From positions 2,430,366 through 2,494,365 of the forward strand of contig OX463846.1 of NCBI GenBank assembly GCA_949825065.1: a stretch of 64,000 nucleotides of DNA. The letters are read 5' to 3'. Position numbers and translations under genes: made by a program. Of the stretch, positions 1-64,000 are shown piece after piece. The number at the start of each line of letters is the position of its first letter. The stretch's first letter is position 1. The stretch comes from Odontocerum albicorne (lineage: Eukaryota > Arthropoda > Insecta > Trichoptera > Odontoceridae). The notes under the pieces are model-generated. The model was not told the DNA's origin, ran no database searches, and saw nothing but the letters and a program-made list of their open reading frames with translations.

Positions 1-617
1 AGCACCAAAAGTAAAACCAAATGACAAAAGTTATACATTATTCAAAAGAAAATTTTCTGCTCTACAAGATATTGTGTTTGCTTTTACGTTATATATATTA
101 TTTTATTTGATTAAAAGCCTTTAAAATGGAATGTCAAGTAGACGAACGTGAGCATTTTCAACACCTCCTTCTGTTCGCGTTCAATCGAGGGAATAAAGCT
201 GTCAAAGCTGCTAGCGATATTTGCAAAGTATATGGTGAAGATGCTATGAATGAAAGGACAGCTCGTCGATGGTTTTTGCTTTCAAAGATGGCCATTTAGA
301 CCTGAAAGACATGAAACGTTCCGGACGACCAGTGGACTTCGACGAGGACCGCTTAAACCATATTATTCATCAAGATCCCCTTCAAACCACCGTAGAAGTG
401 GCTGAATAAATTAATTGTAGTCACATGACTGTATACCGCCATCTTAAATCAATGAGGAAAGTCCAGAAGTTCAGCACTTGGGTTCCACATGTTTTGAGTG
501 AAAACAACAAAAATCAACGTTCGACAATTGATAAAACCAAAAACAATATCTTGTAGAGCAGAAAATTTTCTTTTGAATGACGTATAACCTTTACCATCTT
601 GTTTTACTTTTGGTGCT
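1..617 (+). mobile_element. Internally deleted mariner-like transposon
   Basis: The two ends are near-perfect inverted repeats of about 77 bp (1-77 and 541-617); both begin AGCACCAAAAGTAAAAC when read inward. Such long repeats are more than the usual roughly 30 bp of mariner. Between them lies only the N-terminal part of a transposase. The left end coincides with the window edge, so the TA duplication cannot be checked there; the base after 617 is not TA. With about 617 bp against the usual 1.3 kb of a full mariner, it lacks the catalytic half and could move only with transposase supplied by another copy. Confidence 0.85.
126..540 (+). pseudogene. mariner transposase N-terminal remnant, frameshifted
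   Basis: The ATG at 126 opens a frame that reads ECQVDEREHFQHLLLFAFNR and then AASDICKVYGEDAMNERTAR, which is the paired helix-turn-helix DNA-binding region of mariner transposases. A frameshift follows RRWF near 275. In the next frame it continues DLKDMKRSGRPVDFDEDRLN, with a nonsense TAA at 407-409, then INCSHMTVYRHLKSMRKVQ and TWVPHVLSENNKNQR. Reading then runs straight into the right inverted repeat. The catalytic DDD domain, which should follow, is absent, so this is a remnant that cannot encode an active enzyme. The family assignment rests on the GEDA..ERTAR, GRP and WVPH..SENNK signatures seen here. Confidence 0.85.
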
Positions 618-619
618 CA

Positions 620-1335
620 TTTTTAAATTTGAAAAAAAAAACGTACAAAACTTATGTTAACACCCAATATATTCTAGATTAATTAATTTCTTACATACAC
701 GTAACATAACCGCATTCGCAGAATTGCTGCCTTTATACAGGTCAAAGTCAATGCTAAAATTGCATGTTAAACACATTGTTAATATTGCCACCTGTTAAAT
801 GATCTCATAAATCATTCAGATATTTGCATTTACAGTCAATTAACAGAGTTTGTATACCAAATAGGTGTTAACACTTCAGAAGGAACAATTTTTAACTATT
901 TATGATTTACATAGTTACGTAAGAGGAATCGTAGAGAACAAGTATATGACAACGCTACAAACGCTTCATGTCGTTAAACAGAGAACCGATGTTATAAGCA
1001 ATGTACTATATATGACAAAGTTCCTTTGTTCCTTAATTACTAATTTAATTTTGTTATCCTTAATTCCATAATACTTAGCTAAAATAATCACAATATCTAT
1101 TCAATCCCTGACTCGTAAATTAATCTCAAGCAATTTATCGCATCATAATATCAATGAACACATCAAAATCATATACAACTCGTCTTCATACGTTCTATAT
1201 TCACATTAGTCATTCAGTTACATGTCTGAGTGGATGTCCCTAAAAGTAGCTCACTTGTTATCCACCCCTTGTCAAAATGCAACCTTGTTACATTTTTATA
1301 AATTTTAAGGTCAGGCAATAGTAAATAAAGGAAGT
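620..1335. other. No gene seen; AT-rich spacer
   Basis: No supported gene or repeat was found. The only longer open frame (865-1071) has no recognisable feature and unremarkable composition. Confidence 0.5.
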
Positions 1336-1337
1336 TA

Positions 1338-1612
1338 TTTATTTAACACTTTTATTGCAAATCGAATCTAATTTTGATTGATGATATCTCACTTTATATG
1401 AATAAGAATGTTCGGGTGATTGTCTATCTTTGTGGGGCTCGTGGGCATGTGCTCACGTATATGTTTATGGATTTCGTGGAGATGGATAGTCATTTGAATT
1501 ATTTATGCGACCACGTAACTTGCTTCATTTACATTTGTCTGATTGGTTGGAAGAGATTGCCGCCTGGCAATTACCCCGCCGGATTGTATTTGCAATAAAA
1601 GTGGTAAATAAA
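1338..1612 (+). mobile_element. LINE-C 3' end, plus-strand fragment in a foldback
   Basis: Bases 1372-1612 match the 3' region of LINE-C copies at 19390-19640, 36605-36905 and 46069-46310. It opens with TTTTGATTGATGATATCTCA and ends TTGCAATAAAAGTGGTAAAT, an AATAAA-containing tail. A 30-bp piece of the same tail in reverse orientation lies just before it at 1338-1368. No coding function is claimed: the reading frames across this part are the translated 3' untranslated region. Confidence 0.7.
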
Positions 1613-2300
1613 TAAATACAAATCTGGCGGGATTAATGCCAGACGGCAATCTCTTACAACCAAGACAAAAGTAAATGCAGTAAGTTACGTGGTTGCAAAA
1701 ATCTTTCAAATGACTATCCATCCCCACGAAATCCATAAACACTTACATGAACATATGCCCATGAACCCCATAAAACGGACGATCAACCGAATATTATTTT
1801 TCATAAAAAAAGTGAGATATCATCAATCAAAAAGAAAAAAAGGGATGGTGGAAAGGAAAGAAAAATAATAATCGGGAATGAAACACGTTATTTTACTTAC
1901 TAGAAATTAAGAGTTTTTTCAGTCGCTTCTTAACCCTGAGAGTGCTACGAGAAAAACATATAATTGTCTATTTAGTGACGAGATATATTTACGATTCGGA
2001 CGTTCGTGATAAATATTTATTTTAAACAACAAAAAAACAAAAAAAATATATTTTTACAACATAAATATATTTTAGAATATGTAACCTTGTATTCTAAATG
2101 AATAATATTCATTTAGAATACAAGGGTAGAACAAATTTCTTCCACTGCTATAGCAGTGCGCCGATCTCTAAGGGTTAAAGCATGCCAAGGACGGAGCGAG
2201 TCTAATATTGGTTTGTAACTGATTCCAGAGTCTCACTGCTGTTACATGGTTGCAAAAAATATTCAAATGATTATTCACCTTTACAAAATTTATAAACAAT
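1613..2300 (-). mobile_element. LINE-C fragment, minus strand, split by a MITE
   Basis: This is LINE-C in the opposite direction, starting back to back with the plus-strand piece so that both tails abut near 1612 and form a foldback of roughly 230-bp arms. The match to the family 3' end runs to about 1870. It continues as the coding C-terminus side (AGAGTTTTTTCAGTCGCTTC at 1910-1929), resumes after the MITE at 2179 (AAGCATGCCAAGGACGGAGC), and ends near 2240. Bases 2242-2300 resemble a further scrap of the 3' part. Confidence 0.7.
1934..2174. mobile_element. 241-bp piggyBac-type MITE inserted in LINE-C
   Basis: The insert begins CCCTGAGAGTGCTA and ends TCTCTAAGGG, so both ends read CCCTnAGAG inward. 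It is bounded by TTAA at 1930-1933 and TTAA at 2175-2178. Removing the insert and one TTAA restores the LINE-C sequence TCGCTTCTTAAAGCATGCC seen at 46402 and elsewhere. TTAA duplication with CCCT ends is the signature of piggyBac transposition. There is no coding capacity. Confidence 0.88.
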
Positions 2301-2305
2301 AAAAA

Positions 2306-2380
2306 TTAGCCGAAGTAAGCCGATTATGGCCGACAGTCTCTTTCTTAAGCCCGATGTGTATTACTTACCGCCGCGTACTG
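2306..2380. mobile_element. Half copy of the 60.5-kb pogo-like MITE
   Basis: The sequence TTAGCCGAAGTAAGCCGATT through to the terminal CCGCGTACTG matches the right arm of the complete element at 60504-60776, with a flanking TA at 2381. The other arm is missing. Confidence 0.75.
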
Positions 2381-2384
2381 TAAC

Positions 2385-3000
2385 CGTATTTTATTCTATG
2401 TTAAAAAAATTATTCCTTAAAAGAACAGCATAACTTAGAAGTAAAATAAAGTGACTTAAACAAGTGAAAAGTAAATTTCATAAAATAAGTTTCATATTTC
2501 AGTTAATATTTCCATTTTTAAGAGAGATTTCTTAAAAAAATAAGTACAATAGATCGTTATTAACATACAACATATTTAACTATATGAGATAATCAATATT
2601 TCGTACACATAATATATTTTGAGCCAATAAATACGGCGAACTATCTGGGAGAAATGCGTGCGTAGGATTTTAATGCGCTTGGCAACCTATATAGGATAAA
2701 TAAATTAATTTATAAATATTCATGAACGCTTACTACTGTAAGCTTTAACTGAGCGATTCGTTATTTTCGAAACTTTCGACTTATTTATTGAATATATTAT
2801 AATATAAAATGATTTATTTCGTAGAATATTTTTAGTCCTAAAATAATATTAATCTTTGTTTTAAATTGTTCACCTGTAAAAAGTAAAAGGTTACTGAGGA
2901 TTAATACAAAGTAGTTTAGTTATAATTATCAATTTTGGTATTTATGATATCTAGTCACTTTTCACCTCTTCCAGATAACCTCTACTGGATGAGTTGTGAC
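2385..3000. other. No gene seen; AT-rich spacer
   Basis: AT-rich sequence without a supported open frame or a repeat shared with the rest of the window. Confidence 0.5.
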
Positions 3001-3005
3001 GCTAA

Positions 3006-3755
3006 GATTCATAAATTTTAAACTTGGAATACTGCATGAAGAAAGAAATTATCTTATTAAATGCAGTGAAACTCTTGAAGCTGTGTGACAGAAGAAAAAC
3101 AGCCGATATAGTACTGCTATACAAAATCATTCACTCAGTGATTGATGCACCTCACTTACTCGCAAGTATTTCATTTCGTATCCCCACTAGATCCACAAGA
3201 CAGCTCAATCCCTTTTATACCGAAAATTATTATACTTACTATAAAATCAACTCCTCTATAATTCGTATGCAGACTTGGAAACGAGTTTTGCAACAATTTA
3301 GATATTTTTAATATAAGTTTATATAGTATTCGCCAGAATATTACAACAATATTTAGAAATAGCTACTAACTTTGTGCTCTCCTTTATTAATATAAATAAC
3401 GTAATACAAACCAAATATTAAGGACAATATTTTGCCTCTGGAGTTGAGTAACCCTGCATCAACATGTGTGAAGCTTTTAATTCTGCAAAACAACTTGCAT
3501 CTCGTTCCACTAATGAGGCCATGTGTTTTTTATATCTCAATATATATCCATAAAATTCCCACAAAATTCTCAAAGGTTATTAAATAATTTTAAAACGATG
3601 ACTGTAATTTATTCTACTGCTTTTTGTATCTTCATGTTAGTTTAAGATAAAGTTGTATTATTTGTCAATAATTTTAAGTACTTGTATAACCTGTCACATG
3701 TTCATTTGTATATAAAGACACTGTTGTGTCGTTAATTAAATAAATAAATAATGTT
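3006..3755 (+). mobile_element. LINE-D 3' end (jockey/CR1-like)
   Basis: A short coding remnant (see 3024-3311) is followed by an untranslated region ending in TTAATTAAATAAATAAATAA at about 3731-3750. The 3' region from about 3410 onward, with the marker GCCTCTGGAGTTGAGTAACC, recurs in reverse orientation at 31845-32290 and 49165-49640. This defines a dispersed family with a (TAAA)n tail. Confidence 0.75.
3024..3311 (+). pseudogene. Non-LTR reverse transcriptase extreme C-terminus (LINE-D)
   Basis: The reading frame gives about 95 residues including LCDRRKTADIVLLYKIIHSV, then DAPHLLASISFRIPTR and RMQTWKRVL. The order D..LLYK(I)..S.ID.P.LL..I.F..P.R.(T)R is typical of the tail of jockey/CR1-like reverse transcriptases, downstream of the polymerase fingers and palm. 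No catalytic motif is in this piece, since only the last tenth of the protein survives. The frame reaches its own stop before the 3' untranslated region shared with other LINE-D copies, so its position at the 3' end of an element is consistent. The start codon is not meaningful because the 5' portion has been truncated. Confidence 0.65.
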
Positions 3756-3759
3756 TTAA

Positions 3760-4480
3760 CTATTTGTAGGGGAAAAATCTGATGAACGACAAAAAAACCT
3801 AATCTCAAAGAACTAATTAAATTTTTTTATAAACATTTAAATTTTATCTTGCAGGTTTCTCAAATAAATATCTGATATCTTATAAATGGCTTAAGATATA
3901 GGTGATGTTTTAAATAACATAATATAATCCAGAGATATCAACCGATTTTGTATACAATAACAAAACGGCAAATTTGATATTATTTTATAAAGTAATGATG
4001 AAATAATAATATGACTTGATTTAATCCCAAGTCAATTTCAGTAATTTTAAATATATTGAGACAACCTTTTTTAAATTCTTAGCTGAAATATTTAATGAAT
4101 TTTAAATTTTTTTACATTTATGTTATAATACTGTTTTAAGTCTTGTTTCAAAAATATTAAGGTAACCTTCTTTTGGTACGTTAATACAATGTCTTGCTTG
4201 AATGATTGTTAAGTCTTCTTTACGAATATCAAGTTTACTCACTTAATTTTTTGCTGTTAAAAGTCATGTGGAAAGTTGCCTGCCTTTTTATCCTTAATAT
4301 AATATTTGATAATGCGATTATCCAAAGCAATTTTCTGGAAGATTTGAATTTTGAGATTCATTTTAAAATATTCCAAGATATGTCTGATTTATAAGTAACT
4401 GCTTTTAGGTTGTTTTTTTTTTCAGATGATGAAAGAGTTACAAGAGATAGTAAACGAAGTGATACGCGGAATCACTTTTG
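3760..4480. other. AT-rich, no gene; small LINE-A-like scrap at its end
   Basis: Mostly AT-rich sequence without supported features. Bases 4424-4466 (GAAAGAGTTACAAGAGATAG) resemble the LINE-A segment that recurs at 53055 and 43800, but the match is too short to be firm. Confidence 0.4.
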
Positions 4481-4690
4481 GGCTGTTTTAGCTTTTATAC
4501 CATATCACAAAGTGACGTCCGGTTTGGTGCAAAGTGGGCTGACCGCCTTTTGACGGCCCCGTATTGTGTTTATGTCATAATGTTTTGTACGTCTGTTTCT
4601 CTTTAATGTATGAATCAACATTGTTTTATAATTGTTATAAGGTATACTTTACCTTAACACAAATAAATAAATCTTATCCCTTCTCTGTTT
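4480..4690 (+). repeat. Possible non-LTR 3' end with AAATAAATAAAT tail
   Basis: The stretch contains a more GC-rich core (GTGGGCTGACCGCCTTTTGA) and ends in AACACAAATAAATAAATC. This has the layout of a LINE 3' terminus, but no second copy was found in the window. Confidence 0.35.
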
Positions 4691-4699
4691 CATACTGTA

Positions 4700-6640
4700 T
4701 ATTTTAGTAGTAAAACCCTTAAATGTTTTTTTTAAGTTAGTATAATTGGTATAGTGTTTTTATGTACATATTTAAATGTGTCGCAAGCTGTGTTCTTGTG
4801 TTTCGTAATTACTTCAATAAATTTTATTTATTTACATAATGTGACATGGAGACAAGAAGGAATTTTTTTTTTCGCTTTTTTAATGTTTGCTAAATAAAGT
4901 TTGCTGAAAAAAGCCGAAAGGACGACCGTCGGTCCTTGAAACAGTTTCGCAAAAGGATGGATACTTTAAAATATATCATATGTCATCTGAATTTATGCTT
5001 TTCTGTAGCTTGTAAGCTTCTTAACATATTTTTAACACCCATTTTAAGCAACGATAAAATAGCACTGTATAAAAAATCTATGTAACGAAGGGTTGCAGCA
5101 GATCAATTTGTTAATTGCACCGTCAATAATTTGTTAATTGTACCGTCTTGAAATTTTGATCTCTACATCATTAAAATTTAAAGTTTGATTTGTCAAAACT
5201 GTTTGTTTACTAAATACCATAAATGAAATCAATGTCAGGCGTCGTCCATCCACACTAAGGATTACAATCCTATTAGATTACGAGGTAATGCAATATTAGT
5301 CTACTTTAAAGGTAACCCATAGAATAATCTTCTAATTCGAAATGAACTTGTTGAAAAAACCTACAGTTCTTTTGTTAATAAAATTACTAACGGCTTCAAC
5401 GTGGGCCAGGAACTTAATGACTCTCCCTTATAAATATTTAATGAAGGAACATAGTGTGATGCGTTCAAATAATTTCATGTATATTGTGTTCATAACTAAT
5501 GATTCTGTGTGCGAGTGTTTTTATCTCTTCACTTGCGGTAGTATGCCAATACTTGCAATGGCGAATCGTGAATTTCCTGCCGACTTGAGTGTTGTTAAAT
5601 CTGAATGCTTGACTACGGAGGCCAAATACTACATTGTCTTCCAGTCATACTCAACAATATGTTTAAATAACGATTTCAGGTTATAATGGAGGGTGCCATT
5701 CGAAAAAAGAACTCAATAATTTGTTAATTGTACCATCTATAGATATCAGGTTTCTTGTCCTGACAACCTGATGTGATGCAAAAAATATACCTTTAAAACC
5801 AGCCTATGGCAGGTAAAGATATCTTATTTATTTTATTTTCCACCAATCAGAGAATGTAAGGATACCAGTATCTCTTAAGAAATACGTCAGAGTCGAGAGG
5901 TCTGCTTAATGAAATAATTATTATATTCTAGTTAAATTAATTCATCTGTAATTGAAAAATTAAATATTTCTCCGTATCACGAATATCCTTAATTATATAA
6001 AACGACTAAAAGGTTTTAATTATGCACTAATTATAATCAAACCATCTAGAAATCTTTAAAATTATTTTCAAAAATCTTTCAATTAAAATGAAAAACGTTA
6101 TAATTTTTTTCCATTATATTCTAAGAACAAACGATTTTTATTGTAGTAACAATATTTTCAAGTCATGTTTCTTGAAATAAATTAACATATTTTTCATTTA
6201 GATTTTAAAATGTTTAACAAATTGATCTGCAAGAACCATTCCGTTTTCTCACCAGCTTTTCAAAGGCCAGAGAGCTGTCTTGTAGCAAAAAGGGCGATGG
6301 GGTCAGGAATATTCAGGTAAAAATACCCTTCTTAACCTTGGTTCCACAAAAGAAACCTGTCCTAACGAATTGTGCCTGTCATATGTAGGATAAAAATAGG
6401 CCACTGTTTGATAAGAAGCTACCTTTATAAAATCCATATAAAAGAACACCCTTAATGTATGTGTGAAATGGACGAGGAAACCCTCGACTATGTTTTGTTT
6501 GAGTATCCTCTGCGCACCGCATATGTTATAATTTTAACTCAATCGTGAATGCACCTCGTCCATTCAAGATGCCCCACATAATCCCACTGAATTCTCCATA
6601 AAATTATAGTTACATATCTGAATTGAAAACTCTTTCAATT
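4700..6640. other. No supported gene; AT-rich
   Basis: The open frame at 5342-5686 (114 codons) has no recognisable domain and I do not support it as a gene. The motif AATTTGTTAATTG(C/T)ACC occurs at about 5112, 5132 and 5714, so the intervening segment may have inserted into or been duplicated with it. A second possible LINE-type tail, TTCAATAAATTTTATTTATT, is at 4812-4835. Confidence 0.4.
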
Positions 6641-6699
6641 TTAGTTTCTTACATATTGTAATTTTTTTTTAACAAACACTGTTTATTCCACTTTTTTAT

Positions 6700-6744
6700 G
6701 ACGGTATAACCCTACCGGTTTCAAGGCTTTCACCTCATCTTCAG
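6700..6744 (-). ncRNA. Hammerhead-like ribozyme motif in PLE terminus
   Basis: Read on the minus strand: CTGAAGA, T, GAGG-TGAAAG-CCTT (stem II), GAAA, ACCGGTA...TACCGT (stem III with one bulged C), then the cleavage-type triplet GTC. These are the invariant CUGANGA, GAAA and NUH core elements in hammerhead order. A convincing stem I is not obvious, and there is an extra T before stem II, so activity is uncertain. Confidence 0.5.
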
Positions 6745-6796
6745 GGGAGCGTAAACAAGACTAAATGCTGTTCGGACTGGCACCGATATAGACACT

Positions 6797-7497
6797 TCAA
6801 CGGATGGAGGCGGGAGGGGTGAGAGGAAGGCTAGGTATAATTTCGGCCAAGAGCGGGGAGATTTTGGGGAAATAACTATTCAACAGATGCTCTGATCGGT
6901 ATACTGACTTAGAAATTTCTAGGGCCTCTAATCTGTCCAATCTATTTCCGTTGCCGCTAATATGTAAGAATTTGGCATCATCGATAGAAAAAGTATGATT
7001 CTCACGGTGACAATGATTAGCCATTTCAGAATAAATTAGAGGATTTGTTAAAGCAGATTGGTGTTCACGAAATCTCTTTTCAAAAGATCTTCCTGTCTTT
7101 CCTATATAAAAATTATCACAGTCAGCACATAAAAGTTTATACACACCGCTGTTGTTAAGTATTCCATTTTTGCCTTTCCCATTAAATAAGAGTTTCCGGA
7201 GATTAAAGTTAGTGTAAAAAGCTGGCTTTATGTGACTTGGAATATTTTTGGTTACTTCATTTGATATATTTTTTATAAATAGGACTTTGCTCCATTTATA
7301 GGTATGCTTATAGGTGTCGTTAAATATATAATCTTTTATAAGTTTCTTTTTTGTTTTGTTTTTTAAAAGTGAATCAATGAGGCTTCCAGGATAGCCATTA
7401 TTTGTAGCAATTTTTTTGATGGTTATTAATTCCTTTTTACTTTCTTTAAAATTTTTATTGGCACAAATAATCCTCTTTATATGATAGAATGCCTAAT
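6797..7497 (-). pseudogene. PLE GIY-YIG endonuclease domain with upstream linker
   Basis: From about 7497 down to 6797 the minus strand is one open frame. It starts after a TAG and includes KRIICANKNFKESKKELITI, YPGSLIDSLLKNKTKKKLIK and PSHIKPAFYTNFNLRKLLF. It then enters the nuclease: SGVYKLLCADCDNFYIGKTG, RSFEKRFREHQSALTNPLIY, ANHCHRENHTFSIDDAKFL and LDRLEALEISKS. GVY...YIG, the following conserved R (GRSFEKRFREH), and the E in the LEALEI helix are the GIY-YIG catalytic signature. In Penelope-like elements this enzyme nicks the target DNA to prime reverse transcription. The CxxC pair in CADC also fits Penelope-type GIY-YIG domains. The domain itself carries no stop in this copy, but the element has lost its 5' reverse transcriptase. 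Confidence 0.87.
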
Positions 7498-7499
7498 TA

Positions 7500-7766
7500 A
7501 CTAATATTTCAATTGTTTTCATGGTGTCAGGGTAATTGAATATACTTGAGCACTAAGAATTGCCAAAAGATCAGTTTCTTATGGAACAAATCCCCCATGA
7601 ATTTTAATGATTCGATTGATTGTGATGGATTGGAAGCGGTTTTGGAGATACGAGATCTAACTCTTTTACTTTTAAGTGGTTTCACTTTTTCGAATCATAT
7701 TTATAAACTAATTAGTAGTTGCCCAAAAATGTTGGGACTTATTCTTAAAATTTCAAAACCATTTAA
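7500..7766 (+). pseudogene. Jockey-like reverse transcriptase fragment
   Basis: The frame at 7546-7794 reads NFNDSIDCDGLEAVLEIRDL, then LLLSGFTFSNHIYKLISSCP and KMLGLILKISKPF. This is the region after the polymerase domain of jockey/CR1-like elements, where an EI(R/K)DLG...LTF..HI...I....K.LG.I.R pattern is standard; the related copy at 54799 shows FKDLGVTFDVGLTFVNHV. The coding match ends exactly where the PB-MITE begins at 7767, with its TTAA target at 7763-7766. The last residues of the open frame past this point therefore belong to the MITE. No continuation was recognised beyond the MITE at 8426. Confidence 0.6.
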
Positions 7767-8421
7767 CTCTTCCTTCCATGTGATGTGTAACTAGTACACA
7801 TTGCTTCTAAAAACTTTAATATCTCTATAAATATAATAAATACTGGGTTCAGATTTTAGGTATTCTTCCGTTATACATTTACGCATTGAATGAAAAAATA
7901 ATATTAATAATAATGAACACTTATCACCCATATCAGAGATATTTTGTAAAAATCGAGAATAAATTCAACAATACAATCAAACGTGTGCCAGTGTGTGACG
8001 TAGGTATATTCATTCTAAAAACCGCTATGGGTGAGGAAGTGACGCTATTCACGTCTCACTCTCACTTTACTTCAGTATCTGGAAACGTAAGAAATAGAAT
8101 CTCAGTTCGCAGTTGTTTCTTCCTTCGAGGTATAACATACACAGTGTTAGTGTTCCGAGTCCCGTCTCAGTAGCTCGCGGGCTTTCATTTGAGGTGGTCG
8201 CTACGCCTGTTTTGTGAACATTGACCGATGTTTTTTCACGTTTTCAGCAATTAAATTAAAATTATTATCACTTTTGACTTAAAATTTAATTAATTTAAGC
8301 GATTGGCTATGAATATTCTTATTTTTCCGATCTCAAATCGCTCATTTTTACAGCGTATTGATGTGTATTGAGTACACAGCACCGGAACGCGCGATTTTGT
8401 TTTAGCACTGGAAGGTAAAGT
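7767..8421 (+). mobile_element. PB-MITE copy 1 (piggyBac-type, TTAA)
   Basis: A 655-bp element between TTAA at 7763-7766 and TTAA at 8422-8425. Its ends read CTCTTCCTTCCATGTGATG and, inward from the right, CTTTACCTTCCAGTGCT. Subterminal repeats GTGTAACTAGTACACA and GTGTATTGAGTACACA form short internal inverted repeats, as in piggyBac termini. It shares nearly all its length with 10480-11131 and, inverted, with 22015-22559. The small open frames inside are not conserved among copies. Confidence 0.85.
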
Positions 8422-8425
8422 TTAA

Positions 8426-8699
8426 GGGAACAAAGATATCGTCGCCAATACTGAAAGAACACTTATTTAGAATTGTCCACATTTTACAGGGGAGAAAAAG
8501 AAACAATTTTCTTTCTAACATTTTTAGTACAATATAAGGACGTAACGCTTACGTCCTTATATTCTATAGAGACAAATCATAATATTAAATATGGTAGTAA
8601 GTTAAAGTTTTGCATATGTCACATAAATTATATACATAAATCAATCAATTTTGAAACATAGGAGATACACAAAGCCATAAATAAAAACACAAATGTAAT
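8426..8699. other. No gene; perfect 15-bp palindrome inside
   Basis: At 8531-8563, AATATAAGGACGTAA and its exact reverse complement are separated by CGC, giving a strong hairpin. Nothing else was recognised. Confidence 0.6.
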
Positions 8700-8990
8700 A
8701 TTGTAATTTGTTTTATCAAACACTGTTTATTCCACTTTTTGTAACGGTATACCCTACCGGTTTCAAAGCTTTCACCTCAGGGGAGCACAAACAAGGCTGG
8801 ATTCTGTTCGAACTGGTACCGAGATACACGCTTTGGTTGGGGACTGAGGGCTGAGGGAGGCATCGGCCAGCAGCGGAGAGATTTTCTAAAGTCAGTACAT
8901 CGTAGAAATTTCTAAGTCAGTGCATCGTGGCAAACATCTGGTAAACACGTATATCCCAAAAAAGAGCATCAGGTCCATCCCTCTCATTAA
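8700..8990 (-). mobile_element. PLE terminal fragment
   Basis: The terminal tail TTTATCAAACACTGTTTATT, the CGGTAT..CCTACCGGTTTCAA stem and the GGGGAGCACAAACAAG region match the other PLE copies. The CTGAAGA part of the hammerhead-like core has been deleted: the sequence goes directly from CACCTC to AGGGGAG. Short, rearranged bits of the GIY-YIG region (AGAAATTTCTAAGTCAGTGC) are seen at 8880-8960. Confidence 0.75.
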
Positions 8991-8994
8991 CAGT

Positions 8995-10475
8995 ATTATT
9001 TGTGGATTAATTTTATATAAGAATTTTACTAGGTTTTGATTTGTTTCCTTCCAAAGTCAAACATTTACTTGAATTTTGTGTATTTTCAATAAAGGTATGA
9101 ATAAAAATTGTACATGTTTTTATTTTTTTACAATTGTCCACTCAATCAAAAATCTTATCAAGGTGAACAGCACTGTGTCAGCTGTCAAAATGACATTTGA
9201 AGTTAATACGTTAAGGATAATTCAATATTGGGCAGGCAGGGGTCTACGAAAAACAAAAAAATCGGCAAGGTGTCTACGTGGCGAAAAAGTTTGGGAAACT
9301 ATGGTAAACTCTTAAAACGAATTGATGGAATCAAAATTGATGCCGATATTTGCGCGTTTTTATCGTGGTCAAGTTTGAATTTACACGAATGCGCGCTGTA
9401 TATGATCGATCATTAATACTTTTGTATATCCCAAAGAGTTTATGTTTTGACAGCCGCAAATTATTATATGAGTATGATTACATATGAAATTAAACGATAA
9501 TATTATATTTTGAGGTTAATATCGGCAGATTTATTTGATGATCTATTTTTCGAAAATTTCAAATTATCGAAGTACAAATAAAAACAAATGCAATAAGATT
9601 AAAAATATTAGAATTTTAATCGTCAAACAGTGAAGTAAGTACCGTAGCATAAATAAATACTTTAATTTCTAGTAAAATGATGATGATAAAATAAAATAGA
9701 TACATGTTATACTTTGTTAGGTCTGTCTGTGTCTGGCCACCATTATTGTTAGCAGCAGCAAACCGCGTGGTTATTGTTAGCAGCAGCAAACCGCGTGGTG
9801 GTCACGCAACATTTTGTTACTCGAAAGAGGTATTAGGCGAACAGAGAAGCGAGGAGGTAAAACGGATGAGCGCGGCATTTGTTCCAGTGTCAAGTGTACA
9901 CTCATACTTATCTACACAACGTGTGCACGTAATACATGAACAATGTATTTATCATGTCGTCGGGTCTACAGGGTTAGTAAAAAATGTTTACCTAAAAAGT
10001 TATCTTTAAATAATATTATTTTTGTCGAGTTTTTAAATTTTAGCCTATTTTGGTATGATGCATTTTACAAGATCAGAAGCAATTAATCAAATCATTTTGT
10101 AGTTATCTCTAATGGGTGAGATAATATTGCGGGACTTCGTTTATCAATTTTCGTTTAAAATTTGCAATAATATGCCATGCTTTTACCTAGCGGCTACATG
10201 TTTACTTTAAGAGAATATATATATGATATTTAATGGAATTTACATTGCAGTTCATTTCTCGCCAAATAATGAGGAAATATCTAATAAAGTCTCTAGTTTC
10301 TTTATCAATTTGAACCTCTTATTCATTACTTTTCTGCTCTACGATCTAGTCGTTCTTTAAGAATTTGCCTTAAGCGACCTCTGTCTTGGGTATTTATACA
10401 CAAGTTTTTTTATTTAAAACACCAACATGCCCAAATTCAACATCAAACTGTTTAATCTCTTTTTTTGTCTATATT
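8995..10475. other. No supported gene; 28-bp direct duplication at 9743
   Basis: TTATTGTTAGCAGCAGCAAA plus CCGCGTGG occurs twice in exact tandem at 9743-9770 and 9771-9798, which looks like a recent slippage or copy event. The open frames at 9076-9416 and 9704-10009 show no known domain. The rest is AT-rich. Confidence 0.45.
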
Positions 10476-10479
10476 TTAA

Positions 10480-11131
10480 CCCTTGCTTCCTTGTGATGTG
10501 TAACTAGTACACATTGCTTCTAAAAACTTTAATATCTCTATAAATATAATAAATACTGGGTTAGGATTTTAGGTGTTCCTGAATGAAAAAAATTCCTTTA
10601 GAATGAAAAAAATTACATTAATAATAATTAGGACTTATCGGCCACATCAGAGATATTTTGTCAAAATCGGGAATAAATTCACCAATACAATCAAACGTGT
10701 GCCAGTGTGTGACGTAGGTATATTCATTCTAAAAAAACGCTATGGGGGAGGAAGTGACGCTATTCACGTCTCACTCTCACTCTACTTCGGTATATGGGAA
10801 CGCAATAAATAGAACCTCCGTTCGAAGTTGTGTTTCTTCCTTCGAGGTGTAACATATCATACACAGTGTATGTGTTTCCGTCCCAACAGTAGCTTTAGGA
10901 CTTTCGTTCGAGATGGTTGCTTCGCCTGTTTTGTGAACGACGGCCGATGTTTTTTTCATGTTTTCAGCAATAAAATTTCAATTATTATCACTTTTGACTT
11001 CAAATTTAATTAATTTAAGCAATTGGCTATGAAAAGTCTTATTTTTCCGATTTTAAATGGCTCATTTTTACATGTGTATTCAATACATAGCACCGAAACG
11101 GGCGGATTATTTTAGCACAAAAAGGGAAAGG
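10480..11131 (+). mobile_element. PB-MITE copy 2 (piggyBac-type, TTAA)
   Basis: A 652-bp element flanked by TTAA at 10476-10479 and 11132-11135. Its ends read CCCTTGCTTCCTTGTGATG and, inward from the right, CCTTTCCCTTTTTGTGCT. It is collinear with copy 1 along its length with scattered differences and small indels. Confidence 0.87.
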
Positions 11132-11141
11132 TTAAACACGT

Positions 11142-11676
11142 ATGTTAACGCAGCTCCACACATTTTTTTATCTTCGTTTAAACTCTAGAATATTTTGCTG
11201 GAAAACTTTATACTGTTTTAATTTTTTTTCTTGTATTATTTTTCATCATGACTCCAAGATCGAGAAAAGTGAATTTATCAGTTTTCACCGTGATAAGAAA
11301 TCTAAAATAAGTGAGCTAACCCATTTACAAGGTTATCAAAAATGTTTTATTTTGTTAACATCATCTATAACATTTGATTTAAATTGTGTGTTTGTTGTGT
11401 TGATTGTGGGGATAACGTGGAGAGACTGCAAAGTAATAAAAGGGGTTTTAATTATGTTTAATTTGTTTGCAACACTTTCCGCAAGTATTCCTTATGTTTT
11501 TAGTTTATACCGTTGTGATTAGACTTATTGCAAAACGAATTAAAAAATGTTTAAAACTACATTTTTTTATTTGCAATATTAAAAAGTTCATAGCGTTTTA
11601 TGCGATGCTTATTTTGTTTCCTTATAATAATATTTTAAATACGAGTAAGATTAATCCGTCCATATTAGAACTGTAG
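11142..11676 (+). other. Two overlapping hydrophobic open frames, unrecognised
   Basis: A 126-codon frame (11142-11522) includes hydrophobic runs such as FVVLIVGITWRDCKVIKG and VLIMFNLFATLSASIPYVF; a second frame (11467-11676) overlaps it. Hydrophobic runs arise easily in AT-rich DNA. There is no splice evidence and no family match I recognise. It could be a decayed membrane-protein exon or chance. Confidence 0.15.
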
Positions 11677-11679
11677 TTT

Positions 11680-12790
11680 CTTATTGTTGAGTTTTATTTG
11701 GCGTGTTTAAAAAGTAAATTCAATATTTTCTAACAAACGTTACAATTAATAGTGATCACTCGTTACTTGCACGGTTTTCTTTCAGTGACGTCATTTACAG
11801 ACGCGAACACACATACACAGTTAATAAACACAAGTAAATTCTCATCGTTCTCTTTCTACGTAAGACAACATTTATGTGTAGGAATGAGAGACAAGTATAG
11901 CGGCTCCATTAGCAAATAATTTATGAAACAAGTTGCGATAGCACAGCTGTCTTAAATTCTTTGGAGTAAGTGAACAAACCAAACCATCTGAAATGTTTTA
12001 TATTCTCCTGATAATTGGAGACACAAATCGCTCACTTCTCAACTAGCAGAGCGGTGGTTGCCGCCATTGTTCGTTCATTGATCGATTGATGATCGATTGA
12101 TTGATTGATTGCTTTGGGTTGTTTAACAAACCTTGGTTGGTTGGTCTTTTTTACAAGATATCGTTTATTTCGCGACACTCAGATAAAATAAATTTTATTG
12201 AAAAACATTTAATAGATTAATCACTAACCATCCGGAAAGTTAAAATGCAATCGATCTTTTTCACATAAAAGTTCGTTACCATAATTTTAATAAAACTATT
12301 TTTCTGTTATTCAAAGAGAAAAACGAATTTTGATTATAAAAAATAATTTAATATTTGTTGAAACATATTTATACCATTTTATACCGAAAAATATTTTAGA
12401 ACCTCTAGACATCCTGTCATGAATATAAAATAAGTTTTCTTTATTTAATAAAATACAAAAAAAAACTGAAAAATCGGTTTGAAAAAAAACTTTTTTTTTT
12501 CAAAAGCTTGTCAATAAAATGTTAAGTAATTAATTAATTAGCCGTACTGAAATAATTTACATAAGCTATAAAAGGCTGTATTAAAAAAAGTGCGCTTCCA
12601 TTGTTTTGCTTAATAATAGCTTAAAAAATAAATATAATAAAGTAAAATGATCTATGCGTAAATGAGCGTAATTTTAATTTTTAAAATAACAAAAACTTTT
12701 CAATGCGTTTTTTTTACTATTCAAACCAGCCACATAGTTTTAACAATATTTAAAATATAGTTTTGTAATATTTATTAATTCATTTTCACG
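11680..12790. other. No gene seen; short GATT microsatellite
   Basis: AT-rich. A (GATT)n-like run with ATCGATTGATGATCGATTGA lies at about 12079-12110. No repeat shared with the rest of the window was found. Confidence 0.45.
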
Positions 12791-12794
12791 TACA

Positions 12795-12985
12795 GGTCTC
12801 TTGTGTGACCCAAAAATGCCTATAAAACTAAAAGGAAAGGTGTACCAGACAGACTATCGTTAGCCCGCAATTACATATGGCTCAGAATGCTGGACTCTGT
12901 ACAGCTCCTACTCTAGGCAACTTGAAACAGCAGAAATGCGAATGCTTAGGTGGTCGGCAGGAGTATCACTAAAATATAGAATTAA
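12795..12985 (+). pseudogene. RTE-2 reverse transcriptase C-terminal scrap
   Basis: Allowing one frameshift near 12855, the plus strand reads MPIKLKGKVYQT, then PAITYGSECWTLYSSYSRQL, ETAEMRMLRWSAGVSLKYRI. It matches the RTE-2 copies in this window at 63078-63470 (MPVKLKGKVYQTIVRPALLY) and 56251-56604 (AEIRMLRWSAGVSL). The YGsE(C)WT...E(M)RmLRW order is the standard region just downstream of the polymerase domain in RTE-like non-LTR elements. The fragment stops where the 41-bp tandem array starts, at a KS codon pair (AAGAGT), so it was either cut by the array or is the sequence from which the array began to expand. Confidence 0.75.
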
Positions 12986-14205
12986 GAGTGATTCAATGGT
13001 AGTCATATTTATTCACAATTTTTTGTCTGTGATTTAATAGTTGTCATAATAATTCCCAAATTTTGGTTTGCGATTCAATGGTAGTCATATTTTATTCATA
13101 ATTTTATGTCTGTGATTTAATAATTGTCATATTCATTCCCAAATTTTGTCTGTGATTCAATAGTAGTCATATTTATTCACAATTTTTTGTCTGTGATTTA
13201 ATAGTTGTCATAATAATTCCCAAATTTTTGTTTGTGATTCAATGGTAGTCATATTTATTCACATTTTTTTGTCTGTGATTTAAAAGCTGTCATATGAATT
13301 CCCAAATTTTGTCTGTGATTCAATAGTTGTCATATTTATTCCCAAATTTTTGTTTGTGATTTAATAGTTGTCACATTAATTCCCAAATTTTGTCTGTGAT
13401 TCAAAAGTAGTCATATTTATTCCCAATTTTTTGTCTGTGATTCAATGGTAGTCATATTAATTCCTAAATTCTTGTCTGTGATTCAATGGTAGACCTATTT
13501 ATTCCCAAATTTTTGTCTGTGATTATATAGTTGTCATATTTATTCCCAAATTTTTGTCTGTGATTCAATGGTAGTCATATTTATTCCCAAATTTTTGTCT
13601 GTTATTTAATGGTTGTCATATTAATTCCATATTTTTTGTCTGTGATTCAATGGTAGTCATATTAATTCCCAATTTTTTGTCTGTAATTCAATGGTAGTCA
13701 TATTAATTCCCCAATTTTTGTCTGTCATTCAATGGTAGTCATATTAATTCCCAATTTTTTGTCTGTGATTTAATAGTTGTCATATTTATTCCCAAATTTT
13801 TGTCTGTGATTCAATGGTAGTCATATTTATTCCCAAATTATTGTCTGGTATTTAATAGTTGTCATATTAATTGCCTATTTTTTGTCTGTGATTCACAGAC
13901 AAATTTATTCCCAGGTAGTCATATTTATTCACAAATTTTTGTCTGTGATTCAATGGTAGTCATATTGGTTCACAAATTTTTGTATGTAATTTAATAGTTG
14001 TCATATTTAATCCCAATTTTTTTTCTGTGATTCAATGATAGTCATATTTATCCCCAAATTTTTGTCTGTGAATCAATGGTAGTCATATTTATTCCCAAAT
14101 TTTTGTCTGTTATTTAATAGCTGTCATATTAATTCCCTATTTATTTGTCTGTGATTCACAGACAAATTTATTCCCAGGTAGTCATATTTTTTCACAAATT
14201 TTACA
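12986..14205. repeat. 41-bp AT-rich minisatellite, about 30 copies
   Basis: The unit is roughly TTTTTGTCTGTGATTCAATG plus GTAGTCATATTTATTCCCAAA. Successive ATTCCCAAA anchors at 13501, 13542 and 13583 give a 41-bp period. Two monomer types alternate loosely: GATTCAATGGTAGTC and GATTTAATAGTTGTC. A distinctive rearranged variant, GTGATTCACAGACAAATTTA, occurs twice, at about 13888 and 14151. This indicates block duplication of around 263 bp. Confidence 0.92.
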
Positions 14206-14233
14206 AAATATAACATTTCTGAGGATATTTTTA

Positions 14234-14430
14234 TGCTACACTCATATACTAAACTTCACTTAAAGCCGAATATGTAATTTGGCACATATCGGAATATCTA
14301 CAAAGGTTTCTTTGTAGTTCGTTTTCTCTCGGTAAGTTTTTTGGGGCGTTCTTACCAAACATATTTTTTTTAAACATTTGCAGATGCGAGAAAGTTTCTT
14401 ATCGATGGCTGCAGACATCTCTTCCCTAAA
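14234..14430. repeat. Dispersed repeat G, copy 1
   Basis: It matches 24972-25165: both contain ACAAAGGTTT..TTTGTAGTTCGT, a TCGGTAAGTTTT-like stretch and GGCTGCA. The minus strand frame (14260-14445) is open for 61 codons, but I recognise no domain. Confidence 0.6.
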
Positions 14431-14484
14431 CTCAATCCAATCCAAAAAAGTATTTTAAATAGCACCGTTAAGTGAGCAAAATTT

Positions 14485-14570
14485 CTTCAAAGGCGCTCTT
14501 ACTCGGGACTCGAACCCACTATTATTAAATAAACCACGTCTGGTAACTATAGCAGCGCCCGAGCGAATTA
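14485..14570 (-). repeat. tRNA-derived SINE head
   Basis: On the minus strand a TATAGTTACCAGACG segment (degenerate A box) precedes GGGTTCGAGTCCCGAG, a strong RNA polymerase III B box, at tRNA-like spacing. There is no complete cloverleaf or intact acceptor stem, so this is a SINE rather than a tRNA gene. Confidence 0.5.
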
Positions 14571-14639
14571 TGTGTCACACTTACGAATGACTGATACAGA
14601 TCTAGAAGGTGCAATGATATTGAATTAGGGATGAATTTG

Positions 14640-14905
14640 GAATGAAGTTATTACGGTTGAATGTGAACTTCAGGCTGTGTTAAATAAGATGGATAAAAGC
14701 ATGCTGAGATTGGTTTGAGTGAAACGAATGAAAGAAATAATACATTAAAAAGAGATATTAGAGAAGTCGTAAAAGTTGTATAAGAAGGTGCATGGGTGTA
14801 ATGGAGGACGGTTAAGATGTGTGTTGGGATAAGCGAATCTTGCACTCTGTCCTCTCTGCCTACCTCGACAAGGAAAGAGCATGTTGGTATGTATGTAATA
14901 TAAAG
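14640..14905 (+). mobile_element. LINE-A 3' end fragment
   Basis: It shares with 30055-30372 and 53300-53665 the run GAATGTGAACTTCAGGCTGT, AAAGCATGCTGAGATTGGTT and the terminal CTCTCTGCCTACCTCGACAA followed by GTATGTATGTA. In the coding frame the first part corresponds to a K(S)MLRW-type C-terminal motif. Heavily decayed. Confidence 0.7.
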
Positions 14906-15036
14906 TTGCTGGAAATTATTTTGATGTAGGTGAATTTGTTTACAGGGTTGCTAAGGATTTAAGTATGTATGAAGGTGTAAATGTAGAGTATTAATGAGCG
15001 TTTTAGCATTGAAGATATATAAATAAATAATATAAA

Positions 15037-15232
15037 TAAAATAAATAAATATAGGTTTATTGATAGCAACATAGTATGTACATAATATATTTAAATACAC
15101 TTCAAGAACGCATAAATTGCAGAGAATACATTTAATACAGAAGCTATCAAATGGTCTGGGCTCATCTAATAACATCTTCCCCGGCCAAGATACACCCCAC
15201 CAATATAGGGCGAGCCCAGCCAAGGGGACAAC
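15037..15232 (-). repeat. Dispersed repeat F, copy 1 (LINE-like 3' end)
   Basis: It matches 36946-37150 in the same orientation, with shared GCTATCAAA, CTCATCT(A/C)ATAACATC, GATACACCCCACC and GGGCGAGCC. The TAAATAAATA-rich side lies to the left, suggesting a retroelement tail on the minus strand. Confidence 0.6.
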
Positions 15233-15344
15233 AGATGTTTTTCAGCTCACACCATATATGTGTGAAATTTGTAATTAAGGAATGAGACCACTTCGTTACA
15301 GGGCGGTGAATGGCGGGTTTGTAAAATACATTTTATGATCGGAA

Positions 15345-15830
15345 TATTACAAGAAAAATAAGTTTTAATGTTATATATATCTTAACAAGTGGATATGCAA
15401 GGGAAACTTGGACGTAACAAAAAAGTAATGAAAGTAAGATGAATGTGGTTGAAATAAGAGCCTTGCATAGAATATTTGAAATAACAATGTATGCCAAAAT
15501 AAGAGATGTGGACATTAGGAAAGAATGCAGATTGGAAAAAATGCAGTGCTTAAGATGAAGAAAGAAGTAGTAAGACGATTAAGGAACGTAGAAATAATGA
15601 ATCGTTAAAGATATACAAAAATAATCTATGCGAGTAGAAAAAAAGGTAGGAAAATTTTAGCACCTAGAAAAACGTCGCTTGACTAAATCAATAAAATCCT
15701 GAAAGAGTGAAAAGCTTTTATACTAGATGACGATAGATAGATATGTTCCAAGATAGAATGAAGGGGGAATATGTTATCTCTGCTTACCTCTGATAGAGAC
15801 ATGGCATGATGGGGACAATTTTAAGGAAAA
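15345..15830 (+). mobile_element. LINE-A fragment, reverse transcriptase C-terminal side
   Basis: In frame, 15420-15560 reads NKKVMKVRMNVVEIRALHRI, FEITMYAKIRDVDIRKECRL, EKMQCL. This is the EMRALRR...RIRN..IR.EC pattern found in non-LTR elements beyond the polymerase domain; compare 29990-30110 and 53200-53360. The 3' end at about 15778-15815 (TCTCTGCTTACCTCTGATAG) matches other LINE-A tails. Frameshifts and stops are abundant. Confidence 0.65.
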
Positions 15831-15834
15831 GAAG

Positions 15835-16960
15835 AATTCCTTACGTTGTAATGTACCTTAAGTATACATGCCAAAGTGTGATAAAAATTTAATTCAATTG
15901 ATCCAAAATATAACTCGAAATGTGTCAATCCTGAAACTGAAATATTCGCCATGAACGCAGGAATAAATTCGCAGTTCACATGCGAATCTGACCCAGTGTC
16001 CATTTTAAATTTATTGCGATTGTCATTTCGGCTCCCGACAGGAAGCCAGCTTTGTGTGATTTCTTGTAACGTATCCCGTTAACTGATCCAGGCCTGACCG
16101 CACTTCCAGGAAGTTAATAATGACTTTTAATTTTGACAGCCCGCCTGACAATGCTTGAATTATCCTGGTCTGGGCCGTGCTTTAGTCATGCCGCCCATGG
16201 GGTAAAACTGTAGTTGTTCTATTATTTATGATGTTGATATTGACGACTCAAAATCGGTTCAAGAGTTTATTTTCATACAATATAATTTCTTTTGTAGAGG
16301 GGAAAAAGATTTTTCGGAATATTACTCGTATTATTATTTGAAGTAATGAAGTGTAGATGTTTGTAATAAAGGACATATATTTGAGGTTAAATTGAATTAG
16401 TACAATAAAAATTGAAAAAAAAACATACATGTAACATTTTAACCTAAAATGCTAGGTAAATACTAATGAGATGACAAGTTGTTTGCGGTTTTACCATACA
16501 TGGGGTGAGCCATTTATGAGTGCCGGGTCATTTTAGAAGTGAAGTAAAACGTTTTAGAAGTAAAACTATTGATGTAATGGGGTGGTTGGTGAATATGTTA
16601 CAAGTTTTAGCAGCGTGGTGAACTTTTTGTTGGGCCATGCCCCACTTTCACGCACATGCACTTGTTCTTTAAATCACGATGGTGACGTTGGTCATCCAGT
16701 ATGCTGAGAAAATTAGTAGCAGTCCGCACATTCTGAGGCTATGTCGCAGACAAGCAAGGAACGTTCATCTTTGCAGAGAATCCCAGGGCAAGAGACGCCC
16801 TTTGCCAATGGGTGCCATACACCACGAGAGCGTGTTTTTTTCGATCCTCTTCATGGATTGTTCTTCATCCCTCACCAAAGATGCTTTAGGGACTTGTGTT
16901 TTGCATAGAAGGATGAGGGTCGTTTGAATAAAAGTCGTCGAGATCGGAATAAATAAAGAG
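15835..16960. other. No supported gene
   Basis: Two slightly more GC-rich patches (16020-16215 and 16640-16930) have no recognisable coding signature on either strand. The open frame at 16679-16927 has no domain I know. Confidence 0.4.
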
Positions 16961-16989
16961 AAAGTTTATTGTAAGCGTCTGTATTTATA

Positions 16990-17262
16990 ATGTATAGAAC
17001 GGCGGAGAACATGTCGCTGTCTCGCTTCCGCTGGACACATATTTATTGTTGCACGTTCTATATACATTTCATACTACGGTCTGCAGGAGAGGCAAGATAT
17101 ATATCGGTGTCTCGCTCTTCGCTACTAGTGAGTTCAATGACCGCGCGGGCGACCTTCACTCGGCGCCGTCTCGCACTCGCCACTTGCGAGTTCAATGATC
17201 GCGCGGGCAAGGGTCGCCTCAATGGGTTCAGTGACCGCACGCACGGTCGCTACAATGCTTTG
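16990..17262. repeat. GC-rich island with three diverged tandem units
   Basis: The motif GAGTTCAATGACCGCGCGGG (17130), GAGTTCAATGATCGCGCGGG (17188) and GGTTCAGTGACCGCACGCAC (17226) recurs after CTCGC(A/T)CT-type lead-ins, with a 58-bp first period. It stands out from the AT-rich surroundings. It could be part of an LTR or a promoter-like island; neither can be shown here. Confidence 0.55.
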
Positions 17263-17339
17263 GTATTGATGTTTTATTTTTCTTTGTGGCTTTACGTATC
17301 ACTAATGTTTTCTGAATACATCGTTTTGTAAACTTTTGG

Positions 17340-17618
17340 TACATACGCAAATTTTTATTATTATTTCTTTGAAGTTATGGTTTGCGAATTTTGAAAAGTT
17401 GTTATCGAATAGACAAAGCTTTTGTTTTTGTTTTATAGTACTGATGTTCATTCCTCATGAAGAGCGCCTCGGTATTGGAGGTAGAAACACATATCGAGAG
17501 GAGTTACGCTATAAAGGGAATAATATGGTATTTTATTATTCAATATGTAAAATTGATATTCCATTCTTTAGGTGAAGTGACTTAGTAATTTGAAAACAAA
17601 CATTCAAGATACTCGTAT
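17340..17618. other. No supported feature
   Basis: AT-rich; the open frame 17336-17575 is unrecognised. Confidence 0.4.
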
Positions 17619-17689
17619 ATTATTTATAGTTAAGGCATTAACATTGTGGAGGTTTAAATATATTGTAATTTGTTTTATCAAACACTGAT

Positions 17690-18055
17690 TTTATGTGCTG
17701 ACTGTAATAATTTCTATATAGGAAAGACAAGAAATTTTAAAGAACAAGAAGATAATCTTTGGAAAAGAGATTTCGGGAACTCAAATCTCCCTTAACAAAT
17801 CCTCTAATTTATTCTGAAATGGCTTATCATTGTCACAGTGAAAACCATACATTTTCCATCGATGATGCCAAATTCTTACAAATCAGTAGTAAGGGAAATA
17901 AATTGGACAGATTAGGGGCCCTAAAAATTTCTAAGTCAGTGCATCGAGGTGAACATCTGGCAAACACATATATTCCAAGAATCTCTCCACTGCTCGCCGA
18001 GGTTGTCCCATGTCGCCCTCAACCTCAAGTCCCCAACCCGAATGTTTACCGTTAG
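17690..18055 (+). pseudogene. PLE GIY-YIG domain, broken after the YIG motif
   Basis: The plus strand reads CADCNNFYIGKTRNFKEQ, then an inserted or altered stretch and a frame change, resuming at 17759 as EKRFRELKSPLTNPLIYSEM, AYHCHSENHTFSIDDAKFLQ, then LDRLGALKISKSVHRGEHLA and a stop at 18053-18055. Compared with the better copy at 6797-7144, the GVY half of the signature is gone, RSF is mutated, and the catalytic-helix E of LEALEI has become G in LGALKI. The domain is therefore dead. Its position, immediately upstream of the terminal hammerhead-like motif, matches the other copies. Confidence 0.8.
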
Positions 18056-18108
18056 AAGCGTGTATTTTGGTACCAGTTCGAATAGAATTCAGTCTTGTTT
18101 GTGCTCTG

Positions 18109-18153
18109 CTGATGATGAGGTGAAAGCCTTGAAACCGGTAGGGGGATACCGTT
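18109..18153 (+). ncRNA. Hammerhead-like ribozyme motif in PLE terminus
   Basis: CTGATGA, T, GAGG-TGAAAG-CCTT, GAAA, ACCGGTA-loop-TACCGT, and GTT as the NUH triplet. This copy has U at the free N7 position where others have A, which is allowed in CUGANGA. The stem III arms are preserved although the loop differs from other copies. Confidence 0.5.
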
Positions 18154-18204
18154 ACAAAAAGTGGAATAAACAGTGTTTGATAAAATGAATTACAAACATT
18201 CAAG

Positions 18205-18639
18205 AGCTTTATCTATTTAAAGAGTCGATCTCTGAACATTTATTTAGCACAGTCATTCCGTGTGCGAGTGATGATGCTATCAATAGTACTCTCCAAGAAC
18301 AAGGCATCGAATATATACTGAAATTTCCAAAAAAGTATCTAACTCAATAGTGGTTTCTTTCGAAACAAATTTACAGTAAATATTTATGACGAAAAAAAAA
18401 TTCAAAATAGAAATTTTTGATCTGCATATTTTTGAAGTTGGTTTTTAAATTGAACTTCAGTTTCTTATTCAAAATATCAAAAAATAATATTTCAAGCTCC
18501 CGTTAGGTTGGCAACATTTGTGCATCAAAGGGTCACCAGCCCTGACTACTCAGGGTGTGAGGGTTTGCAGGAAAAACTGTGAGTGAGGGGAGAGAGATAA
18601 TTTAATGAAATCGATACGAGGAAACGTTCAAAGATTGAC
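18205..18639. other. No supported feature
   Basis: No gene, and no repeat shared with other parts of the window was seen. Confidence 0.4.
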
Positions 18640-18934
18640 CAGGGCTTCTTAAACTTTTTTCATTCACGACCCCATTTATGATTGCGAGTTTCCTGGCGAC
18701 CCCATATAAATATAAAAGAAAGATAAATAAATATTTTTTGATGATTTATTTATTAGGTAACAATATACATATACATATGAAAATATTTAGTTTTAGAATT
18801 CGTTTAGAAACATACAAAAATCTATATTTTTTAAATTTAAAAATTTAAATATTTGACATTAAAATCTCTCGCGACCCCAGAATTTTGCTACGCGACCCCA
18901 TTTTGGGTCGCGACCCATAGTTTAAGAAGGCCTG
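18640..18934. mobile_element. 295-bp hAT-type MITE
   Basis: Ends CAGGGCTTCTTAAACTTTTT and, inward from the right, CAGGCCTTCTTAAACTATGG form a good inverted repeat. GACCCC and GGGTCGCGACCC motifs lie inside. CAGnGCTTCTTAAAC ends are typical of the hAT superfamily. The 8 bp on each side (AGATTGAC and ATGTAGAC) agree at 5 of 8 positions, so the duplication is decayed. No coding. Confidence 0.75.
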
Positions 18935-19214
18935 ATGTAGACTAAGGATTAGGCAAAAAAAGGGACACGAGTGAGGGAAATTAATAAAACACATTTCGAG
19001 AGATGTAATTGTTAATTAATAATTGGTATCGTTTTTGTTATATTTGGAATAACGTTATTTTGTATTTTTCGCTCTCAGAAAAAATAACGTTTCCAAGTAT
19101 TGTAATGAATTTTTCAGGCGATATTTAATTTTTTTGGTTACTTTTTTTTGAATAATGATTTGTATTGCATACACCATTCCGCACACACATGCAGTTCACC
19201 GCTCCATTTTTTTA

Positions 19215-19640
19215 CATCGTTCTTCACTGTTCATGCAGTGAGACTCTGGAATCAGTTACACACCAATATGAGACTCGCTCCGTCCTTGGCATGCTTTTAA
19301 AAGCGACTGAAAAAACTCTTAATTTCTAGTCAGTCAAATAACGTGTTTCATTCCTGATTTTTCTTTTCCTTTCCTCTCCACCATCCTTTCCTTTCCTTTT
19401 GATTGATGGTATCTCAGTTTATATGAAAAATAATGTTCGGGGGATTGTCCATCTTTGTGGGGTTCGTGGGCATATGCTCACGTATGTGTTTATGGATTTC
19501 GTGGAGATGGATAGTCATTTGAATGATTTATGCGACCACGTAACTTGCTTCATTTACTATTGTCTGGTTTGTTGGAAGAGATTGCCACCTGGCAATACAC
19601 CCGCCAGATTGTATTTGTAATAAAAGTGTTAAATAAATGC
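19215..19640 (+). mobile_element. LINE-C 3' end with C-terminal coding remnant
   Basis: From 19221 the frame gives FFTVHAVRLWNQLHTNMRLA then PSLACF, followed by a TAA where other copies have a K, then KRLKKL and a stop. This is the same protein tail as 46386-46700. The 3' untranslated region runs through TTTTGATTGATGG (19398) to TGTATTTGTAATAAAAGTGT at 19606-19625. Confidence 0.8.
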
Positions 19641-19730
19641 ATTGACGACCGCCGTAGACAACTTGGTAATGTGGCTTATATCTGTTGGTTTCGGGTTTGA
19701 CTCGCAATGGTATCCGAAAATTGAAAAATA
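19641..19730 (+). repeat. Possible tRNA-derived SINE scrap
   Basis: GACGACCGCCGTAGACAACT, TGGTAATGTGGCTTAT and GGTTTCGGGTTTGACTCG have the order and spacing of a degenerate tRNA head: an A-box-like then a B-box-like element. It begins immediately at the end of the LINE-C tail. Short and uncertain. Confidence 0.35.
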
Positions 19731-19734
19731 GTAG

Positions 19735-20324
19735 CAAATTGAGTAGTTTTTTGTTAATATATTGTATTAATCTACTAATAATACTACTAAATTTTTGGTA
19801 GTATTGCCAACACATATGATGATGAACTACAAGTTAAGTGCCTTCTCAAGAGGCTCTTTATCCAAAGGTTCGATGGATAAGGGTGAAAAAAAAATCCGAA
19901 TAAGTTCTTCAATATGCCCTCTCAAGTATTTCGGATAACTTTAAGAATACCATGACAATGAATAAATTCTGTGTACTGACGTGAAAAAATATATCATAAT
20001 TGGTGTATTTTTTTAATGACTGGTTGCAATCATTTTGATTGTTCAAATGATTCATACTGAAGTTGCTTTTAAGTTGCTTTTACTATGAGGAAAAAAAAAC
20101 AGCAGTGGGTATTTTTAAATTTTTAACGATATCTTATAATGAACGCAACCCTACCTATTTATCTAACATAACGTTTGCTATTCGATATTTTAACACTTTT
20201 TGATAATCTTCAATAATATTTTGACTATTTATCACAAAATATAATCTTATTGTCAAGTTGTTATTGAAGTGAAACTTCTATAGGCTCAGTAGGGCAAATT
20301 GGCCTTAACGTCACGAAAAGTGAA
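19735..20324. other. No supported feature
   Basis: AT-rich; nothing recognised. Confidence 0.4.
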
Positions 20325-20965
20325 ACGGTGTATAATTTAATTATTTAATTATTATTTATTATTATTAAATATTTAATTAATAAAAATATATTAAAATTAT
20401 TTAAATATTAATAATTATTCATTATCAATTTTAATTAGTATTATTTTAATATTATGAAGTGTATTACATAATTATTTAAATTATTATCACTTATTATTAA
20501 AAATAAAAATATAATATTTTTAGTTATATATTATTTTTATATTAATATATTTAATAATTGTTAATTTAATTTTATGTTAAATTATTTTATTTTATTTTAT
20601 TTAATATTATTTAATTTATAATTCATGCTTAATATATAATTATATAATAATAATATAAGTACATATTTTATTATCATATTAATAATTATATTATTTTTAT
20701 ATTTTAATTAATTATAATGTAATTAATCAATAATGTAATATAATAATATTATTAATAATATATTATTTATAATTTAATGAAAATAATATAAAAATACAAT
20801 AAATAAATAATCACTTAAAAATAATTATTTTAATAATTAAAAATAGCATAAAAAAGTTAATTTATTTAATATTAAAAAATATTAATTAAATAAAACTATA
20901 TTTTTATTAAAATTATTATTCATTTCTAAAATTATTATTATTTGTTATTGAAAATATATTTTTTT
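20325..20965. repeat. Almost pure A/T simple-sequence block
   Basis: About 640 bp composed nearly only of AAT/ATT/TTA words, with G or C in roughly one base per 25. It is cryptically repetitive rather than a strict tandem array. Confidence 0.85.
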
Positions 20966-20969
20966 TAAT

Positions 20970-22010
20970 TAAGAGAGATTTTCTTAAAGTATATTCCACA
21001 TAACCATTTCCTAATCCTAAAAATATACTCGTATATATATAATTCGTTACCAAATGGAAAAAAAGCGATGAATAAAATCAACTTTTCCTAGGAGCTAAGA
21101 AGTTTCACTTCTACCGCGTGAGAGTCTCACGCATCTGTTTTTAAAATTGTTTAAGCAAAACACCGTTTTGAAAATGGGTGCAATTATATAAAAAAAAACT
21201 ATTGTTTCACGTCTTTTATACGAATCAGGAATTCAAAAGTAAAGGGAATATTTAGTTCAAGTGTTACAAAATATAAGATTTTATTACCGTAATTAACACG
21301 GCCGGTTAAAAGTGGCCACGTTATATTGCTTTAACCTATTTGTACCGGACAGGTACAAAGACTGTAGATAGGTAGTTGGTCGCCGCGTAGCGCTCAGAGA
21401 ATCGAGCTAGCGAATTCCGTAGCGAAGATCCAGCAGAAGAAGAAGAAGAGCAGGGAGAGATTCCTTTCAGGCAGTCAATGTAGGGTAGCGGGTCTCGAGT
21501 AAAAACACGGTAAAATCGGTATTACTGAGAATATATTTTACGAAGAAGTGAGAAGTGAAGTGAACATGATTTCAAAATTGGGGGCGTCTTCTATATTAAT
21601 GGTCAGTCGGCCGTCACAAGCGCCCATTGCCCGCGAAATACAACAACTTTCGGGGTCTGGGCCATGCTTACGCCGACTGAGCCCGGACCTACTCCGATCG
21701 TACCGCTTTGCAAGTCACATATTTCCAATGCGGTCGCGAATGCGATCGGAGTCAAATAAACATACATATGACATATGGAAATACAGATTTACATATACAA
21801 TATAGCAAACATATAGACTGAATTATAACATATACAAACAAGAACATATGATTATACAAGAACAAGTTTAATAATACAGATCTACACACAGTGTCCTTTT
21901 CATATCACATACACACACACACGGGTGACGGCACACGTCCGATACACTGTTCATAGACTACGTCACGAGTGCGCCTGTTTCTAATTTGATAATTTTTATC
22001 AATATTATAT
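20970..22010. other. No supported gene; short (GAA)n run
   Basis: A GAAGAAGAAGAAGAG run is at 21435-21450. Moderately GC-rich stretches (21300-21500, 21600-21760) look like repeat or LTR material but show no defining ends or domains. A (CA)n run is near 21908-21921. Confidence 0.4.
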
Positions 22011-22014
22011 TTAA

Positions 22015-22559
22015 CCTTTCCCTTCCTGTGCTAAAAAAATCCGCCCGTTCCGGTGATGTGTATTCAATACACATGTAAAAATGACCCATTTACAATCGGA
22101 AAAATAAGAATATTCATACCCAATCGCTTATATTAATTAAATTTGAAGTCAAAAGTGATACTATTTGAAATTTAATTGCAGAAAACGTGAAAAACCATCG
22201 GCCGAGTGAAGCGAGCGATCTGAGATTCTATTTCTTGCGTTCCCATATACTGAAGTAGAGTGAAACGTGAATAGCGTCGCTTCCTCACCCATAGCGGTTT
22301 TTTAGAATGACTATACTTACGTCACACACTGGCACACGTTTGATTGTATTGGAGAATTTATTCCTGATTTTCACAAAATATCTCTGATGTTGCCGATGAG
22401 TGCTAATTATAATTAATATAATTCTTTTCATTCAATACGTAAATGCATTACGGAGGAACATCTAAAATCGGAACCCAGTATTTATTATATTTATAGAGAT
22501 ATTAAAGTTTTTAGAAACAATGTGTACTAGTTACCATACACATCACAGGGAAGGAAGGG
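22015..22559 (-). mobile_element. PB-MITE copy 3, inverted and internally deleted
   Basis: A 545-bp element between TTAA at 22011-22014 and 22560-22563. Its ends are CCTTTCCCTTCCTGTGCT and, from the right, CCCTTCCTTCCCTGTGATG. Its orientation is opposite to copies 1 and 2. It lacks about 100 bp in the middle of the element, between the CAGATCGC and CGGCCGATG portions. Confidence 0.87.
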
Positions 22560-22564
22560 TTAAA

Positions 22565-22990
22565 GGTAAAAATACTTCGAAAAAATGAAAAAAAGCACAG
22601 ATACTTTATTTTTCCAGAGAATCATGTAAAACTTTATTACCTTTGAATTCTACTAAAATTGCGCATGTAAATTTCTTACTGAAATGGGCTTAAATTCTCA
22701 GGAATAACATAGGCATAACTAAGGATAAAAGTTCTGTAATCCTATATTATACGCAGTTTCGATTTGCTCAAACAATTTGAAAGTGAGCTGTCGGTTAAAT
22801 CCTGTAAATCTCGTAATTTATTTAGGCTTTCAACATTTTGGGTTCAATGTGAAGTGTGAGCTTTTTGGAAATAAAGGATTATAAGAAAAAGAGTTTTTCC
22901 TCCAAATTTATAAGGATTTACACTTTATTATTTTCATATCATTTTTGGAAACACAAAAACCACTATCTTTTTTTATTTATTTATTAAGGG
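22565..22990. other. No supported feature
   Basis: Spacer between the PB-MITE and RTE-1; nothing recognised. Confidence 0.4.
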
Positions 22991-23000
22991 ATAGACACGT

Positions 23001-24149
23001 TATAGCACAATAGACCACATTCAGGTAGTAAAGGAAATAATAGAGCGTTGTCAAGAATACCAACTTCCACTATATTTGGCGTTCGTAGATTATGAAAAGG
23101 CTTTTGATTCGGTCAAGAAATCCGCTATTATCAGGGCCCTTCTTAATCAGGGAGTTCAAAAACGTTATGTCAATCTCTTCAGTAATATATACAATAACGC
23201 GACAGCAATAGTAAATCTCCACCAAAGTACCGATAAATTTCCAATCAGTAAAAGTGTCCGCCAGGGCGATACCATCTCGCCAAAATTATTCAACGCTACC
23301 CTGGAGGATGTGTTCAAAAAGCTTGAATGGGAAAATAAAGGAATCTGCGTTAATGGTTCATATCTGAGCCACCTTAGATTTGCAGACGATATTATTACCT
23401 TCGCTACACGTCCTGAGGAACTGCAGAGCCAAATACTGGAATTAGCAGAGGCAAGCAAATTAGCAGGTTTAAAAATGAATATTGATAAAACAAAATATAT
23501 GTTAAACCGCTTTGCTGATGCCACAACTATCCAGGTGGACGGTACACAGCTGGAACAAGTCCAACAATATATCTACTTAGGACAAAGTATTACATTTGAA
23601 GACTGTACTTTAAATGAAATTAATAGAAGATCAAAACTAGCTTGGAGTTCCTTTGGACGACTAAACTACATCTTCAAGAGCAAGCTCCCAATCTGCCTCA
23701 AACGGAAGGTATTTAACCAATGGATCTTGCCAGTGCTAACATATGGAAGCGAGACTTGGACTTTATCGGTACGAATGTTACAAAAGCTCCAAACAACACA
23801 ACGCAGCATGGAAAGGTGCATGCTAGGTTATACCAGAAGAGACCGAAAACGTAATGAGTGGATACGAGCCCAAACAAAGGTTGAAGATGTTATAGAGGTT
23901 GCGAAAAGACTCAAGTGGAAGTGGGCTGGACATATCGCCCGAGCAACAGACCATCGTTGGACGTATGAAGTAATCCAGTGGTACCCAATAGGTATAAAAA
24001 GGCCTGTAAGAAGACCTAAGGCGCGCTGGGTGGACGAAATACGTAAGCATGCAGGTATTATGTGGCAGCAATGTGCAAAGGACAGGATTTTGTGGAGACA
24101 ACTTGGAGAGGCCTACATCCTGCAGTGGATAGATACAGGCTTATGGTGA
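23001..24149 (+). CDS. RTE-like reverse transcriptase, C-terminal two thirds, frame intact
   Basis: The frame is open from the truncation point (YSTIDHIQVVKEIIERCQEY) to the TGA at 24147, about 382 residues; no ATG start belongs to it. Motifs in order: LAFVDYEKAFDSV (polymerase motif with the first metal-binding D), VRQGDTISPKLFN, HLRFADDIITFA (the FADD catalytic pair, at about 23379), AGLKMNIDKTKYM, QYIYLGQSI. Then come the C-terminal pieces LPVLTYGSETWTL, RRDRKRNEWIRAQTKVEDVI and WKWAGHIARATDHRW. In the full element this enzyme reverse-transcribes the RNA at a nicked target. The endonuclease domain that precedes it is missing. The absence of stops over 1.15 kb, in a window where other elements are riddled with them, points to a young insertion. 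It is not functional alone. Confidence 0.92.
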   Translation, partial: YSTIDHIQVVKEIIERCQEYQLPLYLAFVDYEKAFDSVKKSAIIRALLNQGVQKRYVNLFSNIYNNATAIVNLHQSTDKFPISKSVRQGDTISPKLFNATLEDVFKKLEWENKGICVNGSYLSHLRFADDIITFATRPEELQSQILELAEASKLAGLKMNIDKTKYMLNRFADATTIQVDGTQLEQVQQYIYLGQSITFEDCTLNEINRRSKLAWSSFGRLNYIFKSKLPICLKRKVFNQWILPVLTYGSETWTLSVRMLQKLQTTQRSMERCMLGYTRRDRKRNEWIRAQTKVEDVIEVAKRLKWKWAGHIARATDHRWTYEVIQWYPIGIKRPVRRPKARWVDEIRKHAGIMWQQCAKDRILWRQLGEAYILQWIDTGLW

Positions 24150-24157
24150 TGATGATG
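23001..24157 (+). mobile_element. RTE-1 retroelement, 5'-truncated, with target duplication
   Basis: AGACACGT occurs at 22993-23000 and again at 24158-24165, exactly bounding the element; this is the expected target site duplication of target-primed insertion. The 3' end is a short (TGA)n tail, TGGTGATGATGATGAG, right after the stop codon. A very short or absent 3' untranslated region and a small microsatellite tail are RTE traits. It starts inside the reverse transcriptase because of 5' truncation. Confidence 0.88.
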
Positions 24158-24164
24158 AGACACG

Positions 24165-24360
24165 TACACTTTTAAAGAAATACTCATCTGGAAAGAAACT
24201 AAGAAATGTATACAATATGACATATTGCATTCAAAGATTGCTTCAATTATTCATCTGTTATACCAGTTACATTTTTGCTACACTAAATATAACAGTAAAA
24301 AAAAAAAATCTGATCTTATGGCATATAAGGGTCCGTCAAAATACCCCCTCAGATTAACTG
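24165..24360. other. Short spacer, no feature
   Basis: AT-rich sequence between RTE-1 and the Harbinger MITE, with a run of about ten A at 24298-24308. Confidence 0.4.
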
Positions 24361-24363
24361 TTA

Positions 24364-24886
24364 GGCCGAGGCCACACCAAAGTGCTTTGTTAGGTGCTAA
24401 GCTAGGTATTACGTGACTAATGTACTAGGTGACTTCATGCATGGCCACACCAAAGTGCTTCGCACAAATTCATTTGAAATTTGGGAGCGGTTGAGTCAAC
24501 AAACGATGCCACTCTCAAAACTAACCAATTTCATTACAACTTACCTTATCTTTATTTACTTCATGTGCAACTTCATTCCAAAGTGATTTTATTACAGGTA
24601 CATTTTTGTATAATTTGCACGATGGGTTCCTAAAAGCCTCCCTTTTATACACAGCTGTTATTAAAATTTCCGCCATCTTGTAAAATCACGGTAACACAAT
24701 GAATTTGAACAACACGTCTGTTCGCTAAGAGATTCACTCGGTGACTAATCGTCATGTAGTGTGGCGCGAAGCGTGCAGGGTACCCATTGCAATATTATGC
24801 GTTGCGTTGGTTCGCTAGGATATGTCACCTAACTCGCAGCGTAGTTCTAAGCATCAAGCGAGGCTCCTACCTGTGTGGCCTCGGCC
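24364..24886 (-). mobile_element. 523-bp PIF/Harbinger-type MITE
   Basis: The ends are exact inverted repeats, GGCCGAGGCCACAC and GTGTGGCCTCGGCC, flanked by TTA at 24361-24363 and TTA at 24887-24889. A 3-bp TTA/TAA duplication is the PIF/Harbinger hallmark. A second copy of GGCCACACCAAAGTGCTT lies at 24442, near the left end. The interior carries a coding remnant of the parent element (see 24545-24676), so this is a deletion derivative rather than an unrelated filler MITE. Confidence 0.85.
24545..24676 (-). pseudogene. MADF/Myb-like exon retained inside the Harbinger MITE
   Basis: On the minus strand an ATG at 24676 opens 44 codons: MAEILITAVYKREAFRNPSC, KLYKNVPVIKSLWNEVAHEV, NKDK. It runs up to AAG followed by GTAAGT, a consensus splice donor (24541-24544 give the GTAA). 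LI.AV..R...(N)PS...YKN......LW.EVA.E is the start of the MADF DNA-binding domain: the first helix, a YK.. turn and the W-E-(I/V) helix. Many PIF/Harbinger elements carry a second gene for a MADF/Myb-like protein that helps the transposase bind the ends. Only the first exon remains here, and the transposase gene is gone. The frame and donor are undamaged, which suggests a recent origin. Confidence 0.72.
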
Positions 24887-24971
24887 TTAGTGATATGAGT
24901 GGCTTGTACAGTTTTAAAACCACTTAAAGATTATCATTTATGGAGGTATTTTAATTTTTTTTTATTGTATC

Positions 24972-25175
24972 TCATATGAACACTAAACACGTACTCTATA
25001 CATCCCTTAAAACCGAATGTGTAACTGTCCCACATCGGATGGTCTATAAAGGTTTATTTGTAGTTCGTCTTCCCTTGGTAAGTTTTCAATGGTTTTCTTA
25101 CCACATTTGTTTTTCTAAATACATGCGAATGCGGGGAAGTACCTTATCTAATGGCTGCAAATCACCGTTTCATCA
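24972..25175. repeat. Dispersed repeat G, copy 2
   Basis: It matches 14234-14430 with shared blocks TATAAAGGTTTATTTGTAGT, TTGGTAAGTTTT and AATGGCTGCA. Function unknown. Confidence 0.6.
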
Positions 25176-25311
25176 TTTCATTCTACCAAATTATATTTAT
25201 TTTGTAATATGTCAATACGTCAATAGTAATTTTGAATTCGGAGTTACAGTGCATTTGAGGAGTGTGCTCTGTAAACAGCGCTATAAAAATTATCAACATT
25301 TTGTAAATTTA

Positions 25312-25592
25312 CCCTTTTAATCCCAGCATATTTTGCATAAAAAACGTGAAAATTCCCAAGCATTTTTTGGCAAAAAACAGTAGTTTATATTTTATTTTTT
25401 ATCTCAGTTATTATTAAGTTTTAAAACTTACTTTTTGTGGAGACCTTTCTATAGAGTAATTTGTATATTTTATGGAAAAAAAATTATTCAATATAAAAAC
25501 TTGTAAGAAAACTTTGAGGCCGATTGTCGGCCCCGTGGTTTTTTTCGCATACACCAGTTAGGGCTAATCATCGGCCCGTGGGATTAAAAGGG
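25312..25592. mobile_element. 281-bp MITE with CCCTTTTAATCCCA ends
   Basis: The left end CCCTTTTAATCCCA and the right end TGGGATTAAAAGGG are a perfect 14-bp inverted repeat. CCCT ends suggest a piggyBac relative, but the flanks (TTTA on the left, TTTT on the right) are not a clean TTAA pair. The interior includes GGCCGATTGTCGGCC, a short palindrome. Confidence 0.6.
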
Positions 25593-25599
25593 TTTTACA

Positions 25600-25915
25600 A
25601 ATTTATTTAAATTTAAATAATTATAAATGTCGAATTTACAAACACGTACAGAAAACTAAACTATAACTTCCATTTCTAAAAAAAATAACGAATATGAATT
25701 CTATCAAGCGCTTCTTTTGGAAGCCTTAAAACTGGGAAATTAATTATTGAATTCTGCGTCATAGCTATTATTAAAATTTCTACAAATTCTTAATAAAGGT
25801 ATCATAATTTTTATTCGGCTTACATTTTGGAGCACAGAAAGTGTTTCCAGAATTAATTCCAGGAACAAGGGACTTAATTTTTTTCAAAAGGGCATATAAG
25901 TTTACTACATAATTT
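25600..25915. other. No supported feature
   Basis: AT-rich spacer. Confidence 0.4.
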
Positions 25916-25919
25916 AAGT

Positions 25920-26195
25920 ATTTTATAAGAATACGGTGTCTAAAAATAAGTGTCTATCGATGAAGAATTCAAGTTGTGCGTCATCTAAACGAAGATTACA
26001 TCTATAGATAGCTCTCAGAAAACGGGATTCAATTCGCTCAATTCGTGAAATAAATCTGAGGGGATTGCAAATTTGGCAACTGAATTCTAACACACCCCTT
26101 ACATAGGCAAACCGAAGCGTCTTGAGAGATGTTACATCGATAAAAGCTTTAGTAACGCTCAGAATGAATACGAACATTGTGTGGGTATTTTCAAA
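25920..26195 (-). pseudogene. Jockey/CR1-like reverse transcriptase C-terminal fragment
   Basis: The minus-strand frame at 25923-26177 reads SVTKAFIDVTSLKTLRFAYV, RGVLEFSCQICNPLRFISRI, ERIESRFLRAIYRCNLRL. The pattern LK.LRFAYVR.VLEF....W.P.....I.RIE..Q.RFLR is the conserved region between the polymerase domain and the C-terminus of jockey/CR1-like elements. The related copy at 54990-55060 shows LIRTKLEYASTVWAPHQLKY. The usual W is replaced by C here. Both ends are truncated and no tail is seen. Confidence 0.65.
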
Positions 26196-26199
26196 TAAT

Positions 26200-26578
26200 G
26201 TGCTAAGTATGTAAATCGTATTTTAGTTTACATCGAATATAACTACAAGATCTCTCACCTAACATTCGTTGTATAATTTGCTTTAGCAATTCGCTATTGA
26301 CAATAATCTGCGATTCGGTTGAGGTCGTTTTACATCAAAACGATATCATGCATTGATTAAACAGATTGAATTATTTTCATGGCATGTGCGAAAAGTAAAG
26401 GTTACCAATTTTCGAAGCATTTTTCATATCATGCAGGAAAAAAAAAACAATGGTAAACTATAAACTGAAGAACGTCTGAAGGAACAACATATTGACATAG
26501 TTTTTATTCATTAAAAGCCATTCAATTTTATGTAAGATTTTTCCATTGATGTGACCTTCTAAATTATTTTATTTAACT
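26200..26578. other. No supported feature
   Basis: AT-rich. Bases 26495-26560 (TTTTTATTCATTAAAAGCCA) resemble 27245-27310, an uncharacterised local repeat. Confidence 0.4.
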
Positions 26579-26949
26579 TGTGGCGGTCGCCCACTCGGAA
26601 CACTGTGGGCGTTCATACATACGGTCAATGACCGATGAAATCACCTTCGCATTCCTCAATAAATCTAAATAAACAAGTCCGAAGTTCACCCGCCGGCCAT
26701 TCAACCCATAGCCGAGCGGACCGCATTTCATACTAGAGAGAGAACGCACCACGCTTGTCTCGCCAGTTCCGTATTTGAATGATACCCACATACAACAATT
26801 AATCGTTTTGCATTCGCAGAAACGAGACGTAGGCATATGGCGAGCGCATTTCCGCGCACATTCTAAAAAGATATAAATACCTACGTTACTAATAAAATTG
26901 AACACTCTTCTTCCACATTGCGATCCAAAACGTGTTTTATTTATCAACA
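26579..26949 (+). repeat. Probable solo LTR (BEL/Pao-like in layout)
   Basis: A 371-bp GC-richer block starting TGTGGCGGTCGCCCACTCGG and ending TTTATTTATCAACA, so it has TG...CA ends. A TATA-like AAAGATATAAATACC lies at about 26870 and an AATAAA at about 26891, giving U3-R-U5 order. I see no matching direct repeats at the flanks and no internal retroviral-type genes nearby, so the boundaries are tentative. Confidence 0.4.
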
Positions 26950-26954
26950 AATCA

Positions 26955-27335
26955 TCATCATCTCTTCCCTCTACGATACATATCCCTAAAAACTTTTTAA
27001 CAATACAGAATAATCAATGCGATCACTTAGATACATATATACACTGTATATTAAATCAACTTGAATTTTATTACTCATTTATGAGGGAAAATAATGGGTA
27101 TGTACGATTAAATATGAAACAATGGATCTTTTGAAGTAAAAACCATGCTGTTTATCTGATATAATTAATTTGAGTGAGTAATGAAATAAATCACTCACAA
27201 TTTTTGCCACAAAAAATACTAAATATGAATAAAAATTAAATATTGATATAACCTTTTATTCATTAAAATCTACATACAGTAGTTTATAAGATTTTATCCA
27301 TTAATGTGTATTTCAGTGTATTCCTAAAGCATTAT
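26955..27335. other. No gene; locally repeated AT-rich sequence
   Basis: Segments around 27005-27180 resemble 27915-28055 (AATCAATGCGATCA against AACAATGTGATCA; TTTATCTGATATAA against TTCATCTGATATAA). This suggests an old duplication with other material inserted between. Confidence 0.4.
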
Positions 27336-27336
27336 A

Positions 27337-27750
27337 TGTGTTCACGCCATAGCGTGACACAAATTTACTATTCCGCTCTCTGTCGTCGCTCTCGGCCCTG
27401 TCACGCGCGGGCCTCTCTATTATCGCCGCCGGCCCTGTCGCGCGATCAAATATTGTTACCACCTATCCTAAATTATCGTATTGTCGCGAGTTGTGGTAGT
27501 TTTGACTCGACGAACATATTCCGGTCGCCTCGTTCACTTGTGCATAGACTATCATCGGTAGGACATCTCGGATCGGGCCGGCCGCCGCCGGCCCGCTTCA
27601 TCAACGAAGAACCAGACGAATAAATCATCAACCACCGTGATTGTCTCTTCAGCCCGAAGCAGAGCTCGACCCGATTCCGTGACCTTATCATCCACCCCTA
27701 AGTACCTATCCATTTGTTCCTTTATCTCCATCTGAAAGTTTGGCTTTCGC
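27337..27750 (+). repeat. GC-rich island, possibly a second LTR
   Basis: It starts near TGTGTTCACGCCATAGCGTG, contains the exact dyad TCACGC-CATA-GCGTGA, a run GGGCCGGCCGCCGCCGGCCC and an AATAAA at 27619. It is about 60 percent GC in an AT-rich region. LTR identity is a guess from composition and the polyadenylation-type signal; the open frames on both strands are not credible as genes. Confidence 0.35.
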
Positions 27751-27767
27751 CAAACTAATATGAATGG

Positions 27768-27895
27768 TTGAATTAAAATATGCACTAAGTACCAAAAAAA
27801 AAAACTAAGTATGCAGTTTCGTTCTATATGTCATATATAATGAAACTGCATATTTAGTTTTTTTTTTTTGGTACTTAGTGCCTATTTTAATTCAA
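27768..27895. repeat. 128-bp hairpin (foldback element)
   Basis: The left arm TTGAATTAAAATATGCACTA through GTATGCAGTTTCG matches the right arm's reverse complement with few differences over about 55 bp, including an A11/T13 tract. A central AT-rich loop of about 16 bp remains. It could be a small MITE, but no clear target duplication is visible. Confidence 0.75.
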
Positions 27896-28394
27896 ACATT
27901 AAAAATAAGATTTTAAACAAGACATAATAAACAATGTGATCAAACATTCAAAATTATTACAGTAAATGAAATCTTTTTGATTTTTTACCCATTTTAGAAA
28001 GTATTATGCAGTTCATCTGATATAAATGTTTTTAGTGAGAAAATTTTGAAATTGCTTATAAGTTTTTTTATGAAAAAATACGACATATGAGACAAATGAC
28101 GTGGGATAGTAATTTGCAGTATATTTTGCATCATGCATTGAAAAAAACTGAAATCATTGTTGCTTTCCAAAGTCGAAAGAACACTCTGTTGTTTAAAAAT
28201 TCGTTGAAAATTAGTGGAGTAAATAGCATAGCTAAGGACTCTCGACACCGATAATTTCACCTGGTTTCGTTCCCCTGTTGACGTTTAATTTTTAAATGCA
28301 TTAAGTCAGGGTCGTCCAACTGAAATCATTAGGTGGGCCAAGTAAAATATTTGCAAGTTTTTGATGGGCCACACATTTAAATATTTTATAACTT

Positions 28395-28565
28395 AATAAA
28401 AATTTATATTTTTTATTTATTATTACACATGACAAGAAATATACATAATTTGTGAAAAAACAACAGGTAATTTAATTTGGACATACAATTTTAATGGATC
28501 TGGGTTTGTTGCCTTTCATTTGTCGTATCCCCAGTAAACTAGGCTTTTGCCTGTATCTCACTGAG
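28395..28565 (-). mobile_element. LINE-E 3' end inserted in the hAT element
   Basis: It matches 57385-57535 in reverse orientation: shared CCCAGTAAACTAGG, TTTGTCGTATCCCCAGTAAA, GATCTGGGTTTGTTGCC, GGACATACAATTTTAATGGA and ACATGACAAGAAATATACA. The tail faces left, with TTTATTTATTATTACAC at about 28411. Confidence 0.75.
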
Positions 28566-28929
28566 GATATTTAGCATGAAAAAATAAATCGATACTTCTT
28601 TCCAATTTTTGATTACACAAAAATAAAACCCCGTTGCACGTTCTTATCAACCTGGCAAACAGTGACACTCAATTATAACTGGAAACATCATGCGAAATTC
28701 AACTCCTTACACATCATCACTCCAAAAATATTCATCTCACAATATACCGCACACAATCATAAGAATAAAAATAAAAAACATACAGAAACACAAAAACAAC
28801 AAAATTTAAAACAACAATATGACGTTCTTTTTATATTAAAAATAAACAAACAGCTTTCAATTGAAATATTGTATTTCTTTGTAAAATTAATGAAACATTT
28901 GTTTCTTTATTATTTGATATTTTTTAATA

Positions 28930-29270
28930 TCGACTGTCAATTTGGCTATTTTGCCTTTGCCAGTTGCATAAATTTTGGAAATTTATCTTCAAGGACATGT
29001 TTCTGATAAAAATCGTGTATTTTATTCCCTTCGAACATGGCTTTCATCTCAATGCTTGATTGCCGGTCTATAAGCTCCATTTGTAAATTTGTAAGTGCAA
29101 ATACGACCTTCACATCAAATGGGGTTAAGAATAATTGTGAAATTTTCCTCATGCTTTTGCATGTATGAAAATCTGTCGTCGAATGCTTTAATTAATTTTG
29201 TGTCTTCATTAGCATATTTTGTCTGGCACGCATACGACATCCAGGTAATAAATTCGTCACTCACAAAATT
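28930..29270 (-). pseudogene. hAT transposase C-terminal remnant, frameshifted
   Basis: On the minus strand, one frame gives NEDTKLIKAFDDRFSYMQKH then EENFTIILNPI and a stop. The next frame (29152-28946) carries on LTPFDVKVVFALTNLQMELI, DRQSSIEMKAMFEGNKIHDF, YQKHVLEDKFPKFMQLAKA. F..RF......E..F....NPF.(V/D)V......LQMELIDLQ......K......FY is the segment before the dimerisation motif in the ZBED/Charlie-like branch of hAT transposases. NPI at the end of one frame and LTPFDV in the next show the frameshift directly. The RNase H-like catalytic residues lie mostly upstream and are not recognisable here, so the gene is dead. Confidence 0.75.
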
Positions 29271-29559
29271 AATAACATGTGAAAATTATTGTAATCAACG
29301 TGCGCAGAATATGTTTTTTATTTTATCAATAACAAAATGCAAAATGTTTAAAAACCTAGAAAGGGCCACACAAAATCTTTAATTGGTCCACATGTGGCCC
29401 GCGGGTCACGATTTCGACACCTCTGCATTATGTAATGGTGGTCGGCAAATGGAAATCATTAAAGACACTTTGAGAAAAAAAAAGCTGCGAAGGAAAACAT
29501 CTCGCCAAACATATCTTAAACTTAGTGGCCTGTATTCGCTATTTTGTCTTTATAGTTAA

Positions 29560-29805
29560 TAGTATTTATTGTAATTTATTTTTTATCAAACACTGTTTAT
29601 TTCACTTTTTTGTGACGGTATTACCCTACCGGTTTCAAGGCTTTCACCTCATCTTCAGGGGAGCGCAAACAAGACTCCCATGAAGATGAGGTGAAAGCCT
29701 TGAAACCGGTAGGGTTATACGGGAATAAACAGTGTTTGATAAAAATAAATTACAATGTCTTTAAACCTCCACAACGTTAATGCCTTAACTATAAATAGTA
29801 TTTAG
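29560..29805. mobile_element. PLE terminus as a head-to-head palindrome (decayed)
   Basis: Two copies of the PLE 3' terminus face each other: the left arm (TTTTATCAAACACTGTTTAT to GGGGAGCGCAAACAAGAC) and the right arm (GAAGATGAGGTGAAAGCCTT to CAGTGTTTGATAAAAATAAA), followed by the outer tail AAACCTCCACAACGTTAATG. The right arm has lost the CCGTCACAAAAAAGT part of stem III and stem I. No GIY-YIG sequence lies between them. Confidence 0.8.
29614..29658 (-). ncRNA. Hammerhead-like motif, left arm of the 29.6-kb palindrome
   Basis: On the minus strand: CTGAAGA, T, GAGG/CCTT stem II, GAAA, CCGGTA...TACCGT stem III (here with GGGTAA in the loop) and GTC. The partner on the plus strand begins ATGAAGA, lacking the first C-U pairing context, and is broken. 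Confidence 0.45.
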
Positions 29806-29899
29806 TTTAGGAGACAATGCAACTTAGAATTTGGCGTAGTCCTATATAATCCTTGGATTATATATAATGGATTTTGAAGTTTTCATTATACAATTGTCA

Positions 29900-30375
29900 A
29901 AATAAATTTTCTCTCACTTCTTCAACAGTGACATAAGAATTGAGAAAGATTAATGGAGGACCCGAATAAATGCTATAGAAATGCGTACAATGAGAATAAC
30001 ACGAGTACATAGGGTTATAATGCATGACAGAAAACGGTATGAAGTGATTATAAATGAATTTGAACTTAATGTCTTGAGTTAGATGAAAAAGAGCACTCTG
30101 AGATGGTTCGGAAATGTAAAACAAATGAATGAAGAAAAACTAACAAATGAAAATGTAAGTGAAAGGAATGGTAAAGGGAGACCAAGGAAAGTATCGTTGA
30201 ACCAAGTGAATGATACTTTGAAAGAAGGAAACTAATAAAGTAAAAAAAAATGTAGGAGTCCTATGAAGAGGTGTATGAATGTGAAAAGGGTGAAATATGT
30301 GTGTTGAGATATAAATATCTGGCATTCTATCTTTTGCCTATCCCGAAAGGAAAATTACGTGATTGTATGAATATA
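29900..30375 (+). mobile_element. LINE-A fragment reaching the 3' end
   Basis: It includes the coding-side blocks GCTATAGAAATGCGTACAATG (an EMR(A/T)-type motif), GAATTTGAACTTAATGTCTT, AAAAAGAGCACTCTGAGATG followed by GTTCGG (KSTLRWFG), GGGAGACCAAGGAAAGT (GRPRK) and the 3' part TATCTTTTGCCTATCCCGAA. It aligns with 53200-53665 throughout. Several frameshifts. Confidence 0.75.
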
Positions 30376-30537
30376 TAGTTGGAAATAATTCTGTTAACTC
30401 TTAAGCCAATTAAAATCTAAATACGAAGAACTTGAATATACTAAAAATTGTTGTTTATAGTTAAGGAATTAATGTTGTGGAGGTTTAAAGACATTGTAAT
30501 TTATTTTTATCAAACACTGTTTATTACACTTTTTTGT

Positions 30538-30582
30538 AACGGTATAACCCTACCGGTTTCAAGGCTTTCCCCTCATCTTCAG
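30538..30582 (-). ncRNA. Hammerhead-like motif in PLE copy at 30.5 kb
   Basis: CTGAAGA, T, GAGG-GGAAAG-CCTT, GAAA, ACCGGTA-GGGTTA-TACCGT and GTT on the minus strand. One base differs from other copies, in the stem II loop; the helices are unchanged. Confidence 0.5.
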
Positions 30583-30634
30583 GGGAGCACAAACAAGACT
30601 CAATTTTGTTCGAACTGGTACCGATATATACGCT

Positions 30635-30905
30635 TCAACGGTTGGGGGCTGAGGGGTGAGGGAGGCATGGTACGATTTCGGCCAAGAGCGGAGAGATTTT
30701 TGGGATATAACTGTTCACCAGATGTTCGGATCGATGTACTGACTTAGAAATTTCTAGGGCCTCTAATCTGTCCAATTTATTTCCGTTATTAGTGATATGT
30801 AAGAATTTGGCATCATCGATAGAAAAAGTATGATTTTCACGGTGACAATGATTAGCTATTTCAGAATAAATTAGAGGATTTGTTAACACGGATTTGTGTT
30901 CACAA
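30635..30905 (-). pseudogene. PLE GIY-YIG domain, C-terminal half
   Basis: The minus frame reads LTNPLIYSEIANHCHRENHT, FSIDDAKFLHITNNGNKLDR, LEALEISKSVHRSEHLVNSY and IPKISPLLAEIVPCLP. It is nearly identical to the copy at 6797-7144 but starts after the YIG motif, because the copy is truncated at about 30905 (KRFCEHKS precedes LTNP). LEALEI, with the domain's conserved acidic residue, is intact. The domain cannot be catalytic without its GVY..YIG half. Confidence 0.83.
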
Positions 30906-30994
30906 AATCTTTTTTCAGTAGGGTTATACCGTTACAAAAAAGTGGAATATACAGTGTTTGATAAAAATAAATTACAAATACTAAAAATTGGTCA

Positions 30995-31565
30995 CCATAA
31001 TTCTTTCAGGTTATCGACGGGATATTAGAATCCTGCTACGATATATTATCTAGTTAACCAATTAATGCGGTTGTATGATATCTACTTGGTAAGATGAAAA
31101 CTATATTTAAGTAAATGTTTTAACATCAATTTCTAGAAGATATTATTATCCACATATCTTCAGACACTGATTGCCTTTACAGTCTTGTTCGACTCGAGAG
31201 AAATCTATTAGTTATTGATCTATTGATTAATATACCCAGGAGCTCACTCTCTTATTCTGCTTTTTTTAAGGAGCGTGGCCATTTCTACCTATGAAGAATT
31301 ATTTCAGGAAGGCAAAGCAAAAAAAAAAAGATAAACATGGACGACAGAACGCTGCATTTCAAGTTAACTGTTGCGAAAAAGTTATAAAAAAACTCAAGAA
31401 GAGTACGTGTATATACTTATGTAACATAATATATACTTATGTTTCACATTTTCAACGTTTTTATTCTTCTATTTTTTGCGATGCTTAAACTAAAAGGCTT
31501 TTTTGGTAAATTTCAGTTCTGTAAATCCTGAAAAGAAACACCCCAATATAAACAAAGCTTTAATA
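30995..31565. other. No supported feature
   Basis: AT-rich; the frame 31291-31488 is lysine-rich because of an A-tract and is not supported. Confidence 0.4.
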
Positions 31566-31567
31566 AA

Positions 31568-31645
31568 GAATAACTAATTATTTTGTTATTCCACTAATTA
31601 TATGAATACCCTCTAGACGTGTTTCTACGTGAGGAAGTATGGCCG
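31568..31645 (+). repeat. Dispersed repeat E, copy 1
   Basis: TTGTTATTCCACTAATTATA ... CCTCTAGACGTGTTTCTAC matches 34805-34865 and 45875-45925, all on the plus strand. Identity unknown; probably a retroelement piece. Confidence 0.5.
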
Positions 31646-31649
31646 AGGG

Positions 31650-31844
31650 TGCTCTTTGCTATTCTTAAACAAAAATTATTAAATGCTTTGTTTTTATATT
31701 TTTATTTAAAACCTTTTTTCAACTATGGGCTGAATTAGGGTGCCTGTGAGGCTAGTCTTTTTTCTAGAGTCTAGACTTGACAAATTGTTTATTTATTATA
31801 ACTCTTACAAAATAAAGTAATCTGGTGCGTTGGACAACTATATT
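31650..31844. other. Short spacer, no feature
   Basis: AT-rich. Confidence 0.35.
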
Positions 31845-32295
31845 TTATTTATTTATTTAATTAATTAATGATACAACAGTGTCTTTGTATACAAATGAAC
31901 ATGTGCCAGGTTATACAAGTTCTTAAAATTATTGACAAATAATACAAAACTTTATTTTAAACTAACATGAAGATACAAAAAGCAGTAGTAATAAATTACA
32001 GTCATTGTTTTAAAATTATTTAATAATTATATGCATATTTAAGTTCAATATATGTTATGTATATGTACCACAAAATATTACCAAACTTCACCAAGCAGAC
32101 TTACGTAATTGTCGAAGACTTATTTTATAGAGGTAAAGAACTCAGATTTGTTTTTAGTGGATTAACGCATACATGGAACAAATATCGGATTTTTTGAGAA
32201 TTTTGTGCGCATTTTATGGATAGATATTGAGATATAGAAAACACATGGCCTCATTAGTAGAACGAGATGCAAGTTGCTTTGCAGAATCAAAACTT
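31845..32295 (-). mobile_element. LINE-D 3' untranslated end
   Basis: The reverse complement matches 3430-3750: the tail TTTATTTATTTAATTAATTA at 31848, then AACAGTGTCTTTGTATACAA, GAACATGTGCCAGGTTATAC and, at the far side, ATGGCCTCATTAGTAGAACG. Non-coding part only. Confidence 0.75.
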
Positions 32296-32429
32296 TCCTA
32301 CACCTACATTTTATTGACTACAATAATACTTTACAATCTGCACGTTAAACACTGCTATATAAATTGCCCTATATTAATAAATATTATTTTGTACGCGTGA
32401 TGTCGATTGTTTTACTGTGAGAACTCTGT

Positions 32430-32605
32430 CAAACTTCGTTACCTAGTGGATAAGTTGCCAGTTTTACAATCCGGTAATCGAGGGTTGTTACTATTTTTTT
32501 TTAAATTAAGCTTAATTGAAAATCTTTCTGGTCAGATGACGCATTGTGAAAAAATGTCAGGTTTTATTGTGAACAACGGTTGTGTTGAGAGATTTCTCAC
32601 GCAAT
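32430..32605 (+). repeat. Decayed tRNA-derived SINE
   Basis: AACTTCGTTACCTAGTGGAT (A-box side), ATCGAGGGTTGTTACT (a decayed B box) and the body GAAAATCTTTCTGGTCAGAT align with the better copies at 35925 and 47432. The B box no longer fits the consensus. Confidence 0.4.
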
Positions 32606-32639
32606 GACTTCGTTTCACATTTGCATTATATATTTGTTT

Positions 32640-33005
32640 TTATTCATTTATTGGTTTCATGTGCTCAAACCATCGTAGAGTGCTCTTTTTTCATTTTCCT
32701 TAACACATCAATTTTAAGTTCACATTCATTCTTAATCCCTTAATTCCATACTTGGTCATATACGGTCACCCTACGTATTATTCTCAGTGCACGCATTTTG
32801 CTCATTTCAGATTTTTTCTGACTGCATTTTACTCCCTTATATCAAAAAGGGTACTAAAATACTGTTGAGGGCAATCATCTAAGCATAGTTTGTTACTGTC
32901 CGGTTCGAGTTTAAATATTAATGGGTTTCCACTTTATTTCCTGTTATTACTCTCATAACTCTTCCATTATCTGAGAAAATACTACCCAAATAGCAGAATT
33001 TTAAA
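32640..33005 (-). mobile_element. LINE-A fragment preserving the segment seen in the 51-kb array
   Basis: On the minus strand from about 33000: FCYLGSIFSDNGRVMR (TCTGCTATTTGGGTAGTATT then TTCTCAGATAATGGAAGAGT), then TGNKVETH and SNRTVTN. After decay it continues SEMSKMRALRIIRRVTVYDQ, NECELKIDVLRKMKKSTL and RWFEHM. This is the reverse transcriptase C-terminal half of LINE-A in its unamplified form, valuable for reading the 51.4-53.1 kb minisatellite. Confidence 0.75.
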
Positions 33006-33054
33006 AATAACTCTCATTTTTCAGATAAATAAACATGTTGACGAGAGCTTTGCT

Positions 33055-33168
33055 ATAAATCAGACTGAACCTGTTTTTACAATAAATTGTGCACCAACGG
33101 GGATCGAATCTGTAATGCCTCGCCTGGAAGACACGCGTTTTATCAACTAGGCTACGTAAATAGTTTTG
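33055..33168 (-). repeat. tRNA-derived SINE
   Basis: On the minus strand, GTAGCCTAGTTGATAAAACG (A box) then GTCTTCCAGGC and GATTCGATCCCCG (B box), followed by the body with AGGTTCAGTCTG. The order matches the plus-strand copies at 36480, 47432 and 62020. Confidence 0.65.
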
Positions 33169-33169
33169 T

Positions 33170-33838
33170 TCTTCCGCAGTTCTGGAGGTTATTAGATGAT
33201 TATGCATTTCCATTATTGATACTATATTCTGGATTTTTGACGAGCCGTCTGCTTCTTTATTCACTTGTCTAGAACTTGGAGTAAATACATCGTTAATCTT
33301 CATCACTGAGAGAACCCAAGTGAACCTTCTTCTGACTATCCTAGTTATGCCAATCAAACCCCTCCCCATAGTCCGCTACGCAACCCCTCCCCATAGTCCG
33401 ATTAAATTATTCTTGGTCAAACTCTATTAATAGCGTTTTAATATCCATTTAATGAATTCAAAATCACGCACTCCTGAGGATTTATTATAAGTAAAACAGT
33501 GCTTTAAAATTCATAGCTTTTTTTAGACGCTATTATTTCATGGTTTAAGACGAATAACGAAGATTTTTTTTTCACTTGTACACAATTCATCCAACAAGTG
33601 GATTTGATTAAGTGACATATTTTATGTTCTTAATTTTCCATCATATTTCTTTTCAATTTTCCATTACTTCTCCTGACTGTTGATGCCCCTTGGTTATTTT
33701 GTATTTGTTTTTTGCCATCTTGTTTTTATTATTATGGCATAACATTTCGTCAACGTTAAAATATAAAACGTCGATATTTAGTTCAAAACTATGTAAATAA
33801 TCATTTCCATGGTTTATCAAAGGTTTTGACTTTAATTT
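33170..33838. other. No supported gene
   Basis: AT-rich; frames on both strands near 33100-33370 overlap the SINE and are not credible genes. Confidence 0.4.
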
Positions 33839-33839
33839 A

Positions 33840-34350
33840 TGTATTTATTTAACACTTTTATTGCAAATACAATCTAGAGGGCTTATTGAAAGTCGGCAGT
33901 CTCTTTCAACCAACTAGACAAAAGTAAAAGAAGCAAGTTACGTGGTCGCATAAATCATTCAAATGACTATCGTTCCCCACAAAATCCATAAACACATACG
34001 TGAGCATATACCCACAAAACCCACAAAGACGGACAATCACCCAAACATTCTTTTTCATATAAAGTGAGATATCATCAATCAAAACGAAAGGAAGGGATGG
34101 TGGAGAGGAAAGGAAAAGAAATATCAGGAATGAAGCACGTTATTTTACTGACTGGAAATTAAGAGTTTTTTCAGTCGCTTCATAAAGCATGCCAAGGACG
34201 GAGCGAGTCTTATATAGGTTTGTAACTGATTTCAGAGACTCACTGCATGGGTAGTTAAAGACGACGTAAAAAAAGAGGAGCGGTGAACTGGAAAGGCCAA
34301 AAGACCAGCTCTGTTTGAGCGTAGCGCTAATCCATGATTGGAAAGACGCC
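33840..34350 (-). mobile_element. LINE-C 3' end
   Basis: The tail TATTTATTTAACACTTTTAT at 33841 leads into the untranslated region (GAGATATCATCAATCAAAAC at 34065). It is followed by the protein tail on the minus strand around 34150-34330, aligning with 46386-46590, with frameshifts (CATAAAGCATGCC against CTTAAAGCATGCC). Confidence 0.78.
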
Positions 34351-34352
34351 GA

Positions 34353-34530
34353 AAATATTTCGTAATACGAGTACATCAGACTTATGATAAGTTCATGATC
34401 AAACCTGATCTTTTTTTCACGTATTCTTTAATACATTGTTGCCCTATGTACCTTATATTATTATTCTCAGTCCTTGCATTTCCACAGTATTTATGTTTTC
34501 AGTCTTTTCCATGTCCACGTTTGACTTTCC
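34353..34530. other. Insert between two LINE-C pieces
   Basis: About 180 bp of unrelated AT-rich sequence separates two LINE-C fragments whose family positions overlap; no terminal features were recognised. Confidence 0.35.
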
Positions 34531-34532
34531 AG

Positions 34533-34720
34533 AGTTTTACTGCATGGACAGTAAAGGACGACGTAAAGAAGGAGCGGTGAACTGGAAAGGTCAATAGACA
34601 ATCTCTGTTTGAGCGTAGCGTTAATCCATGATTGGAAAACGCTGAAAATTTTCGGCGAGACCAGAGGGGGTGGCGGGACAGTTAAGGATATTATATAAGA
34701 GAGTCAGTAAGAGTAGCTCT
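34533..34720 (-). mobile_element. LINE-C internal fragment, overlapping in family position
   Basis: TTTTACTGCATGGACAGTAA ... GGAGCGGTGAACTGGAAAGG ... TTGAGCGTAGCGTTAATCCA ... GGGGGTGGCGG aligns with 46465-46610 and repeats the family segment already present at 34243-34330. It is therefore a second insertion or a duplication rather than a continuation. Confidence 0.7.
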
Positions 34721-34724
34721 GCTC

Positions 34725-34870
34725 TTACTGTCTTATTATACAATAGAGACAGTAAGAGGAGACTTTTAGTAAGAGGAGCTCCATATTAGAATATTTAAGA
34801 ATAAATAACTTTATTTTTCCACTAATTACATAAATCTCCGCTACACGTGTTTCTACCTCCTATCCAGTCT
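34725..34870 (+). repeat. Short AGTAAGAG repeats and dispersed repeat E, copy 2
   Basis: AGTAAGAG recurs at 34708, 34749 and 34769, with an inverted CTCTTACT at 34722. From 34805, ATAACTTTATTTTTCCACTA through CTACACGTGTTTCTACCTCC matches repeat E at 31568 and 45875. Confidence 0.5.
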
Positions 34871-34874
34871 GATC

Positions 34875-35315
34875 TAAGCATTGCTCTCTTAAGAAATCTG
34901 TATCATTCTACTTGAGCTGAGCCTCGAGTATGGTTGTTTGTAAGAAATTACCACATGGTTACACCTGTCGTATTGTACATTAATAACAAAGTCTTAAGTG
35001 AATTAATTATAATTTTTGTTTTAAAATACAAAATATCAAAAACAAAATGAGTTAGAATTGTTTCGCGCGAAATATTTGTAATATAATAAATATTTAGAGA
35101 ATTACTTGGAATGCCAAACAATATATTGCTTGAAAATTATTTACATCACTTCCGCGTTGGCATTTTCTTTCATTCTTGGAATATTATATTTGATATTTTT
35201 TAATTAATAAATATTAAAATTCACTTAGCACATTGTGTATCCACTTCAACCATTCTTATGCCCAAATTCAAAGACCTTCCTAAATACTGAATCCTAAATC
35301 TTTACAAAAACGAAT
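34875..35315. other. No supported feature
   Basis: AT-rich. Confidence 0.4.
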
Positions 35316-35320
35316 TATTT

Positions 35321-35836
35321 TCAATTTATAACATTAATTATTGATTTGGCGCATTTAGAGCATAGGGAGGCCACCAGTCTTCTCCATTCAGAGCAATTTT
35401 GGGCGGTGTTTGTAATATCCCTCCACGACATTCCTAACGCTCTGACTTCCTTGTCATAGGAACGGTACACCGTGAGAGAGGGTCTTCCAGGCCATCGGGA
35501 CCCCAATGCACAGAAAAACAGCACTCTTCTCAGCCAACTATCATCGGGCATTCTCAGAACATGTCCCAGCCAGGACCATCGCCTCTCCCGAATTACAGAG
35601 ACGACAGATCCCTGCCGGGTACGCCGGCGTGCAGAGTCGTTTGTTATGTGGTCATACCACCTGACTACCAATATCCTCCTGAGACACCTGTTTTCAAGAC
35701 TAAGTATCTTGAGCCTTGGTGAGATGCCAAAATTCACAGCCGTACAGGAGGATCGGGATGACACATGCGTTAAACAGGCGGCATTTTGTTGGTACGCTGA
35801 ATCCAGCCACCTTCCAAATCCTAAATGAACATACAT
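35321..35836 (-). pseudogene. LINE-H reverse transcriptase C-terminal domain
   Basis: The 171-codon minus frame has no stop and reads LSLENRCLRRILVVRWYDHI, TNDSARRRTRQGSVVSVIRE, RRWSWLGHVLRMPDDSWLRR, WPGRPSLTVYRSYDKEVRAL, SWRDITNTAQNCSEWRRLVA and SLC. The order (E)NRCLRRIL.(V)RW.D..TN..(V)RRRTRQ...V..IRERRW.WLGHVLRM......R......(R)PSLTW.......(E).(W)R.LV..LC is a non-LTR C-terminus, past the polymerase. The extreme N-terminal part of the frame (MYVHLGFGRW) looks decayed. Compared with LINE-A and LINE-B it is a distinct family. The intact length suggests moderately recent insertion; the polymerase domain is missing. Confidence 0.82.
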
Positions 35837-35919
35837 AAGACAAAATGTATAATTCTCAGTAAAAGGAAAATAAAAACGAAAGGTGAACTCTTTTTAGAAT
35901 TCGTTCAACAATTCAAAAT

Positions 35920-36090
35920 CCGTTACCTGGTGGTAAAATGCTTGTCTGCCAATCCAGAAGTGGCGGGTTCGATCCCCGCTGGAACCCAGATTTATAAAAA
36001 ATGGGATTGTAGTCTGTTTTTCACTAAGGGTCAATTAAAACATCTTTCTGGTTGGTTTGACGAGAGTGTCATATGGTAATAAGCTACGCT
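35920..36090 (+). repeat. tRNA-derived SINE with LINE-C-like tail
   Basis: The head TTACCTGGTGGTAAAATGCT (A box) and GCGGGTTCGATCCCCGCTGG (B box) are followed by the body (CCAGATTTATAAAAAATGGG) and the tail CTTTCTGGTTGGTTTGACGA. The head resembles a tRNA without an acceptor stem. The tail resembles the LINE-C 3' end in a decayed form. Confidence 0.72.
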
Positions 36091-36094
36091 GTAA

Positions 36095-36478
36095 AACTTT
36101 TTAGTAGATAATTTGTTATGTTACATTTAAAACTGTTTTTTCATAATTTAAATTTGTCTATATTATTTAGTAAATTTAATGAATCATTCCAAATAAAATT
36201 AATTGTGAAACGAAACCCATACAAGCAATTGTAAATTAAAGCAGATTAATTTAATTGCTTAGTCGTTTAGTTCATTAACGGCCAAATTCAGAAAAGTGCT
36301 CTATTCAGTCCGATAGGAATACAAGAATTCGTCAAAACGCCTACAATTATGTAGATATGCAACCCAGAACACAATATACTCGCACGTTAGGTGAAGGTGT
36401 TACATAAGATCATATTAACAACACGATGTTAAAAATTTCAGGGTGCACTAATTGGTCAATATTAAATATTGGGAACAG
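36095..36478. other. No supported feature
   Basis: AT-rich spacer. Confidence 0.4.
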
Positions 36479-36479
36479 C

Positions 36480-36602
36480 TTTTGTAGCGTAGTTGGTAAG
36501 ACGCCTGTCTTCCATTCCGGGTAATAAATATTAGATTAACGTTGGAACCCAGTGTGATTTACAGAAACGGTTCCAGTCTGGTTAGTTTTGACTCATGGCA
36601 TC
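36480..36602 (+). repeat. tRNA-derived SINE, B box decayed
   Basis: GTAGCGTAGTTGGTAAGACG (A box) and CTGTCTTCCATTCCGGGT are followed by GTTGGAACCCAGTGTGATTT and CGGTTCCAGTCTGGTTAG, which are the SINE body. An insertion or divergence disrupts the B-box region at 36525-36545. Confidence 0.65.
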
Positions 36603-36604
36603 TT

Positions 36605-36905
36605 AATCATATTTATTCATTTAACACTTTTATTTCAAATACAATCTGGCGGGCTTATTGCCAGGCGGCAATCTCTTCCAATCATCCAAACAAAAGTAAG
36701 TGAAGCAAGTTACGTGGTCGCATAAATCATTCAAATGACTATCCATCCTCACGAAATCCATAAATACGTACGTGAGCATATGTCCACGAACCCCATAAAG
36801 AAGGACAATCACCCGAACATTATTTTTCTTCTGAAGTGAGATATCATCAATCAAAAGGAAAGGAAGGGATGGTTGAAAGGAAAGGAAAAGAAAAATATTA
36901 ACGAT
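36605..36905 (-). mobile_element. LINE-C 3' untranslated end
   Basis: TATTTATTCATTTAACACTT at the left, then TACAATCTGGCGGGCTTATT, the family body, and GAGATATCATCAATCAAAAG at 36838. Non-coding part only; the protein tail is absent. Confidence 0.78.
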
Positions 36906-36945
36906 TGGTTTAAAAAAGATTTCCACATGGAATTATCAGGTTAAT

Positions 36946-37152
36946 TAAAAAATCAAGATATATGGGTGTATTTATAGCAGCAAAGTATGTACATATAAAT
37001 CTTGAAATAACATATATATTTCTAGGCAATGGAAAATATAATACTCGTACAACTAAAAGAGGAGCTATCAAAAGGCCTGAGCTCATCTCATAACATCCTC
37101 CCAATTGAGATCCACCCCACCCCCTAAAAAGGGCGAGCCTAACCATTAGGAC
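36946..37152 (-). repeat. Dispersed repeat F, copy 2
   Basis: It aligns with 15037-15232 (GCTATCAAAAGGCCTGAGCT, CATAACATCCTCCCAATTGA, CCACCCCACC, GGGCGAGCC). Confidence 0.6.
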
Positions 37153-37181
37153 ACCATAGAATTTAAATTTTAATAAAAAAT

Positions 37182-37494
37182 ATATATTGTTATTTGTTTT
37201 ATCAAACTCTGTTTATTTTACTTTTTGTAACGGTATAACCCTTCCGGTTTCAAGACTTTCACCTCATCTTCAGGGGAGCACAACCAAGACTGAATTCTGT
37301 TCGAATTGGTACAGATATATACGCTCAACGGTTGGGGGCATTCGGGTTGGGGACTCAGGGCTGAGGGAGGCATGGGACGATTTTGGCCAGCAGTGGAGAG
37401 ATTTTTGGGATATATGTGTTAACCAGATGTTCGCCTCGAGGTACTGACTTAGAAATTTCTAGGACCTCTAATCTGTCCAATTTATTTTCGTTAC
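37182..37494 (-). mobile_element. PLE terminus and 3' region
   Basis: TTGTTTTATCAAACTCTGTT at 37194 begins the terminus. The hammerhead-like motif, the GGGGAGCACAACCAAGACTG spacer and the 3' region follow, ending with a small piece of the GIY-YIG frame (GTACTGACTTAGAAATTTCT at 37441). At 37495 it joins LINE-C. Confidence 0.8.
37229..37273 (-). ncRNA. Hammerhead-like motif in PLE copy at 37.2 kb
   Basis: CTGAAGA, T, GAGG-TGAAAG-TCTT, GAAA, ACCGGAA-loop-TACCGT and GTT on the minus strand. Changes within stem II (C to T) and stem III (GGTA to GGAA) weaken pairing compared with the other copies. Confidence 0.4.
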
Positions 37495-37591
37495 TAATTT
37501 CTATTCAGTAAAATAACGTGTTTCATTCTTGATTTTTCTTTCCTTTCCACTCTACCATCCCTTTCTTTTACTTTGATTGATTATATCTCAC
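37495..37591 (+). mobile_element. LINE-C piece interrupted by piggyBac
   Basis: ATTTCTATTCAGTAAAATAA ... CTTTGATTGATTATATCTCAC is LINE-C (compare 19324-19412 and the reverse of 46280-46385). It stops at the TTAA where the piggyBac element begins; the continuation (TATATGAAAAATAATGTTCG) was not found on the other side. Confidence 0.75.
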
Positions 37592-37867
37592 TTAACCCTT
37601 TCGTGCTCAAATTTTTTTTCCGCATATATTAGTCTTTAATATTTATAAAGAAATATGGAAAAAAAATATTTAAAAAAATCGATCGAGTCTTATAAAAAAA
37701 CTAATGGGATCTATATTTCCTACTGATACTTGGTAGAACTCATTGTGCGTAAGAAAGAAAAACTTTTTTTTTTTTAATAAAATTATTTATTTTAAGCAAA
37801 AACACATTAAAATGAACTTTATAATTAAGGTAAAAATAAAAATAAAATTATTTCTTATGAAAAAGAT

Positions 37868-38167
37868 CTAAACATGGTGATAAGCATAACATAGTGGTAC
37901 ATTGTAACCCCTACACATGCACTTCGTTCTTTTCTCTTTCCCTGTGACACTACAAAGTCTACACCTTCTGTAAGTTTCACCCTTTAGAGGCATATGTTTA
38001 CCTACAGATTCCAGGCTTGATGGTCTGCCACGGCGTTTCCTCGAACAAAACTTGCCAATCAACTGCCCGATACTTTCTAGAGATATCCTAAATGCTAATT
38101 GGTCCCCTTTTTTTTCTATCAATTTTATAAAGTAAATGTCCATTTACAATCGCCACATCTATTAGAT
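37868..38167 (-). pseudogene. piggyBac transposase, C-terminal part with zinc-binding cluster
   Basis: From the mariner junction the minus frame reads YYLIDVAIVNGHLLYKIDRK, KGDQLAFRISLESIGQLIGK, FCSRKRRGRPSS, then a shift-free run to RRCRLCSVTGKEKRTKCMCR and GYNVPLCYAYHHV. (D)V(A)(I)VN(G)(H)(L)LY follows the catalytic core in piggyBac transposases. The C..C......C.C....LC...(H) cluster is the cysteine-rich domain that binds the transposon ends. It is continuous, after removal of the mariner, with HRIM at 38912-38925. There is no internal stop in this part. The downstream end (reading to about 37868) abuts an AT-rich 3' region and the CCCT end. Confidence 0.85.
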
Positions 38168-38171
38168 AGTA

Positions 38172-38909
38172 CTGGTTAGTCAAAAAGTTTTGAAAGCGGA
38201 AATGAAAATACATTTTCTTTGGGGAAAAATCACTTTTATTGCTCAGCATAGTCTCTCATAAGATAGTGATGAATCGACGCAGAAAATCCTTTTTATCCTT
38301 TCGAAATTGCTCCAAATGTTGCTCAGAAAGTCGCATTCGAACGTGTTTTTGTTGCATTGTTAGCAAATGCGGCACCCATTGTGCACACAGTTTTTTTGAA
38401 ACCCAAAACTTCAGCCAAAATATGCCATGTTGTTCCATGTGAGATGCCTATGGTGTCAGCTATCACATCCACAGTCGATCGATGATCTTCCAAAACCATA
38501 TCCTGTATTTTCGCTATGATTTCTGGTGTTGATGCACTTTTTGGACGTCCTGAGCGTGGATCGTCTTCAACGCTTGTACGGCCACGCTTAAACTCCAAAA
38601 CCCATTGGTGAAAGGTTGGAAATGAAGGAAAAGACTTCTTTAATACTTTCACCATCTTTGCATGGATCTCAGTAGCCGATAAACCTTCCAAAACAAAGAA
38701 TTTAATCACTGCACGATATTCGAATTTTTCCATTGTTAAAAAATACACTGACACGTCAACTTCAAATGGCTTGTAAACAAAGAATGAATTAACAGATCGA
38801 GATGAAATTTTGAGTACGTTCTTATGAAAGATGAAATATTAAAATGGCGTAGAAATTTTGGTTTTTCTACTGCTCCATAGATGTCGCTTTCAAAACGTTT
38901 TGACTAACC
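38172..38909 (-). mobile_element. mariner-like element nested in piggyBac, catalytic core deleted
   Basis: Inverted ends: GGTTAGTCAAAAAGTTTTGA (38174) and, from the right, GGTTAGTCAAAACGTTTTGA (38909 inward). TA lies at 38170-38171 and 38910-38911. Taking it out rejoins the piggyBac reading frame. It is the same family as 47727-48243. Confidence 0.88.
38256..38754 (-). pseudogene. mariner transposase, N-terminal domain only
   Basis: The first frame (38754 down) reads MEKFEYRAVIKFFVLEGLSA, TEIHAKMVKVLKKSFPSFPT, HQWVLEFKRGRTSVEDDPRS, GRPKSASTPEIIAKIQDMVL, EDHRSTVDVIADTIGISHGT and WHILAEVLGFKK. These are the two helix-turn-helix units of mariner transposase, joined by the GRP hinge. A frameshift near 38400 moves into the frame that continues CAQWVPHLLTMQQKHVRMRL, SEQHLEQFRKDKKDFLRRFI. 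The protein is then cut: the D..D..D catalytic block that should follow FLRRFIT is absent, and the 3' terminal sequence begins. It may act at most as a binding-domain fragment. Confidence 0.87.
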
Positions 38910-38911
38910 TA

Positions 38912-39800
38912 TTACATAATCCTATGCCACCATTTTATAGACCGACCAGTACCCTGAAAAATAGCATATTTTTCAGGGTACTGGTCAAATAAATCTACCC
39001 CGCCCATCATTTTATTGTATTTACATACTAAAAGTGAACAATAAATCGCTTCTTTTTTACCAGTTTTATTTTTTCTCAATATGGCTGTAGTACCACGGGG
39101 ATTATAAATTGTTGATAAAAAATTTACTGGTTTGTTGTCCATCCAGAGTATTGCAGCAAGTGGTCCTCTTATTTGGAATTCGAATTCACCTCTTTGTAAA
39201 ATTGTGTTACTTTTCAGAATAGAAACTGAGCCTTTTGTCGTTGTCCGGACAGTTCCGTTAGCAAAAATTCCCTTTGATATCAATTTCAGCAATTATTTGG
39301 AACTTGTGAAAAAGTATCGAAAACTACAACATGTACACTATAAGCTATGTTTTAAGTGAACTTCAACACAACCCTCTTACCTAATATGGATTCTTTACAC
39401 AATGGTGCGACACTTTTCCCTGTATATATAATATATCAAATTTTAGGATGTATCCCAAAGATGAATCTGCTATGCACCAGACTTTGTAGCCTCTTTTGAC
39501 CGGCTTCATAGGCATGTATTGCTTTAGTGAAGATCGCCCCTTGAATGTGATCATCGATTCATCAATAGAGAGATACGAAGATGGTGATATCATTTTCGCA
39601 CAGTTATCATTCAACTTGTCGATAAGGGGTCGTATCTTATGAAGCTTGTCGTGTTCGGGATTTTTTCGATCTGTATTTTTCTCGTTATCGTTAACGTGTA
39701 AATTATCTACCAGGTTTTTGAAGCGGTTTGTAGTCATTACTTCTGAAACAACACCTTGAATCGGATCAGAACTCCAATAATTTTTGAGATCCCCATTCAA
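38912..39800 (-). pseudogene. piggyBac transposase, catalytic domain, one frameshift
   Basis: The frame at 39800-39381 reads NGDLKNYWSSDPIQGVVSEV, NRFKNLVDNLHVNDNEK, DKLHKIRPLIDKLNDNCAKM, YLSIDESMITFKGRSSLKQY, MPMKPVKRGYKVWCIADSS. IDESMI.FKGR.....Y.P.KP.K.G.K is the piggyBac core, with the first catalytic D in the IDE motif. VVVFDTF at about 39325 holds the second D, just before a frameshift. The frame from 39292 continues LKLISKGIFANGTVRTTTKG, VNFLSTIYNPRGTTAILRKN, KYNKMMGGVDLFDQYPEKYA and SIKWWHRIM, with the third D in GGVD. All three acidic residues survive; the frameshift and the nested mariner inactivate the gene. Fragments upstream (39970-39870, e.g. LKIRDIGNEAPS) may be decayed N-terminal sequence. 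Confidence 0.85.
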
Positions 39801-40149
39801 TTACAAATTGTAATATTAAATATGAAAAACATAACCATATAAATGAAAGAATACATTATATTATATGTACCTTGACACATAATCATAATAAACTCAGGAG
39901 AAGGACGTATAACGACGGGGCTTCATTACCAATATCCCTGATTTTAAGGGCTCCATAGGTAAGCTCAATGACAAAGGAACATGAGTAAAATATGTCCATA
40001 TCTGTGTTCCTTTGAGACAAAACCATCAAATATTTCACGAGTTTTCCCTCGTAAACTCCATATAACCTTTGTAAGTTACATTGTTTTCGTGAAGGCTGAT
40101 GTATGTATGTTGTATCAGCAGGGCATGTATAAGAGTCATTTTATATTTT

Positions 40150-43100
40150 TTTTGGTCAAGGCGTTTACCTTGCTGAGAGTGCATTGTGTTTATTTTGGTA
40201 AAGGCAGTTTACCTTGCTGAGAGTGCATTGTATACATTTTGGTCAAGGCAGTTTACCGTGCTGAGAGCATTTTGTATATTTAGGTCAAGGCAGTTTACCT
40301 TGCTGAGAGTGCATTGTGTGTATTTTGGTCAAGGCAGTTTACCTTGCTGAGAGTGCATTGTGTGTATTTTGGTCAAGGCAGTTTACCTTGCTGAAAGTGC
40401 ATTGTGTATATTTTGGTTAAAGTAGTTTACCTTGCTGAGAGTGCATTGTGTATATTTTCGTCAAGGCAGTTTACCATGCTGAGAGTGCATTGTGTATATT
40501 TTGGTCAAAGTAGTTTACCTTGCTGAGAGTGCATTGTGTATATTTTGGTCAAAGTAGTTTACCTTGCTGAGAGTGCATTGTGTATATTTTGGTCAAGGCA
40601 GTTTACCTTGCTGAGAGTGCATTGTGTATATTTTGGTCAGAGTAGTTTACCTTGCTGAGAGTGCATTGTATATATTTTGGTCAAGGCAGTTTACCTTGCT
40701 GAGAGCATTTTGTATATTTTGGTCAAGGCAGTTTACCTTGCTGAAAGTGCAATGTGTATATTTTGGTTAAAGTAGTTTACCTTGCTGAGAGTGCATTGTG
40801 TATATTTTGGTCAAGGCAGTTAACCTTGCTGAGAGTGCATGGTGTATATTTTGGTCAAGGCAGTTTACCTTGCTGAGAGTGCATTGTGTATATTTTGGTC
40901 AGAGTAGTTTACCTTGCTGAGAGTGCATTGTATATATTTTGGTCAAGGCAGTTTACCTTGCTGAGAGCATTTTGTATATTTTGGTCAAGGCAGTTTACCT
41001 TGCTGAAAGTGCAATGTGTATATTTTGGTTAAAGTAGTTTACCTTGCTGAGAGTGCATTGTGTATATTTTCGTCAAGGCAGTTTACCATGCTGAGAGTGC
41101 ATTGTGTATATTTTGGTCAAAGTAGTTTACCTTGCTGAGAGTGCATTGTGTATATTTTGGTCAAAGTAGTTTACCTTGCTGAGAGTGCATTGTGTATATT
41201 TTGGTCAAGGCAGTTTACCTTGCTGAGAGTGCATTGTGTATATTTTGGTCAGAGTAGTTTACCTTGCTGAGAGTGCATTGTATATATTTTGGTCAAGGCA
41301 GTTTACCTTGCTGAGAGCATTTTGTATATTTTGGTCAAGGCAGTTTACCTTGCTGAAAGTGCAATGTGTATATTTTGGTTAAAGTAGTTTACCTTGCTGA
41401 GAGTGCATGGTGTATATTTTGGTCAAGGCAGTTTACCTTGCTGAGAGTGCATTGTGTATATTTTGGTCAAGGCAGTTTACCTTGCTGAGAGTGCATTGTG
41501 TATATTTTGGTCAAAGTAGTTTACCTTGCTGAGAGTGCATTGTGTATATTTTGGTCAAAGTAGTTTACCTTGCTGAGAGTGCATTGTGTATATTTTGGTC
41601 AGAGTAGTTTACCTTGCTGAGAGTGCATTGTGTATATTTTGGTCAGAGTAATTTACCTTGCTGAGAGTGCATTGTGTATATTTTGGTCAAAGTAGTTTAC
41701 CTTGCTGAGAGTGCATTGTGTATATTTTGGTCAGAGTAGTTTACCTTGCTGAGAGTGCATTGTGTAAATTTTGGTCAGAGTAGTTTACCTTGCTGAGAGT
41801 GCATTGTGTATATTTAGGTCAAAGTAGTTTACCTTGCTGAGAGTGCATTGTATATATTTTGGTCAAGGCAGTTTACCTTGCTGAGAGCATTTTGTATATT
41901 TTGGTCAAGGCAGTTTACCTTGCTGAAAGTGTATTGTGTATATTTTGGTTAAAGTAGTTTACCTTGCTGAGAGTGCATTGTGTATATTTTGATCAAGGCA
42001 GTTTACCTTGCTGAGAGTGCATGGTGTATATTTTGGTCAAGGCAGTTTACCTTGCTGAGAGTGCATTGTGTATATTTTGGTCAAGGCAGTTTACCTTGCT
42101 GAGAGTGCATTGTGTATATTTTGGTCAAGGCAGTTTACCTTGCTCAGAGTGCATTGTGTATATTTTGGTCAAGGCAGTTTACCTTGCTGAGAGTGCATTG
42201 TATATATTTTGGTCAAGGCAGTTTACCGTACTGAGAGCATTTTGTATATTTAGGTCAAGGCAGTTTACCTTGCTGAGAGTGCATTGTATACATTTTGGTC
42301 AAGGCAGTTTACCGTGCTGAGAGCATTTTGTATATTTAGGTCAAGGCAGTTTACCTTGCTGAGAGTGCATTGTGTGTATTTTGGTCAAGGCAGTTTACCT
42401 TGCTGAGAGTGCATTGTGTGTATTTTTGTCAAGGCAGTTTACCTTGCTCAGAGTGCATTGTGTTTATTTTGGTTAAGGCAGTTTACCTTGCTGAGAGTCC
42501 ATTGTATACATTTTGGTCAAGGCAGTTTACCGTGCTGAGAGCATTTTGTATATTTAGGTCAAGGCAGTTTACCTTGCTGAGAGTGCATTGTGTGTATTTT
42601 GGTCAAGGCAGTTTACCTTGCTGAGAATGCATTGTGTGTATTTTGGTCAAGGCAGTTTACCTTGCTGAGAGTGCATTGTGTGTATTTTGGTTAAGGAAGT
42701 TTACCTTGCTGAGAGTGCATTGTATATATTTTGGTCAAGGCAGTTTACCGTGCTGAGAACATTTTGTATATTTAGGTCAAGGCAGTTTACCTTGCTGAGA
42801 GTGCATTGTGTATATTTTGGTCAAGGCAGTTTACCTTGCTGAGAGTGCATTGTGTATATTTTGGTCAAGGCAGTTTACCTTGCTGAGAGTGCATTGTGTA
42901 TATTTTGATCAAGGCAGTTTACCTTGCTGAGAGTGCATTGTGTATATTTTGGTCAAGGCAGTTTACCTTGCTGAGAGTGCATTGTGTATATTTTGGTCAA
43001 GGCAGTTTACCTTGCTGAGAGTGCATTGTGTATATTTTGGTCAAGGCAGTTTACCTTGCTGAGAGTGCATTGTGTGTATTTTGGTTAAGGCAGTTTACCT

Positions 43101-43392
43101 TGCTGAGAGTGCATTGTGTATATTTTGGTCAAAGTAGTTTACCTTGCTGAGAGTGCATTGTGTATATTTTGGTCAAGGCAGTTTACCTTGCTGAGAGTGC
43201 ATTGTGTATATTTTGATCAAGGCAGTTTACCTTGCTGAGAGTGCATTGTGTATATTTTGGTCAAGGCAGTTTACCTTGCTGAGAGTGCATTGTGTATATT
43301 TTGGTCAAGGCAGTTTACCTTGCTGAGAGTGCATTGTGTATGTTTTGGTCAAGGCAGTTTATCTTGCTGAGAGTGCATTGTGTATATTTTTT
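40150..43392 (+). repeat. 44-bp satellite array, about 74 copies, with higher-order structure
   Basis: The unit is GGCAGTTTACCTTGCTGAGA plus GTGCATTGTGTATATTTTGG and TCAA (44 bp: anchors at 43221 and 43265). Variants include AGTAGTTT for GGCAGTTT, and a 42-bp monomer GAGAGCATTTTGTATATT. A marker variant, AAAGTGCAATGTGTATATTT, sits at 40745, 41007 and 41357, with a related one at 41927. The spacings 262, 350 and 570 equal 6, 8 and 13 units minus 2 bp, so blocks with one short monomer were duplicated. Since 44 is not a multiple of 3, any open frame cycles through three units and is incidental. Confidence 0.97.
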
Positions 43393-43394
43393 AA

Positions 43395-43585
43395 TATAAA
43401 GATCAAAGCTATTGGCTCAAACACTTTTTGGTTTTTTCAAATTTAAAAAATCAATTATAAAAAACCCACTGATGTTCTACATTAATTATTAATTAATTAA
43501 ATAGATTCATGTGTGTAATCACTACATAGGTCAATGGGTTATATATAAATGTCGGATGGGAATATGTTTAGATGATTGAACGTTG
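43395..43585. other. Satellite edge and AT-rich spacer
   Basis: The last satellite unit decays into TTTTTTAATATAAAG; nothing else. Confidence 0.4.
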
Positions 43586-44055
43586 ATGACATGATTGTGT
43601 TAACGGAGAATGAAGAGGTATACCTGAGTCTCATAATAATAAAGAAAAAAACGGTTTGAGAATAAATGTTGCTCGATTTGAGAATAAAGTCGCGGTGATA
43701 GAAAACCGTGAAAGGGTGAGTAAACGCGATATACACTAGGTGAGCAATACATTATTGGAGAAAGTTAAGAAATTCTGCTATATAGGTAATATTTTATTTG
43801 ATTATGGAAGAATTACGAGAGATATCGAACGACGTGAAGCGATAGGAAATGAAGTCAATAGGATACTTTCACGTACATATATGTTATATTTGAACAGAAC
43901 AGTGATAAAATCGGTTTATATGAAACGTGAACGTGGAAAATACTGAAAGAAGTCGAAGAAATACTATTTAAATGCGTGCATTAAGTACAATACATGATTT
44001 GACAATTTATGACCTAATATCGAATGAAGTGGTTAGGGGTGAATTTGAACTTTGA
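43586..44055 (+). pseudogene. LINE-A reverse transcriptase fragment (5' half of a split copy)
   Basis: Starting just after the expected catalytic FADD position: DDMIVLTENEEVYLSL, then with frame changes RFGLRINV-type sequence around 43655, IYTR/QYIIGEKVKKFCYIGN at 43740, ILFDYGRITRDIERREAIGN, EVNRILSRTYMLYLNRTVIK. Then EIRALSTIHDLTIYDLISNE-type text follows to GEFEL at about 44050. The pattern FCYIGNI...(D)GRITRDIERR...GN.VN is diagnostic for this family (compare 32640-33005 and 53055-53110). The copy is cut at 44055 by LINE-B and resumes at about 44715. Confidence 0.75.
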
Positions 44056-44084
44056 TCTACCCACACTTCTCTATGGGTCTTAAC

Positions 44085-44640
44085 TTGGGTTCCCTACAGA
44101 ATGCGCATTCGAAGTCTTGAAATGTACCACCAACGTTTTCTTCACCGAACTTTCATACCCATTAAAGTGATCATGTCTCAAATGTTTCGGTCTTGCATCT
44201 CTCCATCTGTAAACCTATATAAGATATGGTTGTAAATGCGAAATTACGGTGGACGCGGCATGTGATACGCATGGGCGATCATAGACTCTCAAAACGCGTC
44301 TTGTACGGAGAAGTGGTGGGCAAGCGAAGAGTTGGTGGGCAGAGGAAGCGCTATAAGGACAGTCTGCAAGAGTCGCTTACTTTGTGCGGAGCACTGAGGA
44401 CTGGAAGCATGTGGCTTGGAACCGTGAGGGGCAAAGAGCCGTATGTTCTCGGGCTGAAGGCGTCTCAGCGACTAGATGTGTGAGAAACAGTCAGCGCGCT
44501 GCGAACATGTGTCAGCATGACCAGGCGGCTCAGCAGGGTCAACATGTCTGTGGCATTTGCGTGAGGGAGTGCGCATCTAGGATCGGGCTGTTTTCTCTCA
44601 GATGATCACATGATCGACGTGGAAGAACGGTTCAAGATTG
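44085..44640 (+). pseudogene. LINE-B reverse transcriptase C-terminus nested in LINE-A
   Basis: RIRSLEMYHQRFLHRTFIPI is followed, after a frameshift near 44220, by VVNAKLRWTRHVIRMGDHRL, SKRVLYGEVVGKRRVGGQRK, RYKDSLQESLTLCG, then a frame shift near 44390 to EDWKHVAWNREGQRA. This is LRW.GHV.RM...RLPK..LYGEL..GKR..GGQ.KRYKD.LK.SL, a common insect non-LTR C-terminus, followed by the W..A.DR..WR equivalent. The further text up to 44606 (CVRNSQRAANMCQHD) fits a basic tail. Frames are disrupted at two places and the polymerase domain is missing. Its position inside LINE-A marks it as the younger insertion. Confidence 0.8.
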
Positions 44641-44699
44641 ACGTTGGAGTGGCAAGAGGATCCTCGACTACGAGACCCGGCAATGACGACGACTGTATA

Positions 44700-45065
44700 C
44701 TAATATAACAACACAATACAAGGCTTGGTAGAGAAAGACCAAGGAAAGTATGATTGGATCACGTAAATTATATTTTGAAAGAGCAAAACGCAGAATGTTG
44801 ACTTTTCGTATTATCTTAGATGTCGTTAGACTAACACTTTCGTTGCTAATTTCATTCCAGGCGTGCTGAATTTGTATACTTAGGAAAGGTAATAATTTAG
44901 GACTGTAGGGATGTCTATAATTACAGTAATAATTTATTTAGGTCGGAATGAGACGATGTCTGGATATATAAGATATGAAGGATGTGTGTCTAGTTAATAT
45001 TTTTAATTAAGCATTCTGTTCTCTCTACCTTCCCCGACAGGCATGAATGTATGTATGCATTTAGT
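44700..45065 (+). mobile_element. LINE-A 3' end (second half of the split copy)
   Basis: AGGCTTGGTAGAGAAAGACC and AAGGAAAGTATGATTGGATC (RPRKVWLD-type), ATTTTGAAAGAGCAAAACGC, then after an AT-rich insertion GTCGGAATGAGACGATGTCT and the 3' terminus TCTCTCTACCTTCCCCGACA followed by ATGTATGTATGCA. Confidence 0.72.
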
Positions 45066-45069
45066 ACAT

Positions 45070-45355
45070 TTTATTTTTGTGGAGGATTAACCACTGTAAA
45101 ATAACCTTCAGCATTATCAACTTGTATAGCTTAGACTTATTTCAAATGTGTACACTGAAACTATAATTAATCAAGCCGCTAAATGTACAAGGTGTTTCCG
45201 TTACTACTGATATTTCTGTTAATTGGAAATTTGTCTCATAATATTAAATATAGCAACAAGAGTAAGGTGTTTATATAACGTTGTGTAATCGTATCCAACA
45301 ACCTACATTCATTGCTAATTCATAGCCTATTTAATCTCCTCAGTAGAGATAAATT
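45070..45355. other. No supported feature
   Basis: AT-rich spacer. Confidence 0.4.
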
Positions 45356-45405
45356 AATTTGTTGTAATTTATTTTTAACAAACACTGTTTATTCCACTTT
45401 TTTAT

Positions 45406-45450
45406 GACGGTATAACCCTACCGGTTTCAAGGCTTTCACCTCATCTTCAG
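45406..45450 (-). ncRNA. Hammerhead-like motif, left arm of the 45.4-kb palindrome
   Basis: Same core as 6700-6744, with GTC as the cleavage-type triplet. Confidence 0.5.
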
Positions 45451-45471
45451 GGGAGTCTTGTTTGTACTCCC

Positions 45472-45516
45472 CTGAAGATGAGGTGAAAGCCTTGAAACCG
45501 GTAGGGTTATACCGTC
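45472..45516 (+). ncRNA. Hammerhead-like motif, right arm of the 45.4-kb palindrome
   Basis: CTGAAGA, T, GAGG-TGAAAG-CCTT, GAAA, ACCGGTA-GGGTTA-TACCGT and GTC on the plus strand. It is an exact mirror of the left arm. Confidence 0.5.
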
Positions 45517-45609
45517 ATAAAAAAGTGGAATAAACAGTGTTTGTTAAAAATAAATAACAATGTCCTTAAACCTCCACAACGTTAATGCCTTAACTATAAA
45601 CAACAAATT

Positions 45610-46065
45610 AATTTGTTTTATCAAACACTGTAGAGTAACTGAGATATTTGTTTAGCTTTAAACTATTAAATCATTATTCATTTTAAGGCATTCTTTATAA
45701 AATAATAATCGATTCCCCCAAACGTGTGTAATGCAATACAAGTAATATAAGAACTACATAAGCAATTATGAGTAGTAAAGAAAAATTACATAATAATAAT
45801 GAAATAAATCTATCAAAGGTTTTTTGGGTTTAAGCCTGTGGACCTCTCCATTAGAATGTTTAACAAAACATTCATTTGCTATTCCACTAATTACGTTGAT
45901 TCCCGCTACATGTATTTCTACCTCCAAATACCAAGGATAAAACAAAGTTAGTAATGGCGAAATTTTTAATTTGCAATTGAATTTAAAGACAAATCAAATG
46001 TTTAGAGTGATTGCGATAATCTTGGGGTTGTTTGAGCTACTAAATAATACATATTATCTTGTGAA
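45610..46065 (+). repeat. AT-rich, with dispersed repeat E copy 3
   Basis: CATTTGCTATTCCACTAATT through CGCTACATGTATTTCTACCTCC (45870-45925) matches repeat E. The remainder shows nothing. Confidence 0.45.
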
Positions 46066-46068
46066 AAA

Positions 46069-46705
46069 TTAATGCAAATACAATCTAGCGGACTTATTGC
46101 CAGGCGGCAATTTCTTCCAACCAACCAGACAAAAGTTAATGAAGTAAGTTACATGGTTGCATAAATCATTCAAATGACTCTCCACGAAATCCATAAACGT
46201 CTCCACGAAATCCATAAACACATACGTGAGAATATGCTCACGAACCCCACAAAGACGGACAATCACCCGAACATTATTTTTCATATAAAGTGAGATATCA
46301 TCAATCAAAAGGAAAGGAAGGGGTGGTGGAGAGGAATGGAAAAGAAAAATCGGGAATGAAACACGTTATTTTACTGACTAGAAATTTAAAGTTTTTTCAG
46401 TCGCTTCTTAAAGCATGCCAAGGACGGAGCGAGTCTCATATTGGTTTGTAACTGATTCCAGAGCCTCACTGTATGGACAGTAAAGAACGACGTAAAAAAG
46501 GAGGAGCGGTGAACTGGAAGGGCCAATGAACAATCTCTGTTTGAGCGTAGCACTAATCCATGGTTGGAAAAACGCTGAAAATTTTCGGCGAGATAAGAGG
46601 GGGTGGCGGTACAGTTAAGAATATTATACAATAGAGACAGTATGTACATTTGGCGTCTATTTCTAATATTCAACCAGTTCAATGCCTTCTGGTAAAGCAT
46701 GTACG
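46069..46705 (-). mobile_element. LINE-C, best 3' copy
   Basis: The tail end (GCAAATACAATCTAGCGGAC at about 46073) is followed by the untranslated region and the coding tail (see 46386-46700). A small tandem duplication, CTCCACGAAATCCATAAAC, occurs twice at 46182 and 46200. This copy defines LINE-C best in the window. Confidence 0.82.
46386..46700 (-). pseudogene. LINE-C reverse transcriptase C-terminus
   Basis: A 104-codon open frame: LYQKALNWLNIRNRRQMYIL, SLLYNILNCTATPSYLAENF, RFSNHGLVLRSNRDCSLALP, VHRSSFFTSFFTVHTVRLWN, QLQTNMRLAPSLACFKKRLK, KL. (N)W..I..RR....L.LLY.I......P.YL...F......LR......L..P.HR...F..SF...(A)(V)RLWN.LP......S...FK..L is the shared C-terminal region of CR1/jockey-like non-LTR proteins. 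The frame is uninterrupted here and ends just before the 3' untranslated region. Everything N-terminal of it is missing. Partial versions are at 19221 and 34150. Confidence 0.78.
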
Positions 46706-46734
46706 AGAATAAAACCCAATAATCATTTTCTTCG

Positions 46735-46885
46735 ACTCGACGATTTTGTGGCTTTCTTGGTTAGATACTGGTCTCCCATTCAAGTGTTTTGGATTCAATT
46801 TCCCATGATATCCATTTTTTTAAAATAAAAGGGTACCAGTCTGATTAAATACTTTGCCAGGTGACACTCTTCGAACGCGCTAGAC
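46735..46885 (+). repeat. tRNA-derived SINE, decayed
   Basis: TGTGGCTTTCTTGGTTAGAT (A-box side), TTTGGATTCAATTTCCCATG (B-box position, decayed) and the body GGGTACCAGTCTGATTAAAT follow the SINE order, as at 47432. Confidence 0.5.
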
Positions 46886-46889
46886 GTGT

Positions 46890-47215
46890 GTGAGTATTGT
46901 TGACTGTCTATATGCAGTAGTTTTTTTTTCAACAAACATGATGGCGATACGTGAGCTATTTACTATGATTTCTGGGATCGAAAACAATATGGTCTCCCAG
47001 CCACGATCTTCGACATGTCCGAAATTTTAGTTCAGATAGTTGGAGGGGTACCATGCGAATGTATACTGAAAAAACAATTCTGAAAGAGGAGACAGTGAAA
47101 AGCCTTTATAATAGGAGAGGTATATGGAATTATGTGTACCAGAATTTTATTAAATTGAGACCTCTTTTCTCTGCCTACTTCAATAGCTACATGGTGTGAT
47201 AGTGAAGATGATGAT
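46890..47215 (+). mobile_element. LINE-A 3' scrap after non-repeat sequence
   Basis: From about 47075, GAAAAGCCTTTATAATAGGA and CCTCTTTTCTCTGCCTACTT to GGTGTGATAGTG match the LINE-A 3' end (compare 15700-15815). The first 180 bp is unassigned. Confidence 0.5.
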
Positions 47216-47217
47216 TC

Positions 47218-47425
47218 ACTTTTATTTCGACTTACTTTATAAATTCAAAGACATCTTCAGCCATCCTGGAAGTATAATTACACTAGACTGCGCCGGCAAG
47301 AACTGTTCTCAATTACATACGCAAGAACGGGTCTTCCAGCCGCTATGCCTGTTGGTAGGGCCTTAACTCTTTTGAACGGGACTGCTTCGGCTATTGAAAT
47401 ATTTCATATACCATTACCAAAAGCG
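47218..47425 (+). pseudogene. LINE-type C-terminus fragment (jockey/CR1-like)
   Basis: FDLLYKFKDIFSHPGS in one frame, then (frameshift near 47270) KYNYTRLRRQELFSITYART, GLPAAMPVGRALTLLNGTAS, AIEIFHIPLPKA. LR(R)(Q)..LF.(I)..ARTg......P..RAL.LLN.......(D/E)IF is the extreme C-terminal signature of jockey/CR1-like proteins, similar in layout to 55285-55400 (LFYIPTYRTNIMAKHSVTRG). No tail is recognisable, because the next sequence is a SINE. Confidence 0.55.
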
Positions 47426-47427
47426 AC

Positions 47428-47620
47428 GATCTCCGTGGCCTGGTGGTAAGACACTTGTCTGCCGATCCGGAGGTTGCGGGTTCGATCCACGCTGGACCCC
47501 AGATTTTTTAAAAATAGGATTCCAGTCTGGTTAATACTTAGGGCCTATAAAAACATATTTCTGGTTGGTTGGAAGAGATTGCCACATGGCAATACATTCG
47601 CCAGGTAAAAAAAAAAACAA
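47428..47620 (+). repeat. tRNA-derived SINE, best copy, with LINE-C-like tail
   Basis: The head: CTCCGTGGCCTGGTGGTAAG (A box), CACTTGTCTGCCGATCCGGA and GCGGGTTCGATCCACGCTGG (B box). The body: CCCAGATTTTTTAAAAATAG, ATTCCAGTCTGGTTAATACT. The tail: CTGGTTGGTTGGAAGAGATT then GCCACATGGCAATACATTCG and CCAGG plus poly(A). The tail is nearly identical to the LINE-C 3' end at 1543 and 19563. The head looks tRNA-derived but cannot fold as a full tRNA. Confidence 0.8.
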
Positions 47621-47726
47621 AAGCAAAAGTAAATTTTTCTTCTAAGATTGAGCGCGTTAGAAAGCACTCACCAACGAACTTAAGTGACTTTGAATATATG
47701 TGTATATTTGTGTGTATACCATAATA

Positions 47727-48243
47727 GGTTAGTCAAAAAGTTTTGAAAGCGACATCTATGGAGCAGTAGAAAAACCAAAATTTCTACGCCATTTTAATAT
47801 TTCATCTTTCATAAGAACGTACTCAAAATTTCATTACGATCTGTCAATTCATTCTTTGTTTACAAGCCATTTGAAGTTGACGTGTCAGTGTATTTTTTAA
47901 CAATGGAAAAATCCGAATATCGTGCAGTGATTAAATTCTTTGTTTTGGAAGGTTTATCGGCTACTGAGATCCATGCAAATATGGTGAAAGTATTAAAGGA
48001 GTCTTCTCCTTCATTTCCAACCGTTCACCGATGGGTTTTGGAGTTTAAGCGTGGCCGTACAAGCGTTGAAGACGATCCACGCTCAGGACGTCCAAAAAGT
48101 GCATCAACACCAGAAATCATAGCGAAAATACAGGATAATGGTTTCGGAAGATCATCGATCGACTGTGGATGTGATAGCTGACACCATAGGCATCTCACAT
48201 GGAATAACATGGCATATTTTGGCTGAAGTTTTGGGTTTCAAAA
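47727..48243 (+). mobile_element. mariner-like element, 3' part lost
   Basis: It starts at GGTTAGTCAAAAAGTTTTGA (47730) after a TA and is collinear with the mariner at 38172-38909 through the first 515 bp. It then breaks off at about 48243 into a T-rich unrelated sequence. No right inverted repeat. Confidence 0.83.
47903..48243 (+). pseudogene. mariner transposase N-terminal fragment, frameshifted
   Basis: The frame from the ATG at 47903 reads MEKSEYRAVIKFFVLEGLSA, TEIHANMVKVLKESSPSFPT, HRWVLEFKRGRTSVEDDPRS, GRPKSASTPEIIAKIQD. An extra A (TGGTTTCGGAAGATC against TGGTTTTGGAAGATC context) then shifts the frame near 48140. Text corresponding to STVDVIADTIGISHGI and WHILAEVLGFKK follows in another frame up to the breakpoint. 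It is one helix-turn-helix pair without any catalytic sequence. It is close enough to the 38-kb copy to align base by base. Confidence 0.82.
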
Positions 48244-48575
48244 AACTTTTTTTATTTTACGTAATTTTTTTTTAATGTTAACATTTTTTTGTATTTTTCA
48301 AAGTACGAGTAATTGGGCTAAGCCTGTTTTGAGAAAATAAATAGAAAAAAACTTTAAGTATTAATTGTTAGACTTATTTTCAGTTTTATTTATGAATTTT
48401 CATTGCAAAGTTATACTTATGTGTATATTTGTGTATATATATGTATGCATATACATTTTTTTTTTATTTTGCATAATTTTTCTTCATTTTTAATGTTAAC
48501 ATTTCTTGTATTTTTCAAAGTGATTGGGCTAAGCCTGTTTTAAGAAAATAAATAAATAAAGTTTTGTAAAAAAAA
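48244..48575 (+). repeat. Duplicated retroelement-type 3' tail
   Basis: ACATTTTTTTGTATTTTTCA ... ATTGGGCTAAGCCTGTTTTG then AGAAAATAAATAG (48280-48345), and again ACATTTCTTGTATTTTTCAA ... GTGATTGGGCTAAGCCTGTT then AGAAAATAAATAAATAAAG (48497-48560). Two copies of the same 3' end in direct orientation, about 215 bp apart. Confidence 0.65.
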
Positions 48576-48579
48576 TTAT

Positions 48580-49160
48580 GCCAGAATAATTTACGTTCTC
48601 GTGCTGGTGATGATGGTATCTTTTTTGACCTTGTTGTTACAAGAAAATTTAGTATTCTTCGCTTAACTTTGGTTGCCTTAATTATTCTTCTTTTATCTTC
48701 TTAAGGGGTAGATATTTCCTAATTTTATTACAAGAAAAAGGTTCGAAAAAGTATTGGAATCACGTGTGGAGGAATTTACCATTTTAATGGTGGAATGAAC
48801 TAAGAAATTTGTGATGGAATTGAGTTTTAATCTTTAACAAACTACTAGTAAATACTAAAAGTTTCGGTTTTCGTTGAAATTCACAAAAAAACTCGCTTCA
48901 CAGAAAAGTCCGAAACTCGGAATAAAATTATTAGATGAAACGAAACATTTTGGCCGAATTAAGCAGACCTTCTAAGTAGTTTTTTTGTTTCTAGTTGTTT
49001 AATCTCATACAAAACTACAGAGTGTTTCATAAATAAATTTATTATTATATTTAATGTCAGATGATAAGTACACACATACACACGTAACAACGTATCCAGG
49101 CAGGGTTCCGACTCCAAGTCCATCTACAATACTTTCCTACTAAAACCCACATTTTTCTTT
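48580..49160. other. No supported feature
   Basis: AT-rich spacer; nothing recognised. Confidence 0.4.
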
Positions 49161-49164
49161 ATTT

Positions 49165-49645
49165 AATTAATTAACGACACAACAGTGTCTTTTATATACA
49201 AATGAACATATGACAAGTTATACAGCACTTAAAATTATTTACAAATAATACAAAACTTTGTCTTAAACTAACAAGAAGTTACAAAAAGCAGTAACAACAA
49301 CAAATTACAAAGTCATTGCTTAAAGTTATTTATTATTAATATGTTTATTTAAGTTCAATATGATATATGTATGTATATCACAAAATATTACCAAGTAGAC
49401 TTATGTAATTGTCGAAGCCTTTTTTTATAGTGGTAAAGAACTTAGATTTGTTTTTAGTGGAACAACACTTACATATAACAAGAATAATTGGATTTTTCGA
49501 AAATTGTATGGATAGATCTTGAGATACGGAAAACACATGAGCTCACTTGTAGAACGAGATGCAAGTTGCTTTAAAGAATCGAAACCTACCACATGTTGAT
49601 GCAGGGTTACTCAACTCCAGAGGCAAAGTATTGTCCTTAATGTTT
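49165..49645 (-). mobile_element. LINE-D 3' untranslated end
   Basis: TTTATTTAATTAATTAACGA then ACACAACAGTGTCTTT at the left, CAGGGTTACTCAACTCCAGA at about 49604. It aligns along its length with the reverse of 3405-3745 and directly with 31848-32290. Confidence 0.77.
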
Positions 49646-49649
49646 CGTT

Positions 49650-50208
49650 TATACTAGGTTATCTATCGGAAGGGTTAAAAACCTTTCGGTTAAAATTAAA
49701 AAACTTTGAATTAAAAAAAAACAATAATAAAAATAGAATTTATAAAGCGCCGTTTAGAGAGCACACTCTCATCAAGGATGGCTATAAATTAGGATAATGT
49801 TGAGGAAAATATACAAACGATTAGCTTTTTCTCATCATGAAATCCCTCCTACAAATAGGTGGCTTCTTAGCATGTGTTGGTAATTATGTGCATACTGCTG
49901 TCATCGACAAGCATATATTTTCGACATTTGAGTGAATTGTTTAATCAAATTGGCTAAAAATCACAATGTCGAATTTGCTTTTGCATTGCTTGAGACATTT
50001 TTTTGTATAATTCAATTTGTTTAATCACTCCACATTGTTCTAATATTTAGATAAGCAGTTAATAAGTGACAAAAATTGGCGGATTAAGATGATTTGAGAA
50101 CTGAAAGATAAATCAATGCGAAAGTTAAATCAGCAGATTGCCAGGATGATTAAGAAGCAACATATGAATATATTTGTTTGATGGGAGAAAAAACATCTTT
50201 GGTCTTAA
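49650..50208. other. No supported feature
   Basis: AT-rich spacer upstream of the mariner. Confidence 0.4.
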
Positions 50209-50211
50209 ATA

Positions 50212-51145
50212 CGAGGCGTATCCAGAAAGTAAGTGTACTGAGGCTCTCACGACCGGATGGATTTTATTTTCGACATGTTGGCTACACTTCCGTATAGCCT
50301 GACCCTTCCCCTCCGCAACGAGACCGGTTCGAGGTCAATACGTTGAGAAATGTCGACGCGACAACACGTTTTGTGAAAAATGTCAACTCAGTCTCCCGCC
50401 AAGTGCGAAATTTTGTAAAAAGGCAAGAGTTTTTGAGGCGCTGCAAACTCCATGGAGATGAATTTCTCCGCTCCGTCGTTACTGGAGATGAAACTTGGGT
50501 TGCACACTACACGCCTGAAAACAAAAGGCAGTCTCAACAGTGGCGTCACACCTCTTCACCCTCCACCAAAAAGTTCAAAACCACAATTTCAGCCAAGAAA
50601 ATCATGGCATCCGTATTTTGGGACTGTCAAGGCATAATTTTAATTGAATATATGCCTCAAGGGGAAACCATCAACTCTGCAAGATACTGTGAGACCTTAA
50701 AAACATTGCGGTGGGCGATTCAGAACAAGAGGAGAGGCATGCTGACAAAGGGAGTCTGTCTGCTGCATGACAATGCCAGACCACACACGGCCAACGCCAC
50801 GAAGGAACTGCTCGCCTCGTTTAAATGGGATGTCCTGAACCATCCCGCGCATTCCCCAGACCTAGCACCTTCAAATTACTATCTCTCTACCTCCTTGAAG
50901 CTGTACATGGGTGGAAAACGCTAAAGGAGGAGATGGAGAAGTGGACGGAGGGGTTGGCGGGAAACTACTTCGAGGAAGGCATCAAAAAGTTGATACCCCG
51001 CTTCACCACCTGCATTGAGAGGAATGGCGACTATGTCGAAAAATAGCTTACATATGTACTACGGTAATCACGTATTTTTTTTGTTTAAATAAAAAAAATT
51101 GTAACCTACAAAAATTCAGTACACTTAGTTTCTGGATATGCCTTG
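50212..51145 (+). mobile_element. mariner transposon, 5' portion of the gene deleted
   Basis: Ends CGAGGCGTATCCAGAAAGTA and, from the right, CAAGGCATATCCAGAAACTA are matched inverted repeats of about 30 bp, with TA at 50210-50211 and 51146-51147. At 934 bp it is about 350 bp short of a full mariner; the missing part is the N-terminal DNA-binding domain. It is a different family from the mariners at 1, 38172 and 47727. Confidence 0.9.
50343..51046 (+). pseudogene. mariner transposase catalytic domain, third D replaced by N
   Basis: The frame reads VKRQEFLRRCKLHGDEFLRS, VVTGDETWVAHYTPENKRQS, KIMASVFWDCQGIILIEYMP, RRGMLTKGVCLLHDNARPHT and HPAHSPDLAPSNYYLSTSLK. The first catalytic D is in TGDETW, the second in HDNARPH. 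The third of the DD34D triad should lie 34 residues further, in the APSDY position, and here it is N (APSNYY). The spacing is exactly right, so the residue itself is lost and the enzyme would be inactive. A stop at 50922 and a frame change follow. The C-terminus continues in another frame: LKEEMEKWTEGLAGNYFEEG, IKKLIPRFTTCIERNGDYVE, K and a stop at 51044. The N-terminal HTH domain is missing. Confidence 0.9.
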
Positions 51146-51149
51146 TATT

Positions 51150-51382
51150 TGAGCCACTCTGTAGTCAGTGAAAATCCGGATAAGAAAAGTTTTATCTCAG
51201 AAATGAGTTTTAATATCCCTGCCGAGCTTTTAAAAATTAATCAGTTGGTATTTTGCGATAAGACATGGGATTTGGTGAACTCCAGCATGTGAGTTTTATC
51301 CTTAGTTCTTAGAGCTTAACTTATATAAGTTTAAATAAAATATACCTTGGTTAGTTAAATAATTCTAGACCATAAAGTTTCT
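51150..51382. other. Short spacer before the minisatellite
   Basis: No feature. Confidence 0.35.
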
Positions 51383-51384
51383 CT

Positions 51385-53070
51385 ATGGATAAGTATTTGC
51401 ACGTGTCTCTGAATCATTATCATTATCATATCTCAGATATTGGAATAATTAGTTACAAGAGATATCGAACTAGGGATAAGTATTTGCACGTGTTTCTGAA
51501 TCATTATCATATCTAAGATATTGGAAGAGTTAGTTACAAAAGATATCGAACTAGGGATATGTATTTGCACATGTTTCTGAATCATTATCATTATCATATC
51601 TCAGATATTGGTATAATTAGTTACAAGAGATATCGAACTAGGGACAAGTATTTGCACGTGTTTCTGAATTATTATCATATCTCAGAAAATGGAAGAGTTA
51701 GTTACAAGAGATATCGAACTAGGGATAAGTATTTGCACGTGTTTCTGAACCATTATCATTATCATATCTCAGATAATGGAAGAGTTAGTTACAAGAGATA
51801 TTAAACTAGGGATAAGTAACATATTTGCACATGTTTCTGAATCATTATCATATCTCAGATAATGGAAGGGTTAGTTACAAGAGATATCGAATTAGGGATA
51901 AGTATTTGCACGTCTTTCTGAATTATTATCATTATCATATCTCAGATAATGGAAGAGTTAGTTACAAGAGATATCAAACTAGGGATAAGTAACATATTTG
52001 CACGTGTTTCTGAATCATTATCATATCTCAGATAATGGAAGAGTTACAAGATATATCGAACGAGGGATCAGTATTTGCACGTGTTTCTGAACCATTATCA
52101 TTATCATATCTCAGATAATGGAAGATTTAGTTACAAGAGATATCGAACTAAGGATAAGTAACATATTTGCACGTGTTTCTGAATCATTGTCATTATCATA
52201 TCTCAGATAATGAAAGAGTTAGTTACAAGAGATATCAAACTAGGGATAAGTATTTGCACGTGTTTCTGAATTATTATCATATCTCAGATAATAGAAGAGT
52301 TAGTTACAAGAGATATCGAATTAGGGATAAGTATGTTTACGTGTTTCTGAATTATTATCATATCTCAGATAATGGAAGAGTTAGTTACAAGAGATATCGA
52401 ACTAGGGATAAGTTACATATTTGCACGTATTTCTGAATCATTGTCATATCTCAGATAATGAGAGAGTTAGTTACAAGAGATATCAAACTAGGGATAAGTA
52501 TTTGCACGTGTTTCTGAATTATTATCATATCTCAGATAATGGAAGAGTTAGTTACAAGAGATATCGAATTAGGGATAAGTATTTGTACGTGTTTCTGAAT
52601 TATTATCATATCTCAGATAATGGAAGAGTTAGTTACAAGAGATATCAAATTAGGGATAAGTATTTGCACGTGTTTCTGAATCATTGTCATTGTCATATCT
52701 CAGATAAGGAAAGAGTTAGTTACAAGAGATATCAAACTAGGGATAAGTATTTGCACGTGTTTCTGAATTATTATCATATCTCAGATAATGGAAGAGTTAG
52801 TTACAAGAGATATCGAACTAGGGATAAGTAACATATTTGCACGTGTTTCTGAATCATTATCATTGTCATATCTCAGATAATGGAAGGGTTAGTTATAAGA
52901 TATATCAAACTAGGGATAAGTATTTGCACGTGTTTCTGAATTATTATCATATCTCAGATAATGGAAGAGTTAGTTACAAGAGATATCAAACTAGGGATAA
53001 GTATTTGCACGTCTTTCTGAATCATTATCATTATCATATCTCAGATAATGGAAGAGTTACAAGATATATC
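51385..53070 (+). repeat. 81/87-bp minisatellite derived from LINE-A coding sequence
   Basis: About 20 units, each roughly GTATTTGCACGTGTTTCTGA, ATTATTATCATATCTCAGAT, AATGGAAGAGTTAGTTACAA, GAGATATCGAACTAGGGATA, A. The spacing is 81 bp (52501 to 52582), and 87 where TCATTA is duplicated; a further variant inserts ACATA near GGATAAGTAACATATTTGC. Because 81 and 87 are multiples of 3, long open frames with SDNGRVSYKRYRTRDKYL repeat. The last unit runs directly into LINE-A coding sequence (see 53055-53665). Confidence 0.95.
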
Positions 53071-53665
53071 GAACGGCATGTAGCGACAGGTAACAAAAAT
53101 AACATTTAACTCGAATCGGACAGTATCAAAATCTGATAAGATAATGGTGCATAAAGTATTTAAGTGTCAACTTTGATGTATGGGAGGAAAACGTTGACGT
53201 GAAAAGTGTTATAAAGAGCCATATAAGTGCTGCAGAAATGCGTGCACTGAATAAAACAACTGGGGTAACTGTATATGTTAGAATACAGAGTGAAATGATT
53301 CGGTATGAATGTGAACTTAAGTCTGATTTGTTGAGTAAGATGAAGAAGAGCATGCTGAGATGGTTTGGGCAAGTAGAATGAATACATGAAGACAGACTGA
53401 CAAAACAATTATTTTGTGTAAATGGGGGTGGAAGGTGTGGTCGAGGAAGATCAAGGAAAGTGTGATTGGATAAAACAAATGATATTTTGAAAGAAAAAAA
53501 GTTAGAACTAAGATAAGTCTTAGGAGCAGTATGAGACGGGGCATGGATGTGGAAGGGGTGAAATGCGTGTGTCGAGATAGAAAAGTCTGACTCTCTGACC
53601 TCTCTGTCTACCCCAACAGGAAAATGGCGTGATGTGGCTGTATATGTATGTATCATTATAATTTT
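53055..53665 (+). mobile_element. LINE-A, continuous with the minisatellite
   Basis: SDNGRVTRYIERHVATGNKN continues as expected for LINE-A into SNRTVSKSDK, then HISAAEMRALNKTTGVTVYV, RIQSEMIRYECELKSDLLSK, MKKSMLRWFGQVE (53220-53380). After stops and shifts come GRGRSRK and DDILKEKKL-like text. The 3' end, CCTCTCTGTCTACCCCAACA then ATGGCGTGATG, is at about 53600-53640. This is the most complete LINE-A C-terminus here. Confidence 0.82.
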
Positions 53666-53669
53666 CAGC

Positions 53670-54500
53670 ACTGTAATCCGTAATAAATATTGGCATCTTT
53701 TGAAGGGTGGCTTATCTATGGATATATTATATTTTCGTCTATTTTTTAACCTATTCCATCCCAATTTCGTCGACATATCAGATCTACAATAAGTCCTATC
53801 AGCCCAGAAAGATGCAACTATGATGGCATTGGGTTTCCCTTCTGCATGTCTTTCACACGGAGCACAATGGGCTAACAGCCTTCAGGTGCGACATTTAATG
53901 AATGTTGCTAATCCTTAATAGTGGTCCTCCGCGCAGATCCTATTTCTGAGAAGGTTGTAATCTACTGACCTGGGTGTGTAGGCGATTAAAATACCTCTAT
54001 ATGTCCCATGGCATGTGGTGTCAACCGGCAGGCACTCAAACGGCTGTATCCATGTTCTTAAACTTTCAGTTCAAGCTCTTCAGGAATCGTCTCGCTCACA
54101 TTCTGGAAAGCTTTCAAGGGGTTGTGGTAGGTCATAAACTTCAGTACAATTCCACATTTATAAAGAATCGAGAGCTTTCGATTATTTACACAACGACCAA
54201 AAAAATATTATAATGTTATTTTTATACAATCCTAAGCACTTTCCATAATTTCATAAGAAAAAAGGATTAATTATGATACCGTTATGGAGACTTGAGAGCT
54301 TATAATTTTCACAATGAGTTAACAACTATAATAAGGATATTTTGATTAATGCTTGTGAGCTTACCATCATTTACACAATGAGAAAAAAACTTGAATTAAG
54401 ATATTTTAACAAAGATTTAAGAGCTCACCATAATTTAATAATGAGAAGAAAATCTTTAAACACTTTCGATTTAAGTTTTGTGATTATATACAATTTGATC
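53670..54500. other. No supported gene
   Basis: A less AT-rich patch, 53760-54130, has no recognised domain on either strand; the rest is AT-rich. Confidence 0.4.
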
Positions 54501-54504
54501 ATTT

Positions 54505-55680
54505 GTTAAATAATATATCGCAAGATGTGGTAAACCACAAGGATCCAATTTAGGTCCCCTACTATTTACGACATTCAAAATTTTATAAGTCACTCGACAT
54601 GTTTATTGTTCGCTGACGACTTGAAAATTTTTAAAAAAGATCAATTCACCTCACGACTGTGCACAGTTACAACAGGACCTATACTCCCTAGTTTCCTGGA
54701 GTGAGCAAAATCATCTTCTGTTCAACATTAATACATGTGTCTGTGTATCTTATAGTCGATCGTTTTCACCAATCCACCATCAGTATACTATACAGGGAGT
54801 GACACTAAACAGAGTTTCTGAATTCAAAGATTTGGGTGTAACCTTTGATGTCGGACTCACGTTCGTTAACCATGTCTCACGTTTGATATCGGACTGTTAC
54901 AAACTACTCGGTTTTATAATGAGAACATCAAGAGAATTTAACAGTACCGATATCCTTCGAAACTTATATAATTATCTAATTAGAACCAAATTAGAATATG
55001 CATCTACGGTTTGGGCTCCTCATCAGCTCAAATATAAAAACAATATAGAACAAATACAAAAAAAAAATCCTCAGATATCTATGGTACAGAACAAAGGGCA
55101 GTTATCCAAAATATGCTCACCATGCCGAACTTCTCACGGTGTGTAACTATAAAATCTTCGAAACAAGAAGGCAAGAATCCATTGCGATATTCCTAATAAA
55201 GGTTATCCCAGGTTGCTTTAACTGTCCCGTGATTCTAGAAGCACTAAGTTTATATGTACCCAACAAATATAGCCGTGCAATAAATCACCCTCTGTTCTAC
55301 ATACCAACTTACAGGACGAATATCATGGCTAAACACTCAGTCACGCGTGGTATAGAGATATTGAACCAACTGAATGACACTGTTGATATGTTCTCGGTAC
55401 CGCCTAGCAGTATGAGAAGAATCCTGGCTGATATTCTTCCTAACGAATAAGCTAACACTAGAAGCAGACCCTCTTTGTGTAACAGGAGAAATCCGTGCAA
55501 AGTGGATAAAAAAAATATTTTTCTAATGTAAACACATTTTAAATGCTAAGGTTGTTTAACTCGAAAATTTAAACTCGGTAAGCAATTATAATGGGGTTGG
55601 TTTGTATAGACTCATATATGTGTATGAATGTGGGCTCTTCCAGTTTCGTCTGGTGTTGTTAGCTTTAATAAATAAAACAT
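54505..55680 (+). mobile_element. Jockey/CR1-like retroelement, 5'-truncated
   Basis: It begins within the reverse transcriptase and ends after a roughly 220-bp untranslated region with the tail TTTAATAAATAAAACATTAA at about 55662. See the coding entry. No target duplication could be identified. Confidence 0.8.
54510..55450 (+). pseudogene. Jockey/CR1-like reverse transcriptase, FADD to C-terminus
   Basis: Pieces in order: GKPQGSNLGPLLFTTF (54525-54575, with one altered residue around the usual GVPQGS), HSTCLLFADDLKIFKK (the FADD catalytic pair at about 54610), then DCAQLQQDLYSLVSWSEQNH, LLFNINT. The frame 54799-55146 gives VSEFKDLGVTFDVGLTFVNH, VSRLISDCYKLLGFIMRTSR, LIRTKLEYASTVWAPHQLKY, NNIEQIQKK. 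A frameshift in the A9 run near 55065 is followed by RYLW and, in the frame 55139-55450, the C-terminus: VCNYKIFETRRQESIAIFLI, VPNKYSRAINHPLFYIPTYR and TNIMAKHSVTRGIEILNQLN. Polymerase residues in the FADD box are intact; at least two frameshifts disable the gene. Confidence 0.82.
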
Positions 55681-55689
55681 TAAGCAGTT

Positions 55690-56228
55690 GTGTAAAATTT
55701 GGTTTATTGCAAGATTACAGTATTTTACAGAAAATAATATTTTGAAAACATTATTAGATAAAGATATATTATTTAAATTAACAATTTATTTAAATGTGCT
55801 CATTAAATATATTAAGTGGACGATATATTTAGACGTGTTTGGTATAATAAACAAAAATAAAATTACAAATATAATTTAAACAAAATATTTTTAAATGACA
55901 AACAAAAAATAAATTTAAGTTATATACATCTTTTTGAAAAAAAAAACTATGTATTTACAGTATTTCATTAAAAAAATATTTACAGTTAATAGGGTATACT
56001 AAGAATTTAAAACCTCATTAGCAAATATTTTAATACTCTTTTTCACGTACTAATATTTATACCCCTTATTTTTTTATAATACGTTTGTTCTTTATAAAAA
56101 AAATATTTTGTATTCCCTTTATAAATTAAAAAATATTTTTCAAATGTTGTTTTATGGGAAAAGACAATTTTTTTAAGTTGTGATAGTAGCTTACAATAAT
56201 AATAATAAATTGTCAAATTATATACTGC
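55690..56228. other. No gene; very AT-rich
   Basis: The frame 55688-55879 and its neighbours are products of AT-rich composition. Confidence 0.45.
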
Positions 56229-56243
56229 GGTTTAGAGTGCAGT

Positions 56244-56627
56244 ATATAATTTGGCTGCTGAAATTCGCATGCTAAGATGGTCAGCTGGTGTGTCCCTAAG
56301 AGCCATAATAAAAAGCTCACGCATTCGTGGAAGCCCAGGTGTTACAGACATCAACATCAAGATAGAGGAGAGGCCATTGAGATCGTATGGGCACGTTGGA
56401 TGCAGAGCACCCGACCACATTGTGAACCAGGCAATCTCTGTGGATCTTCCTCAAATAACAACCAGAGTAAGACCAAAGAATTCATGGGTGGTGCAAAAAG
56501 ATAACCTGATGCAGAGGCACGGCCTCGGGGACGTAGTCCGGGACCGAAGAGCATACAACCTGAGGACGAGGAGAGCTGACCCCAGTAGTCTTCGCAGACA
56601 GTGAGTTGGGATGGAGCCAGGGAGAAG
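56244..56627 (+). mobile_element. RTE-2 insertion with 13-bp target duplication
   Basis: TTTAGAGTGCAGT is present at 56231-56243 and 56628-56640, directly flanking the insert. The 3' end is GGGATGGAGCCAGGGAGAAG, identical in position to the end of the copy at 62937. Only 384 bp inserted: strong 5' truncation, typical of target-primed reverse transcription. Confidence 0.9.
56251..56604 (+). pseudogene. RTE-2 reverse transcriptase C-terminal region, open
   Basis: The 117-codon frame reads AAEIRMLRWSAGVSLRAIIK, SSRIRGSPGVTDINIKIEER, PLRSYGHVGCRAPDHIVNQA, ISVDLPQITTRVRPKNSWVV, QKDNLMQRHGLGDVVRDRRA, YNLRTRRADPSSLRRQ. It ends with a stop 36 bp before the 3' end of the element. This is E(M)RMLRW..GV......IR...IR......(V/I)..K..E.RLR.YGHV.(R)..........(RG)RPK..W......D......(D).(A)..R..WR...R.ADP, the post-polymerase tail of RTE-like proteins. 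GHV and the RADP end are intact. The frame is whole only because the copy is short; the polymerase and endonuclease are absent. Confidence 0.85.
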
Positions 56628-56644
56628 TTTAGAGTGCAGTTTAG

Positions 56645-57260
56645 TTTCTCAAGTGCGCTCTTACTTTTGAAATTAAATCCACTATAATTGATATCTTTAA
56701 AAATATTCCAAAAATAAAATAAGTTGAGTGTAAGGATTAGAAGGTGACAGAGGCTATCGTTATTAGTTTGGGTACTTCTCCGCATCTGTGTATGTTTAGA
56801 AAAGCACTGTTTACCGACGGAAATTACCGGACAAAATTTACCAACGAAAGACAAACTTGAAAAAACCTTTATATAAAGAGGGTGGAATTCAGTAGATGAA
56901 CTATATAAATTCAAGGTGTGTTTAGAAAAAGGACATAAGAAGGGTAACAATTAATTTCTGACATCTCCTCCAATTAAAGCCGTCCAAGTTAATATTTGAC
57001 ATTGTTATTTTTCTGAGTTAAATATTATTTTTTCAACATTGAGACGTAAAATGTTAAAATAAAAGATGGTTGTTTCAGACTTTTTAATTTTGATATCTTG
57101 ACAAAAACCCTTTCCTCTTTAAAGATTTTTGGTTCGTTTGAAGAAAATGCCATATGGAGACAACAACGACAGGTTGTACTGTGTGCAACGAAAATATAAT
57201 TTAAGAATACGACACGAAACAATATGTTGAAAAACAACTGATTTTTTTTTCAATTTACAA
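56645..57260. other. No supported gene
   Basis: The long minus frame across 56357-56950 is antisense to RTE-2 and not credible. The rest is AT-rich. Confidence 0.45.
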
Positions 57261-57261
57261 A

Positions 57262-57384
57262 AGTCACTACTTCACTGCCTGACATTGAAATACTTAATCA
57301 CTACTTCACTCCCTGACACTGAAATACTCAGTCACTACTTCATTGCCTGACATTGAAATACTTAGTCACTTCTGCCTGATATTG
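57262..57384 (+). repeat. Tandem repeat, about 45 bp, three and a half copies
   Basis: CACTACTTCACTGCCTGACA plus TTGAAATACTTAAT appears at about 57266, 57300 and 57334 with variants CTCCCTGACACTGAAATACT and ATTGCCTGACATTGAAATAC. A decayed final copy, CACTTCTGCCTGATATTGAC, is at about 57366. Anchor spacing is close to 35-40 bp. Confidence 0.75.
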
Positions 57385-57540
57385 ACATAACATCCTAGTT
57401 TACTGGGGATACGACAAATGAAAGGCAACAAACCCAGATCCATTAAAATTGTATGTCCAAATCAAATTATCTGTTGTTTTTCTCAAATTGTGTATATTTC
57501 TTGTCATGTGTAATAATAAATAAATAAATAAATTGAGTAT
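57385..57540 (+). mobile_element. LINE-E 3' end
   Basis: ACATCCTAGTTTACTGGGGA then ACAAATGAAAGGCAACAAAC ... TTCTTGTCATGTGTAATAAT then AAATAAATAAATAAAT. It matches the reverse of 28395-28565; the tail is a clear (TAAA)n. Confidence 0.75.
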
Positions 57541-57544
57541 TTAT

Positions 57545-57970
57545 TAAATTTTAAGTCAAGTTCATGAAACTAGTGACATTAACAATTCAACTATGTCAGC
57601 ATTTTCATTTAAATGTGAAATAACAACTTTTCCTTTTATAAAACCGGCACCCTTCAATATATCTGATTTGTTGATTCGGACATATTGAAGAGCATGGTTG
57701 AGAGATAATATTGTCTTCAATCCCAGCAGTTGATCATTCATCATTAGAATCACTAGGTTCATTGCACGTGTTAGTAATACTACCGTACGTGAAAAGGCAA
57801 TAACACTCGACACGTACTCGGTGCGTGCGAGTACGAAGAACTCTGTTACCCAACTGGGATTATTTTTTTTATTATTATTATTGTATTTTTGGGTAGCATC
57901 AGGAATGGAACCCGAAACGCTCAAATTGAAGTGAAAAATCTTACCAACTAGACCACACAAGTCGTCATCA
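57545..57970 (-). repeat. tRNA-derived SINE within unassigned sequence
   Basis: On the minus strand from about 57969, GATGACGACTTGTGTGGTCT then AGTTGGTAAGATTTTTCACT (A box) and TTTCGGGTTCCATTCC (B box) precede an A-rich body (57845-57885). The part at 57545-57840 shows nothing recognisable. Confidence 0.55.
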
Positions 57971-58158
57971 TTTTCGTATTGAATAAACAAATATAATTTC
58001 ATTATTCAATTTAAAATTTTCGTATTGAATAAAAAATATCATTTCAGTCTTCAATTTAAAATTTTCGTATTGAATAAACAAATATCATTTATTTTTTCAA
58101 TTTAAAATTTTCGCATTGAATAAACAAATATCATTTGATTATTCAATTTAACATTTAT
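57971..58158 (+). repeat. 46-bp tandem repeat, four copies
   Basis: CGTATTGAATAAACAAATAT and CATTTCATTATTCAATTTAA plus AATTTT. Anchors at 57975, 58021, 58066 and 58112 give periods of 46, 45 and 46. It abuts the head of the minus-strand SINE at 57969. Confidence 0.88.
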
Positions 58159-58159
58159 G

Positions 58160-58475
58160 AAACTTTGAAATGAAAATGGAAGAAAATTCTAACTTTGGTT
58201 AATCCAAAAACTATGAAGAAAATCGTATGGAAATTTTCCCTAGATTTAGTAATTAAATTATACTTAATTCATTAATTTTATGAATGTCAACAACTTTTGA
58301 ATAAGATTCACAAAAAGACGAATTTTGAATAAGTTGTAAAAAAAATATTGTTTCATTTCTAAAAAATATCTTTATAAATTAAAATCTGAATGATTTAATA
58401 ATTATAATTTCACGTTTGAATTTTTCTTAATTCTTGATAAAATGAAAAACCATTTTAAGAGTGACGATCAACGTG
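58160..58475. other. No supported feature
   Basis: AT-rich spacer. Confidence 0.4.
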
Positions 58476-58477
58476 TC

Positions 58478-58625
58478 ATTGTTGGTAAAACTATTGTATT
58501 TCGACCAGAGGCTGCGAGTTCGATTTCCACTGGATCCCCAAAAAAAAAACAACATTTATAGACTGGTTTCCATTTGAGGCCTCTTTAACATATTTATTGT
58601 TGATTGAAAGAAATAAGCAAATTGC
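58478..58625 (+). repeat. tRNA-derived SINE, A box decayed
   Basis: TTGGTAAAACTATTGTATTT (A-box side), GAGGCTGCGAGTTCGATTTCC (B box), CACTGGATCCCC then poly(A) and ATAGACTGGTTTCCATTTGA (body) follow the SINE order. Confidence 0.6.
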
Positions 58626-58629
58626 AAAA

Positions 58630-59515
58630 AAATCCGCCAGGTTGTACTGTATACAACGAAAGTGTTATGCGGAAATGATCGCAAAACACGTGTTTTAGAA
58701 ATCGTTTTGTAAATATATTTTTTTTCGAAATACATACAACTCAAGGGAATATTTTTTGATAATTATTGTATTTTTGTAGTAACTTCAATGGGTATTTTGT
58801 ACATAAACTTGAATGAATTTGTATATAAACTTGAAAGATTTGATGAATTTTAAAATTAAATAAAGAAAGTAGAAAATTTGAGTGAGATTTTTGATAACTC
58901 AATCATAAAGAATTACTCTTGAAAAAGGTATTAAGTCGCATAATTCATGCTTTTAGATAAACATTAAGGTTTTTTTGAGTTCCGAAGAACCCATTCGCAC
59001 TGACAATACAAACGAATTGAATTGCCATCCAATCTGAACTAATTTTTGAATATTTTTAAGACTAGAACTCAAGAGATTAGTATTAGATTAAAGTGAAAAT
59101 AATATGATATAGGGTCTTTTGTTACAGGTGGCAGGAGGTGGAAGATAATTGATTATATATTTGAAAAGCAATATGGATGTAAATTTATTATGAAGTCTTA
59201 TACCCGAATTCATAGTCCATCCTAAATACTATTTTTTAACTTTAAATTTCATTCTGAGTCGGATATAAAATATTTCAAACATTTAAGCGAGGCAATGAAA
59301 TTATACTCGCATGACATCCTTATTTATGGAAACACACGGAAAATGTGTACTGCAATTAAAAGTTTTTTTTTCAGTAGAAAAAATATTTAAGATTTAGTAT
59401 TTATTGTTTAGGTCTGACCTTGAATTCGGGCCTAAGACTTCGTATACAATTTGCCTTAAGACTTCATAGATTTTTGCAAAATTGAAATAATAGACATTTT
59501 AACAAATACTTAATT
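58630..59515. other. No supported feature
   Basis: AT-rich, with no credible open frame or shared repeat. Confidence 0.4.
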
Positions 59516-59519
59516 TTAT

Positions 59520-59850
59520 TGAAAAAATAAGATAATTTGTTTGACCAAAAAAAAAAGATAATTTGATTTAGAAAAAAAAAAAGATAATTTGATTGGAAAA
59601 AAAAGATAATTTGATTGAAAAAAAAAAAGATAATTTGATTGAAAAAAAAAACATAATTTGATTGAAAAAAAAAGATAATTTTATTGAAAAAAAAAAGATA
59701 ATTTGATTGAAAAAAAAAAGATAATTTGATTGAAAAAAAAAAATTATTTGATTTAGAAAAAAAGATAATTTGATTTAGAAAAATTATAATAATTTGATTG
59801 AAAAAAAAAAAGATAATTTGATTGAAAAAAAAAAAAGATAATTTGATTGA
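59520..59850 (+). repeat. AAAAAAGATAATTTGATTG minisatellite, about 14 copies
   Basis: GATAATTTGATTG separated by A-runs of variable length (5 to 13), giving units near 20-24 bp. Variation is almost entirely in the A-run, consistent with slippage. Variants with GATTTAGAAAAA occur near each edge. Confidence 0.93.
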
Positions 59851-59854
59851 ACCA

Positions 59855-60500
59855 CGACGTTGTTGATAATTTAGATATTGATTTTATAAAATTGTTTTGA
59901 TTACTTTGCGATAGTATCTTTATCCACTTTTTAGTTTCATAAAATAAATTAAATATAACCTTTTCTTGTATTTGTCACTGTTTTATTAATCGAGTTAACT
60001 TTTTGATTGATTGAACACTACTTTTTTTTATTGTATTATTGTAATAATATAATTTATAAGTAGTGTTGAATCATTCAACAGTGTTTAATAACAAAACAAA
60101 TTGTTTCATTGCAATAAAAATAATGAGGTATAACATAGAGCGCCATAAAGAGAGAAAACTCTACGTGTTAAGCTATACTCGTATCTTGAACGTTTTAAAG
60201 GAAAACGCAAAAAAAGTTTAACTTTAAGGAGAAGGGCACAGACTGGAGCTTTGAGAGGTCTCAACGCGAGAATAAATGCACATAAATAAATGTTTAAATA
60301 CATTTTTTAAAACAATCAATAAGATGATTTTTTCCAAATATATAAAAAAACTACAATAACAAAAACTACTGAAAAAACGGATATTTTACAATAATATAAC
60401 ATATATACATTGATAATTATGTGTGAACATGAAATTCAAGAAAAAAAATAATTGATCAATTTAACATATTATAATTGTATTTGGATAGAAAAACATATAT
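59855..60500. other. AT-rich; an imperfect hairpin at 60003-60083
   Basis: TTGATTGATTGAACACTACT at 60003 and AAGTAGTGTTGAATCATTCAA at 60059-60080 are inverted copies around an AT core, a small foldback. No gene seen. Confidence 0.5.
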
Positions 60501-60503
60501 ATA

Positions 60504-60776
60504 CAGTACCCGGCGGTAAGTAATACACATCGGGCTTAAGAAAGAGACTGTCGGCAATAATCGGCTAACTTCGGCTTTGTAGAGCGTCGTCTCTCTCGCA
60601 CGATGCGCTAACAGTCCGGTATCTAGAAAGACTGACACGCTTGACAACAACTGACAAATCGCGACGGAGCACGTGTATGAATGACAGAGATGACGCTCTA
60701 CAAAGCCGAAGTTAACCGATTATGACCGACAGTCTCTTTCTTAAGCCCGATGTGTATTACTTACCGCCGGGTACTG
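60504..60776. mobile_element. 273-bp pogo/Tc1-type MITE with TA duplication
   Basis: CAGTACCCGGCGGTAAGTAA at the left is the exact reverse complement of the right end TTACTTACCGCCGGGTACTG. The inverted repeats run about 95 bp each, to GACGCTCTACAAAGCC. TA flanks at 60502-60503 and 60777-60778. A CAGT start plus TA target is typical of the pogo/Tc1 group. The unique centre of about 80 bp has no coding. A half copy is at 2306. Confidence 0.9.
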
Positions 60777-60784
60777 TAAATGAA

Positions 60785-61165
60785 ATTGTATTTTGATTTT
60801 TAAATTATAAATTAACCTTAAAATCACTTCACTATTTTTATAAACATAAACTTTTAAAAAAATTTAATAACACGTTGAGCATTTTAATCAAATGTCATTT
60901 TAATGTTTATGTTTTTTTTCCACATAAATTTTGATATTTATCACACTATTTATTTTTCATTTCATAAGGGTTTAGTTACATTAGTTCATACATTAACGAA
61001 AAATTCGCTTATCTTACAACTGAACATGTATACACTTCTAAATAGGTCGTTCGTTTTTAGACTAGACCTCTCTTTGTTGAGTATTTTCGTTCACTGATCC
61101 GAATACATAAGGTAAATCGAAAGAAAGAATACCATTTGTAGCGAGAAATGCGTTTTATCAACCAA
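60785..61165. other. No supported feature
   Basis: AT-rich. Confidence 0.4.
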
Positions 61166-61167
61166 TA

Positions 61168-61655
61168 TTTTATCAATCAAATATATAAAGGAGTCTTTTC
61201 CATACAAAAATACATATATTGATATAATACGAATCTAAACCTTGCAGAACCGTTTCATTAAATATTTTATCAATCAAAGATATAAAGGAGTATTTTCCAT
61301 ACAAAAATACGTATATTGATATAGTACGAATCTAAACCTTGCAGAACGGTTTCATTAAATATTTTATCAATCAAATATATAAAGGAGTCTTTTCCATACA
61401 AAAATACATATATTGATATAGTTCGAATCTGAACCTTGTAGAACCGTTTTATTAAATATTTTATCAATCAAAGATATAAAGGAGTATTTTCTATATAATA
61501 ATACATATATTGTTATAGTACGAATCGAAACCTTGCAGAACCGTTTCATTAAATATTTTATCAATCAAATATATAAAGGAGTCTTTTCCATACAAAAATA
61601 CATATATTGATATAGTACGAATCCAAACCTTGCAGAACCGTTTTATTAAATTATA
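61168..61655 (-). repeat. 97-bp tandem repeat, five copies in an ABABA pattern
   Basis: The unit runs ATTTTATCAATCAAATATAT, AAAGGAGTCTTTTCCATACA, AAAATACATATATTGATATA, GTACGAATCTAAACCTTGCA, GAACCGTTTCATTAAAT. Copies 1, 3 and 5 have AATATATAAAGGAGTCTTTT; copies 2 and 4 have AGATATAAAGGAGTATTTT. This alternation shows amplification as a dimer. The minus-strand frames (65 codons) are a by-product. Confidence 0.92.
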
Positions 61656-61659
61656 ATAG

Positions 61660-62015
61660 TTAAAATTACGTAAATATTACTGTATATATATTGTAGTAAT
61701 TTCCCTTTTATTTTTACTCACTCTTGGAAACTTATTTGAAATTGATCATATCGTCAGATTTTTGGCACAAATTTACATGAATAAATATTATAATAAACTT
61801 TTTTTAATCTTCGTGGAGCAATGACCATGTTTAGTAAAAAAAAAAAAGGAAACTGATTTTTCAACTCCAAATATTACTTTCACACTATCTAAAAATTAGT
61901 ATCCGAATGCACATGTATATATTGAAAGAATAATATCTCACAAACAGTAAATGTTGGTTACCAATTTATATCAGCAATCCAACGATATATGGAGATTTCT
62001 TAACAAAATTGGCCC
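61660..62015. other. No supported feature
   Basis: AT-rich. Confidence 0.4.
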
Positions 62016-62019
62016 AACC

Positions 62020-62225
62020 ATCCTCTGTAGCCTAGTTGGTAAGACACCTGTGTTCCAACTCAGAGACTGCGAGTTCGATTGCCATTGATACATACATTTT
62101 TAAAAGGGTCTCAGTTTTATTTTCGCTTCTTACCTCTTTCACACTTTTCTGATTGGAAAGGAGAGATTGCAATTTGAAATATTGAAAAACCCTAGATTTA
62201 TATTTTCTGTACATGTAAAAAATAT
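62020..62225 (+). repeat. tRNA-derived SINE with a decayed LINE-C-like tail
   Basis: CTGTAGCCTAGTTGGTAAGA (A box), CACCTGTGTTCCAACTCAGA, CTGCGAGTTCGATTGCC (B box), the body and CTTTTCTGATTGGAAAGGAG then AGATTGCAATTTGAAATATTG. The last part resembles GGTTGGAAGAGATTGCCACCTGGCAATA-type LINE-C ends in decayed form. Confidence 0.65.
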
Positions 62226-62244
62226 CATACGTACCATTGCAAAA

Positions 62245-62430
62245 AAATCATATTGGGGTTGACAAAGAGGACAGAGTGGTAAACTTTGATATCACAACAC
62301 ACTTATTTTGCCTCCTTCATATTCATGCACCTTCTTATATAGTTTCTTCTGTTTCTCTCACTACTTACATTTCCTTCTTTGAAAATTTCACTAAGTTGGT
62401 ACAACCATATTTTTGTCAGTTGTCGTCTAT
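62245..62430 (-). mobile_element. LINE-A 3' fragment
   Basis: The reverse complement contains TATATAAGAAGGTGCATGAA, GGAGGCAAAATAAGTGTGTT and CACTCTGTCCTCTTTGTCAA then CCCCAATATGA. These match the 3' part at 14775-14890 (ATAAGAAGGTGCATGGGTGT). Confidence 0.6.
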
Positions 62431-62511
62431 CATGACTTTCATTAATGCTGTTTTGTAAATTAGTTTTATCAGTCTTTTGGCAGACATCTATTCAACAAAT
62501 CCAAACTTAAT

Positions 62512-62690
62512 TTCGGGTCGAAGAGGTGTTAGCAGGAGGCAAATCTCCTGGCTCCGAAATATACGTGATTGGACTAGTATAAGGAGCGTCGGTGATCTTT
62601 TTCGGGCTGCCGGGGACAAACATGTCTACTCTCAGGTGATATTCAACGTTTAAGGGACCTGACATGACACTGGGAAGAAGAAGAAACTTA
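62512..62690 (+). pseudogene. Non-LTR reverse transcriptase C-terminal scrap (third RTE-like family)
   Basis: The frame GRRGVSRRQISWLRNIRDWT, SIRSVGDLFRAAGDKHVYSQ, VIFNV and a stop: RR..SWL.N(I/L)R.W......(E/D)LFR.A.(D).......(I).N(I/L). It is a common C-terminal pattern in insect non-LTR elements and is followed by GAAGAAGAAGAA, a simple-sequence tail like that of RTE elements. It differs from RTE-1 and RTE-2. Only about 45 residues remain, read on the plus strand. Confidence 0.7.
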
Positions 62691-62811
62691 ATTTCACTCA
62701 GACCCATCCATAATAACTGAATTTGTATTTTCCTACATCGACACACCATATATTCTTCTCGAATTTCACTGGAATTTTTAACAATGTAATTTTAACAATT
62801 TTGAGGTGCAA

Positions 62812-62890
62812 GGCCGCGCGGTAACGAGCTGGACTTGTGTGCGGAAGGTCGTCGGTTCGAATCCTACGATGTGCTACTTCCCTCGAACGA
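62812..62890 (+). repeat. tRNA-derived SINE head
   Basis: GGCCGCGCGGTAACGAGCTG (A-box side), GACTTGTGTGCGGAAGGTCG and TCGGTTCGAATCCTACGATG (a consensus B box). It is the strongest B box in the window. The flanks do not form an acceptor stem, so it is a SINE head, not a tRNA gene. Confidence 0.6.
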
Positions 62891-62936
62891 CACAGGCATT
62901 TTTTCCGCCTAGTGTTTGAGGGTATTAAGGATACCT

Positions 62937-63613
62937 TCTTCTCCCTGGCTCCATCCCAACTCACTGTCTACGAAGACTGTTGGGGTCAGCTCTCCTCGTC
63001 CTCACGTTGTATGCTCTTCTGTCCCAGACTACGTCCCCCAGGCCGTGCCTCTGCATCAGGTTATCTTTTAGCACCACCTATGAATTCTTTGGTCTTCCTC
63101 TGGCTGTTATTCGAGGTAGACCCATGGAGATTGCCTGGTTCACAATGTGATCGGGTGCTCTGTGTCCAACGTGCCCATACAATCTCAATCGCTTCACCTT
63201 CATCTTACTGTTGATGTCTGTAACACCTAGGCTTCCACGAATGCGTGAGCTTTTTATTTTGTCTCTTAGGGACACACCAGCTGACCATCTTAGCATGCGC
63301 ATTTCAGCAGTTTCTAGTTGCCTAGAGTAAGAGGTATACATCGTCCAGCATTCGAAGCCATAGAGGAGTGCGGGTCTGACAATCGTTTGGTATACTTTTC
63401 CTTTTAACTTTACTGGCATTTTCGGCTCACATAGAACTCCCGTTATTGATCTCAACTTCATCCATTTCACACTAATTCTATGTGTTACATCTGCTGCACA
63501 TCCTCCATCGCTATGGACGAGTGAACCAAGATACTTAAAGGAGTCGCAATTTGGTTATGTTTCTCCATCCATTTCCATTACGGGAGTGACAGTATTTGTG
63601 TTCTCGAATGGTA
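62937..63613 (-). mobile_element. RTE-2 insertion with 16-bp target duplication
   Basis: GGTATTAAGGATACCT occurs at 62921-62936 and 63614-63629, exactly bounding the insert. The 3' end on the minus strand, GGGATGGAGCCAGGGAGAAG, is the same as in the copy at 56244-56627. At 677 bp it is 5'-truncated. Confidence 0.92.
62965..63613 (-). pseudogene. RTE-2 reverse transcriptase C-terminal third
   Basis: Minus strand, from the truncation point: EYLPFENTNTVTPVMEMDGE, one stop or shift near 63555, NCDSFKYLGSLVHSDGGCAA, DVTHRISVKWMKLRSITGVL, CEPKMPVKLKGKVYQTIVRP, ALLYGFECWTMYTSYSRQLE, TAEMRMLRWSAGVSLRDKIK, SSRIRGSLGVTDINSKMKVK, RLRLYGHVGHRAPDHIVNQA and ISMGLPRITARGRPKNS. A shift near 63078 is followed by the tail ending RTRRADPNSLRRQ. 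FKYLGS, LK(G)K(V)Y.T.VRPA.LYG.E(C)W, E(M)RMLRW and RLR.YGHV are the ordered C-terminal motifs of RTE-like proteins. The catalytic FADD box lies upstream of the truncation. This is the longest RTE-2 copy here. Confidence 0.88.
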
Positions 63614-63631
63614 GGTATTAAGGATACCTAT

Positions 63632-64000
63632 GACTTCGGTAATATCTAATCTTTTAAAATTTAAAAAAAAATTACTTGGAAATTTGCATAACACATATAC
63701 AGAATTTGTTATAGTATGATCAGGATTATTTTTTAAAGCTCTCCTACGCGCCAATAAAAACTTTTAAATATTTCATTAATTTCTTAGAATGATTCTGTAG
63801 TCAATATTTTGTTAAATAATTTCAAAATATACATAAATTTTAAAAGGAGGAAAATATTAAATATAATTACATCGCTTTTTTGTTTTTTTTTTCACAAAAT
63901 TCTATGATTTATTTAAAATTAAATAAGACTAATAAATGTATAACATAGTAAGTTAGCTTTTCTCGGAAAAGATAAAAAACAGCTTAATTAAAACAGAAAA
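63632..64000. other. No supported feature; AT-rich to the window end
   Basis: No open frame or repeat recognised. Confidence 0.4.

What the first reader, a model, noticed from the sequence alone, without database searches (positions are those of the whole stretch)
6700..6744. Hammerhead-like ribozyme core in the 3' terminus of a Penelope-like element
The minus strand carries CTGAAGA, a short stem II, GAAA, a stem III with arms CGGTA/TACCG, and GTC, in hammerhead order. Hammerhead motifs are known in Penelope-like retroelements, but this version has an extra base before stem II, a bulged C in stem III and no clear stem I. It would therefore be an unusual or decayed variant. The core recurs in at least seven places in this window with NUH kept (GTC or GTT).
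Basis: partly seen in the sequence, partly recalled or inferred. Interest (0 to 1): 0.8.

Follow-up and report, generated by a model that had tools for sequence, protein, structure and literature searches.

The report
Dimer-type hammerhead ribozymes in Penelope retroelements
A small RNA motif of the self-cutting hammerhead kind sits at the end of a very abundant Penelope-like jumping element; it fits an already described class that is thought to work as pairs of RNA copies, so it is a new member rather than a new kind.

Summary
In detail: seven exact CTGANGA…GAAAC cores in the window against 0.76 expected, and 31,494 exact matches to a longer pattern genome-wide, none for the reversed control. 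PLE coding remnants lie within 250 nt upstream of 17 of 46 sampled cores. Two other families of this genome (3 and B) share CUGANGA–(U)–stem II–GAA–ACCGGU–H with different stems; a further one has ACACGUGU. That helix III is palindromic and can form only between two RNA copies, with stem I beside it. Pairs of this register covary (77.4% paired vs 56.2% shuffled, at most 46.6% slid). The 'extra base' completes an AUG, as in the anole PLE PAc (PMC11167929). This fits the published minimal, dimer-acting type I hammerheads of PLEs. Predicted cut: after A6713, not C6700. Activity is untested: the window family's stem I is 3 bp and energy models do not choose the strict active dimer. New member of a known kind.

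The parts
6797..7492 (-). 5'-truncated PLE coding remnant, 231 aa stop to stop, C-terminal GIY-YIG endonuclease
   Evidence: PF01541 E 5e-5; 41% identity to a metagenomic protein P0001 with an RT domain
6745..6747 (-). proposed stem I, 5' strand (CCC, positions 2.1-2.3)
   Evidence: pairs with 6710-6712; first three stem I pairs formed in 76 of 84 cells of the family (28 rows), 48 or fewer when slid
6738..6744 (-). core C3-U4-G5-A6-N7-G8-A9 (CTGAAGA)
   Evidence: sequence; N7 is A, T, C or G among families
6736..6738 (-). ATG made by A9, the extra U (6737) and G10.1; followed by AGG TGA
   Evidence: sequence; extra U followed by G in 31,494 matches, another base in 2,651
6723..6736 (-). stem II GAGGU / GCCUU closed by a GAAA tetraloop (G10.1-U11.1 wobble)
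   Evidence: stem II pairs covary among families
6720..6722 (-). core G12-A13-A14
6714..6719 (-). palindromic helix III ACCGGU (15.1-15.3 / 16.3-16.1), formed between two RNA copies
   Evidence: present with different stems I and II in families 3 and B, which were fetched by patterns that held it; another family has ACACGTGT
6713..6713 (-). H17 (A); predicted cleavage 3' of this base
   Evidence: H17 in 28 of 28 rows of the family and 13 of 14 of family B, all chosen for an intact palindrome
6710..6712 (-). proposed stem I, 3' strand (GGG, 1.1-1.3)
   Evidence: as for 6745-6747
   Evidence: 21 of 28 in the family, 0 of 19 in others
18109..18141 (+). second core of the same family, behind PLE coding remnant
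   Evidence: (E 3e-5)
29626..29658 (-). core; head-to-head with a C3-mutated copy at 29672-29719 (+)
30550..30582 (-). core, behind PLE coding remnant
37241..37273 (-). core with GGAA for GGTA (U16.1 lost), behind PLE coding remnant
   Evidence: (E 0.09)
45418..45450 (-). core, one half of a head-to-head pair
45472..45504 (+). core, other half of the head-to-head pair

Best explanation
The motif is a minimal type I hammerhead ribozyme of a Penelope-like element, of the class with a diminished helix III. Read 5'-CCC-CUGAAGA-(U)-GAGGU GAAA GCCUU-GAA-ACCGGU-A|GGG. Helix III is the palindrome ACCGGU and cannot close in one molecule; two copies (tandem terminal repeats in one transcript, or two transcripts) pair through it, each strand supplying a catalytic core to the other, and cleave after A17 (window base 6713). 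The likely use is to cut read-through transcripts of tandem or neighbouring PLE terminal repeats into units, perhaps helped by the PLE protein. The AUG laid over A9-U-G10.1 ties the ribozyme to the start of a reading frame, as in PAc. Shown here: motif, copy number, PLE context, covariation, palindrome, H17. Inferred: cleavage, dimer action, role in the element's cycle. The confidence given is for class and register; that the window's family still cuts I put at about 0.6.
For: Cores exceed chance; 31,494 genomic matches, reversed control 0. Full descriptor (CUGANGA, stem II >=4 bp, GAA, A..U palindrome, H): 40 distinct in 295 kb of local sequence, 30 of its 45 sequences being pattern-selected loci; 3 in 20 shuffles together. 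Pair counts on 26 rows (20 from other families, 6 of this one and its close relative): 77.4% of cells paired vs 56.2 (sd 2.6) shuffled, 0 of 500; slid <=46.6%; cells with double change 61 vs 27.1. Stem II permutation, 51 distinct inserts: 108 of 153 vs 65.6 (sd 7.1), 0 of 5000; stem I, 31 distinct rows: 98 of 155 vs 78.3 (sd 5.05), 0 of 5000. A covariance model built without this family finds eight of the nine core-spanning window copies, seven at E 4e-6 to 0.003 and one at 0.09; chance-like matches begin at 0.22. A17 is nt 26 from the AUG; PMC11167929 states a cut 26 bp downstream of the PAc start codon. [quoted passage not shown]
Against: Stem I of the window's family is 3 bp; stem II closes with G-U, not G-C. 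Cofolding: helix III forms in trans in 30 of 40 rows, with stem II in 13, but the strict double hammerhead is the minimum-energy dimer in 0 of 40, while random flanks on the same core give it in 2 of 300; for this family it lies 3.4 kcal/mol above the dimer minimum, which slips stem I by one pair and uses C3 and U4. Two of five pair measures do not beat shuffles; the 21 stem II inserts outside families 1 and 3 do not either (441 of 5000), and only 9 of those 21 have four pairs from 10.1; family 3 has 3 of 6 and the lone L167 row 0 of 3 of the first stem I pairs. Rows within a family are related. The patterns that fetched families 3 and B already held the core, the U and the palindrome, so conservation of those letters is by selection. 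The model misses the 8.8-kb copy and gives L006 only E 2.8. No Rfam hammerhead match; own-genome RF00008 search empty, but its controls also rang nowhere.
Confidence: 0.85

Rival explanations
1. One reading: a monomeric hammerhead with stem III CGGTA/TACCG (bulged C) that cuts after GTC/GTT at 6700, with a distal stem I (TGTTTR/TAAACA).
For: Arm present in 21 of 28 family rows, 0.22 expected in shuffled flanks; GTC or GTT kept in 7 of 7 window cores.
Against: Arm in 0 of 19 rows of the other families; no pairing beside the cut site; bulge at 15.3; monomer energy -8.4 against a minimum of -13.7 kcal/mol for the 64-nt piece. Shared ancestry alone can explain the arm within one family.
Confidence: 0.06
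2. A structured cis signal of PLE RNA (recognition by the PLE reverse transcriptase or translation start), descended from a hammerhead but no longer catalytic in this family. It shares class and register with the best explanation and differs only in activity.
For: Wobble G10.1-U11.1 and 3-bp stem I in a family that still spread widely; in PAc, ribozyme mutants did not change insertion in vitro (PMC11167929).
Against: Core letters C3-A9 (N7 free), G12-A14, A15.1-U16.1 and H17 are intact in 6 of the 9 core-spanning window copies, whereas stems differ between families with compensating changes.
Confidence: 0.25
3. Chance hammerhead-like letters in a repeat, copied many times.
For: All nine core-spanning copies in the window are one family, so copy number alone proves nothing.
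Against: Other families in the same genome share the architecture with different stems; the model from other families finds this one.
Confidence: 0.03

Closest known systems
Minimal type I hammerheads of Penelope-like elements (Cervera and De la Pena 2014; Luense, Weinberg and Breaker 2017; both papers not held, known here from titles in reference lists and from review passages)
   Same: PLE terminus, type I order, diminished helix III that needs a dimer, core letters
   Different: Helix III here is a 6-nt palindrome (8 nt in one further family); family-specific hairpin over the cut site; wobble 10.1-11.1 in the main family. Whether these differences are already in those papers could not be read
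PAc hammerhead of the Anolis Poseidon element (PMC11167929)
   Same: AUG at the start of stem II, C3 and G8 before it, cut 26 nt downstream: the same spacing as here
   Different: PAc opens its ORF at that AUG; in the window family AUG AGG UGA stops after two codons. PAc cuts only with protein; untested here
Newt / amphibian satellite hammerheads (retrozymes)
   Same: Weak helix III, act as dimers (passages of PMC7229834)
   Different: Those have loop-loop contacts and small tandem repeats; here PLE coding remnants are the neighbours
Rfam hammerhead families (RF00008 and relatives)
   Same: Core letters (recalled)
   Different: No match in the window

Membership tests
Minimal dimer-type PLE hammerhead | Core CUGANGA ... 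GAAA with A15.1-U16.1 and H17 | tested here: met
   Intact in 6 of 9 core-spanning window copies
Minimal dimer-type PLE hammerhead | Located at a Penelope-like element terminus | tested here: met
   GIY-YIG remnant ends 52 nt upstream; PLE C-terminal remnants within 250 nt of 17 of 46 cores
Minimal dimer-type PLE hammerhead | Helix III too short for a monomer, self-complementary | tested here: met
   ACCGGU palindrome; ACACGTGT in another family
Minimal dimer-type PLE hammerhead | Stems I and II supported by covariation | tested here: met
   (77.4% vs 56.2% shuffled; two of five measures not above shuffles); stem I weak in the window family (3 bp)
Minimal dimer-type PLE hammerhead | Self-cleavage as a dimer | not testable with these tools
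   Cofolding does not settle it: strict double hammerhead is the minimum in 0 of 40 rows
Canonical hammerhead (Rfam) | Score above an Rfam hammerhead model | tested here: not met
   0 matches over the window; none at E<=10 on 6500-6950
   0 of 19 rows outside the window's family
PAc-like PLE hammerhead | AUG over A9/G10.1 that opens the PLE ORF | tested here: inconclusive
   AUG present; stops after AUG AGG in this family; in 20 rows of other families the frame runs 3 to more than 34 codons, 22 in both family 3 copies of L168; no full-length element examined

The most novel reading that the evidence does not exclude
The family-specific CGGUA/UACCG hairpin is a built-in switch: it hides half of the palindromic helix III and the cut site in a lone RNA, so that the ribozyme works only when two PLE copies (or the PLE protein) open it. 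A copy-sensing hammerhead would thus be present in tens of thousands of copies.
Probability: 0.08. Interest if true: 0.5.

Novelty: new member of a known kind. Interest (0 to 1): 0.27.

Why it matters
It corrects the register, and so the bond to test, for a motif with 31,494 exact pattern matches in one genome. It also gives several families in one genome (different stems, same core and a palindromic helix III) in which the still unknown role of PLE hammerheads can be tested. Rfam's models miss the class here, so it is easily overlooked in annotation.

Tried and rejected
Rfam scan of the window and of four other-family loci: no hammerhead; the miRNA-like matches in L165 and L168, all below gathering score, I take to come from inverted repeats. 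Scan of viral contigs with a loose pattern: 120 loci, 80 of them shown, judged by eye to be mostly chance and not studied. Protein search: one metagenomic relative among 270 candidates. The strict cofold test did not support the dimer by energy; a first energy evaluation was invalid because of notation and was redone for five of its six strings. One script failed on a comment line. Genome-wide tests of other helix III letters did not complete, so how many helix III palindromes exist is open.

Full report
What is there. The window is a stretch of a 1.29-Gb genome. On the minus strand at 6744-6700 it reads CTGAAGA-T-GAGGTGAAAGCCTT-GAA-ACCGGT-A-GGG-TTA-TACCG-TC. Seven exact matches to CTGANGA-N4..30-GAAAC lie in the window, where shuffles give 0.76. 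BLAST with the family adds two core-spanning copies with a broken core and a tail fragment. The element is Penelope-like: a 231-aa frame with a GIY-YIG domain ends 52 nt before the core, and its only protein relative found, of 270 candidates, is a metagenomic protein with an RT domain. tblastn finds PLE C-terminal remnants within 250 nt upstream on the same strand of 17 of 46 distinct cores in the local sequence; most of that sequence's cores were fetched because they match the motif. The other 29 have no such remnant at E<=1e-3; several are members of inverted pairs.

Abundance. A pattern with an AUG over the core and GAAACCGGTNG after it has 15,816 + 15,678 exact matches in the genome and none for the reversed control. 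With another base in place of the extra U there are 1,263 + 1,388, control 0 + 2; the 100 places listed include deletions as well as substitutions. In 14 stretches of 10 kb taken without regard to content, the family core was seen ten times by exact pattern (L002 three times, L003, L005, L006, L007, L013, and L014 twice), besides one core of family 3 in L003.

Which register. I asked what stays constant when the stems change, and looked for other families in the same genome. Family 2 (GAGGU GUGC ACCUU) is a close relative with the same flanks. Clearly different are family 3 (GAAGAC GGNG GUCUUC), family B (GYUC N3-13 GAGC type, found among the 63 places; 51 distinct inserts, 30 of them family 1/3-like and 21 others), one lone copy with GAUA GUUA UAUC and a G at 17 (L167), and a family with GCCUC...GAGGC (L135 and L003). 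Families 1, 2, 3, B and L167 have ACCGGU, the last family ACACGUGU: palindromes that begin with A15.1 and end with U16.1. The patterns that fetched 3, B and L167 held the core, the U and ACCGGU, so those letters are selected; stem II, stem I and base 17 were free. Base 17 is H in 28 of 28 family 1/2 rows and 13 of 14 family B rows.

Covariation. With CUGANGA...ACCGGU as anchors, stem I is the bases directly before C3 and directly after base 17. The family B consensus pairs CCAUU with AAUGG (5 bp), this family CCC with GGG (3 bp), family 3 only two of five. On 26 aligned rows (20 from other families, 6 of this one and its close relative) 77.4% of cells are standard pairs, against 56.2 (sd 2.6) shuffled and 31.6-46.6 slid; cells changed on both sides 61 against 27.1; covariation score 0.609 against 0.274; the number of pairs with double change and of further pair types do not beat shuffles. 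Permutations: stem II 108 of 153 against 65.6 (51 distinct inserts), but 47 of 63 against 43.5 when only the 21 inserts outside families 1 and 3 are used, of which 9 have four pairs from 10.1; stem I 98 of 155 against 78.3 (31 distinct rows). A covariance model built from the 20 other-family rows finds eight of the nine core-spanning copies in the window (E 4e-6 to 0.09) and ten copies of the family in the 14 random stretches up to E 0.0015; it misses the copy at 8.8 kb and gives L006 only E 2.8, and matches without the motif begin at E 0.22.

The extra base. A9, the extra U and G10.1 spell AUG. [quoted passage not shown] here A17 is nucleotide 26 from the AUG. PMC3846280 (passages) says of one rotifer PLE that its pseudo-LTR includes the first 12 codons of the ORF, 22 with the tail. 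In this family AUG AGG UGA stops at once; both family 3 copies of L168 are open for 22 codons, and 20 other-family rows range from 3 to more than 34. I did not examine a full-length element.

Mechanism. Helix III cannot close in one molecule, so cleavage needs two copies. That is the class described in PMC7761336, PMC7229834 and PMC6155905 (passages only) and named in the title of Luense et al. 2017 (not held, title seen in reference lists). Energies are lukewarm: helix III in trans in 30 of 40 rows, plus stem II in 13, strict double hammerhead 0 of 40, random flanks 2 of 300. For this family the strict dimer is -23.3, the dimer minimum -26.7 (stem I slipped by one pair) and two monomers -20.0 kcal/mol. 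Hence I am confident of the class and less of activity in this family. In PAc, cleavage needed the protein and was not needed for insertion in vitro, so the role in the cycle remains open.

A remark on G10.1-U11.1. CCUUGAAAC is what CpG decay of CCUCGAAAC would give, and both forms occur. That is inference from the letters only.

Verdict. Further families of a known kind; the hairpin over the cut site is the one feature I cannot match to what I could read.

Noticed in passing
window 45362-45561; 29567-29756; L002 5534-5742; L165; L168: Cores often stand in head-to-head inverted pairs, many with about 20-50 nt between them, some up to about 220. Of 58 genomic places listed first (C1 up to 1,566,466), 8 neighbours within 300 nt are (-,+) and none (+,-), where 0.67 neighbours are expected. 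PMC3846280 passages describe head-to-head inverted pLTRs with palindromes for PLEs.
   Followed up: partly
L135 2377 (-), L003 8668 (+): A separate hammerhead-like family with palindrome ACACGTGT, without the extra U; L135 has a GCCTC/GAGGC stem II, L003 a decayed one.
   Followed up: partly
window 23076-24149 (+): Reverse transcriptase fragment, PF00078 E 2.7e-20.
   Followed up: no
window 38323-38754 (-) and 50343-50924 (+): Mariner/Mos1-type transposase fragments (PF17906; PF01359).
   Followed up: no
window 38912-39292 and 39381-39800 (-): Two DDE_Tnp_1_7 transposase fragments (PF13843); the name piggyBac-like is recalled.
   Followed up: no
window 40150-43390: Satellite array, 44-bp unit, 74 copies.
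   Followed up: no
window 51383-53059 and 12988-14158: Tandem arrays with 81/168-bp and 41-bp units.
   Followed up: no
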